From IMG/VR virus record IMGVR_UViG_3300042476_000766, positions 1 to 61,266 of that record: a DNA stretch of 61,266 nucleotides, one strand, 5' to 3'. Under the pieces are notes generated by a model. That model worked only from the letters and a program-made list of their open reading frames with translations, made no database searches and was not told the DNA's origin. The translations under genes were made by a program, and so were the position numbers. The stretch comes from a virus. Shown in pieces: positions 1 through 61,266 of this stretch (positions are counted from its first letter, which is position 1; every line of letters begins with the position of its first letter).

Positions 1-3000
1 TATCCCTTTAATAATTCTTCATAATTAGGCTTACTAATAGCTGATGAACTAGAATCTTTTAATCGTTCTGCTAAGTCTATTGCTTTATTGCTAGTTGGAG
101 TTTGTGCTCCTAGAAAAGCTGCTAATTTTTTAGGATCAAATCGTTTATCTTTAGAAGATCTGCTAAGGTCCATAGGAGATGGAATTGATCCACCAAGTGC
201 TTTTCTGGTTGCTTTTTTCTTTTTTGCTTGTTCTATATCTCTTTTATATCTTGTCGCTTGAATTAATTTTGATCTGGCAGTACTAGTATCACGAGTAGCA
301 TCAACCATAGCCCTGGGATCTATGCCTACTAGCTTTGAGATTTCTGGACCCAAACCTTTTGGAAAGTCTAAGGCTTGTTTTTTAGGATTGTATGGTGCTC
401 CTGCTGCTGCAAGCCCAGCTTCTAATCCATATCCCTCAACATCTGGTAATATTTTTCCTACAATATCTCTAATACGTTTTTTATCTGTTACTGATTGACT
501 GCCTGCTGATTTGCCTATTATTTTTCCTAGTCTAAGTGTAAGCTGTTCCATACTTCGTCTAATAACTGCTCTGACTCTTTTTGAATCTCTTTCAGGCAAT
601 ACTCCTGTCTCTAATGTAGCAGGAAAGCCCTTAGTGGTTTTTTCTCCCCTTTTCTTTCTTCCTTTAACATCCGGAGTAACAACTTCTTCTGATGTTGGCT
701 TATAATCGCCAGCGGAATTAAATAATCCAACAACACCTATTTTTCTTTTCTTAGCTCTGGTTGAAGTTTTTTCTTCTTCAGCCTTTCTAATAATTCTTTG
801 GTCTTCTAGTTCTTTTATGACTTTGGCTCTAATTTCTTCTGATCCTTTTGCTCTTTGGTCTAATAATCGACGAGAATCCATAGGAATAAAAACTCCTAAT
901 TTTTCCGCTTCTCTTAACAGGTCTGCTTTACCCATATCGCTCAAAGACTTGATGGGTTTATCTGTGCCTTCGGCAAATCTTTGTCTTCGTTGCTCTAGTC
1001 TAGATAGCATCTTTGATGGAAATCTACCCAATTTAGTAGATAAAGAGTCTCTTTCTTTTCTTAAGAGACCTATCTTCTCTGCGTCCTCTAGTGGAGTAGT
1101 CTTGGTAACTCTAGCAGGAAGTTCTGATAGTTGTGCTTGAATTTTAGATAATCTTCCAGCAGTTCCTTTTCCAGATGAGCTATTAGCTTGAATCTTAGCC
1201 AAGATACTATCTAGTAGTTTTGGTCTTTTTTGTAGTGTGTCCATGTGTTTCTGAACATAGTCAAAACCTTCTGGGGTCAATAATTTTTTAAGTGATGCTG
1301 TGTCATTAGCCATTATAGCATCTCTGGCTTTGGTACCGCTAATTCCACCTAATCTGGGAGTAACAAAAGGAGCATATCCTGCTCTTGTATATTTATCTAA
1401 ATCTTTTGGATTCTTCTCATCTCCGACTATTGCAACATTACCTTTCGCTTTAGGTACAATATAGTCATCGTCTCCTACCTTAAAAGCAGAAGGGATGCTT
1501 CCAGGGCCACTACCGCTTGGCATAGCAGACACATTGGTTCCTGTGGCTCCAAATACAGCTTTCGCCATACCCATTCTTGACGGTTTGTCGTCTGGACCTT
1601 TTAGTGGCATAAACGCAGATCTTTTATCGTGAGGATCTTTACTAAAAGGATCTATAGGAACATCACCACTAAGCAAGGCGACAGAATCTTTTGTTGGTAT
1701 ACCTGTCTTTTTTGATGCTGCTGAGATAGCTGCTGGATATCCGGCATGAACAGGTCCCATATTACCATAAAATAAAAGTGTTTTATCTGGCGTTCTAACA
1801 TTGGGTTGATTAGTCCGAGTTTTCTTAAAGTTTTCTTCTAATTTAAGTGTTGCTACTTTTTTAGGGTCAACTCCAGATACCTCACTAGCAGCAATATACG
1901 CCTCGCCTACTCCACTATCTAAAGGAGCACTCTTGGTGGCTCCGGCTTTTCTACCAAAAAGATTTTTACCAGTAGAGTCTCTAAGCTTTCTATTTTTCTT
2001 TAGAACCTCCTGAGACTCTTTAGTTCTAGAAGATAAAGCAATAACTCTATCAGCAGAGCTTAAAGCATTTCTTTGAGATGGTCCAGCAACAGAGGTGGTG
2101 TCTACTACCTGGTCAGATTTAAGAAGATCCGCTTCTGTTAATATAGGATATCTTGTAGTTTTTCTTAGTTTAGCATTATCTACTTCTTGTCCTCTAGCTC
2201 CTCCTTGAGCCATAGTACTTTTGGTAGATCCTGCAACACCAAATATATTGGTTAATCTTTTTAGATCTCCTGATTGGCGACGAGATGCTGCAAGATTAGA
2301 TAGGTGGTCTTTAAACTCTGCCACCCCTTTGATCCCTAGTCTTTTCATTTCTGCATCAATGATTGGGCCTTTAATAGGATCTTTTAGCAATCCAGATATC
2401 TCATCACTATCTATATATCCTACGCTTCTTGTTGCTGATCCTCCTTTGCCAAACTTTTGAACAATACCACCTATAGCATATGGCATCATGCTAATAGCGT
2501 TTTCTAAAGCATTATCATAGTATCTATCAGCTCTACGTTTAGCATTTCTCTTCTTTTTGTTTTTTTGTTCTTTTATTTTTAGTTTAGTTTTCAATAATCT
2601 ATCTACTTCTACTCCTGAAATTTTAGAAACTATAGCAGAATCCATTGGGGATAGTGATACTACTCCAACAGAAACGGGTTTCTTAGGAAGTCTATTAGAA
2701 GCCATGTCATTTGCTATTTTATTAGCAATATTGGATTTCAGAGCAGCATTTGCAGCTGCTGTTCTTTTAACATCAGTAGATATATCAGGTGGCATACCAC
2801 TAAAAATAGGAGATAAAGCTGACCCTATACCTCTTGGAAAATCAAAAGCTTGATTATTATCTTTTTTATCTTTTGACCGACCACTAATTTTTAATAAAGC
2901 TGTCTCGAATAATCCTCCATAAATACTTTCTTTATTTTGAATATTAATATTACCGGTTGGTATAGTTATATTTCCTTGTGTTTTATCAACAATAGCTTTA

Positions 3001-5174
3001 GAGAGATCGTTTACTCCTTGGTTTAGGTACCCCTTTAATATTGCTTCTTCATTGATTTTTTGCTTCGTACCTTTTCTATTTAATCCTCTGATAATAAAAG
3101 GAAAATCCGTTTTAAATCTTCCTTTTCTATCGTATGTTGTAGATTCTATTTTTTCTACAGCCTGTCCTACTGTACTCTTAGTTTTAGACGGTCTCCCTCT
3201 GCCAGATCGTACCTGTGCTCTCACCTCTCTCCACGAACCATTTTCAAATTTTTGTACATCTCCGCCAAATGCATGATTTCTAGCAGCATCCATTACTCCA
3301 TCTGGTCCCCCAAGAGATCTTGTAGCATCTGTTCTTATAACAAAACTTCCTTCTGGTAATTGAGTATAAAAACTATCTGTGCGACCAGACCCAGGAACCT
3401 CAGCATATCCTCCTTTAGAAAATTTAGAGACTCTTCCTCCTCTTCTTTTGCCCGCTATTCCATTTTTATCCGCATGATTTAATTGTCTTAATCTAGATAC
3501 TCCAATCCTACTAACAGCATCAGGATATACTACAGTTTCTCCCGGCATTAATGCAACATCCACATCCACAGGCCCGCCAGCAGCATATCTATTGATGGGT
3601 CCACCACTAGCTCGTCTTCTACCAGTAGAGCCTTGTCTCATAGCTCCTACGAATCCTAATCCAAATTGTGTAGCAGCCTGTGCTCCCTTAAATGCTAAAA
3701 GCATACCTAATACCGGCAACACACCCTTAGCACCATCGGCTAATTTAATAAGACCACTTGCAAGACCAAGCGCTCCTTTAGTTAAAAGCTGAAAACTATC
3801 AGAGCCCCCGATATCTCTAAATAAAGCTAAAAATTCTTCTCTTACTTTGGATATTTGATTTGCTAAAGATAATTGTGCTTTAATAGAATCCTCAGCCAAA
3901 GAACCTTGTCCTTGTTGAGCTACTGCTAAAGCTTCTTGTGCAGTGCCGAATTGCTGAATAAGGGGAATAACTTTGCCTATCTGACGAAAACCACCAAGCT
4001 CCTCAACGATCTGAGAAAACTTTAAATCTCTAGGATCTATGCTACTCAAACCTTTGGATAGTAGTTCAATAGCTTTGTAAGCTCCAACAAATTTACCCTG
4101 AGCATCAGTAAGATTAACATTGAACTCTTTCAACGCTTCAATAGTACTGCCTCTCTGGATACGAGTAAAGATAGTTCTTAAGCCAGTAGCAATAGTTTCT
4201 GCACTTTCACGAGTGGTGGCTCGAACACTAGTAAATACAGCAATAAATTCATTTAAAGCCTGTTTACCTTCACTTACTCCTCTACTAGCAGCAGCAAACA
4301 CACCACCAGTACGCTGAATAGCAGCAATAATATCACTAGATTCTACTGCAAATTTTGCTGCAACAGAATTTATAGAGCCTAATGAAGCCTCTAAATCTTT
4401 GGCACTAATATCAAACTGTCTCATTAAAGCAATAGAACCTTCTACCGTTCTATTCATATCATCAAAAGACGGAGCTAATGAGCTTAGAGCCAAAGCCTTA
4501 AGTGCTCTTTCAGTATCTCTAGCACTCAATCCTGCCTGAGCCAAAGTAGACGAAATCTTTGTTAACTCTCCAGAAGAAACTCCTAAGTTTGTTGATAAGC
4601 CCGTAATCTCTTTTTCCAAACCCTTCAAAGATTCTGCGGATCCTCCGGTAACCTGTTGTAGTTTAACCAGTTCTTGATTATAATCTACATAAGCAGAAAT
4701 ACCTCCTTTAATAGCATTGGTTAATGCAAAAACACCTCCTGTTACTATACTAAATGCAGCAAATCTTCTAATAGCTAGATAAGATTGTCTACCGAACTCT
4801 GCCATTTCTGAATGAGCCATCTGAATTTGTCTAGAAGTATTAGAAGTGGCTCTAGATAAATTATTAGTAGTATTTACAGCAGCATTAAGCTGTTGTGTGG
4901 TTCTACCTACAGCATTGGTATTAAATGCTTGAGCAAAATTAGCAATTGCTGATGCTGCGGCATTTGCTGATGTTTGTGTCTGGGCTAATGTGGTATTTAA
5001 TGTTACCAATGAAGCATTAAGTCTTCCAACTCCGGTAACGGCGTTTGGATTAACTGTTAAATTAACAGTGCTATTGATAGTACCAAGCTGTCTACGAATA
5101 TTAGAAACTATATTTCCAATATTAGATGGTCCTCTAAGATTTAGCTGTGCGGTTAAATTAAAAGCTGATGACAT
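1..5174 (-). CDS. Tape measure protein (partial) with embedded nucleotidylyltransferase-like domain
   Basis: The frame is open from the ATG at 5174 to the left edge, 1,724 codons visible with the C-terminus missing. It is the longest late gene and lies just downstream of the tail tube and chaperone-like genes, so I read it as the ruler that sets tail length. The N-terminal 130 residues are Ala/Asn/Gln-rich and are followed by a TP901-like core; residues about 460-495 are hydrophobic. Gly-Gly segments such as YAAGGPVDV and YAIGGIVQKF recur from residue 530. FYGNMGPVHAGY (1135-1146) and ISGTKAR (1278-1284) match the HxGH and ISxTxxR motifs of nucleotidylyltransferases; the second His is Tyr. 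A DFP[KR]G[LI]G motif occurs twice, near residues 776 and 1600. The tape measure role is well supported; the enzyme domain rests on motifs only. Confidence 0.85.
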   Translation of the reverse strand, partial: MSSAFNLTAQLNLRGPSNIGNIVSNIRRQLGTINSTVNLTVNPNAVTGVGRLNASLVTLNTTLAQTQTSANAAASAIANFAQAFNTNAVGRTTQQLNAAVNTTNNLSRATSNTSRQIQMAHSEMAEFGRQSYLAIRRFAAFSIVTGGVFALTNAIKGGISAYVDYNQELVKLQQVTGGSAESLKGLEKEITGLSTNLGVSSGELTKISSTLAQAGLSARDTERALKALALSSLAPSFDDMNRTVEGSIALMRQFDISAKDLEASLGSINSVAAKFAVESSDIIAAIQRTGGVFAAASRGVSEGKQALNEFIAVFTSVRATTRESAETIATGLRTIFTRIQRGSTIEALKEFNVNLTDAQGKFVGAYKAIELLSKGLSSIDPRDLKFSQIVEELGGFRQIGKVIPLIQQFGTAQEALAVAQQGQGSLAEDSIKAQLSLANQISKVREEFLALFRDIGGSDSFQLLTKGALGLASGLIKLADGAKGVLPVLGMLLAFKGAQAATQFGLGFVGAMRQGSTGRRRASGGPINRYAAGGPVDVDVALMPGETVVYPDAVSRIGVSRLRQLNHADKNGIAGKRRGGRVSKFSKGGYAEVPGSGRTDSFYTQLPEGSFVIRTDATRSLGGPDGVMDAARNHAFGGDVQKFENGSWREVRAQVRSGRGRPSKTKSTVGQAVEKIESTTYDRKGRFKTDFPFIIRGLNRKGTKQKINEEAILKGYLNQGVNDLSKAIVDKTQGNITIPTGNINIQNKESIYGGLFETALLKISGRSKDKKDNNQAFDFPRGIGSALSPIFSGMPPDISTDVKRTAAANAALKSNIANKIANDMASNRLPKKPVSVGVVSLSPMDSAIVSKISGVEVDRLLKTKLKIKEQKNKKKRNAKRRADRYYDNALENAISMMPYAIGGIVQKFGKGGSATRSVGYIDSDEISGLLKDPIKGPIIDAEMKRLGIKGVAEFKDHLSNLAASRRQSGDLKRLTNIFGVAGSTKSTMAQGGARGQEVDNAKLRKTTRYPILTEADLLKSDQVVDTTSVAGPSQRNALSSADRVIALSSRTKESQEVLKKNRKLRDSTGKNLFGRKAGATKSAPLDSGVGEAYIAASEVSGVDPKKVATLKLEENFKKTRTNQPNVRTPDKTLLFYGNMGPVHAGYPAAISAASKKTGIPTKDSVALLSGDVPIDPFSKDPHDKRSAFMPLKGPDDKPSRMGMAKAVFGATGTNVSAMPSGSGPGSIPSAFKVGDDDYIVPKAKGNVAIVGDEKNPKDLDKYTRAGYAPFVTPRLGGISGTKARDAIMANDTASLKKLLTPEGFDYVQKHMDTLQKRPKLLDSILAKIQANSSSGKGTAGRLSKIQAQLSELPARVTKTTPLEDAEKIGLLRKERDSLSTKLGRFPSKMLSRLEQRRQRFAEGTDKPIKSLSDMGKADLLREAEKLGVFIPMDSRRLLDQRAKGSEEIRAKVIKELEDQRIIRKAEEEKTSTRAKKRKIGVVGLFNSAGDYKPTSEEVVTPDVKGRKKRGEKTTKGFPATLETGVLPERDSKRVRAVIRRSMEQLTLRLGKIIGKSAGSQSVTDKKRIRDIVGKILPDVEGYGLEAGLAAAGAPYNPKKQALDFPKGLGPEISKLVGIDPRAMVDATRDTSTARSKLIQATRYKRDIEQAKKKKATRKALGGSIPSPMDLSRSSKDKRFDPKKLAAFLGAQTPTSNKAIDLAERLKDSSSSAISKPNYEELLKG

Positions 5175-5277
5175 ATATAATTTCTCTTAAAATTTAAATG
5201 TATAAAAACAAATCCCTATGCACAATAATAGCGCACAGGGATCTGTATATAATCGATATAATAAAAAATAAATATTA

Positions 5278-6144
5278 TCAGCCAGTCTTGTTTTCCTCTG
5301 AAGTATTTTCAGATACTGATTGATTTGATTCTGGTTTATCACTAGTGTCTTCATCAATAATAGGCTTTCCATTTTCGTCTAAAAACGGTTGTGTCTCAAC
5401 AATATACTCTCCGTCTGCATCTACTCTGTTACCAAACTTATCAATAAAATTACCCTGATCATCAATGAATCTACCATTTTCATCCACCAGTCTTCCTTCT
5501 GAATCAATCAGTCTTCCTTTTTTATCAATCATTCTTAATTTGTCATCAATAAATTTATATTTCTTTAGAAACTTATTTTCAGGCAAATTACTTTCATAAT
5601 CATTATCCAAACCGTAAAGCATATTAGCCAAATTCTGAGCTGCAAGTGCTGCTACTTGTTCTGAGCCCCTATTTAGATAATCTTCCATATTACTAAAAAC
5701 TGGCTCTTTAGTATCGTTATACACCACACAGGCTGATACTAAGTAGTTAAATCTAGCATTATCTGCTTGTCCTTCAGCACTATGATTATCCAAAGAAGTT
5801 TTGACACTAATAAGATCTCTAATTTGATCTCTAGTATCTTTCATCTCAATAGCCAAGTCTTTGGCCTCATTTAAACCAAAGCCTCCCTTTGCTAGTCTTT
5901 TTTCTCCGTCTAGTAGTTTTCTTTGTAGTTCAGAAAACTTAGCCTGTTTTTCATCATTCCATAGTCCCTGATCTTGTAGCAGATCATCTAGCTTGGCTCG
6001 TACAACGCTCTTTGATTTGATAGCGTCGGTAAAAGCCTGATTATATATCTTCTGGGCCTCTCTCTGATCATTTAAAGACGGAGATTTAACTAGTATCTCT
6101 CTTTCCTTGGTATCTACTTCTACTTTAAAAGTCTTAGTCTTCAT
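5278..6144 (-). CDS. Tail assembly chaperone-like protein with C-terminal heptapeptide repeats
   Basis: A 288-residue, highly charged protein. Its place between the tail tube and tape measure genes is where tail assembly chaperones are found, which is the main reason for the call. Residues 1-190 are predicted helical. From about residue 197 there are at least six tandem 7-residue units of the pattern x-[LIF/R]-[IV]-D-x-x-G (RMIDKKG, RLIDSEG, RLVDENG, RFIDDQG), then an acidic Ser/Glu tail. The start overlaps the stop of the preceding 110-residue gene by 4 bp, showing translational coupling. I saw no slippery site proving a programmed frameshift. Confidence 0.5.
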   Translation of the reverse strand: MKTKTFKVEVDTKEREILVKSPSLNDQREAQKIYNQAFTDAIKSKSVVRAKLDDLLQDQGLWNDEKQAKFSELQRKLLDGEKRLAKGGFGLNEAKDLAIEMKDTRDQIRDLISVKTSLDNHSAEGQADNARFNYLVSACVVYNDTKEPVFSNMEDYLNRGSEQVAALAAQNLANMLYGLDNDYESNLPENKFLKKYKFIDDKLRMIDKKGRLIDSEGRLVDENGRFIDDQGNFIDKFGNRVDADGEYIVETQPFLDENGKPIIDEDTSDKPESNQSVSENTSEENKTG

Positions 6145-6473
6145 TCTCTGTCTCCTTTATTATTTTTATGGTCCGGATTATTAAAAAACAACTTATAATG
6201 ATACTTATTTTCAAATTTAGGCTTATTGTTAGGAACCCTCACATTATTATAAAGATAATCTGATAATTCATCAATGGCCGCTCTTAATTGATTATTGCCA
6301 TTATTTAAAATATTATTTCTGGTTTGTTCCCATAAGTTATAATACATAGCAGCTTTTTCAGTATCTTCTTCCCATAAGTGATCAAAAGATTCTTCAAATC
6401 TAGCTAATGAACCTATCATAGTAGTTTTAATTCTGGTCTCAATATTAGATAATAATCTTTCTATATTATTCAT
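6141..6473 (-). CDS. Small tail-module protein, function unknown
   Basis: 110 residues, no family recognised. It looks helical, with a Trp/Glu-rich middle (DHLWEEDTEKAAMYYNLWEQ) and a basic, Asn-rich end. Its last 4 bp overlap the next gene's ATG, and it starts 3 bp after the upstream gene's stop, so it sits inside a tightly coupled tail operon. A small chaperone partner of the downstream protein is possible but unproven. Confidence 0.6.
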   Translation of the reverse strand: MNNIERLLSNIETRIKTTMIGSLARFEESFDHLWEEDTEKAAMYYNLWEQTRNNILNNGNNQLRAAIDELSDYLYNNVRVPNNKPKFENKYHYKLFFNNPDHKNNKGDRE

Positions 6474-6476
6474 AAT

Positions 6477-7517
6477 TTATTTCCTATTTTTAAGCATATC
6501 ATTTCGTTGTTGTAATAGTTCTCTTTGTACGTCTGGGAGTTTGCTATCATCTACGGTTCCCGCTGTTTTAATATAATTCATCTTTTCCTTAAGTCTAGCG
6601 CTAGCTTCAGCACTATTCAAAGAAGTAATTTCTTCATAAGACTCATTATTATTAGCAAATAAGAAAACCTCATTAGCGTTTTTAAGATTAGGATTAAGCT
6701 CATCTATGCTTTGCTGAGTCTTCTCTTTTTCTCTTTTTCTTCTTTGCAGAATCATCCAACCATCAAGCATATCATCGTCATTAATAATAGAATCTGGGGG
6801 ACAATGTTCATTTTCATATATATTATCATACATTTTTGTAATATTAACTAAATTTCTTTGGTCATCTGTCCAATCTATAACCTGAGTACTAAAAACATTA
6901 TTTTTATTAGCATTCCAGTAAGATCTCCACATAGAACTGCGAGCCAAAAATTTAAGTTGATCCATATTAATAGTATTATGATTTATTTCATTAACTATAT
7001 CATTAAAGTCTGTATAAGATGAAGTATTTCTATTGGTACTATCAAAAACTTTTTTATTATTTTTGAATATAGTATTACATATAATATATTCGTTCTTTAT
7101 AGCCATTGCATATCCTTCTAAAGTATGATTCATAAATTCATTCTTTTTTGATAGAATATTATTCATACTTTCTCTGGTTTCTGTCAGATTTTTCCTAATT
7201 TTCTTAAGATTATCTTTTTGTGTTGAATTCTTATATAGTTCCACTTTAGAGTCTTCTATTTTTTTTTCTAATTTAGTTATTAGCTTATCAGTATCCTTTT
7301 GCCACAATCCTAGGTTTATCATTACGGGAATTAAATTTTCTTCTCTTATCCATTCGTTGTATTTTTCTTCATTGATAATATTATTATATATTAAACTTCC
7401 TTGATATTTGATATGATTAGGAGCCGATCTTAATTCATATTGTTCATTCTTAAAATAAAAATATAGAATTCCTGTAAAAATCCTGTTAAGATAAAGCTCC
7501 ACATCTTGATCATTCAT
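6477..7517 (-). CDS. Coiled-coil tail-module protein, function unknown
   Basis: 346 residues, Lys/Asn/Glu-rich. Residues about 75-135 form a likely coiled coil (LITKLEKKIEDSKVELYKNS followed by more heptads), with a second charged helical stretch around 260-285. The ATG at 7517 overlaps the end of the upstream 47-residue gene by 8 bp. I do not recognise the family. Position between the tail tube and tape measure suggests a tail assembly or structural role. Confidence 0.6.
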   Translation of the reverse strand: MNDQDVELYLNRIFTGILYFYFKNEQYELRSAPNHIKYQGSLIYNNIINEEKYNEWIREENLIPVMINLGLWQKDTDKLITKLEKKIEDSKVELYKNSTQKDNLKKIRKNLTETRESMNNILSKKNEFMNHTLEGYAMAIKNEYIICNTIFKNNKKVFDSTNRNTSSYTDFNDIVNEINHNTINMDQLKFLARSSMWRSYWNANKNNVFSTQVIDWTDDQRNLVNITKMYDNIYENEHCPPDSIINDDDMLDGWMILQRRKREKEKTQQSIDELNPNLKNANEVFLFANNNESYEEITSLNSAEASARLKEKMNYIKTAGTVDDSKLPDVQRELLQQRNDMLKNRK

Positions 7518-7653
7518 CTTTTACTTTGGGCTTCTTAAGCTCCAGAATTTCCTGATTTTTGTCCCTGAGCTGCTGTTGTAGCATCTCTATATATTTTTGA
7601 CTATTAGATAAATCAGTATATAATTTACCTATTACTATAAATAAATCGTCCAT
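7510..7653 (-). CDS. 47-residue coiled-coil microprotein
   Basis: ATG at 7653, TGA at 7510-7512. The start is preceded by a purine-rich AGGAACAAAAGG. The protein is a single amphipathic helix (YIEMLQQQLRDKNQEILELK) with a basic tail. It overlaps the next gene by 8 bp, which supports translation. Function unknown; possibly an accessory tail assembly factor. Confidence 0.5.
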   Translation of the reverse strand: MDDLFIVIGKLYTDLSNSQKYIEMLQQQLRDKNQEILELKKPKVKDE

Positions 7654-7694
7654 CCTTTTGTTCCTATATTATGTATCTACTTATTTAATAACTA

Positions 7695-8762
7695 TCAATT
7701 CTCTGGCCATACAAGATTTACATCGTCAAACGAGCCAGCTCCGGTCATTACGAAGTGGTTAAATGTCTGGAAACTATAAGTAATAGTAGCATTAGCTCCT
7801 CCAGTATCACCACCACTATAGTTAACACTAGTTAGCTTGTTCTTGGCCCCAAGATCTAGTGTTAAATTATCTCCAGATTCACCACCACAAACCTGTACAA
7901 TTACAGTTTTGTCTTGAACATTTTTGTAAACATTACCACAACCTGTAAGACCATCGAAATCGCTAGCATTCATTTGATCGCCGTCGTTAGCAATAATTTC
8001 GAATTCTGATGTTACTTCAAGAGGGAACTTAACATAACGATGATAAGGAGCCATAGCACCTAGTTCGAATATAGCTTCACGACCAAGGTCAGCACTAATC
8101 TTAACACTCTGTAGATAAGGCTTAGTTCTACCTGATGGTACTGGAATACCAGCTGTACCAGTTGGTAGGGTAGAGCCGCTATAATTTAGATTATATCTTC
8201 TAATTGTTTGAGAAGAAGATTGTTCGGTATCGAACTGTGTTACACTCATGCTGGTGCCAGAGTTCCATACTTTATTATTACCTACTAAGGTGACATCTTC
8301 TGTAGCATTACCTTCTACTGGAATAGTATAGCTAAAGTTAGATAGATACATACCGCTGCAATCAACATAATTTTGAACTGTGCCGCTAGCAGCGCCCTGA
8401 TTATCGGGCCATATACCAAGTCTAAAATTAACTCTATTATTAGCTAGTTCTACAATATTTTTACCACTAGCATCAAGAGCAGATCCACCCATGCAAATTA
8501 AATATAGTGGCATTGTGCCATCTAATACTTTATTTAGTGTTACCTGAACTTCGGGAACATTCTCAATGTTATCATATAGTTCTAGTTGACCTAGTGTAAA
8601 AACTTGCTCTAAATTAAAGTTTGTGGTCATACCAGCGCTCTGGATACCTAGTGGGGTAATCCAATCGCTTCCGCCTTGCCATTTTGTGCCGTCTCTGTCT
8701 TGGGGCTGTAATTGAATAGCTTGTGTGGCGTAAAAAATTCTGTTATTTGCTGTGGCTGGCAT
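7695..8762 (-). CDS. Major tail tube protein
   Basis: 355 residues, beta-rich, Gly/Ser/Thr-rich and free of membrane segments. The sequence runs MPATANNRIFYATQAIQL and later has balanced Asn/Gly loops, as in tail tube subunits of long-tailed phages. An AGGAG ribosome site lies 8 bp before the ATG. It is the only gene in the tail module with about 95 bp of non-coding DNA upstream, consistent with separate, high expression. No sheath gene is seen in this window, so siphovirus versus myovirus cannot be settled here. Confidence 0.7.
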   Translation of the reverse strand: MPATANNRIFYATQAIQLQPQDRDGTKWQGGSDWITPLGIQSAGMTTNFNLEQVFTLGQLELYDNIENVPEVQVTLNKVLDGTMPLYLICMGGSALDASGKNIVELANNRVNFRLGIWPDNQGAASGTVQNYVDCSGMYLSNFSYTIPVEGNATEDVTLVGNNKVWNSGTSMSVTQFDTEQSSSQTIRRYNLNYSGSTLPTGTAGIPVPSGRTKPYLQSVKISADLGREAIFELGAMAPYHRYVKFPLEVTSEFEIIANDGDQMNASDFDGLTGCGNVYKNVQDKTVIVQVCGGESGDNLTLDLGAKNKLTSVNYSGGDTGGANATITYSFQTFNHFVMTGAGSFDDVNLVWPEN

Positions 8763-8858
8763 ATTAATTTCTCCTAGACATTGATTTTTTTAAAGAAATT
8801 TTAAGAGTCTTGATCAATCATATTGTAGACTAATACTAGTTACACCATATATACGGAA

Positions 8859-9803
8859 TCATGGAAAAATTTCCAAACTCAGTCTTAAGATACCATTATA
8901 TAAGCTAGAGGTTATAGTATTTAGCTCAGAAATAGAAATGTTTCTAATATTAAAATAATTAGCTCTATATAATATATCATTTATAAGTTGATCATAATTT
9001 AATCTATTAGGATTGGGTTGTCCCAGGTTATCTACCGGATTAACTTTTGCTTTGACCACCTTATTAATATCATATAGTCTTAAAGACTTATCTTTTTGTA
9101 ATAATAAAATACTAATAATATTATCTCTTTGTACAGGATTATTTGTAAAAATATGCAATAATACGTCCTGAGTAATAATATTAGCTCTTGTTCCAAGCTC
9201 ATGAGGAGTAAGTACTACTCTAGGGGTAGATTCTATCATTATAGCAGGCATTTCTATTCTATGAACAGATGTTATATCTTTTATATTGTTGGCTTTAGAA
9301 TTAGATGGATTATAAAATATGTTCTCTAGAGTCTTCCACCAAACTGATTCATTAGATTTATATACTTGTATATATCTAGAAGAATAATTTAACTCAATTT
9401 GACTATTAGTATTAATATTGTTATTAAAAATAATTCTACCAAGAGGATAATCTAAAGTATATGAATATTGACTATTTCCTGTGGGGGCCGGTAAAAATGT
9501 TTGATTAACATAAATACCAGAGATAGGAATCGGGGAAATATTATTATGAACAACACCAGTTTCATAAACCCAATCTTTTCTTGCTGTTTCCCATACTCGA
9601 CCAGGAGAGTATCCAGTTTCGGTAGATGGTCTTAGTTTATGCAGGCTTTGCTGGGTGGCGGGGGATCCGCTTGGTGGAATATTGATATTTATAAATCCTC
9701 CAATATTCAGAAAAGACCAGTCCAGAAAACTTTTAAGATTATCTTCTAAATTAGCTGTTGGTCCTCTAGAACCAATATCTTCTACAAAATCAAAAGTACT
9801 CAT
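8859..9803 (-). CDS. Head-tail/neck structural protein candidate
   Basis: 314 residues, predicted mostly beta in the first 200 (ISGIYVNQTFLPAP, YTLDYPLGRIIFNN) and helical at the end. No catalytic motif is seen. Its ATG overlaps the stop of the gene upstream by 4 bp. The order connector, small proteins, this gene, tail tube suggests a neck, tail-completion or tail-terminator component. The assignment rests on synteny only. Confidence 0.5.
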   Translation of the reverse strand: MSTFDFVEDIGSRGPTANLEDNLKSFLDWSFLNIGGFININIPPSGSPATQQSLHKLRPSTETGYSPGRVWETARKDWVYETGVVHNNISPIPISGIYVNQTFLPAPTGNSQYSYTLDYPLGRIIFNNNINTNSQIELNYSSRYIQVYKSNESVWWKTLENIFYNPSNSKANNIKDITSVHRIEMPAIMIESTPRVVLTPHELGTRANIITQDVLLHIFTNNPVQRDNIISILLLQKDKSLRLYDINKVVKAKVNPVDNLGQPNPNRLNYDQLINDILYRANYFNIRNISISELNTITSSLYNGILRLSLEIFP

Positions 9804-10444
9804 ATAATTTTTTCAACTTCCTTAAGTATAATATTCTCTACTTCTTTTTGAATTCGTTGTATTGCTCTGGTTGTCCAGTTATTAGTTTTTGTACCAGCAA
9901 AAGAGGGAGGCACTCTCCAATTTCTATCAGACTCAACCATAATAGCCATGCCTGTTCTAGAATTTGGATTAGGACCAACCTTCATAGTATAGTCAGTAAT
10001 AATGGTTTTATTTCCTTGCAACAATAACCAATCAAGCCACGGTAAAGAGTAACCTTTTTCTGTATCAACAACCACAGCGCTGTCGTCTGTTAACAAGCCA
10101 TTAAAATTTTCTGAATGTATAGCTGTGATCACAAATCCACCCAACAATCCATTTGAGCCAATTGTGATTGGTTTATTTTCTATACTAATAGTAGAAGCTA
10201 ATTTTTCAATAATATCATCTACTTTAGAGCTATCTGCTATTCCCATCCCTAATCTTAGATCTCCGCCAACTAAAGACTGATATTCTGGTTCTTCTTTTAA
10301 TCCTTTTATAATTAATGGATGGATTTTATCTGTAGCCGCTTTAGAAGCTTTGGGTAGTTTAGATTCTATATGATTTTTTATAGCTACTAGTATCTGATCT
10401 TTAATATCAGCACTGCTTTCTAAGAGACTAACAGTGATATTCAT
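9800..10444 (-). CDS. Tail completion/neck protein candidate
   Basis: 214 residues. The N-terminal half is helical; residues 95-140 are beta-like with a Trp-rich PWLDWLLLQGNK segment; then an SRTGMAIMVESDRNWRVP stretch and a basic C-terminal helix. Such a layout is common for HK97 gp10-like or tail-completion proteins, but I cannot confirm it from sequence alone. It overlaps both neighbours by 4 bp. Confidence 0.5.
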   Translation of the reverse strand: MNITVSLLESSADIKDQILVAIKNHIESKLPKASKAATDKIHPLIIKGLKEEPEYQSLVGGDLRLGMGIADSSKVDDIIEKLASTISIENKPITIGSNGLLGGFVITAIHSENFNGLLTDDSAVVVDTEKGYSLPWLDWLLLQGNKTIITDYTMKVGPNPNSRTGMAIMVESDRNWRVPPSFAGTKTNNWTTRAIQRIQKEVENIILKEVEKII

Positions 10445-10968
10445 TTATTTTTCCACATTGTTATAATATATCTATTATCTCCAAAACCACAAGGCTCTGG
10501 ATGTCCTGCTCTTTCATAAGAAACATAATTTATATTATTATTTGAATTATCAAAAATAATTTCATTAGCATCTAAAATTTTAGACATTAAATTAATATTA
10601 CAAATAGTTTGAACTAGACCACTACTTATCTGTACGGATTTAGATGACCAATTCATAAAATATTTACTATCAAAAATTACAGCCATATGCACTATTTCTG
10701 TAAAATCATTCTGAAATAATCCTGCTCCTAAACATATTGGACAAATAGTATTATCTGGAAAAGGTTGTGGGCCGGTATTATTATATAAATTAGAAGATAA
10801 TTTAGAAATATTATCATAAAAACAATTATTGCATAAATTATTATTAGTAGTATTGCTATAAACTAGTTTACACGGTATGGTCAATGCCCCTTGTTGCAGT
10901 AAGCTGTCTATGGCCTGATTAAACGTATTTTTAAGATGTTGAGATATGGTGTCAGAAAATGGATTCAT
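10441..10968 (-). CDS. Structural-module protein with two CxxC pairs
   Basis: 175 residues. CNNC (about residues 46-49) and CPIC (about 76-79) form a probable four-Cys zinc knuckle. The rest is Asn/Ser-rich with a later C-terminal Cys. Zinc-binding neck or adaptor proteins are known in other phages, but I do not recognise this family. It is coupled to the next gene by a 4-bp overlap. Confidence 0.55.
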   Translation of the reverse strand: MNPFSDTISQHLKNTFNQAIDSLLQQGALTIPCKLVYSNTTNNNLCNNCFYDNISKLSSNLYNNTGPQPFPDNTICPICLGAGLFQNDFTEIVHMAVIFDSKYFMNWSSKSVQISSGLVQTICNINLMSKILDANEIIFDNSNNNINYVSYERAGHPEPCGFGDNRYIITMWKNK

Positions 10969-10970
10969 TA

Positions 10971-11171
10971 TTATCTCTCTTGAATTAATAGTATAATAGG
11001 CTGTTCTTTTTGTATAGATATTTTATTATCAATAAGTAAATTAACAGATCCTGAACCTATATTCTTTTTTATTCTAATAGTATTAGTATCAGTATTAATA
11101 CTATCAATACTCAAATAATATGTAGATGCCGATAATATATAAGATCTATTTAGTATTTGAATAATATTCAT
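10971..11171 (-). CDS. 66-residue beta-rich microprotein
   Basis: A small Ile/Asn-rich protein of alternating hydrophobic residues (YYLSIDSINTDTNTIRIKK), likely a beta barrel or sheet. It lies 2 bp from the next gene and 3 bp from the previous one, so it is part of the operon. Function unknown. Confidence 0.45.
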   Translation of the reverse strand: MNIIQILNRSYILSASTYYLSIDSINTDTNTIRIKKNIGSGSVNLLIDNKISIQKEQPIILLIQER

Positions 11172-11174
11172 GTT

Positions 11175-12182
11175 TTACTCTGGTAAGTATGTAATAATAA
11201 GCTTCCATGAATCTATAGAACCAGAAACTCCAGGATCATCATCTTTTATATATAAAGTCCAATTTCCTGTTGTTGAAGACCCAAATAGATGATTAAATCC
11301 TGGTTCTAAAGAGCTATTCTGAAACTTAATACTACTGGTTTTATCCAAAATAGAACAGACGCCACCAGAATATATGTTATTTAAATAATTCCCTGCTGTA
11401 GCTTTATTAGAAAACATAAAACTAAATCCAGGATTATAGTTTCCTATTTTATTATGAGAAGATAATAGAATTTTATTTCCATTGGGCGGGGCCAAAATAA
11501 ATGTTAGATCTTGAGGAGAATTATGTCTTAAACCATTAATTGCTACTTCTACATTTTCTATACTTCTAGAATCCGAAGTACTAATAATACCGCTACAAAT
11601 ATTATTATCTGGTATATTCATAGACGATCCGGTATATACTACTGAATATACGTCTAAATCTATACACTCAGGAAAACACAGGTCCGTGGAATAAGCTGGT
11701 GTTGGTGTTGGAGTAGGAGATGATCCGGCTGGTGTAGGGGTAGGAGTAATATTTAATTCACCAGATGATATATCACATCCTATTATAGATGGAAAATATT
11801 TTTTAACAATTGTTATTGTGCCAGTCGCTACCCTAGTATTACTAATTCTAGTTCCATTGATATCTGTTATGTCAAACTGTACATCTAAATCATAAACAGC
11901 ATTATCAAAAGTATAAGTAGACGTAAGAGCAGAAGCTAGTCTTAATATAATAAATCCAGTATTAGTTGTGGTAAGTTCATAACCATTAGTGATAAGATTA
12001 GGACTAAGACCATCAACTAAACCATTCGTAAATATACCCCGTATTTGGTTGTTAGTCAAATATCTTAATTTAACACAACTATCTGTAAGATCTACCGAGA
12101 CTCCGTTTTCATCGGTATACTGAAAAGTAATAATAAAATCTGAACTTTGTTCAATTAAAAAATTATAATTCGCTGCTGGCAT
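11175..12182 (-). CDS. Virion surface protein: Ig-like N-domain, Pro-Thr linker, proprotein-convertase P-like domain
   Basis: 335 residues in three parts. Residues 1-135 share layout and wording with the whole 134-residue protein encoded at 17901-18305 (YNFLIEQ versus YDFAIEQ, and TITIVKKYF versus VITIVKRFS), so the two are paralogues. Residues 145-170 are a TPTPTPAGSSPTPTPTP linker. Residues 190-335 resemble the P/homo-B domain of subtilisin-like convertases (LTFILAPPNGNKILL, TGNWTLYIKDDDPGVSGSID, SWKLIITY). I infer an exposed accessory or host-binding decoration on head or tail. The P-domain occurs here without a protease. Confidence 0.65.
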   Translation of the reverse strand: MPAANYNFLIEQSSDFIITFQYTDENGVSVDLTDSCVKLRYLTNNQIRGIFTNGLVDGLSPNLITNGYELTTTNTGFIILRLASALTSTYTFDNAVYDLDVQFDITDINGTRISNTRVATGTITIVKKYFPSIIGCDISSGELNITPTPTPAGSSPTPTPTPAYSTDLCFPECIDLDVYSVVYTGSSMNIPDNNICSGIISTSDSRSIENVEVAINGLRHNSPQDLTFILAPPNGNKILLSSHNKIGNYNPGFSFMFSNKATAGNYLNNIYSGGVCSILDKTSSIKFQNSSLEPGFNHLFGSSTTGNWTLYIKDDDPGVSGSIDSWKLIITYLPE

Positions 12183-12210
12183 ATAATACTTTCTGATTAA
12201 TTAAAATTTA

Positions 12211-12747
12211 CTAAGAGTAAATATCTCTGCTTCTAAAAGGATTGAGTTGAATAGCTCTGGGATCAAACTTGTTACCAACGAATGGGCTCATCATAGCCCT
12301 AATAGCGTTAGCGTTTCCAAACTCATATTGACTACGCAATTCTTGATATGTTGAGCATGGGCCTTGCTCAAGCAAAATCTGATAAGCTCTTATGTTTCCT
12401 GCAACACTAATAGCTGCTGGTCCTAAACTTGCTCTAATTCCTTCCATCAAAGCTTTTGTTCTTAGTGTGCTTTGATCTAATAAACAGGCCGATTTTAAAG
12501 CAATAAAACCGATATAATCATTGTCTCTAGCTAATGGATTACCAGGATCAGGATTTGTAGGATCAGGACTAATAATTTGATTAACAATATCTATATTATA
12601 TGTTCTACCAAGATTAATTTCGCTCTTAACATATTGAGCAGCTATAGTTACTAGCTGTATTATTCTTTCATCGCTATATTGTGGCTGATCTGATAAATCA
12701 TTAATTAGAGTTCTAGTAATCAATGGAATTTCTATTTGCCAAGACAT
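12211..12747 (-). CDS. Head-tail connector/neck protein candidate
   Basis: 178 residues, largely helical: residues 10-45 and 75-125 read like the helical bundle of gp6-type connectors (DERIIQLVTIAAQYVKSEIN; DYIGFIALKSACLLDQSTLR). A short Pro/Asp loop sits between. It heads the run of tail-completion genes after the fibre cluster. The call is by composition and position, not by a diagnostic motif. Confidence 0.5.
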   Translation of the reverse strand: MSWQIEIPLITRTLINDLSDQPQYSDERIIQLVTIAAQYVKSEINLGRTYNIDIVNQIISPDPTNPDPGNPLARDNDYIGFIALKSACLLDQSTLRTKALMEGIRASLGPAAISVAGNIRAYQILLEQGPCSTYQELRSQYEFGNANAIRAMMSPFVGNKFDPRAIQLNPFRSRDIYS

Positions 12748-12859
12748 TATTAATATTCCTAAAAAGTATAGGGATGGATAAAATTAAGACAATATATTAA
12801 AGAAATACACCTTATAGCAATATCTGTAACATTATTGGTTATTAGCCGATATTCTAAAA

Positions 12860-13006
12860 TTATGATAAGATCCAAGTAAATGTGTTGGTATCTAGAGTAG
12901 CTGTTTCACTTGGTTTAGGTGGAATAAAAGCGTCTAAATTAGCATCATAATAATAACCTATTCCAGCATAATTACCCCTATAAGGAATTAAAATTCTATT
13001 GTATAA
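12860..13006 (-). pseudogene. C-terminal remnant of a fibre-type gene
   Basis: An AT-rich open stretch without a start codon encodes YRGNYAGIGYYYDANLDAFI, then PPKPSETATL and ends at TAA 12860-12862. I recognise this as the C-terminal motif of small virion proteins common in cyanophages and freshwater phages (NYAGIGYxYDxxxDAFIPPxP). It is in the same frame as the GC-rich gene upstream but separated from it by that gene's TAA at 13007-13009. I read it as the leftover end of an ancestral gene cut by insertion of the GC-rich cassette. Confidence 0.5.
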
Positions 13007-13192
13007 TTATTCAATACTAAAAAAAGATCTACATTCTTCTTCGCTATCAAACCAATACCAGCCGTCTTGCGGATACTCATACTCGGCGTGGATTTCTTTC
13101 AGAAGCGTAAATGTCGGCGCATAGACGGCATTTGGCGCGTATAGCAGTTCGTTACCGTCGTGGTCAAACTTGTAAAAGCCGCTTGTGTCCAT
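13007..13192 (-). CDS. 61-residue protein at the end of the GC-rich fibre cassette
   Basis: Short acidic/aromatic protein (MDTSGFYKFDHDGNELLYAP, ending in SEEECRSFFSIE). The EYPQDGWYWFDSEEE motif resembles the end of small phage fibre-accessory proteins (PYPDDGxYxWDEE). It follows the DUF285 protein by 7 bp. The stop falls at the junction where base composition changes from GC-rich to AT-rich. Confidence 0.5.
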   Translation of the reverse strand: MDTSGFYKFDHDGNELLYAPNAVYAPTFTLLKEIHAEYEYPQDGWYWFDSEEECRSFFSIE

Positions 13193-13199
13193 GCGTGTT

Positions 13200-14840
13200 T
13201 TAGACCGTTACGGTCCACCCCTTTGCTGTGGCGATTGATGGTGTATGCGATGCCGTTCCCCAGTTGCCGGTGACCGTGATGGTCTTCCCGCTGCCGGTCG
13301 CGGACAGTCCCGTATAGATGGCGTTGAGCGCGGCCGGAGACAACTTGCACGCTGCGTAGCTGATGTTCTGATTTGTTCCAGACAGCGGAGCAGCGGATAG
13401 CGACGAGCAGCCGCTGAACATTCCCGAGAAATTGCCCGAAGTAACAGCGGAAGTGTTCAAAGCCGGGGCGTTTACCAGAGAGATGCAACTGGAGAACATG
13501 CTCTGCATATTAGCGACGGCTGCTGTGTTGAAAAGCGGTACTGACTGAAGCGCGGTGCAACCCGTGAACATATTCACTGTACTTAGAGCCGCTGCTGTAT
13601 TGAAAAGCGGAACCGTGGTAAGCGCGGTGCAACTAGAAAAAAAGTTCAGAAAAGTAGTAACGGCTGCTGTGTTGAAAAGAGGAACAGTGGTAAGGGCTTC
13701 GCAAAGCCGAAACATGGTACTCATGTTTGTGACCGACGCTGTGTTGAATAGCGGAACGCTGGTGAGTGCGCGGCACTCGTTAAACATATCGGACATATTT
13801 GTGACAAGAGCCGTATTGAAAAGAGGCACAGTAGTTAACTGCGCACAAGCGAAAAACATACTGCTCATGTTTGTGGCCGCTGCCGTGTTGAAAAACGGCA
13901 CTGACTGAAGCGCGGTGCAGCCGTTGAACATACTGCTCATGTTTTGGCAGGCCGCCATATTGAAAAGCGGCACTGACTGAAGCGAGCTACAGCCGCTGAA
14001 CATTGAACTCATGTTCGTGACCGCTGCTGTATTGAGAAGCGGCACATACTGGAGACTTCTACAGCCCGAGAACATACTGAACATGGCCGTTGCCGATACT
14101 GTGTTGAAGAGAGGTATCGATCTCAGCGAGCGGCAATCAGCGAACATAGCGCCCATGCTTGTGACCGATGCCGTATTGAATTGTGGAACTATCTGAAGCG
14201 TGCGGCAGGCTTGGAACATATTGCTCATGTTCGTCACGCTGCCGGTTGAAAACAGCGGCACGGACTGAAGCACCAAGCAGTTTTGAAATTGGCTCGCCAT
14301 ACTGGTGAGGTTGTGCTGGCCGATTGTGACTTGCTGGAGATACGGCATCGCAAGGCTGGCGCTGCCAATCGTGAGCGATGTCAGGCTTTGGCCGTTCACG
14401 GCAATGTCCAGCCATCCGGCGTAATAAGCGCTGTTGAGGCCGCTTTGGTTGTGGCGGGATTGCAAATTTAGCGATGTCAGGTTTGCCGCTCCTTGCGGAT
14501 AGACCTGAATGACGACTTGGCGATATCCCAGCGTCGATTCGCCCGCGCTGCTAATCGTGGCGTAATCGTACTGCTTGTAGGCGGTCGTTCCGGTTGCGTG
14601 GTTCGTCGTGGTGCCGTCGCCCCAATCGACCGTGTACGCGGCAGCCGCAGAGAGCGCGACGAAATTGCTTTCGGGGTCAATGCGATACAGACCCGCGAAT
14701 CGCTGCTGGCCGGTAACGTCTGGCAGGGCGAGCCAATCGGCAGGTCGTACCCATGTTGTTAGGTTTGATGTGACAGCCGTGGCTGATCGCAAATTGCGAT
14801 TGCTTGCCAACCGCGGCCGTGATTCAGTTGTAATAGCCAT
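13200..14840 (-). CDS. Tail fibre/adhesin with PKD-like domain and DUF285 (BspA-type) repeats
   Basis: 546 residues. Residues about 75-110 contain YTVDWGDGTTTNH, the signature of PKD-type beta domains. From about residue 175 to 490 there are roughly a dozen tandem units close to 24 residues long of the type VPLFNTAxVTNMSSMFxxC, which is the DUF285/BspA surface repeat. The C-terminus (TGLSATGSGKTITVTGNWGT) is another beta cap. Such proteins act as adhesins in bacteria and as receptor-binding fibres in phages. Its GC content is far above the flanking genes and it starts against the previous cassette gene's stop. Acquisition from another phage or host is the simplest reading. Confidence 0.8.
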   Translation of the reverse strand: MAITTESRPRLASNRNLRSATAVTSNLTTWVRPADWLALPDVTGQQRFAGLYRIDPESNFVALSAAAAYTVDWGDGTTTNHATGTTAYKQYDYATISSAGESTLGYRQVVIQVYPQGAANLTSLNLQSRHNQSGLNSAYYAGWLDIAVNGQSLTSLTIGSASLAMPYLQQVTIGQHNLTSMASQFQNCLVLQSVPLFSTGSVTNMSNMFQACRTLQIVPQFNTASVTSMGAMFADCRSLRSIPLFNTVSATAMFSMFSGCRSLQYVPLLNTAAVTNMSSMFSGCSSLQSVPLFNMAACQNMSSMFNGCTALQSVPFFNTAAATNMSSMFFACAQLTTVPLFNTALVTNMSDMFNECRALTSVPLFNTASVTNMSTMFRLCEALTTVPLFNTAAVTTFLNFFSSCTALTTVPLFNTAAALSTVNMFTGCTALQSVPLFNTAAVANMQSMFSSCISLVNAPALNTSAVTSGNFSGMFSGCSSLSAAPLSGTNQNISYAACKLSPAALNAIYTGLSATGSGKTITVTGNWGTASHTPSIATAKGWTVTV

Positions 14841-15166
14841 TAGGTGATCTCCGCCCCGAACAAAGAAAACGCCACGTTGGCGGTCCCGGCGAATACCGAC
14901 ACAACGTCGGTTGCCGCCAGTGAGATTCCAAGCGTCAAATAAAACGAATCATTCGCGTTTACGGAAGTATCATAAACGATGTAATGTTTGTTGCTTATTG
15001 ACTCACCGGCCGGACGGACCGCGATACGAAAAGTCGTTGACACGCCCAAATTGCAGATGCTTACGGTGCTGACTACGGCCTGCGTAGCTGATGGAACCGT
15101 GTAAAGCGTTGTCAGTGTGCTGGCAGCCGGATTGGATTGCCCGAGTACTTTGTATGTTTGCGGCAT
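14840..15166 (-). CDS. Conserved small virion/fibre-accessory protein of the GC-rich cassette
   Basis: 108 residues, beta-rich. The sequence (MPQTYKVLGQSNPAASTLTT, later TFRIAVRPAGESISNKHYIV) matches from memory a small family widespread in cyanophages and aquatic phages next to tail fibre genes. Its stop overlaps the DUF285 gene's start. The 15167 boundary with the AT-rich gene upstream is sharp, placing this gene at the right end of the imported block. Exact function is unknown; a fibre-attachment or decoration role is likely. Confidence 0.65.
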   Translation of the reverse strand: MPQTYKVLGQSNPAASTLTTLYTVPSATQAVVSTVSICNLGVSTTFRIAVRPAGESISNKHYIVYDTSVNANDSFYLTLGISLAATDVVSVFAGTANVAFSLFGAEIT

Positions 15167-16195
15167 TTACATACCTCCTAAAAGAAATGGATGAATTATA
15201 ATATTATTAACAGCATCAATGAAATCACTAATATTAGAACTAGTATGAAAATGACCACTAACACTAACATCAATATTATTAACTTTTAAACTAGTTCCAT
15301 CAAAAGTTAAATTAGTCTCAGCATTTATTCCTGTTGATGTTCCATCAGATGTTAATATTCTATTATTAGCATAATTAGTTATGCTAACTCCACCGCCGCC
15401 ACCTGTTCCACTACTACTAATAGTTAAAGTATTAGCACTATCATTATAATCAAGAGTTATTCCACTACCAGCAATTAAAAATCCAGAACCAACAACATCT
15501 TGAACACTCTCATCAAAATTATTAATATATGAACTATCAAGAGTTTTATTCAACCAAAGCCCACTCGCACTATTATAAATTAATGTTTGATTATTACTAA
15601 CTCCACTAATAGCTACATTATGTAATTCTTCTAACTCAAAACCATTTTGTACTTTGATATATACTTTACCATTATTAGATTGTTTTCTTAATACATATCC
15701 TATAAACACCATATGATTTGGTGCGGATGGTTTGTTTGATGTGCCGTACACTACACCGCCAGAAACCGTGGGAGACAACCAGATAGTATCTCCAGCTACT
15801 GCTGCAGAATTGGTGTCTATTCCTTCTAGCAGTCCTTCTACTGTAACATACCCAAATTCATTATTTGATAAATTCTGCTGTAATAATCCTAATGTTTTGC
15901 TAGAAGAACTTTCTCCAGAAGCTATAGCTAATTGTATTGTTGGATTATCTCCTTGGGCGCCATTGATATAAACAGCTTGACCCTTAGTCATCGGGGATCC
16001 TGTTGTATTTTTTACATATAAAGGGACATTGGATGTTAGGGGGGTTAGAGATGACCAATTATTAACGCCATCTCCAATTTTTAAGATACTATGTGATATA
16101 TCAAATCCCGGTTCTCCACTTCCTAGAACTGAGTTGGTGCTAGACCATTCAGAGAATGATCCTTTTCTAATTTGTATTAAATTATTAACTGGCAT
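15167..16195 (-). CDS. Tail fibre-like protein with Mtd-type N-terminal domain
   Basis: 342 residues. The N-terminal 50 residues (IQIRKGSFSEW, then GEPGFDISHSILKIGDG) match the beta-strand anchor of major-tropism-determinant/phage fibre N-domains. Residues 55-200 form a beta domain (PLYVKNTTGSPMTKGQAVYI). A Gly-rich hinge near 265-275 is followed by NLTFDGTSLKVNNIDV and a SGHFHTSSNI end. The first 45 residues are repeated in the neighbouring fibre, so both likely dock on the same baseplate or tail site. No reverse transcriptase is nearby, so a diversity-generating retroelement is not indicated. Confidence 0.7.
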   Translation of the reverse strand: MPVNNLIQIRKGSFSEWSSTNSVLGSGEPGFDISHSILKIGDGVNNWSSLTPLTSNVPLYVKNTTGSPMTKGQAVYINGAQGDNPTIQLAIASGESSSSKTLGLLQQNLSNNEFGYVTVEGLLEGIDTNSAAVAGDTIWLSPTVSGGVVYGTSNKPSAPNHMVFIGYVLRKQSNNGKVYIKVQNGFELEELHNVAISGVSNNQTLIYNSASGLWLNKTLDSSYINNFDESVQDVVGSGFLIAGSGITLDYNDSANTLTISSSGTGGGGGVSITNYANNRILTSDGTSTGINAETNLTFDGTSLKVNNIDVSVSGHFHTSSNISDFIDAVNNIIIHPFLLGGM

Positions 16196-16213
16196 AGCTC
16201 TAAATTCCTAATA

Positions 16214-17620
16214 TCAGGGAGTTCCACCATCTATAGCACAATAGTAAAGAATTGTTGGACTACCAGCACTAACTCCACTTATACTAGTTAAACCATTAAT
16301 ACTTGTCAAAGTGTCACCCAATGAAACGGAACTTGAGCCAACTGTTATGCTACTATTAACCAATTGACTATTATCTACTCCACTAGCTTTAATAGTTACT
16401 GCTCCCGAACTTACACTAAAATCTCCACTATCAAAAGATGCTATTCCTTTAACAGATGTTGAGGCGTCTTGAAAAACTCCTGATACTGAGCTTGTTACTC
16501 GACCATAAGAATCTGTGGTCACAGACTGTAGAAATGTGCTTCCTGCTGAACCGCTACTATCAGATCTACTTACTGTTGCTAAATCTATACTATCAGCATT
16601 AACAACAATTCTAGAAGAACTAGCGGTACCAATATCTATTGTATTACCAGTTTTAGTTAAACCAGATCCGGCAGTAGTTTGACCAGCACCACTAAATTGA
16701 GCAAAGGTTAGGCTTGTGGATTCTAGTGTAATAGTATCGTTGGTTGTTAAAACCCAACCGCTATCACTATTTGTAGAACCCTCTGTTACGAAAGTAAACA
16801 TGCCTGCGGTGACTTCAGTATCACTATCAGCATCAGATGAGCGACTCCAGCTTCCAACAGCAGCAGTATAAATACCATTTTGACTACCAACACTTTGATC
16901 TTTTACTAATACTCTATCACCAGACACAATATTTACACCATCAATAGTTTGAGCGCCACTCAACGTTATATTCTCTGTGGTGGCCGCCCTAACGCTCTGT
17001 TTAACGTCTAATCCGCTACGAGCAGCATCAACATAAGCTTTAGTAGCAGCATCACTATCAGATGTTGGGGTAGCTAATGATGTAATTTTTTGACTATTTA
17101 AAGATACTGATCCTGATGGGGCAGCCATTTGATCCAAACGATTAGTTCTTACAACAGTGTTAAAATCATTAATATTACTAGCAAGTAAACCGCTACCACC
17201 AACGGTTAAATTACCAGTAACACTAATATTAGCAGCATTTAGCGTAAAATTAGCAGCGCCAGTTCCGCTGCTCGTTATACTGTTGATTCCTGTGAGATCT
17301 CTATTAAGACCAACCATAAGCTGATCATTGAAAACATTATCGTCCTCATAGGAAAATACGATATTGCTATCATATGCTCCGTTTCCGGGAGCACCTGCCC
17401 CGGTTAGTAAGTTTGCTACTCTATCATCAATAATTTCATTTAATTCTGTTGGTAATGTTGTGGCCCAATCTAAACTGCTCCATACTGTTGATCCGTCTCC
17501 AATTTTAAATTTCTTTAGTGTTGTATCATATCCTATTTCTCCTGCTGATAAAGCATCAGAAGATAAGGCCCATTGAACTGACGAACCTCTTCTTAATTGT
17601 ACTTTTGTTTGAACTGGCAT
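16214..17620 (-). CDS. Long tail fibre protein with Mtd-type N-terminal domain
   Basis: 468 residues. Residues 1-50 (VQLRRGSSVQWALSSDALSA, GEIGYDTTLKKFKIGDG) form the same anchor as in the downstream fibre. Residues 190-320 (GLDVKQSVRAATTENITLSG, NGIYTAAVGSWSRSSDAD) are the widely shared phage fibre segment. The rest is Ser/Gly/Thr-rich repeats typical of a trimeric shaft. I infer a host-recognition fibre. An AT-rich gap of 23 bp separates it from the 86-residue gene upstream. Confidence 0.75.
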   Translation of the reverse strand: MPVQTKVQLRRGSSVQWALSSDALSAGEIGYDTTLKKFKIGDGSTVWSSLDWATTLPTELNEIIDDRVANLLTGAGAPGNGAYDSNIVFSYEDDNVFNDQLMVGLNRDLTGINSITSSGTGAANFTLNAANISVTGNLTVGGSGLLASNINDFNTVVRTNRLDQMAAPSGSVSLNSQKITSLATPTSDSDAATKAYVDAARSGLDVKQSVRAATTENITLSGAQTIDGVNIVSGDRVLVKDQSVGSQNGIYTAAVGSWSRSSDADSDTEVTAGMFTFVTEGSTNSDSGWVLTTNDTITLESTSLTFAQFSGAGQTTAGSGLTKTGNTIDIGTASSSRIVVNADSIDLATVSRSDSSGSAGSTFLQSVTTDSYGRVTSSVSGVFQDASTSVKGIASFDSGDFSVSSGAVTIKASGVDNSQLVNSSITVGSSSVSLGDTLTSINGLTSISGVSAGSPTILYYCAIDGGTP

Positions 17621-17643
17621 TTTATTTCTCCATTATTTCATAA

Positions 17644-17904
17644 TCAGGGCGAGCCACAATCAAAATGATAATTATCTAAATATTCTGCTAATCCACTAAT
17701 TCTTGCTACTGGAAAATCACCAATTATTCTATTAACTGGATAGTCTGGTAAATCACTAGGAAGTATTCTTTCAACATTAATTACATCAATATTATATTGA
17801 TCATATCTTTGTATTTCAATATTATTAATATTATCAACAAAACTAGTCTCAATATCTATTGTATACACTTGAGGATCAGTAATTTCAACTATAAAATTGC
17901 TCAT
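17644..17904 (-). CDS. 86-residue fibre-cluster protein
   Basis: Small, Ile/Asp-rich, predicted beta (QVYTIDIETSFVDNINNIEI), ending SGLAEYLDNYHFDCGSP. The start overlaps the stop of the 134-residue gene by 4 bp. Its coupling to both a decoration-like protein and a fibre suggests a short virion adaptor. Family not recognised. Confidence 0.5.
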   Translation of the reverse strand: MSNFIVEITDPQVYTIDIETSFVDNINNIEIQRYDQYNIDVINVERILPSDLPDYPVNRIIGDFPVARISGLAEYLDNYHFDCGSP

Positions 17905-18305
17905 ATATTACAATCCATATTGGATGAAATTTGACTAAATCTTTTTACAATAGTTATAACTCCATAAAGAATTCTAGTAGTATATTTCCCTCCTCCATTA
18001 TATAGATCGTCTGGACTTTGTAGTTCAAGATCGTATTTAGCTGTACTAAAATTAAAACTATTAGTAGTTGTTGAGGGGAATAAAAGTGTTAACTTTCCAT
18101 TTGGTTCATCTATCTCGAATCTATAAACATCATGATTATTATTATTAGATGAAAATATTTGAGTAGTAGTACTATTTGTTTTCCAAATAACTCTTGCACA
18201 CCAACCAGTCAAATTCACAGGAGCTCCACTAGCATCTTTATATATCAAAGATAGTCTAAAAGACGTACCTTGCTCTATAGCGAAATCATATTTGGCCGCT
18301 GCCAT
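17901..18305 (-). CDS. Ig-like virion accessory protein, paralogue of the P-domain protein N-terminus
   Basis: 134 residues, all-beta by pattern. MAAAKYDFAIEQGTSFRLSL and the closing RILYGVITIVKRFSQ parallel residues 1-135 of the protein at 11175-12182. Small proteins of this kind sit next to fibre genes in many aquatic phages and probably form a docking domain. It is the first gene after the terminator that closes the capsid operon, so it likely has its own promoter in the 18306-18361 gap, though I see no clear consensus there. Confidence 0.55.
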   Translation of the reverse strand: MAAAKYDFAIEQGTSFRLSLIYKDASGAPVNLTGWCARVIWKTNSTTTQIFSSNNNNHDVYRFEIDEPNGKLTLLFPSTTTNSFNFSTAKYDLELQSPDDLYNGGGKYTTRILYGVITIVKRFSQISSNMDCNI

Positions 18306-18361
18306 AGTTGTCGCCCTATATTTAAAAAGTTATTTTGATCGATCTATAATAAGATACACCC

Positions 18362-18389
18362 AAAAAAAAAGGCCGGCGCAAAGCCAGCC
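18362..18389 (-). terminator. Rho-independent terminator after the capsid gene
   Basis: On the minus strand GGCTGGC, loop TTTGC, GCCGGCC (18389-18371) is followed by nine U residues (18370-18362). It starts 35 bp after the major capsid stop and ends the packaging/head transcript before the fibre genes. Confidence 0.9.
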
Positions 18390-18423
18390 TTCTTTTATTT
18401 CGCTATTAATATAGCTAATTAAA

Positions 18424-19434
18424 TTATAGAGCGCCAAGAACAACTCTACGGTTGTCGAGAACAGCAAAACCGTGCTCTGACCAACCATAGAAACCGGCTC
18501 TCTTCTGACGATGTAGTGTATCATCTTCGAAGATTTGAACCTCTTGACGAACTGGCATAATAAATGTATCGTTCTTGCTCTGATCAAGACCAACAACGAT
18601 TTCACTCTTAGTACCGGGTAGTGCGCCAGAAAGAATATTACTATAGAATAGCTGATATTCTTGACCAACGCCTAGTTCATCTAGATCATGAAGATTAACA
18701 CCGAACACACGATTAAGAGTACCGTCAGCAGCTGTATAGATCTCACGACGAGTAATTTCGTCGATCTGATCGATACCCCAGTTACGAATATCTTCCATAG
18801 ATTCTGGAGAAACGTAAAGGTCTGTTAGGATAGCTCTGTTATTAGATGCTGAGTTACCACCACCGTTACGACGCATAACGGTCTTCATGAGGCTAACAAG
18901 TCTCTTTGTAAACTGATTTGTATTAGCATCACTATCATAAACTACGATGTTACGATCAACACCAGCAGCTAGAACAGTATGCCAACCGTCATCGTTCATC
19001 TTCTTAACAAAGGAGCCTTCTAGAACCTCCATAGCACGACCCACAACGTCCCAGCGGGCATCTCTGGCATACTTTAAGAGATAGTCGATTGAAGAGCCAA
19101 CGTCGTAGGTTGGTACCATGACGTAATCGCTCTCAACATGACGCTCTGGAATATAGCCATGATTAGGAACAGTATAGGCAACAAAGTCCTTTTCTGTACC
19201 TGGAGCTAGGAAGTCTAATGGAAATTCTGGAGTAGCATTTTGAGCTAATTGAATTGGCTCGAAAATACCATTTAAAATATCACCACTGAGTAGACCCTTT
19301 CTCAATGGAAGCTCTAGTGCTTTAGCAATTTCTGCATTAGCAGCTAGGGCTACTTCTCTATTTGGTGAACCAGAACGAACTAAAAGTTCAGTTAATTCTG
19401 GAGCGGGCTGAAATTTTTGCGTTTTCGATGACAT
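18424..19434 (-). CDS. Major capsid protein
   Basis: 336 residues. The acidic/hydrophobic profile, the long helix around residues 125-150 (YLLKYARDARWDVVGRAMEV), the E-loop-like start and the beta-rich end (EVQIFEDDTLHRQKRAGFYG) fit an HK97-fold capsid subunit. It is encoded directly after the protease/scaffold and decoration genes and is followed by a strong terminator, the usual place for the most expressed gene. The upstream GATAAGGGAGAAAGC gives a strong ribosome site. Confidence 0.85.
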   Translation of the reverse strand: MSSKTQKFQPAPELTELLVRSGSPNREVALAANAEIAKALELPLRKGLLSGDILNGIFEPIQLAQNATPEFPLDFLAPGTEKDFVAYTVPNHGYIPERHVESDYVMVPTYDVGSSIDYLLKYARDARWDVVGRAMEVLEGSFVKKMNDDGWHTVLAAGVDRNIVVYDSDANTNQFTKRLVSLMKTVMRRNGGGNSASNNRAILTDLYVSPESMEDIRNWGIDQIDEITRREIYTAADGTLNRVFGVNLHDLDELGVGQEYQLFYSNILSGALPGTKSEIVVGLDQSKNDTFIMPVRQEVQIFEDDTLHRQKRAGFYGWSEHGFAVLDNRRVVLGAL

Positions 19435-19448
19435 TGCTTTCTCCCTTA

Positions 19449-19907
19449 TCAGGTAATGTTGATATCTACTTTAACGTAACCGTCTGCATCAAGGACACTA
19501 AGGAATCTACCGACCTTAACACTATTAGTGCTTGTGGTTGTTAAATAACCACTGCCATCATAGTAAGCGTCAGCCCCAGCAGTTGGAGTAACACCATTGG
19601 CAACAAGGTTAGTTGTTACTTGACCTTGACGCAAGACTGTAGCTTTGCCACCAACTGGAACCTCGTCTCTGTACCAGTTAAGATGCTGTCTAGTTAGATC
19701 ATAACTAACAACATCATTTAGTAGCAAGCCTGCTGGTTTTGTGCCACTAGGAGTGCCAGTAGGATATGCTACTAGACTTAGAGCATCATCTAGGGCTACG
19801 CCGCTACCAGAAGAAACGTGTACTACAATACCGCCTCTTTCTGATGCAGTGTTAATGAAATTGGATACGTCTGTGTATGATTCAACACGATGTGGTTTAA
19901 GAGCCAT
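19449..19907 (-). CDS. Head decoration/stabilisation protein candidate
   Basis: 152 residues, beta-rich, Gly/Val/Thr-rich (GGIVVHVSSGSGVALDDALS; VPVGGKATVLRQGQVTTNLV). A small beta protein between the protease/scaffold and capsid genes is typically the capsid decoration or head-fibre protein. An AGGGAGAAATCAA ribosome site precedes the ATG. The assignment is by position and size. Confidence 0.6.
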   Translation of the reverse strand: MALKPHRVESYTDVSNFINTASERGGIVVHVSSGSGVALDDALSLVAYPTGTPSGTKPAGLLLNDVVSYDLTRQHLNWYRDEVPVGGKATVLRQGQVTTNLVANGVTPTAGADAYYDGSGYLTTTSTNSVKVGRFLSVLDADGYVKVDINIT

Positions 19908-19927
19908 TTGATTTCTCCCTATTAATT

Positions 19928-21463
19928 TTAGAGTTTTTTACCGAGTCTACTAGAAATAAATTCAACCAAGGCGGCGCGTGTTGTTTCAACGGCTGATTCA
20001 ACCTGACCACCAATACTGAGACTAACGCTATCTTCAACTTCAACAGTGTCGAGAGCTTCAATATCTACTGAGGATTTAGTGCTTTTACCTGAATCAGCAT
20101 CTTCTTGATCTTTTGAATCTTCGTCTGCTGGTTTATCTTTTTTTGAAGCAGTCTTCTCTTCTTCTTTATCTTCTTCTTTATCTTTTTCTTTATCTTTTTT
20201 CTTAAGAAAAGGAGGAAGAGTTTTAGCAAAAACAGAGGTCATAGTAGCGAAAGTTTCGTCGTCTAATGACTCAAACTTATCAGCTGTTGATGTTGCTGTC
20301 TCAGAATCGATACCAAGTTCAACTAGAGCAGCAACTCTCTTCATTTTCTTTTCTTTCTTAGCCATCTCTTGTTCTTTGTTCTTATATGCTGTTATAATTT
20401 CTGAGGCACCTTCAAGATCTTGGCCTAATTTTTCATTGGCCTGAATAAGATCTTCGTTTTGCTTTTTGAGATCTTCGAGACTGGCAAATGTTGTATTTGC
20501 TGATTCTGTTTTGGTATTAACTTCAGCTTCTAGAGCAACAACCTTGTTCTGTAGTTCTACAATTTGAGCGTGAGCTTCTGAACAATCTGATGCTTGTACT
20601 GTTGCTGTAGTATCTTCTGAATTCATAGTAATGTTCTCCGCATTAAGGTTGGACACTTTATTTGATACACCCATATCTTGTAAAACTGTATTTTTTTCGT
20701 TAGAAAAATTTTCATTAGCTTTAGTTACAAGATTATTCGATAAAATTATACTATCTGGATTAGCTGGTTTGTCAACAAATCCTTTACCAGAAAAATTAAT
20801 ATTTCTTAGAACTCTACCAATTTTATAGTCTTGATGTTCTCCTACTCCACCATATGCTCTAAGGTATTTTGTTAAAAATGCTGTTTCTTCATTTCTAGCT
20901 AAAACTTTATACTCTCCAGTACTTTTATTAACTAATCCATAATCAAAACCAGTAAATAAACACTCCATACTAACGTATTTAGTACCTTCTTCTATTTCTG
21001 ATATTAGTTTATGTGTTCTTTCTTGTAGTTCTGGTATAGAAAACCCTTTATAGATAACGGATCCTGTTAAAATATGATATTTTGCAGGTAGTTCTGACGC
21101 TGGGGTTTCCTCACTGATGAGCTCTCCATTTTCTGTTATTGGCCAATTTGATGTAATATGACCGATAATGGTACTCTCGTCGTGTTCTAGATTTGTTGGT
21201 TTGTCCTCTGGGCTATTTCTAGCCGCCCAGACCTCTTCTTTATCAAAAATATCATCATTTTTATTCCATGATGTAGTAACTAAAATAGATTGTAAATAGT
21301 ATAAATCGCCATCATTAATAGATGCTAAACTTTTATTCATATTTTTAATATGTTTTTTATCTATTATAGAAGAAGGAGAAACAGCAGAAGCATAACAAAT
21401 TGATGCAGATGTTTGGAGTTTATGCTCAAGACCATCCGAAATTTCTTGCTGAAAAATTTTCAT
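19928..21463 (-). CDS. Prohead protease-scaffold fusion
   Basis: 511 residues. The N-terminal ~245 residues resemble phage prohead protease-like domains: DDIFDKEEVWAARNSPEDKP, NLEHDESTIIGHITSNWPI, a Ser in EGTKYVSMECLFTG, and a GFVDKPANPDS end. Residues 285-385 are a Gln/Glu/Lys coiled coil, then a very acidic/basic KKKDKEKDKEEDKEEEK run, typical of an internal scaffold. The last 40 residues (ESAVETTRAALVEFISSRLG) may bind the capsid. One polypeptide could thus supply both scaffold and maturation protease. His and Ser are proposed as catalytic from position only. Confidence 0.7.
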   Translation of the reverse strand: MKIFQQEISDGLEHKLQTSASICYASAVSPSSIIDKKHIKNMNKSLASINDGDLYYLQSILVTTSWNKNDDIFDKEEVWAARNSPEDKPTNLEHDESTIIGHITSNWPITENGELISEETPASELPAKYHILTGSVIYKGFSIPELQERTHKLISEIEEGTKYVSMECLFTGFDYGLVNKSTGEYKVLARNEETAFLTKYLRAYGGVGEHQDYKIGRVLRNINFSGKGFVDKPANPDSIILSNNLVTKANENFSNEKNTVLQDMGVSNKVSNLNAENITMNSEDTTATVQASDCSEAHAQIVELQNKVVALEAEVNTKTESANTTFASLEDLKKQNEDLIQANEKLGQDLEGASEIITAYKNKEQEMAKKEKKMKRVAALVELGIDSETATSTADKFESLDDETFATMTSVFAKTLPPFLKKKDKEKDKEEDKEEEKTASKKDKPADEDSKDQEDADSGKSTKSSVDIEALDTVEVEDSVSLSIGGQVESAVETTRAALVEFISSRLGKKL

Positions 21464-21487
21464 TATTTATACCTTATTTGATGATGT

Positions 21488-23695
21488 TTATGCGTTGCTA
21501 ATATACACCGTAGAGTAAAATGATGCTTTAGCTTGTTTTTGTTCATCCACAGTTAAGCTATAGTTTAAATCATTTTCTATGTTTTTTAGCCATAATTTAT
21601 AAGCAACTACTAGGTGTGTTTGGTTCTCAGAGTCTATCTTTGCAAAAGATTCAAAGATCGTGTCTTGACCAACTTTTGAAAATGGATCTAGTCCAAATAA
21701 TACTTTTGTTTTTATATTTTCTATCTCTTGGGATTCTACTGAAGAAAGACTTCTTAAATTTTTCTTATTATAAAATTCTAATAAAATAGGATTAAGTATC
21801 TCGCTAACTTTATCTTGAGCTTTATTCGCCCAAATCATTAAACCTGCGCCTGTTTGAGGTTTGAAAACTTTAGTTTTTCGCTTTTCTTGATCTTTGCTAG
21901 TTTTTGGTCTTCCCTGTCCTGGTTGCCCAGGCAACGATTCAGGAGAATCGTTTGCCAACTTGGTTGGTGAACTTGGTACTTTCATTTGAAGAGCACTTTG
22001 TTCACCAGATTTCTTTTTCTCTAATTCAAGACCTACCTGACTAGGAGCCACTACCCCTGTCTGTAAAGCAATCTTTTTAAGACTATTTTCTGGAGTAGGA
22101 TCGAACCAAGGACCGGCTTTTTGAACCATTCTCTCGCTATCTCTTTCTCTGTTTTCTCTATTAAGTCTACTCTTCTCCATATCAGGATCCATGCCAAATT
22201 TAGTTTGTAATAATTCGTCGGATATAAGATTTCTATCAGCTAGTTGTATTAGTAGTGCTTTTTCTGAATCTTCGTTAGATAAATCCATTCTATCAAATTC
22301 TATCTTAGCTGGATACTTAAAACCCATTGCTTTTTGTACTAACATAATTTCATTTTCCCAAAATTTTGTTAATACTTCTCTACCATATTGTAATCTTTGT
22401 GTTAATGTTTTTAATGAAATAAAATTATTCGTTGTACCACCGGAAGCAAAAGTTCCTGTTAATGTGGGAGGAATACCTAAGCCAGCATAAACATTATTCA
22501 TATGGGGTATATATTTGGCTTCTCCTAAAAATTGATGAACAGTGGTCTTAGACTCTAACATTTCTATATCTGGACCCCAAATAATATCCATAGTACCACC
22601 ACCAACATTATTTCCTAGTATTTGTGCTAATTTAGATGTTGCTGCTTTAGTAGGAATAATTCTATGTTCTAGATTACCTAATTTAAAAATCCTAATATTA
22701 GAAATAGCTCCGTCAAGAGCCGCCATATCTGCTAATTTAAGTTTTTCTACAATAGTTATATCGTCCATAATGGAATATATCATAGGAAAAGCCCAAGACT
22801 GCCAATCGTCTTTTTTATAGTGGCAAACTATAGTTTTATCAGGATCCAAAGGAAATGGTTTTTTAGTTTTTGCCGCGTCTATAATTTGCTGAGGTAATGA
22901 TTCTACAACTAATTTTTCTTCTGGTGTTTTAGGAGTATTTATAGCCTTACTCAAAGACGCCGGTAGTTGTAAGACATAATTTTTCTTATTAGAAAATGAC
23001 GATAAAGACCCTCCAGCAACATCAACAAATACAGGATCTATAAAAGTATATTTCCAAGGAATTTCTCTTTTCTCAACAGAGGGAGAGTTCTGATCAATAT
23101 CGCTAACGATAGTATCAGCAGTACCTAGACTTTGATATAGTTGTACTCCAGATTTTAAAGTTAATTTTGCTGTTCTTCTATCTATAACAACATTACCAGA
23201 TCTGTATAAATTATTTATTAGTCTTTCAGATCTATCTTTTCCTTCTATTTTTTTAAACCAGCGACGATAAAATCTTTCTGTTCTTTTGTTCTTGTGAACT
23301 ATTCTGATTCCTTGAGTAGCAAAATCTCCCATAAGATCAACCACGTTTTTGACTAAACCAACTCTTTGATAAATATCGTCAGCTCTTTTTAGAATTTCCT
23401 TTACTCTTTGTGGAACCGCTTCATCTGGTCTAAAATAATCATAGTCAGATTTGGTAAATCCGGGTCTGCTACCAGTAAGACCATCTAAATTAGAATAGTC
23501 CAATCCGTATCTTCTCATACTTACTGCTTTTTCTGAAGATGATGCTAAACCAACAAATTCTTCTAAAGATTCTCCAGATTTTTTAAAAGCTTCTTGTTTA
23601 CTGGCTAAATCCTCTCCCCATGTAACATAAGCATCTGATTGGGGAATGGCCGCATTATTAATAGCATTTTGTTTAGAATTTTTTTTATTAGCCAT
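21488..23695 (-). CDS. Portal protein
   Basis: 735 residues, located between the large terminase and the protease/scaffold as usual. Features include an N-terminal disordered basic region, the DDIYQRVGLVKNVVDLMGDF helix (about residues 85-105), a wing-type beta region with IPWKYTFIDPVFVDV, the long helical segment with MNNVYAGLGIPPTLTGTFAS (a portal hallmark of membrane/dodecamer clip type), and a long C-terminal extension. It forms the DNA-entry vertex and the docking site for the terminase and neck. Confidence 0.85.
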   Translation of the reverse strand: MANKKNSKQNAINNAAIPQSDAYVTWGEDLASKQEAFKKSGESLEEFVGLASSSEKAVSMRRYGLDYSNLDGLTGSRPGFTKSDYDYFRPDEAVPQRVKEILKRADDIYQRVGLVKNVVDLMGDFATQGIRIVHKNKRTERFYRRWFKKIEGKDRSERLINNLYRSGNVVIDRRTAKLTLKSGVQLYQSLGTADTIVSDIDQNSPSVEKREIPWKYTFIDPVFVDVAGGSLSSFSNKKNYVLQLPASLSKAINTPKTPEEKLVVESLPQQIIDAAKTKKPFPLDPDKTIVCHYKKDDWQSWAFPMIYSIMDDITIVEKLKLADMAALDGAISNIRIFKLGNLEHRIIPTKAATSKLAQILGNNVGGGTMDIIWGPDIEMLESKTTVHQFLGEAKYIPHMNNVYAGLGIPPTLTGTFASGGTTNNFISLKTLTQRLQYGREVLTKFWENEIMLVQKAMGFKYPAKIEFDRMDLSNEDSEKALLIQLADRNLISDELLQTKFGMDPDMEKSRLNRENRERDSERMVQKAGPWFDPTPENSLKKIALQTGVVAPSQVGLELEKKKSGEQSALQMKVPSSPTKLANDSPESLPGQPGQGRPKTSKDQEKRKTKVFKPQTGAGLMIWANKAQDKVSEILNPILLEFYNKKNLRSLSSVESQEIENIKTKVLFGLDPFSKVGQDTIFESFAKIDSENQTHLVVAYKLWLKNIENDLNYSLTVDEQKQAKASFYSTVYISNA

Positions 23696-23766
23696 AATTA
23701 TTTATAATTGTATTGTGATTAGATTATATTTGAATCGAGAATACTGTAATATACACACTTTATTCT

Positions 23767-25800
23767 TTATTCTTTATATAGTCCTAAATAAATGTCAGAA
23801 TTAGCATTGTTAGTGAACCATTCTGGTCCTCTATACATATTTCCGTCTGCTTTTATATTAGAATTTCGAGCATTATCTCCTATAATCTCATATTCTATAT
23901 TTTTTAAACTTCTATTCATTTGTCTAGCCAGCATATTTGCTATTACTAATGAACTATAGCGGTCTTTTCTCAATCTTCCTTTTCTACCATTAGGTAATTT
24001 AATTTCAGGAGTATCCCATCGATCTCTAGCATTAGGACCAGTACTTGTTTGTGTCATAACAATTGTGGTCAATTCATTTTTTAATTCTTCTATTTCCAAC
24101 AAACACTCGCTTAAATTATCATAAATAGGATTCATTTCATCTTCTATAATATCTTTACCGTCTTTTTGCATTGTTAATCCTAAAGTTAAATTATCGAACC
24201 TAGGAAACAATAATACTTTATCTTCTAAGTCTTTTCTTAAACCGTGATTAGCTTGTGCTGTCCAGTCTGCTTTAGCAAATTGTACTAGTTCTATAATGTG
24301 TAATCCTGGTTGAGAATCTGTATCTTTAGTGGATGAGTCTTCTATAACTGGCCATATTAAATGCTCACCATCTTCGAGCTTGGCCGGGTCGTGTAGAGCC
24401 TCCTCTATTGCGACACCTCCTCCTTGAGCATCTATGCCTAGTCTGGCACAAGGAAAAGTTTTCATAAGATTACGAATTTTACGACAGCAAAATCCATAAA
24501 AATCATGGTCTTGTGCCAATCCTTTTTTAAGTCTTTCTTTAAAATTATTTCTATTTGTTGTCCAGCAGTATACTAATCTATTATGATTTGGGTGAACTTC
24601 TATAATAGTAATACTAAAATTGTCCTGTTCTGAGGCAGGGTCTACTCCGTATACATACGAGCAATTAGTATTTCCTTTAGTCGAAGCTTCAAAAAGAATG
24701 GTTTTATTATCTATCAGAATAGGATTAGTATCCGAAACAACACAGCTTTCTATCAAGCTTCGTCTAAAAAATCCCTCACTATCAGAAATAAAACAAGCAG
24801 CATACTCCATATTATATATTCCAGTATGTATAGTAGCTTTAGCTCTAGATACTTGTTTGTCATCCATGAATCCTTTTGGTATTAATTCATAAGGAACACG
24901 AATGATAGAATAGTCTTTCCAATTAAAATTATCCGGAATTTCTCCTTTAAAAATATCTTTTAGTTTCTGCTCGTCTCCTTTACTTTCTATAATACCTTTG
25001 TATCTTTTCCAATAATTGGCAAAGTGTTTAAAAGAGTAATCAGCTGTGCCAGAAATAATAGCCTGATTGCTCATTTTAATATTTAAAGATTCTAATTCAT
25101 CATTCCATATTCCGGCATCTATCATCGCTTGTTTTTTTGCCTGATCTTTAACATTCTGAATAGGACTAGCAGATACAGCAGCGAATCCGGATACTACTGT
25201 TTCATAAATATCCGGACTAATAGAAGCAAACTCATCAGCAATAATAATGTGCGCTCTTAATCCTCTAATTTTTGATCCATCTCCCAAAGGAATAGCAATC
25301 GTCCAACTATCTCCGAGTCTTATAGTACATCTATCAACATCTCTTCGAGGTCCATCATCATTGCTATTAAAAATACTCCGTAAAATAGGGCTATTTCTCC
25401 ATATTGTTTCCATATATTCAAATATAATTTTACTCTGTCTAAAAGCTGCACCAACTACTACTATTTTTGTACCGGGTACGAAAGTGCATTTAAGAACACA
25501 ATATAAAGCCATCAGGAAAGACTTACCAAAACCACGGCTAGCTACGAACATAGGAAAAGATCTATGCCAAAACTCTTGCAATATTGCTATCTGGATAGGA
25601 TGTAATTCTATATCGAAAAGAAGCTTAACTGTACTTCCTATGTATTTTGTATTTCTCATAATCTTTAATAGATGAACATCAGGGTATGCTATATCCTGTT
25701 CAGATCTATTAATCATTAGATTATTAGGTATTGCTAATGAATTAAGGTCTCCAAGACCTAGCCAAGCATTATCAAATATCTTTTTTTGTAAATCGCTCAA
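23767..25800 (-). CDS. terL: Terminase large subunit
   Basis: 677 residues. The ATPase half shows Walker A ASRGFGKSF (about 88-96) and Walker B IIIADEFAS (about 186-194), with the motif III-like ISGTADYSFKHF. The RNase H-like nuclease half shows YVYGVDPASEQDNF (about 390) and LGIDAQGGG (about 458). These are the residues needed for ATP-driven packaging and metal-dependent cleavage. The 3' neighbour is the portal. The start overlaps the ERCC4-nuclease gene by 29 bp, so an internal start is possible, though MSDLQKKIFDNAWLG looks like a natural N-terminus. Confidence 0.95.
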   Translation of the reverse strand: MSDLQKKIFDNAWLGLGDLNSLAIPNNLMINRSEQDIAYPDVHLLKIMRNTKYIGSTVKLLFDIELHPIQIAILQEFWHRSFPMFVASRGFGKSFLMALYCVLKCTFVPGTKIVVVGAAFRQSKIIFEYMETIWRNSPILRSIFNSNDDGPRRDVDRCTIRLGDSWTIAIPLGDGSKIRGLRAHIIIADEFASISPDIYETVVSGFAAVSASPIQNVKDQAKKQAMIDAGIWNDELESLNIKMSNQAIISGTADYSFKHFANYWKRYKGIIESKGDEQKLKDIFKGEIPDNFNWKDYSIIRVPYELIPKGFMDDKQVSRAKATIHTGIYNMEYAACFISDSEGFFRRSLIESCVVSDTNPILIDNKTILFEASTKGNTNCSYVYGVDPASEQDNFSITIIEVHPNHNRLVYCWTTNRNNFKERLKKGLAQDHDFYGFCCRKIRNLMKTFPCARLGIDAQGGGVAIEEALHDPAKLEDGEHLIWPVIEDSSTKDTDSQPGLHIIELVQFAKADWTAQANHGLRKDLEDKVLLFPRFDNLTLGLTMQKDGKDIIEDEMNPIYDNLSECLLEIEELKNELTTIVMTQTSTGPNARDRWDTPEIKLPNGRKGRLRKDRYSSLVIANMLARQMNRSLKNIEYEIIGDNARNSNIKADGNMYRGPEWFTNNANSDIYLGLYKE

Positions 25801-26251
25801 TGTAGTTCACCTTTTTAAGAATATGCTCTGCTATTTTTTGAGCATTAATTGCATTACCACAAAAAACAATTTTAATATTATGATTAATTTGTAATTCCAA
25901 AATGTGTTTGATAATAAATGCTGGAGATATTTTAATTTTATCCCACATTCTTTTAGGCACTGTTGAGCCACGAGGATAGATTAATATGTCTTCTAAATCA
26001 AACTCTAATAATAAAAATGAATATTTAAGCTGGCTCATTCTTAATATTACATCTTTGAATCTACTTTCAACAATATTATTAGCAAATTCGCTGATACTTT
26101 TTTTTCTTTCAATGCCTAATAAATTCTCCAAGCCCTCTATGCTATAGTCTCCAGTATCTAGCTTTTTATTAGCAACAGAATATTCCGTAAATGTCCATGG
26201 TTGTTGTTCTCTTGTATCAACAATGATAGTAAAGTCATCATGTTTCGACAT
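25772..26251 (-). CDS. ERCC4-type nuclease
   Basis: About 159 residues from the ATG at 26251; an upstream in-frame start at 26260 is less likely. IIVDTREQQPW, LDTGDYSIEG and GIERKKSISEF reproduce the ERCC4 nuclease core (V-D-x-R-E, G-D-Y, E-R-K). Only the nuclease domain is present, with no helicase or HhH partner. It sits between packaging and HNH genes, so a role in trimming branched or replicated DNA before packaging is plausible. It overlaps both neighbouring genes. Confidence 0.85.
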   Translation of the reverse strand: MSKHDDFTIIVDTREQQPWTFTEYSVANKKLDTGDYSIEGLENLLGIERKKSISEFANNIVESRFKDVILRMSQLKYSFLLLEFDLEDILIYPRGSTVPKRMWDKIKISPAFIIKHILELQINHNIKIVFCGNAINAQKIAEHILKKVNYIERFTKKDI

Positions 26252-26828
26252 TAACCACACTTTCTTTGGCTAGTAATCTTCTGGAAGTTTTGATAGCTTT
26301 TTTTACCATAGCTCTAGCTACCATATCTATAAAAGGCAGATTTCTTTTTGTTGATTCGTCTTTGAGCCAACCAATAATAGTATCCATATTTTGTTCACAC
26401 CAATCTGGTCCTTTAATATTCATATTAATAGCATTTTGCCTACAAGAGCAATTAGGAGTAGGATTAATACCAAGAGTTTTTAACATGCCCGATAAAACAG
26501 ATCCTGGTCCGTTAGGATGTTGCTCCATAGTAACCGGAAACTTGTTTTGAAGATAAGTCTGGGGATCTTTACCCATCTGAATTTTAACTATAGCTTCTGC
26601 CTGTTCTTGGGTCCAGTCTCCAGCATCATCATAGGATTGTGCAGAAAAAATTAGAAAATTTAGGGGTAAAGACTCTGAGTTTGCTACTACAGTTTTCCTT
26701 TGAGGATTATCAATATAAACCAAATCTAATGAGGTTAGAACTTTGGGTTCTGGAGTTATAACCTTATTTGTTGTGGGGTTGGTATATGGGGGCTGCTTTA
26801 TAGTGATTGGGGGGTCAAAAGTGATCAT
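26238..26828 (-). CDS. Unknown protein with C-x-C...MN..G..WC motif
   Basis: 196 residues. The N-terminal ~90 residues are Pro-rich and beta-like. Residues about 125-160 carry CSCRQNAINMNIKGPDWCEQ followed by NMDTIIGWLKDE, a three-Cys motif that I associate with several planctomycete and aquatic-phage proteins. No enzyme motif is visible. The ATG overlaps the HNH gene's stop by 4 bp, and its end overlaps the ERCC4 gene. Confidence 0.55.
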   Translation of the reverse strand: MITFDPPITIKQPPYTNPTTNKVITPEPKVLTSLDLVYIDNPQRKTVVANSESLPLNFLIFSAQSYDDAGDWTQEQAEAIVKIQMGKDPQTYLQNKFPVTMEQHPNGPGSVLSGMLKTLGINPTPNCSCRQNAINMNIKGPDWCEQNMDTIIGWLKDESTKRNLPFIDMVARAMVKKAIKTSRRLLAKESVVNVET

Positions 26829-27091
26829 TTTTTATCCTTTAACAATATCATTAAAAATGAAAAACTATATTCTTCTTCCATACCTTTAATAAGGTCATGA
26901 TGAGCTTTACACAAGGTTATACCATTATTTGGATCAAATCTTAATCCTGGAAAACCGGCCCAAGTTTTTATATGATGAGCATTTAATCTTTTTTTACTAT
27001 TACAATTAGGCCATCTACACTGAAATTTATCTCTAGTATAAACTTGTTTACGCCACTTCTTATATTGGGGATCATCAAAATTACGACGCAT
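26825..27091 (-). CDS. HNH endonuclease
   Basis: 88 residues. CRWPNC with a later Cys/His set binds zinc, and LNAHHIKTWAGFP...RFDPNNGITLCKAHHDL gives the full HNH catalytic motif (H-H, N, H). Small HNH proteins next to terminases commonly assist genome packaging cleavage; homing is the alternative. The start overlaps the gmd stop by 11 bp. Confidence 0.9.
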   Translation of the reverse strand: MRRNFDDPQYKKWRKQVYTRDKFQCRWPNCNSKKRLNAHHIKTWAGFPGLRFDPNNGITLCKAHHDLIKGMEEEYSFSFLMILLKDKK

Positions 27092-28082
27092 TTTTATATA
27101 CTCTTATATCACTACTAACCATATCTTCTACTAGAGCATCAAAAGAAATTGATGGTTGCCAATTAAGTTTATTTTTTGCTTTAGAAGAATCTCCTTTAAG
27201 GTAGTCTACTTCACAAGGACGATAAAAAGCAGGATCAATAGCTATATGGTCTAAATAATTTAAGTTGACTAAACTAAAAGCTTTATTTAAAAATTCTTCC
27301 ACAGAATATGTGTGACCTGTTGATAATATATAATCATCCGGTTCTTGTTTTTGCAACATTAAATACATACCATAAACATAGTCTTTCGCATGGCCCCAGT
27401 CTCTTTTGGCTCTAATATTTCCTAGTTTTAATTTTTCGTTTTTATCAATTTTGTTATTTACTAATTGACCGATATACTTGGTAATTTTTCTAGTAACAAA
27501 GTTTTCGCCACGACGAGGACTTTCATGATTAAAGAGTATACCCGAACAAGCATATAAACTATAAGATGTTCTATAAATATAAACCATATGATGAGAAGCT
27601 AGCTTAGATGCTCCATATGGACTTTGAGGTAGCATAGCCGTTAATTCATTTTGGAACTTGGTATGATTTTCATTTACTGAATAATTTCTCCCAAACATTT
27701 CGCTGGTGCTGGCCTGATAAAATTTAGTTGATGGAGATAATAATCTTATAGCTTCTAGTAGATTGGTAACTCCCAAAGTGTTGATACTAAAAGTTGTTAG
27801 GGGCTGACTAAAACTGGTACCAACATGGCTTTGTGCAGCAAGATTGTAAACTTCATCAGGTTTGTGCTGGTCTATAACTCTTGAGCATCCACTAGGATCT
27901 GTAATATCAAATTCTTCTAAAATAAAATTTGGTTTATCTATTAGATGATTAATACGACTAAAATTATTAGAACTACATCGTCTATGTAAGCCTACTACTA
28001 TATAGTCTTTTTCTAATAGTAGATCGGCCAGATATGAACCGTCTTGTCCTGTGACTCCTGTTATTATAGCTTTTTTACTCAT
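27081..28082 (-). CDS. gmd: GDP-mannose 4,6-dehydratase
   Basis: 333 residues, close to the normal family length. The Rossmann motif GVTGQDGSYLADLL binds NADP; HRRCSSNNF, NLAAQSHVGTSF, the catalytic STSEMFG and YGASK (Tyr/Lys pair) and NHESPRRGENFVTRKI are all intact. The enzyme makes GDP-4-keto-6-deoxymannose, precursor of fucose, rhamnose and perosamine sugars. A phage copy inside a packaging operon suggests altered host surface sugars or glycosylated virions; no glycosyltransferase is visible here. The stop overlaps the HNH gene. Confidence 0.95.
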   Translation of the reverse strand: MSKKAIITGVTGQDGSYLADLLLEKDYIVVGLHRRCSSNNFSRINHLIDKPNFILEEFDITDPSGCSRVIDQHKPDEVYNLAAQSHVGTSFSQPLTTFSINTLGVTNLLEAIRLLSPSTKFYQASTSEMFGRNYSVNENHTKFQNELTAMLPQSPYGASKLASHHMVYIYRTSYSLYACSGILFNHESPRRGENFVTRKITKYIGQLVNNKIDKNEKLKLGNIRAKRDWGHAKDYVYGMYLMLQKQEPDDYILSTGHTYSVEEFLNKAFSLVNLNYLDHIAIDPAFYRPCEVDYLKGDSSKAKNKLNWQPSISFDALVEDMVSSDIRVYKNAS

Positions 28083-28905
28083 TATTTTCCTCTAATACAG
28101 ACTCTGGAGTTAAAAATGGCTTATCTATTATATTATCTTCATAGGTATGGTATTCTTGTAGTTTGCTTTTACTTTTTTCAGTAGCTAATGACAAAATCTC
28201 CATTTCTCGTCCTTCTTTTTCTCTGATAGTTTCGTCTTCTAACATTCGTATTAAGCCTGTCCAGCTACTTTTCCCGTCCTCTATTCTTTTGATTCTTTGC
28301 TCTCTGGTAGCTTTTAAATCTTTACTAATCTTCTGCTGCTCATTTAATAGTTTAGTATATTCATTAGTATAGTTAGCAATACTATTTCGTGCAAAACTTA
28401 ATTGAGTTTCCATATTAGCAAGTTTGGGAATGTCTCTGTCAGTTTCTACTTTTTCATATTCTTTGTCTACTAGTTTTTGTAATTTATCAGTTTCAGCAAT
28501 ATGTCTTTTTCTTTCTTTCATACTTCGATTAATAAGAATATCTATAGTGATAAACTGTTTAATCTGAAGCTCTTCTGCTGGTAAAACGTCTTCACGAAAC
28601 TGTTTAATAAGTCCAATCCAGGTATCTTCAAAATACGCTCTTTCTCCGTTATCATCATCAAACTGTCTGGTTATTTCGGGCCAAAATGTTTTGCTGTGTA
28701 ATTTTTGTTTTAAAAATTCTTGGGTGCTTTTATCACTATCTGATATTAATAGTTTATTTTCTGTAATATATCTTTGAACAGGGGCGGTACTTCTATTTAG
28801 TGATGAAGCTATTTGTTCTACTGATAGCGAACCAAAATTTTCCCTTATATATTGTTCTTCATCTAAGCTTAATTGTCCTCTTTTTTTGGGGGCTGAATTT
28901 CCCAT
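28075..28905 (-). CDS. HTH/coiled-coil protein, candidate small terminase subunit
   Basis: 276 residues. Residues 14-50 form a helix-turn-helix (SVEQIASSLNRSTAPVQRYI). A conserved-looking Trp/acid region follows (KTFWPEITRQFDDDNGERAY), then long coiled-coil helices. DNA-binding head plus coiled coil upstream of TerL fits a small terminase, but the gmd/HNH/ERCC4 genes intervene. It could instead be a transcription regulator. It overlaps the sigma-like gene by 37 bp. Confidence 0.5.
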   Translation of the reverse strand: MGNSAPKKRGQLSLDEEQYIRENFGSLSVEQIASSLNRSTAPVQRYITENKLLISDSDKSTQEFLKQKLHSKTFWPEITRQFDDDNGERAYFEDTWIGLIKQFREDVLPAEELQIKQFITIDILINRSMKERKRHIAETDKLQKLVDKEYEKVETDRDIPKLANMETQLSFARNSIANYTNEYTKLLNEQQKISKDLKATREQRIKRIEDGKSSWTGLIRMLEDETIREKEGREMEILSLATEKSKSKLQEYHTYEDNIIDKPFLTPESVLEENNE

Positions 28906-29531
28906 TTTTTATTCTCCATTAATTGCGCAATATGTTTTTGTAGTTTTATTAGTTGTTGTTTTGGAATATTGGAGCCGTGTTTTAATTTTAAATATGACTC
29001 TCTAAATTCTGACTGAATATTTTCATCTAAAAAAGATATAATTTCTTTATTCTGAATAAAATTGGTAGAATCAGATATTTGTAAATTAGGAATGGATAAA
29101 TCTTGATCAATATGGGACGGTTGCATAATGTTCTTTTTAGCTTCGTTTCTATTGGCCCATGCTGCATAAGGGGCACAATCATCTTTGTTTAAATATTTTG
29201 AACATTGATTGGTAGAACAAGCATAATTTTTATCAAATAGTGGACATGTTATGCAAGGTTTGTCGGGCCTTTGATAGTTATTTCTTTTGAAATTAAATAG
29301 TCTATTTCTCACATGGGTCCATAAAAAGTTTTCCAAGGGGCGACTACGATCATATTTTTGCAAACCTTCCATAGCAAATATGGCGGCTTGTTGTTTCATA
29401 TCATCAAAATCATGGTATCCGAAACGAAATTTATAACCCAATCTTTTGCTAATATTATCCAATACTATTAAAAATTCATCTTCAGTAACACCATTTGGTA
29501 AAATATCTTTATTCTTTTTCTTCTTGCTCAT
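28869..29531 (-). CDS. Sigma-70 region 2-like factor (late sigma candidate) with Cys-rich insert
   Basis: 220 residues. DFDDMKQQAAIFAMEGLQKY and DRSRPLENFLWTHVRNRLFN reproduce the region 2 core-binding and -10 recognition helices, as in T4 gp55-like and small phage sigma factors. A Cys-rich loop (CITCPLFDKNYACSTNQC, residues about 93-110, plus another Cys) directly follows and may bind zinc. No clear region 4 is present. As the second gene of the late operon it could direct RNA polymerase to late promoters or act in a terminase-linked way as gp55 does. The start is fixed by a Lys-rich MSKKKKNKDI and overlap with the previous gene. Confidence 0.7.
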   Translation of the reverse strand: MSKKKKNKDILPNGVTEDEFLIVLDNISKRLGYKFRFGYHDFDDMKQQAAIFAMEGLQKYDRSRPLENFLWTHVRNRLFNFKRNNYQRPDKPCITCPLFDKNYACSTNQCSKYLNKDDCAPYAAWANRNEAKKNIMQPSHIDQDLSIPNLQISDSTNFIQNKEIISFLDENIQSEFRESYLKLKHGSNIPKQQLIKLQKHIAQLMENKKWEIQPPKKEDN

Positions 29532-29655
29532 TTATTAAACTGGCTATAGTTTTTCCTTCTGGTAATTTTAATTCTTCCTGAATATCTTCAGATAAAGATC
29601 CTGATGCTTTGACGATTAAAACGGAGTCTATTAAATTAAATTCATCGTTTTTCAT
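29509..29655 (-). CDS. 48-residue first gene of the late operon
   Basis: ATG at 29655 preceded by a strong AAGGAGATCTT ribosome site; TAA at 29509-29511. Acidic (MKNDEFNLIDSVLIVKASGS), with no recognised family. It overlaps the sigma-like gene by 23 bp and lies 35 bp after a minus-strand promoter, so it opens the leftward transcript. Confidence 0.55.
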   Translation of the reverse strand: MKNDEFNLIDSVLIVKASGSLSEDIQEELKLPEGKTIASLINEQEEKE

Positions 29656-29691
29656 AAGATCTCCTTGCGCAAAACTTATCAATACACTAAT

Positions 29692-29719
29692 ATAGTAGTG
29701 TTGATGGCTTTTTAGTCAA
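29692..29719 (-). promoter_or_regulatory. Leftward sigma-70-like promoter of the late block
   Basis: On the minus strand TTGACT (29719-29714), a 16-bp spacer and TACTAT (29697-29692). It is the only strong match I found reading leftward and lies opposite the rightward gene at 29745. Confidence 0.55.
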
Positions 29720-29744
29720 TATAAATTTATATACTGGAGGAATT

Positions 29745-29966
29745 ATGGCTAATTATAAGAAGTGGACTAGTGCAGAAACCGACTTTATTGGTAAAAATCA
29801 TAATCTAATTTGTGATGAGGTTTTAGCATCTAAGTTAAGTGAGATGACAGGACAAACTATAACAACAGCTATGGTTCGTCGTCAAAGAAGAAAATTAAGT
29901 TTAAAGAAGCCTCGTGGTCGTCCTTCCAAAATTAAAACATTTGAAGCTAATGGAGAAAATCTATAA
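29745..29966 (+). CDS. Small DNA-binding protein with AT-hook-like end
   Basis: 73 residues, preceded by TGGAGGAATT. Residues 1-50 look like a Myb/SANT-like or HTH fold (YKKWTSAETDFIGKNHNLIC; MVRRQRRKLSLKKP). The C-terminal PRGRPSK is an AT-hook core that binds the minor groove of AT-rich DNA. As the first rightward gene next to the divergent point it may regulate both blocks. It shares 1 bp with the next gene (TAATG). Confidence 0.6.
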   Translation: MANYKKWTSAETDFIGKNHNLICDEVLASKLSEMTGQTITTAMVRRQRRKLSLKKPRGRPSKIKTFEANGENL

Positions 29967-30277
29967 TGAATAAATTATTCAATAGTTTTTGTATTCTGTT
30001 GGTGGTATTTTGTAGTATGGGAGCTGGTCCATGTTGGATAAAGTATAATCATGCTACTATTCAACCAGTTCCAGTGGTAGTTTATCCACCATATTTTCTT
30101 TATGGAAATCAATATATTCCTGTTATTGTGCAGCAACAGAGGTTTGTTCCTGTGGTGGAGAATAGGATAGAGTATAGACCGGTGGTTGGCCAGTTTTTTA
30201 TGAATTATTCTCATTACTATAGTTATCCACAGAATTATGGTTATTACTATACTAATTGGAATGAATATAATTATTAA
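29966..30277 (+). CDS. Exported Tyr/Val/Pro-rich small protein
   Basis: 103 residues with a signal peptide (MNKLFNSFCILLVVFCSMGA, followed by G-P-C, a possible lipobox-like site). The mature part is made of Val/Pro and Tyr repeats (PVVVYPPYFLYGNQYIPVIV; YYSYPQNYGYYYTNW) with no catalytic motif. It resembles small Tyr-rich envelope proteins of planctomycetes. A terminator follows 33 bp later. Function unknown; an envelope-modifying role during infection is a guess. Confidence 0.6.
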   Translation: MNKLFNSFCILLVVFCSMGAGPCWIKYNHATIQPVPVVVYPPYFLYGNQYIPVIVQQQRFVPVVENRIEYRPVVGQFFMNYSHYYSYPQNYGYYYTNWNEYNY

Positions 30278-30309
30278 TCTATAACAATAAACTAGCACAA
30301 TAAGAAAAG

Positions 30310-30340
30310 GAGACAAGCAGAAGTGTTTGTCTCTTTTTTT
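30310..30340 (+). terminator. Rho-independent terminator
   Basis: GAGACAA, nine- to ten-base loop, TTGTCTC (30310-30333) followed by TTTTTTT. It ends the 29745-30277 transcript ahead of the subtilase promoter. Confidence 0.85.
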
Positions 30341-30350
30341 ATACACACCC

Positions 30351-30378
30351 TTGATCTTGTGGCGACGCCGGGTATAAA
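30351..30378 (+). promoter_or_regulatory. Promoter of the subtilase gene
   Basis: TTGATC, 16-bp spacer, TATAAA. A purine-rich GAAAGGA ribosome site lies at 30410-30416 before the ATG at 30423. Confidence 0.6.
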
Positions 30379-30422
30379 CCACTATATGTTGTGACTGGAT
30401 TCTCAACCCGAAAGGACTCGAT

Positions 30423-31634
30423 ATGAAACAACACGTTTTATCCTTAGAGAACCTAGAATCTAGAACTGTTTTGTCTAGTGTGGTAGCAATCGTTGATAGT
30501 GGTGCAGATATTAGTCATCCTTATCTGTCTGATAGATTGTGGACCAATCCTGGAGAGATTGCTGGCGATAATGTTGATAATGATAATAATGGATATGTTG
30601 ATGATATTCATGGGTGGAATTTTGTAGATAATAATAATAATGTGAGTGATGGGTATGGTCATGGTACAGCTGTAGCAGGATTAATTGTTTCAAATAATAC
30701 TAGTAGTATCATGGTGTTGAGATTTCAAAATAATCAGGGACTGGGATTTACTGGAGAAGCTATAAAAGCTATAGAATATGCGACATTAATGAAAAAAGAA
30801 TATGGAGTTAATGTGAGTGCTATTAATGCTAGTTGGGGTGGGGGATTAGGATATTCTAGTTTATTGTATGCTGCTATCAATAATGCTGGAATTAATGATA
30901 TAGCTTTTGTGGTTGCTGCTGGTAATAGTGGCTCTGATACTGATGCTGTTCCACGATATCCTGGATCTTATGATAGCTCTAATATTATTAATGTTGCGGC
31001 GGTGACTGATCAGAATTATTTGACCTCATATTCTAATTATGGAAAAAAGAGTGTAGATTTGGGGGCTCCTGCTAATGGGGTAAATACTACTTTTCCTAAT
31101 AATACTTATAGATATTTTGCTGGTACTAGTGCTGCTGCTCCTAGAGTATCTAGTGCTGTGGGATATTTAAAATCTCAGAATCCTTCATGGAATATTGATG
31201 AAGTTAAAAGTTATATATTTAGTACTGTAGAAAAAAATAATAGTTTAGCAGATAGGTCGGTAAGTGGTGGGGTCTTGAATAAGAGTCTGGTTTTTAATGT
31301 TTCACAACCCATAAAGACTCCGGTTTCTATTAGTATGCCGGTGATTAGTACTCCTATAGGAAATGTGGAAATTTTATCCTTAAAAAGAATTAAGGGATGG
31401 GCTTTTAGTGAAAATAGGGGAAACAAGTCTGTGGTGGTTAGTGTGGTTATAAATGATGTGGTGGTAAAAAGTGGTACTGCTAATGGTTATAGGGGGGATT
31501 TGAGAAAAGTTTTAGGTTCTAGTTACCATGGATTTAATATGAAGCTAGCTCCTAGGTGGTTTAAGAGCGGGGAGAATAGTGTTAGGGTGGTTGTGGACGG
31601 TAACTCTATATGGAGTGGTAAAGTTTATAAATAG
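30423..31634 (+). CDS. Subtilisin-like serine protease (S8) with planctomycete-type N-terminal signature
   Basis: 403 residues. The catalytic triad is intact: Asp in AIVDSGADISHP (about 24), His in GYGHGTAVAGLI (about 80) and Ser in FAGTSAAAPRVSSA (about 240), with the oxyanion Asn in VAAGNSGSD. The first 20 residues (MKQHVLSLENLESRTVLSSV) match the LE-x-R-x-x-L-S pattern of the LEPR-XLL signature of planctomycete exported proteins, instead of an ordinary signal peptide or propeptide. A C-terminal ~85-residue beta domain (IKGWAFSENRGNK ... YHGFNMKLAPRWF) resembles cell-surface add-on domains. It lies between a terminator and promoter on one side and repeat modules on the other, as an independent gene. 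Possible roles are superinfection or envelope remodelling and lysis; none is proven. Confidence 0.9.
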   Translation: MKQHVLSLENLESRTVLSSVVAIVDSGADISHPYLSDRLWTNPGEIAGDNVDNDNNGYVDDIHGWNFVDNNNNVSDGYGHGTAVAGLIVSNNTSSIMVLRFQNNQGLGFTGEAIKAIEYATLMKKEYGVNVSAINASWGGGLGYSSLLYAAINNAGINDIAFVVAAGNSGSDTDAVPRYPGSYDSSNIINVAAVTDQNYLTSYSNYGKKSVDLGAPANGVNTTFPNNTYRYFAGTSAAAPRVSSAVGYLKSQNPSWNIDEVKSYIFSTVEKNNSLADRSVSGGVLNKSLVFNVSQPIKTPVSISMPVISTPIGNVEILSLKRIKGWAFSENRGNKSVVVSVVINDVVVKSGTANGYRGDLRKVLGSSYHGFNMKLAPRWFKSGENSVRVVVDGNSIWSGKVYK

Positions 31635-31745
31635 TGGCTATTAAACTGGCTAATTATTTTATAGGGCCTGGACTATGTATGGACCACCCCAGGATTTGCG
31701 GAAATTCTGATGATATGATAAGTAAAACAAAAAAACCCCCTCTTC

Positions 31746-31838
31746 CCTAAACCTATGTGGCATAACAACTTAGGATCATTATACTCCGCAAAATTTTATG
31801 TAACTCCTTATGCCACAAGGATTTATGATGATTTTTGA
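31746..31838 (+). repeat. Double-hairpin element, copy 1 (degenerate)
   Basis: Left arm pair CCTAA...TTAGG (31746-31774) and a right arm with GTAACTCCTTATGCCACAAGG; the central GC palindrome is lost and AT-rich. With its leader and promoter it fills most of the 31635-31976 gap after the subtilase; 31635-31745 shows nothing else I can name. Confidence 0.55.
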
Positions 31839-31910
31839 CGCAAAGACCGTGCTGCAAAAATTTTTCTCATTTGGCATGAAATTATATTCGAAAAATTGCA
31901 AAGATTTCTC

Positions 31911-31938
31911 TTGAAAGCGTCGATAAATACTGTATAAT
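31911..31938 (+). promoter_or_regulatory. Promoter for the 31977 gene
   Basis: TTGAAA, 16-bp spacer containing GTCGATAAATACT, TATAAT. The preceding 60 bp (TTTGGCATGAAATTATATT and following) recur before four other promoters. Confidence 0.75.
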
Positions 31939-31976
31939 TAAAGCACAAAGAGAACGATAACGCAAAGGACAAGAAA

Positions 31977-32192
31977 ATGAACAACAACGAAATCAAGCTG
32001 GGAGATGTGGTGGTGTGGAACTTTGTGTTTGACGTTCCGGAAGAGGATGGTGTTGTTGTAGGGTTGGACGGGGATAAAGTTCAAGTTGAGTATGTTGGAT
32101 ACATAATTGGTGGTGGTTCTAAGGTATGTCGGGAATGGCTGAACGTTGACGAAATCATGCTGGAATCGGAATACAATTCGCAGGTTTTCTAA
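31977..32192 (+). CDS. 71-residue SH3-like small protein
   Basis: Preceded by AAAGGACAAGAAA. The pattern (IKLGDVVVWNFVFDVPEEDG, VVVGLDGDKVQVEYVG) is that of a small SH3/KOW-type beta barrel, here without a recognised partner. First gene of the repeat-module region. Function unknown. Confidence 0.55.
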   Translation: MNNNEIKLGDVVVWNFVFDVPEEDGVVVGLDGDKVQVEYVGYIIGGGSKVCREWLNVDEIMLESEYNSQVF

Positions 32193-32196
32193 GGTA

Positions 32197-32226
32197 TTGA
32201 CAAACACTTAGCCGATAAACTATAAT
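32197..32226 (+). promoter_or_regulatory. Promoter for the 32257 gene
   Basis: TTGACA, 18-bp spacer with GCCGATAAAC, TATAAT. Confidence 0.75.
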
Positions 32227-32256
32227 AGAATCAACACAAGAGAAAAAGGAAAAGAA

Positions 32257-32406
32257 ATGACCATTCAAGTACAACACACCATTCGCCGCCTAGTTGCACA
32301 TCATGGATATTCCGCAACATTTGTTCAGCATATGGGCGAAGGCATTAGCCTCTATAGCATTGGTGGAATTATGTATCGTATTCGTGGCGATGGTACGATT
32401 CTCTAA
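32257..32406 (+). CDS. 49-residue small protein
   Basis: ATG after GAGAAAAAGGAAAAGAA. His-rich N-terminus (VQHTIRRLVAHHGYSATFVQ) followed by a short beta hairpin (YSIGGIMYRIRGDGTIL). It ends 3 bp before the next repeat copy. No family recognised. Confidence 0.5.
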   Translation: MTIQVQHTIRRLVAHHGYSATFVQHMGEGISLYSIGGIMYRIRGDGTIL

Positions 32407-32409
32407 AAC

Positions 32410-32500
32410 TTGACGTAAACTCTTACTGCTAAACGACTTACGACGAACGCGGCCGCAAAAATTTGCTGTAAGTACTTACCATATATAGACTTAGGGCTAA
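32410..32500 (+). repeat. Double-hairpin element, copy 2
   Basis: Left arm pair GACGTAAA...CTTACGAC, core palindrome GCGGCCGC at 32449-32456, right arm pair TGTAAGTACTTAC...GACTTAGG. Follows the 32257 gene. Confidence 0.75.
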
Positions 32501-32571
32501 TATAATGTTTAAGAGAAAATATTCTTTTGTTTTGGCATGAAATTATATTTGAAAAATTCCAAAAATTTCGC

Positions 32572-32599
32572 TTGCAACCTAAAGAATACTCTGTATAAT
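32572..32599 (+). promoter_or_regulatory. Promoter for the 32638 gene
   Basis: TTGCAA, 16-bp spacer, TATAAT, with the shared TTTGGCATGAAATTATATTT leader 40 bp upstream. Confidence 0.7.
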
Positions 32600-32637
32600 G
32601 TCGATATAAGAGAAAAGGGAACGATAAAGAAAAGGGA

Positions 32638-32865
32638 ATGAAAATGATCACGCTGAACACTGTTGCTGAACTGACCAACTTCCTGAACAACAACGATATG
32701 CCCTCTCTGGTTGGAGAGGTTGTTTTCGCTGGTGATCTTCTCAGCCATGTTCGATCTCTCAACAATGCCATCAGTATCGACGAGGAAATCGGGTTTTGCG
32801 ATGATGGTGGGGAGATTGTGATTGACGATAACGGTAACGTTGTGAGCGATATGTATCTTCCGTAA
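32638..32865 (+). CDS. 75-residue acidic small protein
   Basis: Starts MKMITLNTVAELTNFLNNND; an ATG two codons on is equally possible. The acidic C-terminal part ends in EIVIDDNGNVVSDMYLP, which reads as a beta hairpin. Lies between two promoters with AG-rich ribosome sites. Function unknown. Confidence 0.5.
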   Translation: MKMITLNTVAELTNFLNNNDMPSLVGEVVFAGDLLSHVRSLNNAISIDEEIGFCDDGGEIVIDDNGNVVSDMYLP

Positions 32866-32870
32866 GGGTA

Positions 32871-32898
32871 TTGACAAGCAAAAATTGATAGGTATAAT
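32871..32898 (+). promoter_or_regulatory. Promoter for the 32924 gene
   Basis: TTGACA, 16-bp spacer, TATAAT. Confidence 0.75.
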
Positions 32899-32923
32899 AG
32901 GAAGAAAGAAAGAGAGAAAGAAA

Positions 32924-33073
32924 ATGCAGTTTGCTCTTGGTGATAAGGTGAAGGTTGACGGTAGGCTTGGACAGATCATTCTCTGGCATTTCGATGAGGG
33001 GAATATCTGGCACGTTGAGATTGACGGGGATGAGTATGAGTGCTACGATGAGGATATGGAATTGATTTCCTAA
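32924..33073 (+). CDS. 49-residue SH3-like small protein
   Basis: An in-frame ATG at 32885 overlaps the -10 box, so the ATG at 32924 after GAAAGAGAGAAAGAAA is chosen. FALGDKVKVDGRLGQIILWH and the GDEYECYDEDMELIS end suggest a small SH3-like barrel related in style to the proteins at 31977 and 35470. Function unknown. Confidence 0.55.
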   Translation: MQFALGDKVKVDGRLGQIILWHFDEGNIWHVEIDGDEYECYDEDMELIS

Positions 33074-33086
33074 AGAGGTAATAAGA

Positions 33087-33209
33087 ATGTTTCTCACGTT
33101 TGACGATTTTTTGTTGTTGGGTGGTTTGCTCAGTTTTTGTGCTTTTATCACCTATACTGTGCATGAGGTGGGTAACGCTATCCGTTCTATGCTGGACATG
33201 GACAACTAA
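33087..33209 (+). CDS. 40-residue membrane microprotein
   Basis: ATG after AAAGAGGTAATAAGA, TAA at 33207. One hydrophobic helix (FLLLGGLLSFCAFITY) with an acidic/basic C-terminal tail. It follows the SH3-like gene by 13 bp in the same transcript. Function unknown. Confidence 0.45.
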   Translation: MFLTFDDFLLLGGLLSFCAFITYTVHEVGNAIRSMLDMDN

Positions 33210-33224
33210 GCAAAGGAAAAGAAG

Positions 33225-33521
33225 ATGAATCACTGTGAAGCTGTTAAGATGGTGAAGGGAAAGGGTAATAAGAATACCCGTAAGGTGGGCAACAATACCT
33301 ATGCGGAAATTCTTCCTGATGGTAGCGTGGGCATTATGCTACATAGTACCTATGTTGTTAAAATTCATCCCGACAATAGTGCTACCCTCAATACTGGGGG
33401 ATGGTATACTAGCACCACGAAGGATCGAATCAACAAGTATTCGCCCGTGCGTGTGTATCAAAAAAGGGGTGAATGGTATCTGAACAACGGTACACCATAT
33501 GAGGATGGTATGGTGGTGTGA
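33225..33521 (+). CDS. Conserved small phage protein (TGGWYTSTTKxRIN type)
   Basis: 98 residues, basic. KNTRKVGNNTYAEILPDGSV and LNTGGWYTSTTKDRINKYSP recall a small protein widespread in phages of unrelated hosts; I know no function for it. Beta-rich, no membrane segment. Closed 28 bp later by repeat copy 3. Confidence 0.65.
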   Translation: MNHCEAVKMVKGKGNKNTRKVGNNTYAEILPDGSVGIMLHSTYVVKIHPDNSATLNTGGWYTSTTKDRINKYSPVRVYQKRGEWYLNNGTPYEDGMVV

Positions 33522-33548
33522 ACATCTGTACGCTACTATACAAAAAAT

Positions 33549-33640
33549 AGACGTAAAGCCTTGACCCTAAACGACTTAGGGCGAGGCGGGCCGGCCCGGC
33601 TCGACGTAAGTACTTATGCCACAAGGGTTTATGGCAAGTT
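33549..33640 (+). repeat. Double-hairpin element, copy 3
   Basis: Left arm GACGTAAAGCCTTG...GACTTAGGGC, core GGGCCGGCCC (33588-33597), right arm GACGTAAGTACTTATGCCACAAGG. One of the most GC-rich cores. Confidence 0.8.
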
Positions 33641-33715
33641 TTGACGCAAGTGCTGTGCCACAAAATATTTTCTCATTTGGCATGAAATTATATTTGAAAT
33701 TTCTCAAGATTTTGC

Positions 33716-33743
33716 TTGAAAGCGTCGAATATATCTGTATAAT
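33716..33743 (+). promoter_or_regulatory. Promoter for the 33764 gene
   Basis: TTGAAA, 16-bp spacer with GCGTCGAATATA, TATAAT; shares the TTTGGCATGAAATTATATTT leader. Confidence 0.75.
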
Positions 33744-33763
33744 GAAAGCACAGGAGAAAAACG

Positions 33764-33937
33764 ATGGAAAAGATGATTGACGAAAACGGCGAAGAATGGG
33801 TCGTGGGTTATGGAGAGGATGACGTTATGGATTTCGACGATTATTCGTGGGATCCGATCATGGGTGATGCCGATGAGCACATCGAAACGGACGATGAGTG
33901 GCTGGACGATTTTCAGGGTGAAGAAGAATTTGCTTGA
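33764..33937 (+). CDS. 57-residue highly acidic protein
   Basis: About 40% Asp/Glu (GEEWVVGYGEDDVMDFDDYS; HIETDDEWLDDFQGEEEFA) with scattered aromatics. The CAGGAGAAAAACG site supports the start. Charge and size are like DNA-mimic inhibitors, but composition alone does not prove that. Confidence 0.5.
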   Translation: MEKMIDENGEEWVVGYGEDDVMDFDDYSWDPIMGDADEHIETDDEWLDDFQGEEEFA

Positions 33938-33949
33938 AAGGAAAATGGT

Positions 33950-34021
33950 ATGCTAGGGGCTATCCTGTTCGTGCTTTCATACATTGGACTTTTTTACGTT
34001 TGCGTGACTTGCAAGGAATAA
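33950..34021 (+). CDS. 23-residue membrane micropeptide
   Basis: ATG after GAAAGGAAAATGGT; MLGAILFVLSYIGLFYVCVT is a single transmembrane helix with a CKE end. The ribosome site and the next gene 12 bp downstream support it, but it is very short. Confidence 0.35.
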   Translation: MLGAILFVLSYIGLFYVCVTCKE

Positions 34022-34033
34022 AAAGGTATAAGA

Positions 34034-34183
34034 ATGAAAAACTGGATCTGCTACAATTTGTTTGGTGAGCATCCCGATGATGTGGACGCTTTCGGAATGA
34101 TTAGTGGCTTGGGTATTCAAGCGTTTCTAATCGGTTGGGCCGTCTATCTTTTTGTTTACGTTCCCTTCTTTTACTTTGGATGA
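34034..34183 (+). CDS. 49-residue membrane microprotein
   Basis: ATG after AAAAGGTATAAGA. A short soluble start (MKNWICYNLFGEHPDDVDAF) precedes a C-terminal transmembrane helix (IQAFLIGWAVYLFVYVPFFY). The next gene begins 3 bp after its stop. Function unknown. Confidence 0.45.
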   Translation: MKNWICYNLFGEHPDDVDAFGMISGLGIQAFLIGWAVYLFVYVPFFYFG

Positions 34184-34186
34184 AAA

Positions 34187-34363
34187 ATGAATATCTCTCA
34201 ACTAAGCAAATGTACAGTACAAACCGCTTTAAGGATTGAGCAAATTCGTTTGCAATATGCTTTGAGCGAATCGGATAAAGAAAATATTAAAAATAGTATT
34301 AAGGAATTGTGTGCTGAACTACTGTATAGGTGGAAAAACGAGTTGCAAAACCTTAGCCCATAA
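34187..34363 (+). CDS. 58-residue helical small protein
   Basis: Predicted all-helical (TVQTALRIEQIRLQYALSES; SIKELCAELLYRWKNELQNL). Its last codons and TAA lie inside repeat copy 4, whose left hairpin supplies the stop. Function unknown. Confidence 0.5.
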   Translation: MNISQLSKCTVQTALRIEQIRLQYALSESDKENIKNSIKELCAELLYRWKNELQNLSP

Positions 34364-34440
34364 GGAGTTACGACAAATTTTCGCCGCAAAATTTTCCCTA
34401 AGTACTTATGTACCAATAACTTACGATAAGTTTTGACGCA
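34345..34440 (+). repeat. Double-hairpin element, copy 4
   Basis: Left arm CCTTAGCCCATAAGGAGTTACGAC, a weak core, right arm CTAAGTACTTATG...AACTTACGA. The left half is also the 3' end of the 34187 gene. Confidence 0.65.
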
Positions 34441-34531
34441 TATCGTATGCCAAAGCAAAATATTCTTTTTTGGCACGATATTCGCTGTGAGAAACCTTAC
34501 GACATTGTAAGGAAACTACCAAAGATTTCGC

Positions 34532-34559
34532 TTGAAACCCAAAGAAAACTCTGTATAAT
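34532..34559 (+). promoter_or_regulatory. Promoter for the 34589 gene
   Basis: TTGAAA, 16-bp spacer, TATAAT. Confidence 0.75.
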
Positions 34560-34588
34560 GTCGGTATAAGAAGAAAGAGAGAAAGAAA

Positions 34589-34918
34589 ATGAAAACCAAG
34601 TTCCCTATCGTCGAAAACGCCAAGCGTCAAGCCAGACTGTGCTTCCTCGGGATTGCGATTCCTCACCAACCGTCCCTTGCGGATGGGGTGTATGGCCCGA
34701 TCCGTAGTGAGAAGGTGCTGAAGTTCAATCGCAAAGCCCTAAAGAATCTGGGCAAGATTCGCAAGGAAAAGGCTGATCCCCGCCTTGTTGGGGGTGAGGA
34801 TCGCATGATTGTAAAGGTTGGCAAGCCGGGTTCGGCCGAAAGGGTTGCTGCTCTGGAGTCGCAATATGCCGCGATTCTTGCTTGTGGAGAGGAAGTATCC
34901 CCCTTTTCGGAGGGGTGA
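34589..34918 (+). CDS. 109-residue basic protein, function unknown
   Basis: Lys/Arg-rich N-terminus (MKTKFPIVENAKRQARLCFL), a central basic helix (FNRKALKNLGKIRKEKADPR) and an Ala-rich C-terminal helix ending SPFSEG. The promoter and AGAAAGAGAGAAAGAAA site fix the start. Could bind nucleic acid by charge; no known family. Confidence 0.55.
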   Translation: MKTKFPIVENAKRQARLCFLGIAIPHQPSLADGVYGPIRSEKVLKFNRKALKNLGKIRKEKADPRLVGGEDRMIVKVGKPGSAERVAALESQYAAILACGEEVSPFSEG

Positions 34919-34943
34919 TCTTCTGTACACTGTACAAAAAACT

Positions 34944-35033
34944 CGACGTAAAGCCTTGCAGCATAAGGACTTACGGCGAATTTTTGCGGCCGAGCTTGAC
35001 GTAAGTACTTATATACCAACGACTTACGTTCAA
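34944..35033 (+). repeat. Double-hairpin element, copy 5
   Basis: Left arm GACGTAAAGCCTT...AAGGACTTACG, core GCGGCC (34986-34991), right arm GACGTAAGTACTTAT...CGACTTACGT. Both arms keep the CGTAA/TTACG pairing. Confidence 0.8.
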
Positions 35034-35144
35034 TGCTTATATATTAGGCGTTTCTGCCTATATTCTGATCACTAGCAAATCCTGTGCCAAACTTGCTTCT
35101 CCAACCTTACAGCATTGTAAGGAAACTTTTTCTGATCTAGGCTA

Positions 35145-35173
35145 TTGACATTGGACGATAATACTGGTATAAT
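35145..35173 (+). promoter_or_regulatory. Promoter for the 35203 gene
   Basis: TTGACA, 17-bp spacer with GGACGATAATACT, TATAAT. Confidence 0.8.
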
Positions 35174-35202
35174 GATAGCACAAGAAAGAAAGAGAGAGAA
35201 AG

Positions 35203-35409
35203 ATGAATAGCAATATGATTGCAAAAGAGTTGAAGAAGTTGGGCTATACGCTGAAGAAGACTTCGGACATCGAAGCCCGTTGGATGGTCAGTTCTGACGT
35301 TCTCACCTACCATTGGGATTTCAAGGATTTGAAGGGTGTTCAGCGGTTCATGACCGATGAGCGAGCGTTGTATCGATATGCCAAAGCGAACGGTGCGACC
35401 ACCCGATAG
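35203..35409 (+). CDS. 68-residue small protein, function unknown
   Basis: Basic N-terminal helix (MNSNMIAKELKKLGYTLKKT) then mixed alpha/beta ending YRYAKANGATTR. Typical AG-rich ribosome site; the next promoter starts 7 bp after the stop. No family recognised. Confidence 0.5.
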   Translation: MNSNMIAKELKKLGYTLKKTSDIEARWMVSSDVLTYHWDFKDLKGVQRFMTDERALYRYAKANGATTR

Positions 35410-35415
35410 TGGGGG

Positions 35416-35444
35416 TTGACGATCAGAAAAAACTTCGCTAGAAT
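35416..35444 (+). promoter_or_regulatory. Promoter for the 35470 gene
   Basis: TTGACG, 17-bp spacer, TAGAAT; it lacks the GATAAT spacer motif. Confidence 0.65.
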
Positions 35445-35469
35445 ACCAACACAAGAAAGAGAGAACAGA

Positions 35470-35682
35470 ATGATTCAGATTGGTGATAGGGTTCAGGTTG
35501 GTTCAAGGATTGGTGTTGATCTGGCGTGGGCTGTGGTGGTGAACATCCTGCCAGCAATCGGGGACAGGGTAGCTATGTATTGTGTTCGGTTCGATGCCAC
35601 TACCTCGAAACTGAATGAGTGCTGGGTGGATGAGGGTATTGTGTATGGTCCGTTTCTTGATCAAAACTTTGGATGGAATTGA
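35470..35682 (+). CDS. 70-residue SH3-like small protein
   Basis: The promoter's -10 ends at 35444, so the ATG at 35470 is chosen over an upstream in-frame one. IQIGDRVQVGSRIGVDLAWA and VAMYCVRFDATTSKLNECWV give a beta-barrel pattern (IGDxVxV start) like those at 31977 and 32924. Function unknown. Confidence 0.5.
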   Translation: MIQIGDRVQVGSRIGVDLAWAVVVNILPAIGDRVAMYCVRFDATTSKLNECWVDEGIVYGPFLDQNFGWN

Positions 35683-35694
35683 AAGGCTATACAA

Positions 35695-35880
35695 ATGTTC
35701 TCACCGATGGAAAAAATTTGGATGAGCCTTGGCTTGCAAGGTGCTTTGGAAATGATGGACGCATCATGTTCTCTGGCCGAAAGGCTCACGGAAGAATGCG
35801 TGACTAATCCGGCAGTGAAAGATGCTCTAATTCGAAGCATTGCTGCTGAAATTATAGGCAGTCGCCAAAGTATCTCCTAA
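35695..35880 (+). CDS. 61-residue helical small protein
   Basis: MFSPMEKIWMSLGLQGALEM then two more amphipathic helices. It starts 12 bp after the previous stop. Its end touches repeat copy 6, which begins in the last codons. Function unknown. Confidence 0.45.
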   Translation: MFSPMEKIWMSLGLQGALEMMDASCSLAERLTEECVTNPAVKDALIRSIAAEIIGSRQSIS

Positions 35881-35960
35881 GTGCTTGCTATATAAAGACT
35901 TACGACAAACGGGGCGCGCCGGGCTTGATGTAAGTACTTACCCCATAAGACTTTACGACA
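35876..35960 (+). repeat. Double-hairpin element, copy 6
   Basis: Left arm CTAAGTGCTTGC...GACTTACGAC, core GGCGCGCC (35913-35920), right arm TGTAAGTACTTACCCCATAAG...CTTTACGAC. Confidence 0.75.
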
Positions 35961-36044
35961 ACTTAGCAAATGGTGTGCCAAACCTCCACGAAATTACGAA
36001 AAGTTTTGTCAAAATCTTTTGACAATAAAATTTCTGGATTTCTC

Positions 36045-36073
36045 TTGAAAGCTCAAGATGAGCATGGTATAAT
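36045..36073 (+). promoter_or_regulatory. Promoter for the 36114 gene
   Basis: TTGAAA, 17-bp spacer, TATAAT. Confidence 0.7.
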
Positions 36074-36113
36074 GTCGATATAAGAAGAAAGAAGAAAAGA
36101 AAGAGAGAAAAAA

Positions 36114-36275
36114 ATGGAATATCTGGATTACGATCTGATGTCCGATTGCTGCGGTTCTGGTGTGGGCTTTCAAACCGGTGAGGGTGAGGACCGAATCGGA
36201 ATTTGTATGGAGTGTCAAGACTGGTGTGGTGTGGTGGAAGATATTCCGGAAGATGAGGCCGCTAGTCTCAGCTAA
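36114..36275 (+). CDS. 53-residue zinc-ribbon-like protein
   Basis: CCGSGVGFQTGEGEDRIGIC and CMECQDWCGVVEDIP provide a C-C...C-x-x-C set like the half zinc ribbons of small phage regulators. Acidic end. Its TAA lies inside the first AGTCAGC element (36271-36320). Function unknown. Confidence 0.5.
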   Translation: MEYLDYDLMSDCCGSGVGFQTGEGEDRIGICMECQDWCGVVEDIPEDEAASLS

Positions 36276-36320
36276 TCCTGCGGATTTGGGCAAGCTGGGT
36301 ATAGTCAGCAAGCTAGGGGA
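36271..36320 (+). repeat. AGTCAGC element, copy a
   Basis: AATCC-TGC-GGATT hairpin, then GCTGG...TCAGC (36294-36309), which can pair with a GTATAG loop. It starts at the stop of the zinc-ribbon gene and ends 30 bp before the next promoter. Confidence 0.6.
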
Positions 36321-36350
36321 ACCTTTCAATATTGCAAGAAAATTTTCTAG

Positions 36351-36378
36351 TTGACAACTAAAGATTAGACTGTAGAAT
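36351..36378 (+). promoter_or_regulatory. Promoter for the 36409 operon
   Basis: TTGACA, 16-bp spacer, TAGAAT. Confidence 0.75.
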
Positions 36379-36408
36379 GTCGATATAAGAAGAAAGAGGA
36401 AAAAAGAA

Positions 36409-36537
36409 ATGAAAACTTCACATCAAAAAGCTGTTGAAAGAATGGATCGGGAAACTAACCGTGCTATTAAACAGGTTAAGTTGTTGGAAAAACTCTATCT
36501 GGAAATGATGCAGAAGAAAGAGAAGGTTGGTAAATGA
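36409..36537 (+). CDS. 42-residue coiled-coil microprotein
   Basis: MKTSHQKAVERMDRETNRAI continues as one long basic amphipathic helix. The TGA overlaps the next ATG (ATGA), showing coupling to the membrane protein that follows. Function unknown. Confidence 0.45.
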   Translation: MKTSHQKAVERMDRETNRAIKQVKLLEKLYLEMMQKKEKVGK

Positions 36538-36680
36538 CCACTATTATTATCATAAACGCTTGGATTTTTACCATCCTTGCTATGTATGCTTTTGCTAACG
36601 TGGCTTTCTGGTTGTTTGCTCAGGCTTTTGGTGTTGTTGATAATTATCTGCAAAATCAGTATTGGAAGAATAAGGAATAA
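36534..36680 (+). CDS. 48-residue membrane microprotein
   Basis: One long hydrophobic helix (TIIIINAWIFTILAMYAFAN, continuing VAFWLFAQAFGVV) with a basic tail. Coupled by a 4-bp overlap to the coiled-coil peptide and 2 bp from the next gene. Function unknown. Confidence 0.45.
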   Translation: MTTIIIINAWIFTILAMYAFANVAFWLFAQAFGVVDNYLQNQYWKNKE

Positions 36681-36682
36681 AA

Positions 36683-36913
36683 ATGATTACTGTTGAACAA
36701 ATTAGAGAATTGACCGATACTTACCTTGAGGGTTGTGAGGTTACTATTACCCGTTCGGGTTGTGGTTGGTCTACCCCTTGTGGTTGGCAAGTTTCTATTA
36801 TTAGTGATATTCCCGGCGATCAGCATACAATTTATTTGCGTGATGATAATACTGTGGATTCTGCTTGGTCTAAGATTACTACTCTTGCGGATAATGCTTT
36901 GAACCCCGCATAA
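36683..36913 (+). CDS. 76-residue small protein with GWSTPCGW motif
   Basis: MITVEQIRELTDTYLEGCEV, then CGWSTPCGWQVSIIS, a beta-rich region and an Ala-rich end. Third gene of the 36409 operon. No family recognised. Confidence 0.5.
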   Translation: MITVEQIRELTDTYLEGCEVTITRSGCGWSTPCGWQVSIISDIPGDQHTIYLRDDNTVDSAWSKITTLADNALNPA

Positions 36914-36932
36914 TTAAAGAAAGGCGACACGG

Positions 36933-37049
36933 ATGGTCGATATTAACTGGGTGCAAATAGGTGTGGGATTTATTGCTGGCGTGTTGTGTTCTTGGTTTGT
37001 TTCTGATTTGGTTTTTTATGTAAGGAATAGTGAGGATAGCCATGATTAA
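36933..37049 (+). CDS. 38-residue membrane microprotein
   Basis: MVDINWVQIGVGFIAGVLCS, one transmembrane helix, then a basic/acidic tail. The next micropeptide's ATG at 37042 overlaps its last codons. Confidence 0.4.
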   Translation: MVDINWVQIGVGFIAGVLCSWFVSDLVFYVRNSEDSHD

Positions 37050-37119
37050 TTCGGATTCTATTATTCTGACCATTTCTTTTGTGGCTGGTTGCTTGGTTGC
37101 TTGGATTGTAAATTCTTAA
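37042..37119 (+). CDS. 25-residue membrane micropeptide
   Basis: MINSDSIILTISFVAGCLVA, essentially a single transmembrane segment; TAA lies at the edge of repeat copy 7. Overlap with the upstream gene supports translation, but length is minimal. Confidence 0.3.
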   Translation: MINSDSIILTISFVAGCLVAWIVNS

Positions 37120-37207
37120 CGCAAACCCTTGCCCTATAAAGACTTAGGGCAAACCGGGGCGGCCCCGCGAATCGTAACTCCTTTGATAGCATAGACTTAC
37201 GACAAGC
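37116..37207 (+). repeat. Double-hairpin element, copy 7
   Basis: Left arm CGCAAACCCTTG...GACTTAGGGC, core CCGGGGCGGCCCCG (37154-37167), right arm CGTAACTCCTTTG...GACTTACGAC. Confidence 0.75.
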
Positions 37208-37284
37208 ATTGACGCAAAAGCTGTGCCACAAAAATATTTCCCGTTTGGCACAGAATTATATTTGAAAAATTCCAAAGATTTCGC

Positions 37285-37312
37285 TTGCATTGGCCGATAA
37301 ACACTGTAGAAT
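37285..37312 (+). promoter_or_regulatory. Promoter for the 37350 gene
   Basis: TTGCAT, 16-bp spacer with GGCCGATAAACACT, TAGAAT; preceded by the shared GAAAAATTCCAAAGATTTCG leader. Confidence 0.75.
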
Positions 37313-37349
37313 GACAGCATCACAAGGGAAACCACTAAGGGAAATACCA

Positions 37350-37523
37350 ATGCTTCACGATTTTGATGAAATCAATCTGATTCTGGCCGGTATGGTGGAC
37401 GAGGGAATTGTTGAGCCGATTGACGATCCTAGCGTGGAAGTTGATTTTTGGGATTGGGCCGACATTGTTGGGGTTGTGGACGAGTGTGTACCGGAAGAGT
37501 ATTCGGACAACCTTTCAATCTAG
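37350..37523 (+). CDS. 57-residue highly acidic protein
   Basis: Start chosen downstream of the -10 box. LAGMVDEGIVEPIDDPSVEV and FWDWADIVGVVDECVPEEYS are dominated by Asp/Glu, Val and Trp. One of five strongly acidic small proteins in this block. Function unknown. Confidence 0.5.
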   Translation: MLHDFDEINLILAGMVDEGIVEPIDDPSVEVDFWDWADIVGVVDECVPEEYSDNLSI

Positions 37524-37543
37524 AAAGATTCAAGAAAAGGTAT

Positions 37544-37572
37544 TTGACAAGCCGATAATAGTAGTGTAGGAT
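37544..37572 (+). promoter_or_regulatory. Promoter for the 37599 gene
   Basis: TTGACA, 17-bp spacer AGCCGATAATAGTAGTG, TAGGAT: near-perfect form of the conserved spacer. Confidence 0.8.
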
Positions 37573-37598
37573 AGAGTGAAAGAAAGAGAAGGTGAATG

Positions 37599-37757
37599 AT
37601 GAGTCGATATGATAACTGGAATGATGATGACGATTCGGATGACGGCTATGATGCTGCTCGTGACGCTTACCTGACCGGCGAAGGTCCGGCTGTTACTCGT
37701 AGCCAAAGGCAAGAGGAAGAGGATTTGCGAGAAGAGTATCGCCGGAATCGGTGGTAG
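37599..37757 (+). CDS. 52-residue protein with acidic head and basic tail
   Basis: MSRYDNWNDDDDSDDGYDAA is strongly acidic; the C-terminus (EEEDLREEYRRNRW) is a charged helix. An ATG one codon upstream is also possible. Ends 5 bp before the next promoter. Function unknown. Confidence 0.45.
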   Translation: MSRYDNWNDDDDSDDGYDAARDAYLTGEGPAVTRSQRQEEEDLREEYRRNRW

Positions 37758-37761
37758 TCTC

Positions 37762-37789
37762 TTGACAAGCTAAGTTTTTTTGATAGACT
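37762..37789 (+). promoter_or_regulatory. Promoter for the 37815 operon
   Basis: TTGACA, 16-bp spacer, TAGACT. Confidence 0.7.
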
Positions 37790-37814
37790 GTGACCATAAG
37801 AAAGGAAAAGAAAC

Positions 37815-38072
37815 ATGAGCCATCCTGATCCCCTTTACGATTTTGATAATTCTTATGATGATGATGCTGTTTTCTATGGAGAAGATAGTTCAAGCTATCA
37901 TCCCGATGCGGAACATGAGGTTGAAAGTAATTTTGATGATGAAGAAGATTTGGAGGACGAGGAGTATGATTCTTACAATGATAGCATGGATGGGGATTTT
38001 GATTCAGCCATGCGTGATGCGGGATTCGGAACGGATGAAGATTACGGTTACTACGGTGGAGAAGACTACTAA
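37815..38072 (+). CDS. 85-residue extremely acidic protein
   Basis: Over 40% Asp/Glu with regularly spaced Tyr/Phe (YDFDNSYDDDAVFYGEDSSS; SNFDDEEDLEDEEYDSYNDS). No Lys. Acidity with aromatics is the pattern of DNA-mimic anti-restriction or histone-like-protein inhibitors such as Ocr or ArdA, but there is no sequence motif to claim that. Shares one base with the next ATG. Confidence 0.55.
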   Translation: MSHPDPLYDFDNSYDDDAVFYGEDSSSYHPDAEHEVESNFDDEEDLEDEEYDSYNDSMDGDFDSAMRDAGFGTDEDYGYYGGEDY

Positions 38073-38275
38073 TGAAATGCCGATTCTTTGATATTGTTGT
38101 GGAAAATGAAAATGGTGAACAGCCGATTTCGAGCGAGTATGTTCTAGACTTGCCGGAACATAACATGACAGATGCTGTTGACCGACAAGAGTTTCTTGGT
38201 ATCATGTTTGATACTGTTGTGGCCGCTAGTGGCTTGAATGTTTGTTCTTTTAGTTCAGAGGAGATTGGAATATGA
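38072..38275 (+). CDS. 67-residue small protein
   Basis: MKCRFFDIVVENENGEQPIS, mixed alpha/beta, acidic; coupled on both sides (TAATG with the previous gene, ATGA with the next). Function unknown. Confidence 0.45.
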   Translation: MKCRFFDIVVENENGEQPISSEYVLDLPEHNMTDAVDRQEFLGIMFDTVVAASGLNVCSFSSEEIGI

Positions 38276-38499
38276 AATGTGTTGTAACTCATACCGATAC
38301 TTTCGGTGGTGAAGCTAATTATGGTTGGGTGAAGCGTTGGGAGTTTGTTCCCAAGAATGACTCTCAGCGTAGCGTAACATATCATGCTAAGAAACTGGCT
38401 GGCATGACGGGCGTTAAGAGTGATACTTATGATTTTGGCGATGGCTTTACAATTAAGCCTAGGGGTTATGCTCAAGTTATATTTGTAGACTTTGAATAA
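38272..38499 (+). CDS. 75-residue small protein
   Basis: MKCVVTHTDTFGGEANYGWV, beta-rich and basic; YGWVKRWEFVPKND and YDFGDGFTIKPRGYAQVIFV recall small conserved phage proteins of unknown function. Overlaps the previous gene by 4 bp. Confidence 0.5.
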   Translation: MKCVVTHTDTFGGEANYGWVKRWEFVPKNDSQRSVTYHAKKLAGMTGVKSDTYDFGDGFTIKPRGYAQVIFVDFE

Positions 38500-38518
38500 T
38501 AACAGAAAGGATATTGAT

Positions 38519-38920
38519 ATGTATTATCGTAAGATTGCTACTGGTATGATTGAGTCTACATATGAAAATTATAAGGATTGGAAAAAGAATCACGAACTTT
38601 TCCATGAACTTAATAAATATAATACTTTTATTCCGGTATGGAGAGATCTGAGCGATAATACTAAGTGTGCTGCGATTGAATATGTATATAATAATCGTGA
38701 TACTCTAGAGTTACATTCTGGGATTGTTGAATCTTGGGTTCAGGCAACAGCATACTTTATGTTATTTGATTTTACTGCTATGTTGTTGCATAATGACGAA
38801 GAGCCAGAATTGGAAATCTTTTTTGATGATCTAGATTTTATGATGGATGAGGAAACTCTAGAAGATAGTGATGTGCAGGAGATTTTGGGTATTAGCCCAG
38901 ATTTTACGGGCAAATTCTGA
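38519..38920 (+). CDS. 133-residue acidic helical protein
   Basis: Start set by the AGAAAGGA site at 38503-38510. Helical N-terminal half (YYRKIATGMIESTYENYKDW), then a very acidic C-terminal segment (FFDDLDFMMDEETLEDSDVQ). Last gene of the 37815 operon, ended by repeat copy 8. Function unknown. Confidence 0.55.
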   Translation: MYYRKIATGMIESTYENYKDWKKNHELFHELNKYNTFIPVWRDLSDNTKCAAIEYVYNNRDTLELHSGIVESWVQATAYFMLFDFTAMLLHNDEEPELEIFFDDLDFMMDEETLEDSDVQEILGISPDFTGKF

Positions 38921-38929
38921 GAATCCGCT

Positions 38930-39012
38930 CTAAACCCTTGGTACATAAGTACTTAGGGCGAGCGGGGCCGCAAAAATTTGACGTAACTCTTTATGTATCA
39001 ACACTTTACATC
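38930..39012 (+). repeat. Double-hairpin element, copy 8
   Basis: Left arm CTAAACCCTTGGTACATAAG...CTTAGGGC, core GCGGGGCCGC, right arm GACGTAACTCTTTATG...CTTTACAT. Confidence 0.75.
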
Positions 39013-39039
39013 TAAAAAAAATTTTCTCAAGATTCCCTC

Positions 39040-39068
39040 TTGCATTGGTCGATAATAGATGGTAGAAT
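39040..39068 (+). promoter_or_regulatory. Promoter for the 39094 gene
   Basis: TTGCAT, 17-bp spacer with GTCGATAATAGATGG, TAGAAT. Confidence 0.8.
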
Positions 39069-39093
39069 GACAATACGAAAGAAGGGGTGAAAC

Positions 39094-39357
39094 ATGAGTC
39101 CTGACGGAACCTATAACGGCTATGCGAACTACCAAACGTGGAACGTATGCCTTTGGATTAGCAATGATGAAGGTCTGAACGAATTTGCGACCGTGTGTCA
39201 AAATTATAAAGATTTCATGGCTAGGCTTAGAGAAATGGATATAGACTCGCCTATTGCTTATGAAACGCCCGATGGTGTGTCGTGGAATGATAGTGCGGTC
39301 AACCTTGCGGAAATGCAAGAGTATTGGAAAGAAAATTTTGTTCAAGTTGGGGCTTGA
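39094..39357 (+). CDS. Conserved phage protein of the NYxTWNVxLWI type
   Basis: 87 residues. GYANYQTWNVCLWISNDEGL matches the hallmark of a family common in phages and plasmids (I believe annotated DUF7249). The remainder is helical with a Trp near the end. Role unknown. Its last codons double as the -35 region of the next promoter. Confidence 0.7.
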   Translation: MSPDGTYNGYANYQTWNVCLWISNDEGLNEFATVCQNYKDFMARLREMDIDSPIAYETPDGVSWNDSAVNLAEMQEYWKENFVQVGA

Positions 39358-39382
39358 CAAATGTCGATAATAGTTGTAGAAT
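39354..39382 (+). promoter_or_regulatory. Promoter for the 39423 gene
   Basis: TTGACA, 17-bp spacer with TGTCGATAATAGTTG, TAGAAT; it starts inside the upstream gene's stop codon. Confidence 0.8.
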
Positions 39383-39422
39383 GCTGAGAGTTGAACGGTT
39401 GTTTTCTAACGAAAGGGTTGAT

Positions 39423-39824
39423 ATGGATAATTTGTTTGTGATCGGCGGTCTTCTTACTGCTGCTGTTGTTGCTGGTTTTCTGTTCTATGCTGTCTATGGC
39501 GGTTCTAGAACTAGCCTTGCTAGTGCTGTTGAGGGTCAGGTTTTCAACTTTACCTACGAGCAGCCACTGCATGGAACTCATGAGCGATTCCTTGCTAAAG
39601 TGATCGGTAAGCAGACGCTTACTGCTGATCAAATTCGCAAGCTGAATAGCAAGAGTCGGTATCGTGCTAATGATCCCAATTTCATTCGCACGAACCATCT
39701 GGTAACTTGTCGCACGTTCGACGGCAAGGTGCGTAACTTCTATGCAGAGCGTGTGACTAATTGTCGCAAGCCTCTGCTGGCTGGTACGCTGTTTACCAGC
39801 AAGGTTGCTAGCCTGCTGTTCTAG
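39423..39824 (+). CDS. Membrane-anchored 133-residue protein
   Basis: Start fixed by CGAAAGGGTTGAT and the promoter position. Residues 3-25 form a transmembrane helix (LFVIGGLLTAAVVAGFLFYA). The soluble part is basic and beta-like (RFLAKVIGKQTLTADQIRKL; NHLVTCRTFDGKVRNFYAER). N-out/C-in orientation is uncertain. Function unknown. Confidence 0.55.
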   Translation: MDNLFVIGGLLTAAVVAGFLFYAVYGGSRTSLASAVEGQVFNFTYEQPLHGTHERFLAKVIGKQTLTADQIRKLNSKSRYRANDPNFIRTNHLVTCRTFDGKVRNFYAERVTNCRKPLLAGTLFTSKVASLLF

Positions 39825-39853
39825 TAGCAGCTTCTGCCCAAAGAATGCCCAAC

Positions 39854-39945
39854 TCCTAACCCTTTGACACCAAAGGACTTAGGACGCGGGCGGGCGGCCC
39901 GTTTCGTCGTAAGTCTTTATATATCAACACTTTACGACAATCTTT
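39854..39945 (+). repeat. Double-hairpin element, copy 9
   Basis: Left hairpin is almost perfect: TCCTAAcCCTTTG, loop ACAC, CAAAGGAcTTAGGA. Core GGGCGGCCCG; right arm GTCGTAAGTCTTTAT...CTTTACGAC. The CCTAA/TTAGG pair replaces CGTAA/TTACG of other copies, a compensatory change. Confidence 0.85.
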
Positions 39946-39964
39946 TTCGCTCAAGCTTTTCCTC

Positions 39965-39993
39965 TTGACAGGCCGATAATAGTAGTGTAGAAT
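39965..39993 (+). promoter_or_regulatory. Promoter for the 40018 operon
   Basis: TTGACA, 17-bp spacer GGCCGATAATAGTAGTG, TAGAAT: best consensus copy. Confidence 0.85.
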
Positions 39994-40017
39994 ACAGGGA
40001 ATCAAAAGGAGAAAAAG

Positions 40018-40284
40018 ATGCTGTTTACGCCATATGCTTTGACGGATAAGGTAACTCGCAAGGTTAGTGATGAGGGTATGATTGAGTTTAGTGGGCTGTC
40101 GGTTGGGGGTCGTCATTTTTCCATAGTCACTCGACTTGACGATGCTAACCGCTGGGTCAACGGAGAGTTGATTCAAAATGCTTTCCCGTATCTTGGTGCG
40201 GATGATCGTGAGATTCTCAAAACGGGAATTGATGCTCAGGGTTGGGAAGAAATGTTCCCAGAATCGGAGGAGGAGGAAGTATGA
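40018..40284 (+). CDS. 88-residue acidic small protein
   Basis: MLFTPYALTDKVTRKVSDEG, mixed alpha/beta with a very acidic end (FPESEEEEV). The end contains GGAGGAGGAAG, the ribosome site of the next gene, and the two overlap by 4 bp. Function unknown. Confidence 0.5.
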   Translation: MLFTPYALTDKVTRKVSDEGMIEFSGLSVGGRHFSIVTRLDDANRWVNGELIQNAFPYLGADDREILKTGIDAQGWEEMFPESEEEEV

Positions 40285-40430
40285 ATACCGATACTTATAT
40301 GGTTATGAGAGGATATAAACTTTTGGGTTATGTTGAGGCCCAGAGTACCTATCATGCTATTAGATTAGCGGAAAAGTACTATGGGGATAATATCATCGTG
40401 GAAAGAATCACGCATAACTGTCCCGCCTAA
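40281..40430 (+). CDS. 49-residue small protein
   Basis: MNTDTYMVMRGYKLLGYVEA, then AEKYYGDNIIVERITHNCPA; resembles small phage proteins of beta-alpha-beta form. Its TAA starts AGTCAGC copy b. Function unknown. Confidence 0.5.
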   Translation: MNTDTYMVMRGYKLLGYVEAQSTYHAIRLAEKYYGDNIIVERITHNCPA

Positions 40431-40476
40431 CCCTGCCGGGTTGGTTGAGTGGGTATAGTCAGCCAGTAGTCGGGGC
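40427..40476 (+). repeat. AGTCAGC element, copy b
   Basis: AACCC-TGCC-GGGTT hairpin (the AATCC/GGATT stem of other copies changed on both sides), then GGTTGA...TCAGCC. It ends exactly at the next -35 box. Confidence 0.6.
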
Positions 40477-40505
40477 TTGACAAAAGGTTTTTAATAGAGT
40501 ATATT
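40477..40505 (+). promoter_or_regulatory. Promoter for the 40526 gene
   Basis: TTGACA, 17-bp spacer, TATATT. Confidence 0.7.
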
Positions 40506-40525
40506 GAGCAGAAAGGGAGAGAATT

Positions 40526-40729
40526 ATGTTGACAACTGAAGAACGAGATGCTGTTTCTGATTGTGTGAGAAATTTTGCCATTTGTCTGATAAATGCTACC
40601 ACTGTTGATGAGCAAGCTGTGCATACTGAAATGGATACTTTCTTTGAGTTCTTTTGTAAGGCTCTTGAGATTGCCAGAACTGATGGTATCGTTAGAGTTC
40701 GTGAGTCTATTGGGGCTAGTAATAACTAA
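40526..40729 (+). CDS. 67-residue helical acidic protein
   Basis: MLTTEERDAVSDCVRNFAIC, three predicted helices. Starts after GAAAGGGAGAGAATT; the zinc-ribbon gene follows after 9 bp. Function unknown. Confidence 0.5.
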   Translation: MLTTEERDAVSDCVRNFAICLINATTVDEQAVHTEMDTFFEFFCKALEIARTDGIVRVRESIGASNN

Positions 40730-40738
40730 GGGGATACC

Positions 40739-40918
40739 ATGAGAGTTTGTCCATGTGGGTCTGGCAAGAAAAGTTGGTGGGAAAGTGATGCTAGGGGAAT
40801 TCCACTGGGTAGGGTTTGTTTGGAGTGTTTAGATAAAAAGTTGAGTAAGTATCGACCGGAAGTGTTGACCAACTCCAACTACTACGCCGACGAGCCTATT
40901 GAGGCCGAGGACTATTAG
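40739..40918 (+). CDS. 59-residue phage zinc-ribbon protein
   Basis: VCPCGSGKKSWWESDARGIP and RVCLECLDKKLSKYRPEVL form a C-x-C...C-x-x-C ribbon; the DARGI.L.RVC..C...KLS.YRPE wording matches a small protein family found in many phages, ending with DEPIE. Probably a nucleic-acid- or protein-binding adaptor; no established function. TAG touches repeat copy 10. Confidence 0.7.
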   Translation: MRVCPCGSGKKSWWESDARGIPLGRVCLECLDKKLSKYRPEVLTNSNYYADEPIEAEDY

Positions 40919-41005
40919 TCGTAAGTCCTTATCCTTAAAGCACTTAGGGATAGGGCGAGCGGCCGAAATCGACGTAAGTCCTTACCTCTAAACGATTTGC
41001 GTCTA
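40919..41005 (+). repeat. Double-hairpin element, copy 10
   Basis: Left arm CGTAAGTCCTTATCCTTAAAG...CACTTAGGG, core GAGCGGCCGA, right arm GACGTAAGTCCTTACC...GATTTGCGTC. It ends 25 bp before the large RNA's promoter. Confidence 0.75.
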
Positions 41006-41029
41006 AAAAGATTTTTTCAAGAAATACTC

Positions 41030-41057
41030 TTGACAAGACGATAATAGATGGTAGAAT
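41030..41057 (+). promoter_or_regulatory. Promoter of the large structured RNA
   Basis: TTGACA, 16-bp spacer with GACGATAATAGATGG, TAGAAT; the only downstream feature is the RNA. Confidence 0.8.
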
Positions 41058-41676
41058 GATTGAAGAACAAGTGAAAACTTGTTGGTTGTGTCGGGCCGAG
41101 CAGCCGGTAAAAACGGTAGTTGATGTCCTAGGAAACGTCTTCTACAATCGGTCCTAACAATACAAATCAGTCAGAAGTATAATCGTAAAGTAAGAGAGGC
41201 CCGTGTTGACACGGATAACCTAGCGTAGTATACTCTGACTGACAAACATCCGTGGGTCCATGCTCAAGGGACTAGATAGGGATAAGCCATTACGATAAAC
41301 CTACCGGCACATTGAAATAGAAATACCGGTGGGGTTGACAGCGGGCTTATACGCTGTATAGTAGTGCCTATCTATGTGGGATTGCGTCCAGACCACGGCC
41401 AATACAATCCGGTATTATCCTTCATCGGGTAATAGAGTGAATTAACACCGCAACATTACGCTTGCGTTCTATCTTTCATCGGGTAGAATCACTGAAATAA
41501 CAGCCGGATACCGAACAACCAGTAACCGTCGCCAAGAGCCAGACCAGAGTGGGTCTTATGTGCTAGCAATGCCCGCTTTGCAGGGAGGATTTCCGTGGAC
41601 GGTTTACACAATGTCCGTAACAGGGTAGCACGGTGAGCAAGAATCGGGGCGTAAAAGATTCGCTGGTTTTTAATAC
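41058..41676 (+). ncRNA. Large ornate structured RNA candidate (about 600 nt)
   Basis: A stretch of about 620 nt without a credible ORF, GC-richer than its flanks, between its own promoter and the next gene's promoter. Predicted helices by eye: AACAAGT-GAAA-ACTTGTT (41066-41083); a 14-bp helix of 41167-41181 with 41229-41242 (one bulged A) enclosing CCGTG-TTGA-CACGG; 41273-41280 with 41367-41374; CCTACCGG/CCGGTGGG (41300-41333); ACAGCG/CGCTGT (41338-41357), whose loop GGCTTAT can pair with ATAAGCC at 41282-41288 (pseudoknot). Two hairpins (41413-41434, 41467-41488) share a TTCATC loop. Further stems lie at 41449-41466 and 41541-41556. Size, pseudoknot, GNRA loop and nearness to tRNA genes recall the ROOL/GOLLD class, but I cannot assign it to either. 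Confidence 0.75.
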
Positions 41677-41704
41677 TTGACAGATAGAGAATAGATAGTA
41701 GAAT
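41677..41704 (+). promoter_or_regulatory. Promoter for the 41723 operon
   Basis: TTGACA, 16-bp spacer with GAATAGATAG, TAGAAT. Confidence 0.75.
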
Positions 41705-41722
41705 GGTGGAAAAGGAGAAAAA

Positions 41723-41905
41723 ATGAGTCTTTTAGATGTGTTGCTGAGTGAAAACACTGAACGCCTGCCTACTTTCAACGAGTTGAAAAAGATTTTACTA
41801 GCAGTTTGTCCTAATGGGCAAATTGAATGGGATAATAATAATCAGATTATTTTTTATACTAACTTGACCGATAACGAAGACGGAACACTCAGGGAGTTTG
41901 AATGA
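41723..41905 (+). CDS. 60-residue acidic small protein
   Basis: MSLLDVLLSENTERLPTFNE, then a beta hairpin IEWDNNNQIIFYTNLTDNED. First of five tightly packed genes; overlaps the next ATG by 4 bp. Function unknown. Confidence 0.5.
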   Translation: MSLLDVLLSENTERLPTFNELKKILLAVCPNGQIEWDNNNQIIFYTNLTDNEDGTLREFE

Positions 41906-42129
41906 TGACTGTATCCGAACTGATTGAGCAGTTGAAGAATTACCCGTCCGATATGAGAATTCTTACCCTTGGATATGAGGGTGGGTATAATGATGTGGAC
42001 CTCAAGACTGAGGATATTGTTTTTAATTTTTCCAAGAATGATACTTGGTATTATGGGCCTCATGAATGTGTGAAGTTTACCGATGGGGATACTGGTACAA
42101 AGTGCTTGGTTGTTGTGAGGACTAAATAA
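41902..42129 (+). CDS. Conserved small phage protein (MTVxELIxxL..P.DM type)
   Basis: 75 residues. TVSELIEQLKNYPSDMRILT and GYEGGYNDVDLKTEDIVFNF match a small alpha/beta family seen in many phages and bacteria with unknown function. The TAA shares a base with the next ATG. Confidence 0.65.
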   Translation: MMTVSELIEQLKNYPSDMRILTLGYEGGYNDVDLKTEDIVFNFSKNDTWYYGPHECVKFTDGDTGTKCLVVVRTK

Positions 42130-42353
42130 TGAACTGGCATTATGGACAACCTATTGTAAATGGATCATATATTTGTTGTATAACAGGTTATTCTTCTCCT
42201 ATTGATCTTATTTGGAATAAAGAAGAGGGTGGCTGGGGCGATTGGTGGCACGGTGAATATGACGATGGTTTAGCCGAATGGAATCAGTTTGACAATGATC
42301 TAGTGGTATGCTATATTGGTTTTGATGAGATTCCTATGCCGGAGAATTGGTGA
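42129..42353 (+). CDS. 74-residue Trp-rich small protein
   Basis: MNWHYGQPIVNGSYICCITG, then EEGGWGDWWHGEYDDGLAEW; the W..P...GxYIC start is shared with other small phage proteins (DUF551-like in style). Overlaps the next gene as TGATG. Function unknown. Confidence 0.55.
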   Translation: MNWHYGQPIVNGSYICCITGYSSPIDLIWNKEEGGWGDWWHGEYDDGLAEWNQFDNDLVVCYIGFDEIPMPENW

Positions 42354-42664
42354 TGGAATGGTTTAACTCTCATAAGAATCCGCCTGCTGTTGGGCAGAAG
42401 GTCTATTACTTTGGTCCCAATATTGGATTGTTTATTGGTCATTATTCATATGAAGAACGATCATTTGAAACATACTCCTATAATGAATATAATCAAAAGG
42501 TGGTGGATAAGGTATTAAGTATTTGTCCACACGTTTTTACTAATATGAGTTTTGGGGTATGTGATGCTTGTGACGCTCCGTTCTGGCTTCCATATGATGA
42601 GGAACGAGCAAAGAGTTGGTGTCCCATTATCCCAGAAGAATATACTCAGGGGTTGTATGACTAA
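42353..42664 (+). CDS. 103-residue protein, DUF551-like start and CxxC pair
   Basis: ATG at 42353 chosen over an upstream TTG. WFNSHKNPPAVGQKVYYFGP resembles the W....P..GQ.V...G start of DUF551-type proteins; CPHV and CDACDAPFWLP add cysteines for a possible metal site. Coupled on both sides. Function unknown. Confidence 0.55.
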   Translation: MEWFNSHKNPPAVGQKVYYFGPNIGLFIGHYSYEERSFETYSYNEYNQKVVDKVLSICPHVFTNMSFGVCDACDAPFWLPYDEERAKSWCPIIPEEYTQGLYD

Positions 42665-42876
42665 TGGCTAAAAACTTTAAAGATTTGCATACCATAGATG
42701 CTAAAGATATGACTCGTGATCAGGCTATGATTTATGTTATTAACTTTTTTAACTCTCGTATGGCAACAATGAGCAATGCTCACAGAAATAAGGTTAAAGA
42801 GTTAATTGGTATTCATGAGATTGCTACTAGTGAACTAGTTAATAAATATCTGGAGTTAGTTCTTGAAAACTCTTAG
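42664..42876 (+). CDS. 70-residue helical small protein
   Basis: MAKNFKDLHTIDAKDMTRDQ, then three helices. Last gene of the operon; its end meets repeat copy 11. Function unknown. Confidence 0.5.
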   Translation: MAKNFKDLHTIDAKDMTRDQAMIYVINFFNSRMATMSNAHRNKVKELIGIHEIATSELVNKYLELVLENS

Positions 42877-42963
42877 ATGCAACTTCTGACAGCATAAGGA
42901 CTTAGGAGAAATCCGGCGGGCGAAATTTGTTGTAAGTACTTGACCGCAAAAGACTTACGTTCA
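42876..42963 (+). repeat. Double-hairpin element, copy 11
   Basis: Left arm around AACTTCTGAC...AAGGACTTAGG, core CCGGCGGGC, right arm TGTAAGTACTTGACCGCAAAAGACTTACG. With the promoter, short open frame and AGTCAGC copy c it fills 42877-43203. Confidence 0.7.
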
Positions 42964-42986
42964 AAAATATTTTTTAAAGACTTCTC

Positions 42987-43015
42987 TTGACATTTGCCGA
43001 TAATAGAAGTATACT
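42987..43015 (+). promoter_or_regulatory. Promoter upstream of the 43019 open frame
   Basis: TTGACA, 17-bp spacer with TGCCGATAATAGAAG, TATACT; transcription would start near 43020. Confidence 0.75.
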
Positions 43016-43018
43016 TAA

Positions 43019-43120
43019 ATCAAGACGATAGATGAGGGCCGCTGGCAGAATGATATCAAAGAAGCCACGGTTAAATGCAAAGCCGAGTATGGCATAACCC
43101 AATCTATTTGTCTTGCCTAA
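43019..43120 (+). other. Open frame without ATG, or short RNA
   Basis: From a TAA at 43016 the frame stays open to TAA 43118, reading IKTIDEGRWQNDIKEATVKC, then KAEYGITQSICLA. The composition is protein-like but no ATG, GTG or TTG lies near the beginning, which coincides with the expected transcript start. It is either a leaderless non-ATG gene, a gene with a mutated start, or the 5' part of an RNA ending in the AGTCAGC element. Confidence 0.3.
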
Positions 43121-43168
43121 TCCTACGGATTTGGTGGTCTTGGCGATAGTCAGCGAGAATACGGGGTC
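43117..43168 (+). repeat. AGTCAGC element, copy c
   Basis: AATCC-TAC-GGATT hairpin, then TTGGC-GATA-GTCAG, a GNRA-type loop. Ends at the next -35 box. Confidence 0.65.
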
Positions 43169-43197
43169 TTGACAAGATCGTTTCTATAAGGTATAGT
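43169..43197 (+). promoter_or_regulatory. Promoter for the 43204 gene
   Basis: TTGACA, 17-bp spacer, TATAGT. The ATG follows only 6 bp after the -10 box, so the transcript would be leaderless. Confidence 0.65.
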
Positions 43198-43203
43198 ATA
43201 AGC

Positions 43204-43629
43204 ATGAAACAGAACAAACTACATGGCGAAGTTCGATTTCACCTGAGTAATGGCCAGCATTATATGCACTGGCAAATAAAGGTTAAGCAGGGTGGGGAAA
43301 CAGTTGATGTATATTACGTTGACCCCAAAAAATATCAGTTAGAGATGCGGGGTTGTAAGTTGTGGAATAGGCCGAATAAGGCTAAACAGGTGTTTGAGGC
43401 TGGTGTACATGATGTGAGTGGATGGGTGCGATGTGAAGAAGTTATGCTAAGAAAAGATTTTCATCCAGCTTTGCCAGTTGACAATCTTGAGAAGTTATAC
43501 TACAATCCGTTGAGAGATCCGCACTGGCGACGAGAAAGTGATAGTAACGAATTCATTTGGGATGGTAGCGAGTATGCTACTCTCTTGACTAACGGTAAAC
43601 AAGTTTATATTTTGGAGGAGAGAGAATGA
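43204..43629 (+). CDS. 141-residue conserved phage protein, function unknown
   Basis: LHGEVRFHLSNGQHYMHWQI and KVKQGGETVDVYYVDPKKYQ form a beta-rich N-terminal half; the later half has paired aromatics and a charged end. I recall similar proteins in aquatic phages but no function. No room for a ribosome site after the predicted transcript start. It overlaps the L7/L12-like gene by 4 bp; GGAGGAGAGAG at its end is that gene's ribosome site. Confidence 0.6.
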   Translation: MKQNKLHGEVRFHLSNGQHYMHWQIKVKQGGETVDVYYVDPKKYQLEMRGCKLWNRPNKAKQVFEAGVHDVSGWVRCEEVMLRKDFHPALPVDNLEKLYYNPLRDPHWRRESDSNEFIWDGSEYATLLTNGKQVYILEERE

Positions 43630-44000
43630 TTAAGGTTGAACTGGGTGTTCGTGAGGCTCTTACCATGATTTCTAATGGTTGCAGTCTGGATATGTTCGAG
43701 AAGATTGTTTGCTCACTGGAAGTGGCACTGGGTGTGAACCAGCGTTGTATGGTGACAATCACCGGAGGTATGAATCTGGATAATCGCATCCCTTGCATCA
43801 AGGCGATTCGGATTGCTACTGGCTGGGGTTTGAAGGAAGGTAAGGAGTGGACCGATGGTATGGTGGGTGGCTGGAAGTATGATAGGTTCGTGCCTGCTAC
43901 CCCAAACACCAAGCAGAGCATCACCCTAAAATCGCCCGAACTGGCTGAGAAGTTGCTGCGTGATCTGGTTGGGCTGGGTTGTGAGGGCTTTCTCTCTTGA
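43626..44000 (+). CDS. Protein with ribosomal L7/L12 C-terminal-domain-like segment
   Basis: 124 residues. IPCIKAIRIATGWGLKEGKE (about residues 57-76) closely follows the K-I-x-V-I-K-x-V-R-x-x-T-G-L-G-L-K-E-A-K helix-turn of bacterial L7/L12 C-terminal domains, which recruit translation factors. The N-terminal part (VREALTMISNGCSLDMFEKI) is helical, and the C-terminal part adds a second helix pair. A translation-linked mimic is possible; homology should be treated as tentative. Confidence 0.5.
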   Translation: MIKVELGVREALTMISNGCSLDMFEKIVCSLEVALGVNQRCMVTITGGMNLDNRIPCIKAIRIATGWGLKEGKEWTDGMVGGWKYDRFVPATPNTKQSITLKSPELAEKLLRDLVGLGCEGFLS

Positions 44001-44088
44001 CCTAAAGCCTTGTCTCTAAAGAACTTAGAGCAAGGCGGGCCGGCCAAATTTGACGTAACTCCTTATGCTTCAATAACTTAGAACAAAT
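44000..44088 (+). repeat. Double-hairpin element, copy 12
   Basis: Left arm CCTAAAGCCTTGTCTCTAAAG...ACTTAGAG, core GGGCCGGCC (44037-44045), right arm GACGTAACTCCTTATGC...ACTTAGAAC. Confidence 0.75.
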
Positions 44089-44123
44089 CATGAGAATACC
44101 AAAAAATCATTCATGCAAACACC

Positions 44124-44152
44124 TTGACGATGACGATACTATATGGTAGAAT
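44124..44152 (+). promoter_or_regulatory. First of two tandem promoters before the 44285 gene
   Basis: TTGACG, 17-bp spacer with GACGATACTATATGG, TAGAAT. The 60 nt after it carry no ORF and may be a short leader RNA. Confidence 0.7.
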
Positions 44153-44212
44153 GATAGCATCACACGACAAGACGCTGGTTGAACCCGAAAACACAAAGTT
44201 TCGACCTAGCCC

Positions 44213-44241
44213 TTGACAAGTGATAATGTTGGATGTATAAT
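44213..44241 (+). promoter_or_regulatory. Second promoter of the 44285 gene
   Basis: TTGACA, 17-bp spacer, TATAAT. Confidence 0.75.
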
Positions 44242-44284
44242 TGGTTTACTTGGTTCGATAACACTTTTGGAAAGGTTTTTTACA

Positions 44285-44536
44285 ATGAAGAAGTTTAGCT
44301 TTGTGGTTGATGTGGTTGCGGATGAGCTTGATCGTGACGGCGTTGTGGATTCGATTCGTTCTTGCCTGAGCGATAGCCTCCCTGGCGATGTTCATGCGAA
44401 TGTCAAGGCTGGCGAGGTCAAGGCTTTTTCGGAGCAGGGTTATAAGGTCTGGCGTGCTAGGGTCACGGGCGTGACTGCGGAGCAGGCCGGTGATGCCCAC
44501 TCTGGTAAGGTTGAGAAGGAAACAGTCGAGGCTTGA
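44285..44536 (+). CDS. 83-residue small protein
   Basis: Start chosen after the promoter and the GGAAAGG site at 44270-44276. MKKFSFVVDVVADELDRDGV suggests an alpha/beta fold with a beta strand, helix and a VKAFSEQGYKVWRARVTGVT hairpin. Codon use is GC-richer than in the 50-60 kb region. Function unknown. Confidence 0.55.
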   Translation: MKKFSFVVDVVADELDRDGVVDSIRSCLSDSLPGDVHANVKAGEVKAFSEQGYKVWRARVTGVTAEQAGDAHSGKVEKETVEA

Positions 44537-44538
44537 TC

Positions 44539-44566
44539 TTGACAAACTGGACTATGCCAGTATAAA
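44539..44566 (+). promoter_or_regulatory. Promoter of the multi-hairpin RNA
   Basis: TTGACA, 16-bp spacer, TATAAA. Confidence 0.65.
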
Positions 44567-44572
44567 TAGATT

Positions 44573-44760
44573 TTAGGCATAGTGCGGCGGGATTCGTCCC
44601 GCGTAATGATGTGGGCTCAGACCCACCTAGCAGAGTCTAACCAACTAATAACCGGCGTGGTTGCCGGGAAGGGGTCTGCTGCTAGTAATATAACGATGGT
44701 AAAGTGATCCCACCATCAAACCGTATAGCCTCTATGGGACGCCATAGGGGCTTGCGGCAT
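44573..44760 (+). ncRNA. Multi-hairpin structured RNA (about 190 nt) upstream of the tRNA genes
   Basis: No ORF. Successive perfect or near-perfect stems: GCGGGA-TTCG-TCCCGC (44587-44602); GTGGG/CCCAC (44611-44626); CTAGCAG with CTGCTAG (44627-44633/44679-44685) enclosing CCGGC/GCCGG (44652-44667); GATGGT/ACCATC (44695-44717); CCTCTATGG-GACG-CCATAGGGG (44729-44750). It has its own promoter and ends where the tRNA promoter begins. No known RNA family is recognised. Confidence 0.65.
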
Positions 44761-44779
44761 TGAGTGGATATGGTATAAT
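44752..44779 (+). promoter_or_regulatory. Promoter of tRNA-Arg/tRNA-Asp
   Basis: TTGCGG, 16-bp spacer, TATAAT; its -35 lies at the end of the multi-hairpin RNA. Confidence 0.6.
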
Positions 44780-44788
44780 AGATGGCAC

Positions 44789-44860
44789 GGCCCCATAGTT
44801 AAATGGATATAATAAGTGACTTCTAATCTCTAGTTGCAGGTTCGATTCCTGCTGGGGCTA
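44789..44860 (+). tRNA. tRNA-Arg(TCT)
   Basis: Acceptor GGCCCCA/TGGGGCT, anticodon loop CTTCTAA, T arm GCAGG-TTCGATT-CCTGC. One T-T mismatch in the anticodon stem. No encoded CCA. Reads AGA, a codon common in AT-rich phage genes. Confidence 0.9.
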
Positions 44861-44864
44861 TTAT

Positions 44865-44938
44865 GGGGGCGTAGATCAATTGGTTAGATCGCTAGCTTGT
44901 CACGCTAGAGGTTGCGGGTTCGAGTCCCGTCGCTCTCG
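44865..44938 (+). tRNA. tRNA-Asp(GTC)
   Basis: Acceptor GGGGGCG/CGCTCTC with two G-U pairs, anticodon loop TTGTCAC, T loop TTCGAGT. Four bp after tRNA-Arg; repeat copy 13 follows directly. Confidence 0.9.
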
Positions 44939-44939
44939 C

Positions 44940-45022
44940 TAAGTTGTTGGTATATAAAGACTTAGATCAAATCCGGGCGGCCCCGTTTGCCGTAAGTCCT
45001 TATGCCACAAGCCTTTGCATCA
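44940..45022 (+). repeat. Double-hairpin element, copy 13
   Basis: Begins 2 bp after tRNA-Asp. Left arm TAAGTTGTTGGTATATAAAGACTTAG, core CCGGGCGGCCCCG (44973-44985), right arm CGTAAGTCCTTATGCCACAAG. Confidence 0.7.
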
Positions 45023-45048
45023 AAAAATAATTTCTTCAAGAATTGGTC

Positions 45049-45076
45049 TTGACTAGCCGATAATATAGTGTAGAAT
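45049..45076 (+). promoter_or_regulatory. Promoter for the 45096 operon
   Basis: TTGACT, 16-bp spacer AGCCGATAATATAGTG, TAGAAT. Confidence 0.8.
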
Positions 45077-45095
45077 CGGTAGACAAGGGAGAATA

Positions 45096-45809
45096 ATGAT
45101 GAAAACTGCAAATGGTAATGATAAGTTGGGTAAGGAAAATTGTATTGTGGTTTCGCGTCCGGTTGGCGATAGTTGTCCGTCCGATTGTGATTTTCTCGGT
45201 AACGGATGCTATGCAGAAGATTTGGAAAATATCTATCCCGGTGTTCGTCCTGCCGGTATGCAAAATCTTGTTACAGAAAAGAATAGTATTCGCTCCATGC
45301 TGGTGGATGCCGTCAAGAAAAATAAAGATGTTCGCTGGCATGAGCGTGGCGACTTTTTCAAGTATGGTGAACTTGACAATGAATATGTTGATAATGTATT
45401 GTGGGCCTGTGAGAATATTCTTGCCAGTGGTGGTAGTCTGCCGACCATGTGGGCTTATACCCATATTTATGACACTAGATTGTCTATGGAACTTGGCAAG
45501 TATATCAATATGTATGCTAGTATCCATGATGGTGAAGATATGAAACAGGCTAAGGCTGCTGGTTTCAAACTGTTCGCATGGTGTGATAGTGATACTAAAA
45601 TTGCCCCTAAGCGTCCGCGTGGTAAGAATAAGGTTGCAGCATGGCGATCAGCACTGCCGAAACTAGTTGTGCTGGAAGGTGAAAAGTTTGTCACTTGCCC
45701 GGAAATTCGTCGTGGTCGTGGAGTTGTCACTTGCACAAAAACCAAAAATAGCGTACACTGTGACTTGTGCGTTCGTGGTTTGGCTAATGTTTTGTTTCCT
45801 GCACACTAA
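45096..45809 (+). CDS. Gp88-like cysteine-motif protein
   Basis: 237 residues. The N-terminus (GDSCPSDCDFLGNGCYAEDL) has a C-x3-C-x6-C set, and the C-terminus has CPE, CTKTKNSVHCDLC (at least four Cys), the layout of phage Gp88-type and DUF5131-like proteins, which are thought to hold an iron-sulfur or zinc centre. RWHERGDFFKYGELDNEYVD and LPTMWAYTHIYDTRLSMELG are further family-like blocks. A classical radical-SAM C-x3-C-x2-C motif is not present. An RNA- or nucleotide-modifying role is guessed from the tRNA-rich setting only. Confidence 0.6.
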   Translation: MMKTANGNDKLGKENCIVVSRPVGDSCPSDCDFLGNGCYAEDLENIYPGVRPAGMQNLVTEKNSIRSMLVDAVKKNKDVRWHERGDFFKYGELDNEYVDNVLWACENILASGGSLPTMWAYTHIYDTRLSMELGKYINMYASIHDGEDMKQAKAAGFKLFAWCDSDTKIAPKRPRGKNKVAAWRSALPKLVVLEGEKFVTCPEIRRGRGVVTCTKTKNSVHCDLCVRGLANVLFPAH

Positions 45810-45820
45810 GGAGTTTAATA

Positions 45821-46057
45821 ATGTCTAAATATTATATCAAGTGTGGTACTCTGGAACTAATTTACTCTACAGATAAAAGTTCTGTTGAAGCGGCGGTTAC
45901 AAGTTTGTTTGAGAGTAATAAGTTTGATACATTAGATGAATACTTCTATATTGATGAGCGTGGTTTTAGAGACTATCTAACTGCTGATAAGCAAACGGAA
46001 GTTTTGAAACTGAATGTAATCGCAAAGATGGGTGGATGGACGCTAGGTAACGACTAA
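45821..46057 (+). CDS. Conserved small phage protein (LDEYFYIDERGFR type)
   Basis: 78 residues. MSKYYIKCGTLELIYSTDKS and LDEYFYIDERGFRDYLTADK match a small phage family I remember without known function. Ribosome site AAGGAG lies 6 bp before the ATG; same operon as the Gp88-like gene. Confidence 0.65.
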   Translation: MSKYYIKCGTLELIYSTDKSSVEAAVTSLFESNKFDTLDEYFYIDERGFRDYLTADKQTEVLKLNVIAKMGGWTLGND

Positions 46058-46061
46058 AACT

Positions 46062-46150
46062 AACCGCAAACCCTTACTGCATAAGCACTTAGGGCGAGCG
46101 GGGCCGGCCAAATTTGACGTAAGTGCAATGGCCTCAACCACTTAGGATTT
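46062..46150 (+). repeat. Double-hairpin element, copy 14
   Basis: Left arm CCGCAAACCCTTACTGCATAAG...CACTTAGGG, core GGGGCCGGCC (46100-46109), right arm GACGTAAGTGCAATG...CACTTAGGA. Confidence 0.8.
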
Positions 46151-46163
46151 TTTAAAGAAAAGG

Positions 46164-46192
46164 TTGACAAGTGCCGATAACTATGATATGAT
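46164..46192 (+). promoter_or_regulatory. Promoter for the 46215 gene
   Basis: TTGACA, 17-bp spacer AGTGCCGATAACTATGA, TATGAT. Confidence 0.75.
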
Positions 46193-46214
46193 TAAACGGA
46201 AAGGATGGGACAGC

Positions 46215-46571
46215 GTGATCCAATGGATTGGGGTACTGATTGCTCTGTTAGGTTTGGCATATACTGGCGTTAAAGATTATCAAAAAGGTGATTTAAAAAT
46301 TCCAAAAATACCATCTAGACAAAAGATTGTGTATCCTATACAATACTGTCTAATGGCTTATGATCCTAACATAGACAAAGTTTTTTATTTACACGACAAT
46401 GGAATATGGCATGACTATGCACCACCTCAACGACGATATTCGCCCACGACGCAACCACAACAAAATCAAGGTCAAGGTCAAGAAGCCTTGGGAGTTGTCA
46501 ACGGGACACAAGGAACATCGGGATACCGTTATGGACAATCGCCCCAAGCGGTTGCGAACCCGATCCGCTGA
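46215..46571 (+). CDS. Membrane-anchored protein with Gln-rich tail
   Basis: GTG at 46215 with GGAAAGGA 9 bp upstream is preferred because an ATG at 46188 lies in the -10 box. 118 residues: transmembrane helix (QWIGVLIALLGLAYTGVKDY), a small soluble part (IVYPIQYCLMAYDPNIDKVF) and a low-complexity Gln/Gly tail. The tail overlaps another reading frame (46411-46605), which may be the reason for its odd composition. Confidence 0.5.
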   Translation: MIQWIGVLIALLGLAYTGVKDYQKGDLKIPKIPSRQKIVYPIQYCLMAYDPNIDKVFYLHDNGIWHDYAPPQRRYSPTTQPQQNQGQGQEALGVVNGTQGTSGYRYGQSPQAVANPIR

Positions 46572-46605
46572 AAAGCGTCGGGCTTGCGAGGATTATCACT
46601 ATTGA
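46411..46605 (+). CDS. Overlapping basic small protein, out of frame with the 46215 gene
   Basis: About 64 residues, highly basic: KIKVKVKKPWELSTGHKEHR, then NRPKRLRTRSAEKRRACEDY. The HKEHRDT...RRPKR-type wording looks like a real small phage protein, whereas the other frame is low-complexity here. It runs 34 bp past the stop of the 46215 gene and ends 16 bp before tRNA-Thr. No obvious ribosome site. Confidence 0.4.
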   Translation: MTMHHLNDDIRPRRNHNKIKVKVKKPWELSTGHKEHRDTVMDNRPKRLRTRSAEKRRACEDYHY

Positions 46606-46621
46606 TTATAATAGGTAGATT

Positions 46622-46692
46622 GCCCGCATAGTATAATGGTAATACAGTTGATTTGTAATCATCTAATACTAGTTCGATTCTAGTTGTGGGCT
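46622..46692 (+). tRNA. tRNA-Thr(TGT)
   Basis: Acceptor GCCCGCA/TGTGGGC, anticodon loop TTTGTAA, T loop TTCGATT. Reads ACA. First of five tRNAs in a row. Confidence 0.9.
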
Positions 46693-46693
46693 C

Positions 46694-46764
46694 TCCGGGA
46701 TGGTGTAACAGTAGCACAGAACACTTTGGATGTTCTTGTCTAGGGGCGGAACCTAGTCCCGGAA
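46694..46764 (+). tRNA. tRNA-Gln(TTG) with aberrant T loop
   Basis: Acceptor TCCGGGA/TCCCGGA and anticodon arm GAACA-CTTTGGA-TGTTC are intact. The T stem CTAGG/CCTAG encloses GGCGGAA instead of TTCRANN, so T54, T55 and A58 are all replaced. Confidence 0.8.
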
Positions 46765-46768
46765 TTTT

Positions 46769-46840
46769 ACGAAGGTAGCATAATGGTAGTGCCGCAAACT
46801 GTTAATTTGCTCTGTGTAGGTTCGACTCCTACCCTTCGTG
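46769..46840 (+). tRNA. tRNA-Asn(GTT)
   Basis: Acceptor ACGAAGG/CCTTCGT, anticodon loop CTGTTAA, T arm GTAGG-TTCGACT-CCTAC. Confidence 0.92.
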
Positions 46841-46843
46841 CTT

Positions 46844-46928
46844 GGCTGGATGGCAGAGTGGTCTAATGCACCGGTTTACTAAACCGACGAGGAGAAATCC
46901 TCCACAAGTTCGAATCTTGTTCCAGCCG
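46844..46928 (+). tRNA. tRNA-Ser(ACT), type II
   Basis: Acceptor GGCTGGA/TCCAGCC, long variable arm GAGGA-GAAA-TCCTC, T loop TTCGAAT. The loop TTACTAA puts A at position 34, instead of the usual GCT, and the first anticodon-stem pair is C-A. Confidence 0.85.
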
Positions 46929-46932
46929 CTTA

Positions 46933-47014
46933 GGTAGATTACTCAAGCGGACAACGAGGGCAGACTGTAAATCTGCTGGCATTGCCTTCGCTGGTTCGAA
47001 TCCAGCATCTACCA
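46933..47014 (+). tRNA. tRNA-Tyr(GTA), type II
   Basis: Acceptor GGTAGAT/ATCTACC, anticodon loop CTGTAAA, variable arm with GCATTGC, T loop TTCGAAT. Repeat copy 15 starts at its last base. Confidence 0.9.
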
Positions 47015-47098
47015 CTAAGTTGTTGGTATATAAAGACTTAGAGCAAATTCAGCGGGCCGTTTTTGACGTAAGTGCTTATCAGATAACGACTTAGGATT
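47013..47098 (+). repeat. Double-hairpin element, copy 15
   Basis: Left arm TAAGTTGTTGGTATATAAAGACTTAG (same as copy 13), core GCGGGCC, right arm GACGTAAGTGCTTATC...CGACTTAGG. Confidence 0.7.
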
Positions 47099-47113
47099 TT
47101 CTAAAGACAGGAC

Positions 47114-47142
47114 TTGACTCTTGCCGATAAGTAGAGTATGAT
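47114..47142 (+). promoter_or_regulatory. Promoter of tRNA-Ile
   Basis: TTGACT, 17-bp spacer with GCCGATAAGTAGAG, TATGAT. Confidence 0.75.
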
Positions 47143-47152
47143 TGAAAGACAC

Positions 47153-47228
47153 GGGGCGTAAGGTAAGCCGGTTGCATCCGTCACTCTTATAAGGTGATCA
47201 TAGGTACGTTCGACTCGTACACGCCCTA
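47153..47228 (+). tRNA. tRNA-Ile(TAT)
   Basis: Acceptor GGGGCGT/ACGCCCT, anticodon stem TCACT/GGTGA with loop CTTATAA, T arm GTACG-TTCGACT-CGTAC. A TAT anticodon reads AUA directly, without the lysidine-modified CAT used by most bacteria. Confidence 0.85.
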
Positions 47229-47268
47229 CTTTTAAGCTTCGGAGGCTGACGTTTGAGTTGCGATGGCT

Positions 47269-47340
47269 GGCCCCATAGTCTAACGGCTAGGACGACAGCC
47301 TTTCACGCTGTAGATCGGAGTTCGATTCTCCGTGGGGTCA
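47269..47340 (+). tRNA. tRNA-Glu(TTC)
   Basis: Acceptor GGCCCCA/TGGGGTC, anticodon loop CTTTCAC, T loop TTCGATT. Its acceptor arm resembles that of the phage tRNA-Arg. Confidence 0.92.
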
Positions 47341-47342
47341 CT

Positions 47343-47369
47343 TGACAAATAAAAAAAGAATGGTATACT
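47343..47369 (+). promoter_or_regulatory. Promoter of tRNA-Lys
   Basis: TTGACA, short 15-bp spacer, TATACT; 11 bp before the tRNA. Confidence 0.55.
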
Positions 47370-47380
47370 AGAAAACCCTT

Positions 47381-47453
47381 GGGGGTGTAACTTAGCGACT
47401 AAAGTAGCGGTCTTTTAAACCGTTTATCGTGGGTTTGAGTCCCACCGCCCCCA
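47381..47453 (+). tRNA. tRNA-Lys(TTT)
   Basis: Acceptor GGGGGTG/CGCCCCC, anticodon loop CTTTTAA, T arm GTGGG-TTTGAGT-CCCAC. Confidence 0.92.
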
Positions 47454-47454
47454 C

Positions 47455-47483
47455 TTGACAAGTATGTTTGGTTGGTGTATAAT
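47455..47483 (+). promoter_or_regulatory. Promoter for the 47508 gene
   Basis: TTGACA, 17-bp spacer, TATAAT; starts 2 bp after tRNA-Lys. Confidence 0.8.
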
Positions 47484-47507
47484 GTTGGAAAGAAAGGAAG
47501 GTTGATT

Positions 47508-47678
47508 ATGCGTTATAGTGATGATTACGAACAGTATGATTATGACTATGATGAATTGGTAGAAAATGCCGATGATCTTGGTCTAGATGAAGAACCTTGG
47601 ATGGATGAAGAAGAAGATGACGAGGTTCCTTCTTATGGAAAGAATTATTATCCTGACATAACAGAAGACGATTGCTAA
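47508..47678 (+). CDS. 56-residue extremely acidic protein
   Basis: Start set by AAAGGAAGG and the promoter. YDYDYDELVENADDLGLDEE and DEEEDDEVPSYGKNYYPDIT: about half Asp/Glu, many Tyr, a single Lys. Similar in style to the 37815 protein. The tRNA-like structure begins 6 bp after its stop. Confidence 0.5.
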   Translation: MRYSDDYEQYDYDYDELVENADDLGLDEEPWMDEEEDDEVPSYGKNYYPDITEDDC

Positions 47679-47683
47679 TTTTT

Positions 47684-47768
47684 GTGGATGCTTCTAGGTG
47701 GGACTAGACTCTTTTCTTTATCCTTTCTTTCTTTTCTTGAATAGCCGGTTCGAATCCGGCCATCCACA
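47684..47768 (+). ncRNA. tRNA-like structure without an anticodon arm
   Basis: Acceptor GTGGATG/CATCCAC with 3' A, D-like stem TCTA/TAGA (47692-47707) and a perfect T arm GCCGG-TTCGAAT-CCGGC are present. Between them lies a 30-nt almost pure C/T run (47709-47738) that cannot form an anticodon stem. It is 85 nt long and lies 5 bp before the phosphoribosyltransferase ATG. Either a decayed tRNA or a tRNA-mimic in the mRNA leader. Confidence 0.6.
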
Positions 47769-47773
47769 CTTAT

Positions 47774-48283
47774 ATGAATGTTTTGAGCCAAAAGCCCGAT
47801 GATTTTCGTCGTACTCCAGACGGTAAAGTTATTCAAGGTGCTAGCCACACTTGCCGTGTGCTAAATCATAAAGAGCGTAATAAGATTATTATTAAGGCTG
47901 TTTGTGATCTTAGGAAAATTAAGGATCAGTTTGATACTATAGCTTGTTGTGGCGTAAGTGGTTTGATGGTTGTTCCACAGATCGCTGAACTTCTAGATAA
48001 GCATATTTTAATTATTCGCAAAAATGAAAGATGCTACAGTGAATTTAGAACTGAGGGCGTTGCTCCTTTTCAATATGTGGTTGTTGATGATCTTGTTTGC
48101 TCTGGGGATACGATAAAGAGAATACAGAATACTATTAAGGATGAATACCCAAGAGCAATTTGTAAGGGTATTTATTTCTATATTCCAGACCAGTGTGTTT
48201 ATCGGCCAGACGAGGATGGCTCTAAACTATGCTTGAGGGATCTAAAGGCCCCGCTCCTAAACCTAGGCCACCAAAAGACTTAG
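47774..48283 (+). CDS. Phosphoribosyltransferase-like protein
   Basis: 169 residues. YVVVDDLVCSGDTIKRIQNT (about residues 95-114) is the PRPP-binding loop of type I phosphoribosyltransferases (hydrophobic strand, DD, S/T-G-x-T). The N-terminal half (ICLRKIKDQFDTIACCGVSG-like, and PQIAELLDKHILIIRKNERC) gives the Rossmann-like core. Substrate cannot be told; orotate or adenine-type enzymes are nearest in length. It follows the tRNA-like structure directly and lacks a good ribosome site. Repeat copy 16 covers the region just before its stop. Confidence 0.75.
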   Translation: MNVLSQKPDDFRRTPDGKVIQGASHTCRVLNHKERNKIIIKAVCDLRKIKDQFDTIACCGVSGLMVVPQIAELLDKHILIIRKNERCYSEFRTEGVAPFQYVVVDDLVCSGDTIKRIQNTIKDEYPRAICKGIYFYIPDQCVYRPDEDGSKLCLRDLKAPLLNLGHQKT

Positions 48284-48342
48284 GACGAACCGGGGCGGCC
48301 CCGCCCGACGTAAGTGCTTATATACCAACGACTTGCGTCACG
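48254..48342 (+). repeat. Double-hairpin element, copy 16
   Basis: Left arm TCCTAAACCTAGG...GACTTAGGA overlaps the last codons of the phosphoribosyltransferase; core CCGGGGCGGCCCCG (48290-48303); right arm GACGTAAGTGCTT...ACTTGCGTC with 9 pairs. Confidence 0.85.
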
Positions 48343-48365
48343 AAATTTTTCCGCAAGTTTGCCCC

Positions 48366-48394
48366 TTGACACTGCCGATAATAGATGGTAGAAT
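48366..48394 (+). promoter_or_regulatory. Promoter of the DUF932 gene
   Basis: TTGACA, 17-bp spacer with TGCCGATAATAGATGG, TAGAAT. Confidence 0.85.
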
Positions 48395-48437
48395 CAGCGT
48401 ATCGGAACGAAGAATCAGTAACACGAAAGGGTTGATT

Positions 48438-49385
48438 ATGCCTGCTATGGTCGAAAAGATGATGTTTGTTGGTGCTACCCCTTGGCATGGTGAGGGTACG
48501 CAGCTCGATGAGAATCCCTCTATTTCTGAGGCGATTACCGCTGCTGGTCTGGATTGGGAAGTTGGTACGAAGCCGTTGTTTACGTCGGAAGGCGAGGAAG
48601 TCAACGCCAAGGCGACTTTCCGTAAGACCGATAATAGGGTGCTGGGAGTTGTGGGTCCGCGTTATACCCCTCTCCAGAATCAAGATGCTTTTGATTGGTT
48701 CCAGCCGTTTCTGGACGCTGGCGAGTGCCAACTGCACACCGCCGGTTCGCTCAGTGAGGGCGAGAAGGTTTGGGTGTTGGCTCAACTCAATCGTGCGAAC
48801 AGCGAAATTGTTCCCGGCGATGAGGTGAGCAAGTTTATCCTGCTGAGTAACAGCCACGACGGTACAACGTCGATCCGCGTCGGATATACTCCGATCCGCG
48901 TGGTCTGCGTGAATACTCTCGCTGCTGCCCACTCCAACAAGGACAGCCAGTTGATTCGGATTCGTCACACACGCTCCAGCAAGACCAATCTGGATAACGT
49001 GCGAGACATCATGGATAATATCAACGTGCAGTTCGAGGCGACTGCGGAACAGTATAGGTTCCTCGCCTCTAAGGATTTCAATCAGAACGATATTCGTAAG
49101 TATGTCAAGATTCTGCTGGGGATTGATAAGACCCCGGACGAAGATATCAAGACTCGTACCCGCAATATCATGGATGAAATCTTGACGCTTGTGGAAGGCC
49201 CGAAGCAGAGTGCTACGAATGTTCGTGGAACATGGTGGGCTGCCTATAATGGCTTCAATGAGTATCTGAACTATAGCAAGGGTCGCACGGTGAGCAATCG
49301 CCTCGACTCACTCTGGTTCGGACAGAATGGGGTTGATAACGTCAAGGCACTCAATACCGCAGTGGAGTTTGCGAACGCCGTCTGA
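48438..49385 (+). CDS. DUF932 phage/plasmid-like protein
   Basis: 315 residues from the ATG at 48438 (CGAAAGGG upstream). MPAMVEKMMFVGATPWHGEG, then LDWEVGTKPLFTSEGEEVNA and SNSHDGTTSIRVGYTPIRVV are the recognised blocks of the DUF932 family (phage/plasmid-like protein TIGR03299), common in large phages and plasmids. It is the longest gene of the 31-50 kb block, GC-richer than its right-hand neighbours, and expressed alone from a consensus promoter to a strong terminator. Molecular function unknown. Confidence 0.9.
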   Translation: MPAMVEKMMFVGATPWHGEGTQLDENPSISEAITAAGLDWEVGTKPLFTSEGEEVNAKATFRKTDNRVLGVVGPRYTPLQNQDAFDWFQPFLDAGECQLHTAGSLSEGEKVWVLAQLNRANSEIVPGDEVSKFILLSNSHDGTTSIRVGYTPIRVVCVNTLAAAHSNKDSQLIRIRHTRSSKTNLDNVRDIMDNINVQFEATAEQYRFLASKDFNQNDIRKYVKILLGIDKTPDEDIKTRTRNIMDEILTLVEGPKQSATNVRGTWWAAYNGFNEYLNYSKGRTVSNRLDSLWFGQNGVDNVKALNTAVEFANAV

Positions 49386-49403
49386 TCTTTTCGTGTCACG
49401 ATG

Positions 49404-49451
49404 AAAAGGGGGAGGGCCGCGGCTGGGAAACTGGCTGCGGCCTTCTCTTTT
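49404..49451 (+). terminator. Terminator after the DUF932 gene
   Basis: GGAGGGCCGCGGC pairs with GCTGCGGCCTTCT around a 10-nt loop, extended by AAAAG before and CTTTT after, leaving a T-rich tail. It could work in both directions. Confidence 0.75.
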
Positions 49452-49471
49452 GGTTGCTGCGAAACGGTTCA

Positions 49472-49560
49472 CTAGACGTAAGTACTTGCAACATAAGGAC
49501 TTACGGCGAACCGGGCCGCGAAATTTTGTCGTAACTTTAGTATTCATAAGGACTTACGTC
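49472..49560 (+). repeat. Double-hairpin element, copy 17 (last)
   Basis: Left arm GACGTAAGTACTTGC...AAGGACTTACG with 7 outer pairs, core CCGGGCCGCG, right arm GTCGTAACTTTAG...AAGGACTTACG. Marks the right border of the modular region. Confidence 0.8.
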
Positions 49561-49570
49561 AAAAAAACTG

Positions 49571-49599
49571 TAGACAAGCACGGCAAATTCCGATATACT
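49571..49599 (+). promoter_or_regulatory. Promoter without an obvious gene
   Basis: TAGACA, 17-bp spacer, TATACT. The next 180 bp contain only a 10-codon frame (49628-49660) and AGTCAGC copy d. Confidence 0.45.
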
Positions 49600-49690
49600 G
49601 TAGGGGGAGTAGACGTAAGGTATTGGTATGAAAGAAGTTAGGGTAAGATTATTAAAATAGATTGTATAAAATCATATTATGATTGTCTTA

Positions 49691-49740
49691 TCTAATCCAC
49701 CGGATTTGCTGGTCTTGTTGATAGTCAGCCAAAAGTTAGG
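49691..49740 (+). repeat. AGTCAGC element, copy d
   Basis: AATCC-ACC-GGATT hairpin, GGTCTTGTTGATAGTCAGC. Confidence 0.6.
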
Positions 49741-49960
49741 ATCATTAGATTCTTTGATGATTCTAAGTCTATGATACTAAACGAGTTGCGACGAGTCCTC
49801 TCGTATGGTATACTAGTGGTATGGGAGAGTATGAGTTATTCTAATAATAGTTTTGAGATAAAGTCTCAATATTAAATTATTGTTAGATAGTTATAATCTC
49901 TACTATTTTGATAAGCTTAAGTATAGTCTGGCTTTATATGGGGCCACTTTGTTTTGTCTC

Positions 49961-50006
49961 AGCTTATCTTACGGATTTGCGGTCTTGGCGATAGTCAGCA
50001 CGAATT
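49961..50006 (+). repeat. AGTCAGC element, copy e
   Basis: CTCAGCTTATCTTACGGATT, then TTGGC-GATA-GTCAG as in copy c; the first hairpin is weaker. Confidence 0.55.
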
Positions 50007-50040
50007 CTTGGTCTATTAATTATGCAGGAGAAAATGAAAT

Positions 50041-50259
50041 ATGTCCAGAAAAGATGATCTGATTAAAAGCATGAACTATTGTATAGAGTGTGCTAAGATG
50101 AGAATACAATGGTATATGGAGACTGGTACTATGAGGTATCTTAATGAGGGAAGTGATTATTTGAGTGTTGCTAATCTTTATGTTAAAGAAATTAATAATG
50201 AGTTGAGTGGGAATTATCATATGAATCTTAGTAATGAGAAGGCTGGGGAATTTGTATGA
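50041..50259 (+). CDS. 72-residue helical small protein
   Basis: CAGGAG lies 10 bp before the ATG. MSRKDDLIKSMNYCIECAKM, helical with a later IKEINNELSG-like segment. Overlaps the next gene by 4 bp. Function unknown. Confidence 0.55.
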   Translation: MSRKDDLIKSMNYCIECAKMRIQWYMETGTMRYLNEGSDYLSVANLYVKEINNELSGNYHMNLSNEKAGEFV

Positions 50260-50441
50260 ATAAAATACTGTGCATTATAATGTTACTAATTTCCCTTGTT
50301 GTGAGTAGAAACTATAGGTATAAATGTAATACTTGTTATCTTATTTTTGAATATGGTGAACAAGGTACTAAAATTTGTCCTAGGGATGGGTCTTTTATGG
50401 TTCCTGATTATGAGGTTAATTATGCAAATAGATATAAGTAA
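50256..50441 (+). CDS. Exported/membrane zinc-ribbon-like protein
   Basis: 61 residues. MNKILCIIMLLISLVVSRNY is a signal or anchor helix; YKCNTCYLIFEYGEQGTKIC then gives C-x-x-C...C of a half rubredoxin-like ribbon. An exported zinc ribbon is unusual. Overlaps both neighbours. Confidence 0.55.
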   Translation: MNKILCIIMLLISLVVSRNYRYKCNTCYLIFEYGEQGTKICPRDGSFMVPDYEVNYANRYK

Positions 50442-50565
50442 ACAAGAGGCATGGAAACTACTAGACGCTATAAAGAACTATGTTAGTGATTATACTGTTG
50501 CTAAACCTGTTACTAAACTTTTAGATAGTGTTACTAAAAAACTCGAGAAAATTGTTCATGAGTAA
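50422..50565 (+). CDS. 47-residue helical microprotein
   Basis: ATG at 50422 inside the end of the previous gene. MQIDISKQEAWKLLDAIKNY, then a basic helix VTKLLDSVTKKLEKIVHE. Overlaps the Nudix gene by 8 bp. Function unknown. Confidence 0.45.
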   Translation: MQIDISKQEAWKLLDAIKNYVSDYTVAKPVTKLLDSVTKKLEKIVHE

Positions 50566-50962
50566 AGATCAAAAAACCTCAACCGTGGCAGTTATAGATT
50601 CCTATAAAAAGTTATTAATTTTACGTCGTGGAAAATCTGCTCCATGGATGCCCGGCCGATATTGTTTGCCCGGTGGTCATGTTGAACCTAATGAAGATAA
50701 CTCCTCTGCTGCTATTAGAGAATTAAATGAAGAAACTGGAATAAGTTATCCTATTGAAAATCTTAAGACTATTACTATTAACTACTCTAGTGGATATTCT
50801 AAAACTGTATGGATAGCAAATGTAGATATCAACAATGTATCATTGAACTGGGAGCATGATCATTATCTTTGGGTATCGTCCATGGAATCCTTTCTGGTAA
50901 GCTTGGTGCCGGGTCTGGGGACTACTATTAAAACTCTTAGTGATTCCGGCCATCTGATCTAA
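50558..50962 (+). CDS. Nudix hydrolase
   Basis: 134 residues. The Nudix box is complete: GHVEPNEDNSSAAIRELNEE followed by TGI (G-x5-E-x7-REL-x-EE-x-G-I), preceded by the typical PGRYCLPGGHV. It hydrolyses a nucleoside diphosphate linked to another moiety; substrate not inferable. Phage Nudix enzymes clean nucleotide pools or act on capped RNA and ADP-ribose. It closes a four-gene overlapping operon that starts at 50041. Confidence 0.9.
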   Translation: MSKDQKTSTVAVIDSYKKLLILRRGKSAPWMPGRYCLPGGHVEPNEDNSSAAIRELNEETGISYPIENLKTITINYSSGYSKTVWIANVDINNVSLNWEHDHYLWVSSMESFLVSLVPGLGTTIKTLSDSGHLI

Positions 50963-51494
50963 ATCCTTTAAACTCAAGGGGTTGCGGCGACCGATAGGTA
51001 TGGTATACTGGTAGAGTGGGAGGTTGGTTTTATTCTAACTTCCAAGTTTTCTTTTGTCAACCAATGAACGGAGGATTTTATTTTCTTTTCAATCGCTATC
51101 TGTTTTAGTATTGCTCTTGGTTGTGTTAGTGGTTTGCGTGGCTGATAAGTAGTTATTATAGAAGCTAAGAGTCTATAGGTCCAACATAGATAGACCAGAT
51201 AAAGTATCTAATTAGTACTCTTAGTATATAGTATAACCTCCACCCGCTGCATAATTATATTCTATTTCTATGTTTTGTCAAGCAACCAAATTTTTGTATT
51301 ATCGACATATCCGTAGTCGGACAATTGATGAGGTCTCTTTAAAAAATTGTTAAGATATTGATTTGTTTGTTATCTCACCATCTGGTATAATGATCTAGTC
51401 AACGGAGCCAAATGTTAAACGTCTTGTGAGCAAAGACGAAGAACAATTGGAATCATGGGCAAAAGTGTTTTTAACTTTAACCATGAGGTGATTT
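50963..51494 (+). other. Non-coding stretch of about 530 bp with promoters
   Basis: Contains TTGCGG-16-TATACT (50982-51009) and TTGTTT-17-TATAAT (51363-51391), a CGGAGG site at 51070 followed by an ATT-initiated hydrophobic frame of 21 codons (FFSIAICFSIALGCVSGLRG), and a 16-codon frame at 51453-51503. None is convincing as a gene. No repeat or tRNA seen. Confidence 0.35.
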
Positions 51495-51791
51495 ATGCGT
51501 GCTAGATATATTAGTGAGGTTAATCGTAAGGAAATTCAAAGAAAGTATATTGATCAGATACTTGGCGAAATGGATTTCATGCAGATTAAAGACTCTTTAC
51601 GAGATTATCTAAGTAAAGAAAAGGATAAGTCTGGAAACTATTCTTTGGAATGTGAGATAAGAAAAGAAATTCCAGAACTGTTAGTAGATAATTGGCAAGA
51701 CTTTGATAAGCCTGCTACCTTAGCCAAAAGGAAAGATAAGCATTATCATCTAGACGATCCTTCAACACAGGAGGAACTACATCATGCCTAG
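51495..51791 (+). CDS. 98-residue charged helical protein
   Basis: GAGGTGA lies 5 bp before the ATG. MRARYISEVNRKEIQRKYID and SLECEIRKEIPELLVDNWQD: highly charged, helical. Ends with HHA and overlaps the next gene by 8 bp. No family recognised. Confidence 0.55.
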   Translation: MRARYISEVNRKEIQRKYIDQILGEMDFMQIKDSLRDYLSKEKDKSGNYSLECEIRKEIPELLVDNWQDFDKPATLAKRKDKHYHLDDPSTQEELHHA

Positions 51792-52047
51792 AACTTTTAG
51801 AAGAATAATTTCTTTTGAAGTAGAGGGTGAAATTTATGATAACTCTACATCAGCAGAAGATATTCTATTAAACTATAACTGGAACTTTAAAGGATTCCAC
51901 GATAATCATGAAGATAAATGTTTCTTAGAATCATCTCATGATGATCGTCGTGGCCGTATTACTAAAGTTATTAGAAAAGATAAAATTAGTAAAACGCATA
52001 GAGCAGATACAGAAACTTTTACAGTTAATACATTAGGTGCTTTATGA
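51784..52047 (+). CDS. 87-residue small protein
   Basis: RTFRRIISFEVEGEIYDNST, then beta strands with DDRRGRITKVIRKDKISKTH. Basic, coupled to both neighbours. Function unknown. Confidence 0.5.
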   Translation: MPRTFRRIISFEVEGEIYDNSTSAEDILLNYNWNFKGFHDNHEDKCFLESSHDDRRGRITKVIRKDKISKTHRADTETFTVNTLGAL

Positions 52048-52154
52048 TTACATTACCAGTAGAGTATTGGTTTGTTGGTATTTTCATATTGTTAAGTTTG
52101 TTAACATGGATTGGATATAAATATTTTTATCTTACTCAAAATTTTAATCCATAA
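52044..52154 (+). CDS. 36-residue membrane micropeptide
   Basis: VEYWFVGIFILLSLLTWIGY is one transmembrane helix. ATGA overlap with the previous gene supports translation. Function unknown. Confidence 0.4.
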   Translation: MITLPVEYWFVGIFILLSLLTWIGYKYFYLTQNFNP

Positions 52155-52180
52155 TCCATAATTAACTATATTTAGTCTAA

Positions 52181-52250
52181 CCGATCCGGGCATTAGTCTC
52201 AGCTAATGTGCCGGATTTGGTTTTTTTGGTTGTAGTCAGCGAGATTGTAG
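52181..52250 (+). repeat. AGTCAGC element, copy f
   Basis: The first hairpin is enlarged: CCGGgCATTAG, loop, CTAATGtgCCGG, then GGTTGTAGTCAGCGAGA. Confidence 0.6.
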
Positions 52251-52270
52251 GCCCCTTAAGAAATTTGTAG

Positions 52271-52298
52271 TTGACCCTTGAAACTGTATTCCTACTAT
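52271..52298 (+). promoter_or_regulatory. Promoter of the 52351 gene
   Basis: TTGACC, 16-bp spacer, TACTAT. Confidence 0.55.
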
Positions 52299-52350
52299 AG
52301 AACATAAATCGGTCGCATGGACGCGACATACTTTAACAGGAGAAAAGTTT

Positions 52351-52566
52351 ATGATGAAGTTTGCGCTTGTGATTGCTCTTATGTTACTTGGCTCGTCAAC
52401 TTATGCTGGTGAGTGTGTTAATGGTAATTGTACACTTCGTAGTCGAACTGTCAATGTTACAAGAGAACTAGTCTCAGTTCCAGTAACAGTAACACGCCGA
52501 ACTGTTGAGGCTACTCGTAATTTTGGTCGTAGAACTGTGGCCCGCGTTCGTAGTGTTGTTCGTTGA
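52351..52566 (+). CDS. Small exported Arg/Val-rich protein
   Basis: 71 residues, ATG after AGGAGAAAAGTTT. Signal peptide MMKFALVIALMLLGSSTYAG with an Ala-x-Ala-like cleavage site; mature part ECVNGNCTLRSRTVNVTREL and RRTVEATRNFGRRTVARVRS is basic with one Cys pair. Similar Arg/Val-rich exported proteins are known to me from planctomycetes. It may bind envelope polymers or DNA outside the cytoplasm. Confidence 0.65.
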   Translation: MMKFALVIALMLLGSSTYAGECVNGNCTLRSRTVNVTRELVSVPVTVTRRTVEATRNFGRRTVARVRSVVR

Positions 52567-52632
52567 TTAATAGAAAGAGATCCGGCCGGACTTTTTCTTA
52601 TCTATAATTAATTTTTCAAGGAAGGAACTTTT

Positions 52633-52959
52633 ATGATTAGATTAGTACTATTGGTGGCATTATGCCTTTGTTCTTCAGTTGGTTATAGTCAGAATATAGT
52701 TTATAGTCAGGGTAAATATTACTCCTATTCCTCATATCAACCATCAACATCATCTGCTCAAGGTGTTGCCGAAATTCAGGCCCGCCGAAATAGCATGGGA
52801 CATTGTGGTGGAAATAATGGATATGAAGGAGTTGGTTTTAGTAGTGTAAGTTCTGATGCTGCTATTAGAAACTGTTGTTACTGGGGACAAAAGACTCCAG
52901 TAGAAATAGGAGTAGCTAAAGGTAGGAGTGGATGGTATGCTTGTGTAAGATATAGGTGA
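52633..52959 (+). CDS. Exported conserved protein with ARRNSMGHCGG motif
   Basis: 108 residues. Signal peptide MIRLVLLVALCLCSSVGYSQ. The mature C-terminal part (AEIQARRNSMGHCGGNNGYE; SDAAIRNCCYWGQKTPVEIG) resembles a small exported family with conserved Cys/His and a final GWYACVRYR, seen in planctomycetes and aquatic phages. Function unknown. AAGGAAGG precedes the ATG. Confidence 0.65.
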   Translation: MIRLVLLVALCLCSSVGYSQNIVYSQGKYYSYSSYQPSTSSAQGVAEIQARRNSMGHCGGNNGYEGVGFSSVSSDAAIRNCCYWGQKTPVEIGVAKGRSGWYACVRYR

Positions 52960-52991
52960 TTGTTTTACCTGAACATTCAGGGTTGGATTTT

Positions 52992-53195
52992 ATGGATACA
53001 GTCAGTCAAAAATACTTTATAAGACTAGATAAACAAATATCATGTGATCTTATATGCTCTCAGGTACAAAATTTAGTGACTAAATTCCAGAAATCCTTTC
53101 CTGATGTATCAGATAGTTTTATTAGTTTAGAAATAAAAAAAGTTAATCATAGTGTAGATAATATTTTATTGTTAGAACATCATAGTCCCACCTAA
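52992..53195 (+). CDS. 67-residue small protein
   Basis: ATG at 52992 chosen; a GTG at 52956 would add 12 residues and overlap the previous gene by 4 bp. MDTVSQKYFIRLDKQISCDL, alpha/beta. AGTCAGC copy g begins at its stop. Function unknown. Confidence 0.4.
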   Translation: MDTVSQKYFIRLDKQISCDLICSQVQNLVTKFQKSFPDVSDSFISLEIKKVNHSVDNILLLEHHSPT

Positions 53196-53236
53196 ACCAG
53201 CAGATTTGGTTTAAGTGGTTATAGTCAGCGAGAATT
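53191..53236 (+). repeat. AGTCAGC element, copy g
   Basis: AAACCA/TGGTTT stem, then GTGGTTATAGTCAGCGAGAA. The following ATG is 5 bp away, so the element lies in the 5' leader of the 53241 gene. Confidence 0.55.
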
Positions 53237-53240
53237 AAAT

Positions 53241-53480
53241 ATGAATAAAAAGAAACCCAAGTCTGATTCTTCTAAGCCTAAAAAGAAAACAACCCCCAAA
53301 AAGAGTTGTGGTAAGAAGTGTGGTAAGAATAATTGTTTATCAAAAGATGAAGCTCAGAAAATTTGTAACAATAAACTACCCACCTTGAAAAGCGAAGAAA
53401 TAATTCTACAACCAGAGAGCAAAGCCAACTATCTTCTTGGACTAATTAAAAAGGCTTTTGGTTATGGTTCAGATACTTAA
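53241..53480 (+). CDS. Lys-rich protein with Cys cluster
   Basis: 79 residues. A disordered Lys/Ser/Pro start precedes KKSCGKKCGKNNCLSKDEAQ, three Cys in eleven residues. The C-terminal helix includes SKANYLLGLIKKAFGYGSD. Could bind nucleic acid or metal; no family known. Overlaps the next membrane peptide by 17 bp. Confidence 0.5.
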   Translation: MNKKKPKSDSSKPKKKTTPKKSCGKKCGKNNCLSKDEAQKICNNKLPTLKSEEIILQPESKANYLLGLIKKAFGYGSDT

Positions 53481-53580
53481 TCTTTTAGGTTTTCTAGTCT
53501 TGTCTGTAATATTAGTTGAAACAACAATATATTTTTGTCATAAATTTTTTATAGACCATAATAATCCGCCCCCAAAATAA
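53464..53580 (+). CDS. 38-residue membrane micropeptide
   Basis: MVQILNLLGFLVLSVILVET, one transmembrane helix and a His/Asn/Pro tail. First of five consecutive, mostly overlapping tiny membrane genes. Function unknown. Confidence 0.4.
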   Translation: MVQILNLLGFLVLSVILVETTIYFCHKFFIDHNNPPPK

Positions 53581-53581
53581 A

Positions 53582-53716
53582 ATGACTATTATCGAAATTT
53601 TAGCCATAGCTGTTGGATGCTCAATAATAATTAGCATTATTGCTTTTGCTCTTCTTATAAGCTATTATGATCCTAATGGATCAAGCTCCAGAGATATTAA
53701 TGGATATAAGAAATGA
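53582..53716 (+). CDS. 44-residue membrane micropeptide
   Basis: MTIIEILAIAVGCSIIISII followed by AFALLISYYD, one transmembrane helix, then a polar tail. ATGA overlap with the next gene. Confidence 0.4.
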   Translation: MTIIEILAIAVGCSIIISIIAFALLISYYDPNGSSSRDINGYKK

Positions 53717-53865
53717 TAAGTTTATTTTTTCAGAATACAGTAGTAAGTAGACCACTACTACCAACATTCATTCATGATGACTTATCACGAATAGTAATAA
53801 GTATAATTGGAATTTTCTTGTTGGCCTATATTTTCAAAAGGATAGCGGACTATTATAATGCTTAA
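53713..53865 (+). CDS. 50-residue membrane micropeptide
   Basis: Polar N-terminus (VVSRPLLPTFIHDDLSRIVI) then transmembrane SIIGIFLLAYIFKRIA. Overlaps both neighbours. Confidence 0.4.
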   Translation: MISLFFQNTVVSRPLLPTFIHDDLSRIVISIIGIFLLAYIFKRIADYYNA

Positions 53866-53992
53866 TAATGATCCTCTTATATTATATGGCCCAGAGATTA
53901 TTCTTTCCTGCACCATACTACATTGGGCATTAGTTAGCTATTTACAAGATTATCTTTATGAGGACGATAATTATGACCAAAAGAAAAATTAA
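53858..53992 (+). CDS. 44-residue membrane-associated micropeptide
   Basis: MLNNDPLILYGPEIILSCTI, moderately hydrophobic, acidic end. Overlaps the preceding gene by 8 bp and the next by 20 bp; the weakest member of the series. Confidence 0.3.
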   Translation: MLNNDPLILYGPEIILSCTILHWALVSYLQDYLYEDDNYDQKKN

Positions 53993-54149
53993 TGAATTTC
54001 ATGTGCCTTTTATCAAAGAACTAGTATTTGTGGGCCTAATTACAATAGTTTCTATGGTTTCTGTGCATTTTTTAATGAAAAAAGAGATATTTAATACATC
54101 AAATTCCACCATATATACCTCTCAAGAATCCCAGATACTATCCAAGTAA
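53973..54149 (+). CDS. 58-residue membrane protein
   Basis: ATG at 53973 after GAGGACGATAATT. MTKRKINEFHVPFIKELVFV leads into a transmembrane segment (FVGLITIVSMVSVHFLM) and a polar Ser/Thr tail. Stop at the first base of an inverted repeat that ends at the next promoter. Confidence 0.45.
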   Translation: MTKRKINEFHVPFIKELVFVGLITIVSMVSVHFLMKKEIFNTSNSTIYTSQESQILSK

Positions 54150-54267
54150 GGGTTTATTAAGCTAATACGCTCTGTTTTATGGCTTAATCAATTAAAATTC
54201 ACTTATTATCTTATCCGGTGGTGAAAAATAGATTAAAGGCCACAATGGGAAATGGCCGATAAACCCT
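54149..54267 (+). repeat. Inverted repeat framing the promoter region
   Basis: AGGGTTTAT (54149-54157) and ATAAACCCT (54259-54267) are perfect inverted copies 101 bp apart; the second touches the -35 box. GGCCGAT also lies beside it. Could be an operator or a weak terminator. Confidence 0.4.
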
Positions 54268-54268
54268 C

Positions 54269-54297
54269 TTGACAACCTCTATGGTTTCTGGTATACT
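54269..54297 (+). promoter_or_regulatory. Promoter of the 54343-58422 small-gene operon
   Basis: TTGACA, 17-bp spacer, TATACT; the last strong promoter before a 4-kb run of about 20 tightly spaced genes. Confidence 0.75.
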
Positions 54298-54342
54298 AGC
54301 TACTACTGGTAATGGGAATATTTATAAGAGGTATAGTGAAAA

Positions 54343-54510
54343 ATGTATAAGAATGTATTGTTGACCGATAAAGAAATAGCCCTTCTCAAGAGTGTTATTA
54401 ATCAAACTCTACATGAGAAAATGAGCATTGACCGTAATAATTTGACCATTATTCTTAACCGTCTTAGAGGTATTCAACCCACAAAAACATATAATCAGAG
54501 TATCAATTAG
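54343..54510 (+). CDS. 55-residue helical small protein
   Basis: MYKNVLLTDKEIALLKSVIN, two helices with an ILNRLRGIQPTKTYN end; similar in style to small phage proteins that begin with an L-T-x-x-E-h-x-L-L helix. First gene of the operon. Function unknown. Confidence 0.45.
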   Translation: MYKNVLLTDKEIALLKSVINQTLHEKMSIDRNNLTIILNRLRGIQPTKTYNQSIN

Positions 54511-54514
54511 GGAA

Positions 54515-54778
54515 ATGAACCCACAAATGAACACTAAATCAAACAAGCATCATAAATCTAATATCAAAAAGGGTCATCAATCCAAAAATCAATATCAAAT
54601 TGATCATGATCTATCTTTAATCATAGATAAAATCTCTCTAAAGAATGGGGAGATGTTTAGGGTGGACTTTTGGGATAATGGTGATATTCTTAATGATTAT
54701 ATATTGGATATGAACAGGGAAACTCTAAAGGGAATGGCCGATTTTATTTATAAAATTCTTGAAGAAGAAAAGAAATGA
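54515..54778 (+). CDS. LADFIY-family small protein 1
   Basis: 87 residues. Basic, disordered start (NTKSNKHHKSNIKKGHQSKN), then a beta part and the C-terminal signature ETLKGMADFIYKILEEE shared with genes at 54775, 57440, 57631 and 57929. It overlaps the second copy by 4 bp. Function unknown. Confidence 0.55.
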   Translation: MNPQMNTKSNKHHKSNIKKGHQSKNQYQIDHDLSLIIDKISLKNGEMFRVDFWDNGDILNDYILDMNRETLKGMADFIYKILEEEKK

Positions 54779-54993
54779 GTAGCTATATACCTAAACAGAA
54801 TATTTTTGATGGTGAATATTTTGATCTTGCTATAGAGCGTGATCGTTTCGGTGGATATTCTGATAACTTAACCAGTTATGAGTATGGTATGGTCTTTAGA
54901 ACAAACAAGAAGCATAATGTAATCAATCCACCAACCACAAAAGAAGAATTACTAGCACTAGCGGATTTTATATATGATACTGTTGGAGAATAA
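54775..54993 (+). CDS. LADFIY-family small protein 2
   Basis: 72 residues. Beta-rich N-terminal part (YFDLAIERDRFGGYSDNLTS) and the signature TKEELLALADFIYDTVGE. Tandem paralogue of the gene before it. Confidence 0.55.
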   Translation: MSSYIPKQNIFDGEYFDLAIERDRFGGYSDNLTSYEYGMVFRTNKKHNVINPPTTKEELLALADFIYDTVGE

Positions 54994-54996
54994 ATA

Positions 54997-55161
54997 ATGA
55001 GTAACGAACTTAAAGAGACTATACAAACTTTTTTGACCGTTTATGAACAGGCTAATGAAATGCCTATTCTTAGGCCAATGAGTCATAATCAACGTAGTTA
55101 TCTTTTGAGTATTGCTGTTGATATTTTAACAATCTTGGAGAAAAATAATGACCAAGTTTGA
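54997..55161 (+). CDS. 54-residue helical small protein
   Basis: MSNELKETIQTFLTVYEQAN, all helical with ILRPMSHNQRSYLLSIAVDI. Runs 14 bp into the next gene. The MxNELK start recalls the 56993 family. Function unknown. Confidence 0.45.
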   Translation: MSNELKETIQTFLTVYEQANEMPILRPMSHNQRSYLLSIAVDILTILEKNNDQV

Positions 55162-55378
55162 ACTTTCATGGAAAAGCGAAAAGTATCAAAATAACTCAAT
55201 CGTCAAAGAGAAGATTGATGCTTTGTGTTTTGAAGATGTTGCAGATGAGTGGTTTAAGCGATTGGCCGATATTGGTCTATCTGAAAACGATTGTTGGTGG
55301 AAAATTATCTCAGTTGTTACAAACCATGTATGTGTTGAGATGAATCCCGGTATGAAATGTATTGTTCGTGGGTGGTAA
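55148..55378 (+). CDS. 76-residue small protein
   Basis: MTKFELSWKSEKYQNNSIVK then Trp/Cys-rich SENDCWWKIISVVTNHVCVE. Mixed alpha/beta, GGAGAAAAATA site. Function unknown. Confidence 0.45.
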   Translation: MTKFELSWKSEKYQNNSIVKEKIDALCFEDVADEWFKRLADIGLSENDCWWKIISVVTNHVCVEMNPGMKCIVRGW

Positions 55379-55396
55379 TTAAATAAGAGATGAACA

Positions 55397-55564
55397 ATGA
55401 ACATTAATCTTGATAAGCATGAAATTGGCCTAATTCTTGACTCTCTGGAAAGTTACCAACTTGATATTGAGCATGGTAATGATAATGGTTGTAAATATCT
55501 TTGGACTGAAACTGATGTGGAAAATTTGACTAAATATCTGAATGGTATACTGGAGAATAAATAA
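55397..55564 (+). CDS. 55-residue small protein
   Basis: MNINLDKHEIGLILDSLESY, two helices, ends LTKYLNGILENK. TAATG overlap with the broken gene that follows. Function unknown. Confidence 0.45.
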   Translation: MNINLDKHEIGLILDSLESYQLDIEHGNDNGCKYLWTETDVENLTKYLNGILENK

Positions 55565-55565
55565 T

Positions 55566-55703
55566 GAACTCAAAGACAGAATCAGAAACTTTATTGTGAG
55601 TTGGGATAATACTATTAATGATGAGTCTATGGGATTGGCCGATTATGATTTATTTTTAGAAACGGCAATTAGTCTTCTAGAAGAAACTATTGAGGAAAAA
55701 TAA
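55566..55703 (+). pseudogene. Paralogue of the 56993 gene that lost its start
   Basis: The frame from 55566 reads ELKDRIRNFIVSWDNT and ends in a SLLEETIEEK helix, matching the 56993 protein (ELEDRIKNLIVDWDNT). The expected ATG-ACT-AAT-GAA is missing; the only ATG nearby (55564) is out of frame and stops after 11 codons. The sequence fits a 7-bp deletion between two AATGA repeats. Translation from a non-ATG codon cannot be excluded. Confidence 0.55.
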
Positions 55704-55883
55704 ATGACTACTAAGTTAAGTTACGAAGATTTTAAGAACCAATATATAGCAAAAATTCCTTATGAAACAATATCTCAAATAGAGAAACTACACTATATAA
55801 AAGATTTAACAAAAAAAATTATTGAAGAAGAGATATTGAATCAATACAATAATTACTTGAATGAATCTATTGGGGAAAAATAA
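55704..55883 (+). CDS. 59-residue helical small protein
   Basis: MTTKLSYEDFKNQYIAKIPY, helical, charged, ends NNYLNESIGEK. One-base spacing to neighbours. Function unknown. Confidence 0.45.
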   Translation: MTTKLSYEDFKNQYIAKIPYETISQIEKLHYIKDLTKKIIEEEILNQYNNYLNESIGEK

Positions 55884-56087
55884 ATGAACAGACCACAAAC
55901 TAAAATGGAACTTTATGGAGTTCCTCAAGGTAATGAACTTGTTTGGGGGCGATTAATTCTTAGACAAACTGAAACTCACAAGTTTAAAAAGATCGCCTAT
56001 TTTGACAACTATCTTGATGCTAATAATGCTTTTCATGAATGGTTGGAAGAATACTCTGAGCATCAATATTGTGATGGGGAAAAATAA
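55884..56087 (+). CDS. WxELLGxP-family small protein 1
   Basis: 67 residues. QTKMELYGVPQGNELVWGRL and the C-terminal FDNYLDANNAFHEWLEEY line up with the proteins at 56087 and 58129. The fold looks like a beta hairpin with a final helix. Function unknown. Confidence 0.5.
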   Translation: MNRPQTKMELYGVPQGNELVWGRLILRQTETHKFKKIAYFDNYLDANNAFHEWLEEYSEHQYCDGEK

Positions 56088-56287
56088 TGACTAAATCTTG
56101 GACAGAATTACTAGGAAAACCTAGTCAGACTGATTGTATTGTGGGAAATGAGATAGTAAGAACAACTAATTATTTTACTCTGGGGGACTTTGGGGTAAGA
56201 AGGCCGATATTTGAAATCTTGTGGAAATTTGATTGTGACTCTAGGGCTAAAGAAGTATTTGATATTTGGATAAAGGAGAATAAATGA
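56087..56287 (+). CDS. WxELLGxP-family small protein 2
   Basis: 66 residues. MTKSWTELLGKPSQTDCIVG and CDSRAKEVFDIWIKENK follow the same scheme; it starts on the stop of copy 1 and overlaps the exported gene by 4 bp. Confidence 0.5.
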   Translation: MTKSWTELLGKPSQTDCIVGNEIVRTTNYFTLGDFGVRRPIFEILWKFDCDSRAKEVFDIWIKENK

Positions 56288-56526
56288 AATATGTTTATAT
56301 ATTACTATTAATGTCTGTTCCTTTGAATAGCCATATCAATAATAACAAACCTTGTGGTCAACAGTATGCTTTAGAACAAAATACTCCATTATGGTTTTAT
56401 ATTCCAGATCAGTTATGCTGGACTAGGGGTGAGACTATTTATTTGTGGGGATATTATCCGATGATATGTAGCGATTATGGTTTAGTAGATTTTAACGATG
56501 TTATATGGGAGACTAGATATGAATAA
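56284..56526 (+). CDS. Exported 80-residue Trp/Tyr-rich protein
   Basis: MKYVYILLLMSVPLNSHINN is a probable signal peptide; the mature part has Cys in KPCGQQ, LCWTRG and MICSDY and many aromatics. An exported small protein amid cytoplasmic paralogues. Function unknown. Confidence 0.5.
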   Translation: MKYVYILLLMSVPLNSHINNNKPCGQQYALEQNTPLWFYIPDQLCWTRGETIYLWGYYPMICSDYGLVDFNDVIWETRYE

Positions 56527-56573
56527 AGGGTTTGGCCGATTTTATTTATCAATCGGTTGGTAAAAACTATGAA
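56527..56573 (+). pseudogene. C-terminal remnant of an LADFIY-family gene
   Basis: The frame AAG-GGT-TTG-GCC-GAT reads KGLADFIYQSVGKNYE and stops at TGA, matching only the last 16 residues of the LADFIY family. No upstream part remains; the exported gene ends where it begins. Confidence 0.5.
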
Positions 56574-56844
56574 TGAAAAATTTGATAGTAAAGCAGATTA
56601 TAAGAAATATCACGCAAGAGTATTAAAGTATATCTGTTCAGAGTATAAAGATTTTCACTTTAATAGAATGAGGAATGGATCATTACTAATTCAGTTGGAC
56701 CCCCTTCATAAACACGAATTTCATTTGTTAATTGGGGTAATGGCTGATCCAAAAAATAGCATTAGTAATATTGCTGGCATAGTGGTTAATCATATGTTTA
56801 AGTCTTTATATGGTCAATTCAAATTTAAAGAAATAAATAAATGA
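56569..56844 (+). CDS. 91-residue small protein
   Basis: MNEKFDSKADYKKYHARVLK, helical N-terminus, then LIQLDPLHKHEFHLLIGVMA. ATG preferred over a TTG 12 bp upstream. Function unknown. Confidence 0.45.
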   Translation: MNEKFDSKADYKKYHARVLKYICSEYKDFHFNRMRNGSLLIQLDPLHKHEFHLLIGVMADPKNSISNIAGIVVNHMFKSLYGQFKFKEINK

Positions 56845-56993
56845 AGATTAGCATCTATCGTTATGATAACAGATATTGTTATAATATTTTTTATGGAGAA
56901 GATTTAAGATTGCAAGAGGGCTATGGATATAGTTTGTGGGATGTTTTAGTACAAATCAATATTTTTAAACAAATAGTTCTGGAGAATAAATAA
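56841..56993 (+). CDS. 50-residue Tyr-rich small protein
   Basis: MKISIYRYDNRYCYNIFYGE, beta-like, then a helix ending QIVLENK. Overlaps both neighbours. Function unknown. Confidence 0.4.
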   Translation: MKISIYRYDNRYCYNIFYGEDLRLQEGYGYSLWDVLVQINIFKQIVLENK

Positions 56994-57133
56994 TGACTAA
57001 CGAACTAGAAGATAGAATCAAAAACCTTATTGTTGATTGGGATAATACTAAAGACCGTGCTAATTGGTCAACTTGTGTTTTGTTTTTAGAAATGTCTATT
57101 GATCTTTTAAAGAAAGTTTTGGAGAATAAATAA
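56993..57133 (+). CDS. 46-residue small protein (intact copy of the broken 55566 gene)
   Basis: MTNELEDRIKNLIVDWDNTK, then a SIDLLKKVLENK helix. Start and stop overlap both neighbours by one base. Function unknown. Confidence 0.45.
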   Translation: MTNELEDRIKNLIVDWDNTKDRANWSTCVLFLEMSIDLLKKVLENK

Positions 57134-57408
57134 TGACTGTTCAAGAACTTCGTAATAAAGGTTTTAAAGTAAAGGTTCTTCATAATCGACTTTATATGGG
57201 CAGATTTAAGTGGCAAACTGCTAATCCTTCAGTTATTATTGGCTCCTCTCCACTTGAGCCAGATACTAAGGGTGGATCAACTCATATCATTATTGATAGT
57301 CCTAATGGATTTCATTTTGAGGGAGTTGCTCTTTGTAGCAGAAATGATAATTATGATAAGAAGTTGGGGGTAAGAATTGCTCTTGGAAGATCTGGCGTTG
57401 TTGTATAA
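57133..57408 (+). CDS. 91-residue conserved phage protein
   Basis: GGSTHIIIDSPNGFHFEGVA and CSRNDNYDKKLGVRIALGRS form a compact basic alpha/beta protein that I remember from other phage genomes without known function. Followed by a 31-bp gap, the largest in this operon. Confidence 0.55.
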   Translation: MTVQELRNKGFKVKVLHNRLYMGRFKWQTANPSVIIGSSPLEPDTKGGSTHIIIDSPNGFHFEGVALCSRNDNYDKKLGVRIALGRSGVVV

Positions 57409-57439
57409 CTAAAAGAATCAAAAATTTGGAGAATCTTTA

Positions 57440-57631
57440 ATGAGTATTGTGATGAAAGACTTTTATAAGGCTGATGTTACCCGATTTGATATTGAAATGC
57501 TGTCGGAAAATATGGTCAAGTTTGATGTTAGTAATGTTATTAGTTGGGAATATCTGGCTGTTAGAATGACCAAGGACGAGTTAAGGGGATTGGGGAACTT
57601 TATTAAAAGCTTTCTAGGAGAAAATAACTAA
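57440..57631 (+). CDS. LADFIY-family small protein 3 (divergent)
   Basis: 63 residues. MSIVMKDFYKADVTRFDIEM, then TKDELRGLGNFIKSFLGE, a divergent form of the family signature. One-base overlap with the next copy. Confidence 0.5.
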   Translation: MSIVMKDFYKADVTRFDIEMLSENMVKFDVSNVISWEYLAVRMTKDELRGLGNFIKSFLGENN

Positions 57632-57840
57632 TGGTTGATAGAGATTATTATATGCAAACAGTTAATCCTGCTCATTATGATATTGATAAGGATATTAGTG
57701 TGGAAATGGTAACGAATGGAAATTCTTGTTATGTTTCGATTTATAATGATCGAAATGATAAGAGTGTTGCCTTTCAAGTGACTAAAGATAAGTTAAAGGG
57801 TTTGGCCGATTTTCTTAATAAAAATTTGGAGAATAACTAA
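57631..57840 (+). CDS. LADFIY-family small protein 4
   Basis: 69 residues. Beta-rich start (ISVEMVTNGNSCYVSIYNDR) and TKDKLKGLADFLNKNLE. Tandem with the previous copy. Confidence 0.5.
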   Translation: MVDRDYYMQTVNPAHYDIDKDISVEMVTNGNSCYVSIYNDRNDKSVAFQVTKDKLKGLADFLNKNLENN

Positions 57841-57929
57841 TGGCTGGTCTTGTATTGTTTGCTATTCTTGGCTATATGGCTAGTATTCGTATTTATGATT
57901 GGTGGAATGGATACGGAGAGTTGTTTTAA
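57840..57929 (+). CDS. 29-residue membrane micropeptide
   Basis: MAGLVLFAILGYMASIRIYD, one hydrophobic helix, then WWNGYGELF. Linked by TAATG overlaps on both sides. Confidence 0.35.
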   Translation: MAGLVLFAILGYMASIRIYDWWNGYGELF

Positions 57930-58132
57930 TGGAAAATAAAAATTTATCAAACAAGAGTACATTTAGAGCAGACTCTTTTAATCTTCATCTATTTCATAAA
58001 GGCATGATGTTTACTGATACTTATGGCTTAATGTTAGGCTGTACTAAAAATTATACTCATCCACCAATTACTCGGGAGGAATTAAAAGGTCTGGCCGATT
58101 TTATATATAAGTATTTGGAGCATAATCAATGA
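57929..58132 (+). CDS. LADFIY-family small protein 5
   Basis: 67 residues from the ATG at 57929. FRADSFNLHLFHKGMMFTDT, then ITREELKGLADFIYKYLE. Overlaps the next gene by 4 bp. Confidence 0.55.
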   Translation: MENKNLSNKSTFRADSFNLHLFHKGMMFTDTYGLMLGCTKNYTHPPITREELKGLADFIYKYLEHNQ

Positions 58133-58422
58133 ATAATCAAGATTTTATTTCATCTCGTTCATGGAGATGGCCCCCACTATATATTCCAAACGAACTAGAA
58201 GAAGATATACTTTTGTCTGGAGAATCTATAGTGACACAAAAAACTTGGATAGAACTATTGGGGCTTCCTCAATTTAATGAAGAAATAGACGGTAATGATA
58301 TTGTTAGGGAAGTTGATCTTCATAAATTTAGGATAATTTATTCTTGTGATACTCATCAACAGGCTAAAGATGTTTATAATGCTTGGATACAAGAATATGA
58401 AACTATTGGGGAAAAGAAATGA
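58129..58422 (+). CDS. WxELLGxP-family small protein 3
   Basis: 97 residues: a unique N-terminal 35 residues, then QKTWIELLGLPQFNEEIDGN and THQQAKDVYNAWIQEYE as in the copies at 55884 and 56087. Last gene of the paralogue operon. Confidence 0.5.
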   Translation: MNNQDFISSRSWRWPPLYIPNELEEDILLSGESIVTQKTWIELLGLPQFNEEIDGNDIVREVDLHKFRIIYSCDTHQQAKDVYNAWIQEYETIGEKK

Positions 58423-58458
58423 ATATTGAGAATTATATTCACTACTAAATTAGTGTAT

Positions 58459-58490
58459 TTTAGAGTATCAAGGGGTTAAATTACTCTAAA
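58459..58490 (+). promoter_or_regulatory. Perfect inverted repeat before the phosphoesterase gene
   Basis: TTTAGAGTA (58459-58467) and TACTCTAAA (58482-58490), 14-nt loop. Placed 11 bp before the next ATG; operator or translation-control hairpin. No T-run, so termination is less likely. Confidence 0.45.
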
Positions 58491-58501
58491 GTATTGAGAA
58501 A

Positions 58502-59188
58502 ATGACCAAAAATTCAAAATTGCTGGATGCAATAATAATAAGTGATACTCATTTAGGAAGTAGTGTTTGCGAGAGCAAACAATTATATGCTTTTTTAGGA
58601 TTAGTTTATACTAAAACAAATAAATTGATTATTAATGGGGATTTTTTTGATAACTTAGATTTTCGTAGAATAAAGAAAAATCATTGGAAAATATTGTCTT
58701 TATTACGACGAATGAGTAAATATGTAGAAATAGTCTGGATAAGAGGGAACCATGATGGAGATGCTGAAAACATATCTCATCTAATAGGATTAGATTTTAA
58801 GAATGAGTATATCTTTTCTAGTGGAGATAAAAACTTCTTGTGCTTGCATGGAGATCAATTTGACGATTTTATATATAAATATCCTAATACTACAAGAGTA
58901 GCAGATTTTATGTATAGAACAATTCAGAGACTTGATAAAAGATTTTTGCCCAAATTTATTAAACATCGCTCAAAGACTTATTTAAGATGTAATGAGAATA
59001 TGATGGAAAAATCCAGAAACTATTCAATAGGTAAACAAATTCATTGTGTTTGTTTGGGTCATACTCATTATCCTTTACTAGATAAAAACCATTCTGTATG
59101 GTATGCTAATAGTGGATGCTGGACAGAAAAAACCTGCACTTATTTAGGGATAAAAGATGGTATAATAACTTTAGAAAAGTTTGTATAG
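58502..59188 (+). CDS. Calcineurin-like metallophosphoesterase (LpxH-like)
   Basis: 228 residues. All metal-binding motifs are present: IIISDTHLGSS (D-x-H), LIINGDFFDNLDF (GDxxD), WIRGNHDGD (GNHD), CLHGDQFD and CVCLGHTHYP (GHTH). Closest in style to UDP-2,3-diacylglucosamine hydrolases, but the substrate cannot be fixed. It opens a three-gene AT-rich island with a PP-loop ATPase and a methyltransferase-like gene. Confidence 0.88.
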   Translation: MTKNSKLLDAIIISDTHLGSSVCESKQLYAFLGLVYTKTNKLIINGDFFDNLDFRRIKKNHWKILSLLRRMSKYVEIVWIRGNHDGDAENISHLIGLDFKNEYIFSSGDKNFLCLHGDQFDDFIYKYPNTTRVADFMYRTIQRLDKRFLPKFIKHRSKTYLRCNENMMEKSRNYSIGKQIHCVCLGHTHYPLLDKNHSVWYANSGCWTEKTCTYLGIKDGIITLEKFV

Positions 59189-59251
59189 TTATTATCACAT
59201 AATTAGAGTTTAGATATAATATTACTAAAGATGAATGAAAGAATATAATTA

Positions 59252-59905
59252 ATGATAGAAGATATATTAAAAAAACAAAATATAGATATTGATGATTCAA
59301 ATATATTACTGATGTTTTCTGGTGGATTAGATTCTACTGGGGCTTTATGGCAATTATTACAGAACAAAGAGAACAAAATACATCTACATCATTTATATCT
59401 TCTGAATAAAGAACAAAGAGCAGAAGCGGAGCAGCGGTCTGTTAGAAATATTCTTTCGTATGTATCTCAATCATACAAAGTTAAATATAGTCAAAGTTAT
59501 CATGAATATCCTTTTTATTCGTATTTAACAGAAACGGCGGATGCTATAGTTATTAATCAAAATTTTATGTTTGATAGTGATATATACAATTTTATTGCGG
59601 CTTCTATTTGTAAGTGTTTACCTAATATTAAAAAAATTGCTGTAGGTCGCACAAAATCTGATATGGGTGCAGATATAGAAGAAAGAGCTATTAGGGGAAC
59701 ACAAATATTGAAACTATTTGTTCCAAATGTTGAAAAAGTATATCCTGTTGAACATTTAACAAAAGCAGAGATATATAATACTATTCCTACAGAACTAAGA
59801 AACATGACTTGGAGTTGTAGGACTCCTATTATTAGTGATAAGGATATATTTAAAGAATGTGGAAAATGTAAAACTTGTATAGAACTCAATAAGATCAAAA
59901 ATTAA
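59252..59905 (+). CDS. PP-loop ATPase, QueC-like
   Basis: 217 residues. LLMFSGGLDSTGALWQLL contains the SGG-x-DS pyrophosphate loop. The C-terminus WSCRTPI...FKECGKCKTCIELNK holds four Cys in the pattern of the QueC zinc site. QueC makes 7-cyano-7-deazaguanine (preQ0), used for queuosine and for phage DNA modification. No QueD, QueE, GTP cyclohydrolase or DNA transglycosylase is seen in the window, so another adenylating reaction is possible. Confidence 0.7.
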   Translation: MIEDILKKQNIDIDDSNILLMFSGGLDSTGALWQLLQNKENKIHLHHLYLLNKEQRAEAEQRSVRNILSYVSQSYKVKYSQSYHEYPFYSYLTETADAIVINQNFMFDSDIYNFIAASICKCLPNIKKIAVGRTKSDMGADIEERAIRGTQILKLFVPNVEKVYPVEHLTKAEIYNTIPTELRNMTWSCRTPIISDKDIFKECGKCKTCIELNKIKN

Positions 59906-59909
59906 AAAC

Positions 59910-60614
59910 ATGGAATATAGTAATATTTTTAGACATAGAGGACAGTCTTATGATTTGGCAATGAGTCTGTATCCTAACGCTAGGGATCAAGAATTTTATC
60001 AACTTTTTTCTAGATATCCTGTAAAAAATAATGAAATAATATTAGACATACCATCTCTAGGAGGATATTTAAAAAAATATTGTCCAGAAGATAGTACAGT
60101 ATTGTCATTAGACTTTTCTGAATCTATTAATAATATATCAGTAGTTTCTCCATATGAAAAGTGGGATATTCCTAGTGTTGATAGAATTGTATGCTTGGCT
60201 TCTATACATCATATAGAAAAATTAGATCTTTTTTTAGAAAATATTTCATTACACATAAAAAATGAAGGTTTAATTCATTTAGCAGATGTTTCGTTAAATA
60301 GTAATATTTCTTTATTTTTAGATAATTTTATTGGTCAATATACGTCAACGGGCGAACATAAAGGATTATACCATAACTGGTGCGATGTACGATTCCCCAA
60401 AGGTTTATCTGTATTAAATATTGCTGACATAAAATGTCCTTGGGTCTTTAGTTCAAAAAATGATATGATCAATTATTGTAGATTATTATTTGATTTAAAA
60501 AATATTTCTGACAATCAAATACTTGATGGTTTAGAAAAATATATAGGATATGAACAGAATAAAGATAATATCTCTTTAAAATGGCATTTAACATATATAG
60601 ATATTGGATTATGA
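59910..60614 (+). CDS. Class I methyltransferase-like protein
   Basis: 234 residues. ILDIPSLGGYLKKYC stands where motif I (DxGxGxG) is expected, VLSLDFSESI resembles motif II with the acidic ribose-binding residue, and VDRIVCLASIHHIEKLDLFL plus GLIHLADVSLN resemble motifs IV and V. Motif I is degenerate (PSLGG), so SAM binding may be altered. It follows the QueC-like gene by 4 bp, suggesting joint function. Confidence 0.6.
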   Translation: MEYSNIFRHRGQSYDLAMSLYPNARDQEFYQLFSRYPVKNNEIILDIPSLGGYLKKYCPEDSTVLSLDFSESINNISVVSPYEKWDIPSVDRIVCLASIHHIEKLDLFLENISLHIKNEGLIHLADVSLNSNISLFLDNFIGQYTSTGEHKGLYHNWCDVRFPKGLSVLNIADIKCPWVFSSKNDMINYCRLLFDLKNISDNQILDGLEKYIGYEQNKDNISLKWHLTYIDIGL

Positions 60615-60641
60615 GAAACTCAACAATTTTTAAGATGGTTG

Positions 60642-60671
60642 TTGACACTACCAAGAACGGTATGGTATAAT
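60642..60671 (+). promoter_or_regulatory. Promoter of the 60715 gene
   Basis: TTGACA, 18-bp spacer, TATAAT. Confidence 0.75.
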
Positions 60672-60714
60672 ACTTTTTGTGAGAAAAATTTTACCAACCT
60701 TTAAGGAGTTTGTT

Positions 60715-60891
60715 ATGACACCATTTAAGATTAGTATTCTTGTTGCTGCTTTTCTAAGTTTCTCTTTAAGTACGGGATTATGGTTTAGCGGAGTTGAAAA
60801 CGCAAAAGACTGCGGATTGTTCGTAGGATTATGGGTTCCTAGTTTCTTGTCTCTTGGTAATCTATTACTAAAAAATAGCAAAGGAGATTAA
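60715..60891 (+). CDS. 58-residue double-spanning membrane protein
   Basis: ATG after AAGGAGTTTGTT. Two hydrophobic stretches, ISILVAAFLSFSLSTGLWF and GLFVGLWVPSFLSLGNLLL, with an acidic/basic loop between. Function unknown. Confidence 0.55.
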   Translation: MTPFKISILVAAFLSFSLSTGLWFSGVENAKDCGLFVGLWVPSFLSLGNLLLKNSKGD

Positions 60892-60892
60892 C

Positions 60893-61105
60893 ATGGAAAT
60901 CTATATTTTTGGTGCTGGCGTAATTATGATGTTGATTGTTAGTTCCGGTTTAGCTATTAGTATTCTATTTTTAGGAGATCTAAATCCAAACTCAAAGGAT
61001 AATCAGAAAGTAAATTATACCTTATCAGATTTGAAAAACAGTGATACTCTAAAGAAATTGATTAAAGAAGTAAAAGAGCATAAAGTTAAGGTTGACGAGC
61101 AGTAA
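60893..61105 (+). CDS. 70-residue membrane-anchored small protein
   Basis: MEIYIFGAGVIMMLIVSSGL is an N-terminal membrane helix; the rest is a Lys/Asp-rich helix (SDTLKKLIKEVKEHKVKVDE). AAGGAG lies just before it. Paired with the preceding membrane gene. Confidence 0.5.
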   Translation: MEIYIFGAGVIMMLIVSSGLAISILFLGDLNPNSKDNQKVNYTLSDLKNSDTLKKLIKEVKEHKVKVDEQ

Positions 61106-61141
61106 AATATGGAGATAAAGAATAATTTTTAAAGTGTGATC

Positions 61142-61170
61142 TTGACAAAAGCCGATAAGTACGATATGCT
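61142..61170 (+). promoter_or_regulatory. Promoter of the last gene
   Basis: TTGACA, 17-bp spacer AAGCCGATAAGTACGA, TATGCT; the conserved spacer reappears here without the double-hairpin element. Confidence 0.75.
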
Positions 61171-61191
61171 TGTACTACAAGGAGAACACTT

Positions 61192-61266
61192 ATGAAACTT
61201 GAAAAGTATACTAATCTTGTTGCCGACTATATTAGTGATGAGTATGATGGATTTAGTAAAGATGGT
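61192..61266 (+). CDS. Start of a gene cut by the right edge
   Basis: ATG after CAAGGAGAACACTT. The 25 codons visible begin MKLEKYTNLVADYISDEYDG and are acidic and helical. Too short to identify. Confidence 0.5.
   Translation, partial: MKLEKYTNLVADYISDEYDGFSKDG

What the first reader, a model, noticed from the sequence alone, without database searches (positions are those of the whole stretch)
41058..41676. Promoter-driven, gene-free RNA of about 600 nt with pseudoknot and repeated hexaloops
A sharp GC rise, absence of usable ORFs, a consensus promoter in front and another promoter behind point to one RNA. I can draw at least nine helices, including a 14-bp long-range helix (41167-41181 with 41229-41242), a loop-helix pseudoknot (41282-41288 with 41344-41350), a GAAA-capped hairpin, and two hairpins with the same TTCATC loop. 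Known biology: phages carry very large ornate RNAs of similar size (ROOL, GOLLD) near tRNA genes, which form RNA-only multimers. Here tRNAs start 3.1 kb away. It may be a member or a new class.
Basis: partly seen in the sequence, partly recalled or inferred. Interest (0 to 1): 0.92.

Follow-up and report, generated by a model that had tools for sequence, protein, structure and literature searches.

The report
Mix-and-match giant phage RNA
A family of environmental viruses of bacteria, many of them very large, carries a long non-protein RNA built from swappable folded blocks strung together around a fixed core, and one core block carries a self-matching loop that probably lets two copies of the RNA stick together; its job is unknown.

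Summary
The promoter, gene-free stretch, pseudoknot, long-range helix and twin TTCATC hairpins are all at the stated places. Comparison with relatives shows it is one of 90 non-redundant arrays in an uncultured phage clade (contigs up to about 240 kb). Each array is a promoter followed by structured RNA modules, usually joined by AATACAA-like linkers. Two modules form a near-constant core: C (window 41250-41398; 83 of 85 complete arrays, counting its variant C2) and E (41519-41666; last in 77 of 85). About 20 other module families are swapped around them, giving 57 architectures; 54 of 63 array pairs whose C is at least 95% identical differ in make-up. Covariation beats a simulated phylogenetic null in C, including the predicted pseudoknot, and permutation controls in E. 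One E hairpin loop keeps a self-complementary palindrome (67 of 79 copies) although its sequence changes between unrelated palindromes, pointing to homodimerisation by kissing loops. Some variable modules are tRNA-like with an altered anticodon region. No Rfam family matches the window RNA; ROOL and GOLLD models fail in relatives. It resembles those RNAs but is not a member. Function is unknown; my preferred guess is a self-assembling scaffold displaying host-directed modules.

The parts
41030..41057 (+). sigma70-type promoter (TTGACA-16-TAGAAT, TG before the -10)
   Evidence: promoter-like site within 100 nt of the first module in 79 of 85 complete arrays
41058..41158 (+). Module A (optional 5' module, 21 copies); hairpin 41066-41083; loop CCTAGGAA with palindrome CCTAGG at 41127-41132
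   Evidence: paired changes in L045 and L052; in-frame stop in 11 of 21 copies
41159..41165 (+). AATACAA linker
   Evidence: linker-like motif at 173 of 209 module junctions
41166..41242 (+).
   Evidence: (z = -4.1)
41250..41398 (+). Core module C: cloverleaf-like; P1 41250-41255 x 41393-41398, P3 41273-41280 x 41367-41374, P4 41288-41293 x 41361-41366, P6 41338-41343 x 41352-41357
   Evidence: 9 of 48 pairs significant against AliSim null; the count of structure pairs 0 of 500 shuffles on all five measures
41282..41288 (+). 5' strand of pseudoknot (ATAAGCC), pairs with 41344-41350 in the loop of P6
   Evidence: pair 41286-41346 G-C/C-G, two-set E about 0.0001
41344..41350 (+). 3' strand of pseudoknot (GGCTTAT)
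41401..41407 (+). AATACAA linker
41408..41512 (+). Module D (optional, 10 copies), twin TTCATC-loop hairpins
   Evidence: (z = -3.1)
41519..41666 (+). Core module E, last module in 77 of 85 arrays; closing helix CCAG/CTGG; 3' hairpin 41641-41645 x 41657-41661
   Evidence: arm-matching permutation tests, 0 of 20000
41561..41568 (+). Palindromic apical loop TGCTAGCA of the E P4 hairpin, proposed homodimer kissing loop
   Evidence: palindrome of 6 nt or more in 67 of 79 E copies, 22 of 31 distinct loops against 5.6 expected
41677..41704 (+). Promoter of the following small-gene operon (41723-41905 onward)

Best explanation
A dedicated noncoding-RNA gene makes a long RNA of independently folded modules. 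A near-constant core (pseudoknotted cloverleaf-like module C and terminal module E) is joined by short A-rich linkers to interchangeable modules that recombine between phages. Shown by comparison: conserved promoter position, structure, modularity, module exchange. Inferred with moderate confidence: E dimerises the RNA through a self-complementary kissing loop, so the RNA works as a self-assembled scaffold. Inferred with low confidence: the rapidly exchanged modules, some of them tRNA-like with an altered anticodon region, are host-directed (capturing or decoying host factors such as tRNA-handling or tRNA-cutting enzymes), which would explain why they turn over like counter-defence genes beside the tRNA operon.
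For: Homologues in about 90 non-redundant arrays. C covariation against a tree-simulated null, 9 of 48 pairs including the pseudoknot; independent pair count 0 of 500 shuffles. E helices: matched arms pair far better than permuted arms, 0 of 20000 for three helices. 57 architectures in 85 complete arrays; E last in 77; C or C2 in 83; promoter-like site in 79. 54 of 63 array pairs with C at least 95% identical differ in modules. Palindromic E loop: unrelated sequences TGCTAGCA, TTCATGAA, TGATCA, GGTACC, TGCGCA, TTCCGGAA, TGGGTACCCA; no such loops in 68 C copies as a control, invariant CCTAGG in A. tRNA-like module H above the Rfam tRNA threshold with an enlarged or altered anticodon region, and a tRNA match nested downstream of E in L113 and L193. 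C found at a single place in 13 of 16 searched contigs, most over 120 kb, all of its copies within one array.
Against: No expression data; transcript ends unknown. No intrinsic terminator was found after E, and in some relatives E runs straight into a ribosome-binding site, so the RNA may be a leader or may be processed. Palindromes could serve something other than dimerisation; 12 of 79 E copies lack one; the loop test treats distinct loops as independent. The cloverleaf likeness of C is by eye: the tRNA model does not hit C. Nothing ties any module to a named host target.
Confidence: 0.55

Rival explanations
1. A polycistronic array of separate small RNAs: the long transcript is cut in the A-rich linkers (RNase E-like) and at tRNA-like modules (RNase P/Z), and each module acts alone, as in a tRNA operon.
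For: Modules are closed by their own helices and joined by AATACAA-like linkers; tRNA-like modules sit inside arrays; the locus lies near the tRNA operon; free order of variable modules.
Against: C and E are kept together in 77 of 85 complete arrays with E last, more than independent genes need.
Confidence: 0.27
2. A long structured 5' leader that regulates, insulates or stabilises the downstream small-gene mRNA.
For: In several relatives E is followed directly by AATACAAAGGAG and a start codon; no terminator after E.
Against: In the window and several relatives a new promoter follows E; the context downstream varies and the array lies in a different order relative to the tRNA operon in some phages; module turnover is unlike riboswitch leaders.
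Confidence: 0.12
3. A distant member of ROOL or GOLLD whose sequence has drifted beyond the models.
For: Similar size, phage carriage, tRNA neighbourhood, GOLLD-like constant 3' part and tRNAs inside some GOLLDs (PMC12286853).
Against: No ROOL or GOLLD match over threshold in the relatives searched or in the window at E up to 10.
Confidence: 0.04
4. Eroded protein-coding or intergenic sequence, structure by chance.
For: Module A has a 33-aa frame in the window.
Against: Compensatory changes, paired indels, stops in half the homologues.
Confidence: 0.01

Closest known systems
GOLLD RNA (Rfam RF02032)
   Same: Phage-borne, large, ornate, near tRNA islands; universally conserved 3' region with less conserved 5' region; tRNAs sometimes in its linker; homo-oligomer with self-interacting kissing loops (PMC12286853).
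   Different: No match to the GOLLD model over threshold in 20 relatives; here exchange is of many discrete modules on both sides of C, in 57 orders.
ROOL RNA (Rfam RF03087)
   Same: Phage or prophage RNA of about 580 nt near tRNAs, multiple pseudoknots, RNA-only oligomer (PMC12286853).
   Different: No match over threshold in 18 relatives; [quoted passage not shown]
tRNA (Rfam RF00005)
   Same: Module H scores above the tRNA threshold (32.5-35 bits) with canonical D and T arms.
   Different: In most copies the anticodon arm is replaced by an insert of about 40 nt; H is one optional module; C, E and the window RNA do not match tRNA.

Membership tests
GOLLD | Score above Rfam RF02032 gathering threshold | tested here: not met
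   0 of 20 relatives over cut-off; window: none
GOLLD | Constant 3' region with variable 5' region | tested here: met
   E last in 77 of 85 arrays, 5' modules variable; but there are also variable modules between C and E
GOLLD | RNA-only homo-oligomer (14-mer cage) | not testable with these tools
   needs native gel or cryo-EM; palindromic loop suggests at least dimerisation
ROOL | Score above Rfam RF03087 gathering threshold | tested here: not met
   0 of 18 over cut-off; a single 8.8-bit match, E 1.5
ROOL | Phage-borne and near tRNA genes | tested here: met
   tRNA operon 3.1 kb away in the window, within several kb in most relatives with enough flank
OLE, HEARO and all other Rfam 15 families | Covariance-model match in the RNA | tested here: not met
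   at E up to 10 only one chance match on the other strand (bxd_6)
tRNA (module H, in relatives only) | Cloverleaf with D and T arms over the RF00005 threshold | tested here: met
tRNA (module H, in relatives only) | Normal anticodon loop | tested here: not met
   about 40-nt insert in the anticodon arm of L010 and most other copies; L013 is closest to normal
tRNA (core module C) | Match to RF00005 | tested here: not met
   no hit; the cloverleaf resemblance is by inspection only

The most novel reading that the evidence does not exclude
A new kind of genetic cassette system made of RNA: a self-assembling core RNA that carries exchangeable structured RNA effector modules (including tRNA mimics with altered anticodon regions) against host functions, reshuffled among phages much as protein counter-defence genes are.
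Probability: 0.35. Interest if true: 0.95.

Novelty: new variant of a known kind. Interest (0 to 1): 0.84.

Why it matters
Giant phage RNAs such as ROOL and GOLLD have solved structures but no known function. This family adds what they lack: about 90 natural variants in which the core is held and peripheral modules are swapped, so parts can be assigned to roles by comparison, and a loop whose only conserved property appears to be self-complementarity, which makes RNA-RNA assembly directly testable by altering one hairpin. If the modules are host-directed, it would be an RNA counterpart of mosaic anti-defence gene islands.

Tried and rejected
Known families: cmscan at gathering and relaxed thresholds on the window and several relatives; ROOL and GOLLD models on relatives. 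RF01998 was tried by mistake as GOLLD; it is group-II-D1D4-1, with no match over its cut-off. Isolated phages and plasmids: blastn with the window RNA and three module-rich relatives found nothing, and the g237 protein found nothing; the terminase finds only remote relatives under 26% identity in the rows listed. A genome-contig scan with an E-module string gave one hit, a 4.6-kb contig in an alphaproteobacterial MAG from Lake Lanier, too short to call a host. Coding origin of module A rejected. C as a true tRNA relative not supported by models. Column-based covariation on E was weak in the all-pairs test (one pair with E < 0.05) because its inner helices are swapped and align badly; the arm-permutation test was used instead. 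A first palindrome scan on minimum-energy loops failed because folding paired the palindrome on itself. The E-against-C identity comparison was not completed (script error after the first count).

Full report
Observation. The promoter ends at 41057 and another lies at 41677-41704. No usable ORF covers 41058-41676 on the + strand. The long-range helix 41167-41181 x 41229-41242 and the pseudoknot strands are exactly where stated. The whole RNA folds better than dinucleotide shuffles, z = -2.1. The GC rise is small; the fall in GC skew is clearer.

Finding relatives. The window is a virus record with no close match among isolated phages. Two protein-guided scans of viral contigs, with the genes at 45096 and 41902, brought relatives. 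Blastn of the region showed it conserved in three blocks, 41057-41166, 41242-41407 and 41515-41676, with the pieces between them present or absent as units. Pattern scans added more, for 90 non-redundant arrays, 85 not cut by a contig end. Searched contigs reach about 238 kb, and C was found at one place in each of 13 of the 16 contigs searched, with two copies inside a single array in one of them.

Anatomy. The RNA is a string of modules, most closed by their own helix, separated by AATACAA-like linkers (motif at 173 of 209 junctions). In the window: A, B, C, D, E. C (or its variant C2) is in 83 of 85 complete arrays, E in 79, both in 77; E is last in 77; a promoter-like site lies within 100 nt upstream of the first module in 79. 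Twenty-three profile families were defined, giving 57 architectures. Of 63 pairs of arrays with C at least 95% identical, 54 have different module orders. Identical arrays recur in contigs from different samples (for example L056, L057, L058 and L061), so the mosaic is not an assembly artefact.

Structure is under selection. For C, a sequence-only alignment of 51 copies was tested against 60 alignments simulated on its own tree: in the all-pairs test the two pairs with E < 0.05 and the third at E < 1 are all in the proposed helices, and 9 of the 48 proposed pairs pass E < 0.05 in the two-set test, including pseudoknot pair 41286-41346 (19 G-C, 27 C-G) and 41288-41366. An independent count gave 94.5% paired cells and 27 pairs with two-sided change, 0 of 500 shuffles reaching any measure, and a collapse when the partner is slid by one column. 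For E, the arms of three helices match within a sequence far better than between sequences (6.16 v 3.46, 5.83 v 4.38, 5.33 v 4.16; 0 of 20000 permutations each); this permutation ignores phylogeny. Modules A, D and G also show paired changes by inspection.

A loop whose rule appears to be self-complementarity. The apical loop of E's P4 hairpin differs widely between arrays, yet 67 of 79 copies hold a palindrome of six or more bases: TGCTAGCA (the window, 41561-41568), TTCATGAA/GTCATGAC, TGATCA, GGTACC, TGCGCA, TTCCGGAA. Among 31 distinct loops 22 have one, against 5.6 expected from shuffled loops. L023 adds TGGGTACCCA. Loops of 7-10 nt holding a 6-nt palindrome are the geometry of known homodimer kissing loops (established knowledge). 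C has none in 68 copies; A has an invariant CCTAGG loop, and O and P also carry palindromic loops. Dimerisation is the simplest reading but is inferred; the distinct loops are not fully independent of phylogeny.

tRNA connection. Module H passes the Rfam tRNA threshold with an insert of about 40 nt in place of the anticodon loop (L010; L070); L013 carries a shorter form. In L113 and L193 a tRNA match lies inside another module downstream of E. C and C2 have a cloverleaf-like plan, but no tRNA model hits C, so that remains resemblance only. The array lies within several kb of a tRNA operon in most relatives with enough flanking sequence.

What it is not. No Rfam family matches the window RNA at E up to 10 apart from a chance match on the other strand. 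ROOL and GOLLD models give nothing over threshold in relatives. Large phage RNAs near tRNA islands, with a conserved 3' part, tRNAs in the linker and self-kissing loops, are described for GOLLD and ROOL (PMC12286853), so it works in a similar style without being a member. My paper searches found no description of such arrays, but the library lacks many journals, so absence there is weak evidence.

Mechanism. Shown: a structured, modular, rapidly reshuffled RNA locus with a conserved promoter position. Inferred, moderate: E-mediated dimerisation. Inferred, weak: the modules act on host components. The main rival is cutting at the linkers into separate small RNAs; expression data would decide.

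Noticed in passing
window 44546-44608 (+): Pistol ribozyme above threshold, upstream of the tRNA-Arg gene; also found upstream of tRNA-Arg in relatives L078, L090 and L113. About 180 nt of further gene-free sequence follows it before the tRNA.
   Followed up: partly
window 40920-41057 and many other intergenic places: Repeated intergenic element: CGTAAGTCCTTA-type sequence followed by a TTGACA..CGATAATAG..TAGAAT promoter; several diverged copies per genome in relatives and in the window.
   Followed up: no
L113:9772-9935, L193:4085-4270; tRNA-like calls also 3' of E in L066, L071, L060: A further module downstream of E with a nested tRNA match; ARAGORN reads a four-base anticodon GAGA in L113 and gives undetermined tRNA calls in L066, L071 and L060.
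   Followed up: partly
module E, inner helices (alignment A2): Modularity is nested: the inner hairpins of E are themselves exchanged for unrelated ones while the frame of E stays.
   Followed up: partly
L078:16791-16826: abiF RNA match just above threshold (37.4 v 37 bits) in a relative.
   Followed up: no
window 59252-59905: QueC-like queuosine biosynthesis gene in the same phage, relevant to tRNA modification.
   Followed up: no
window 40740-40919: Small gene just upstream of the array that reads by eye as a Cys-rich CPCGSG...RVCLEC protein; a blast with a mis-framed translation still marked this stretch upstream of the array in several relatives.
   Followed up: partly
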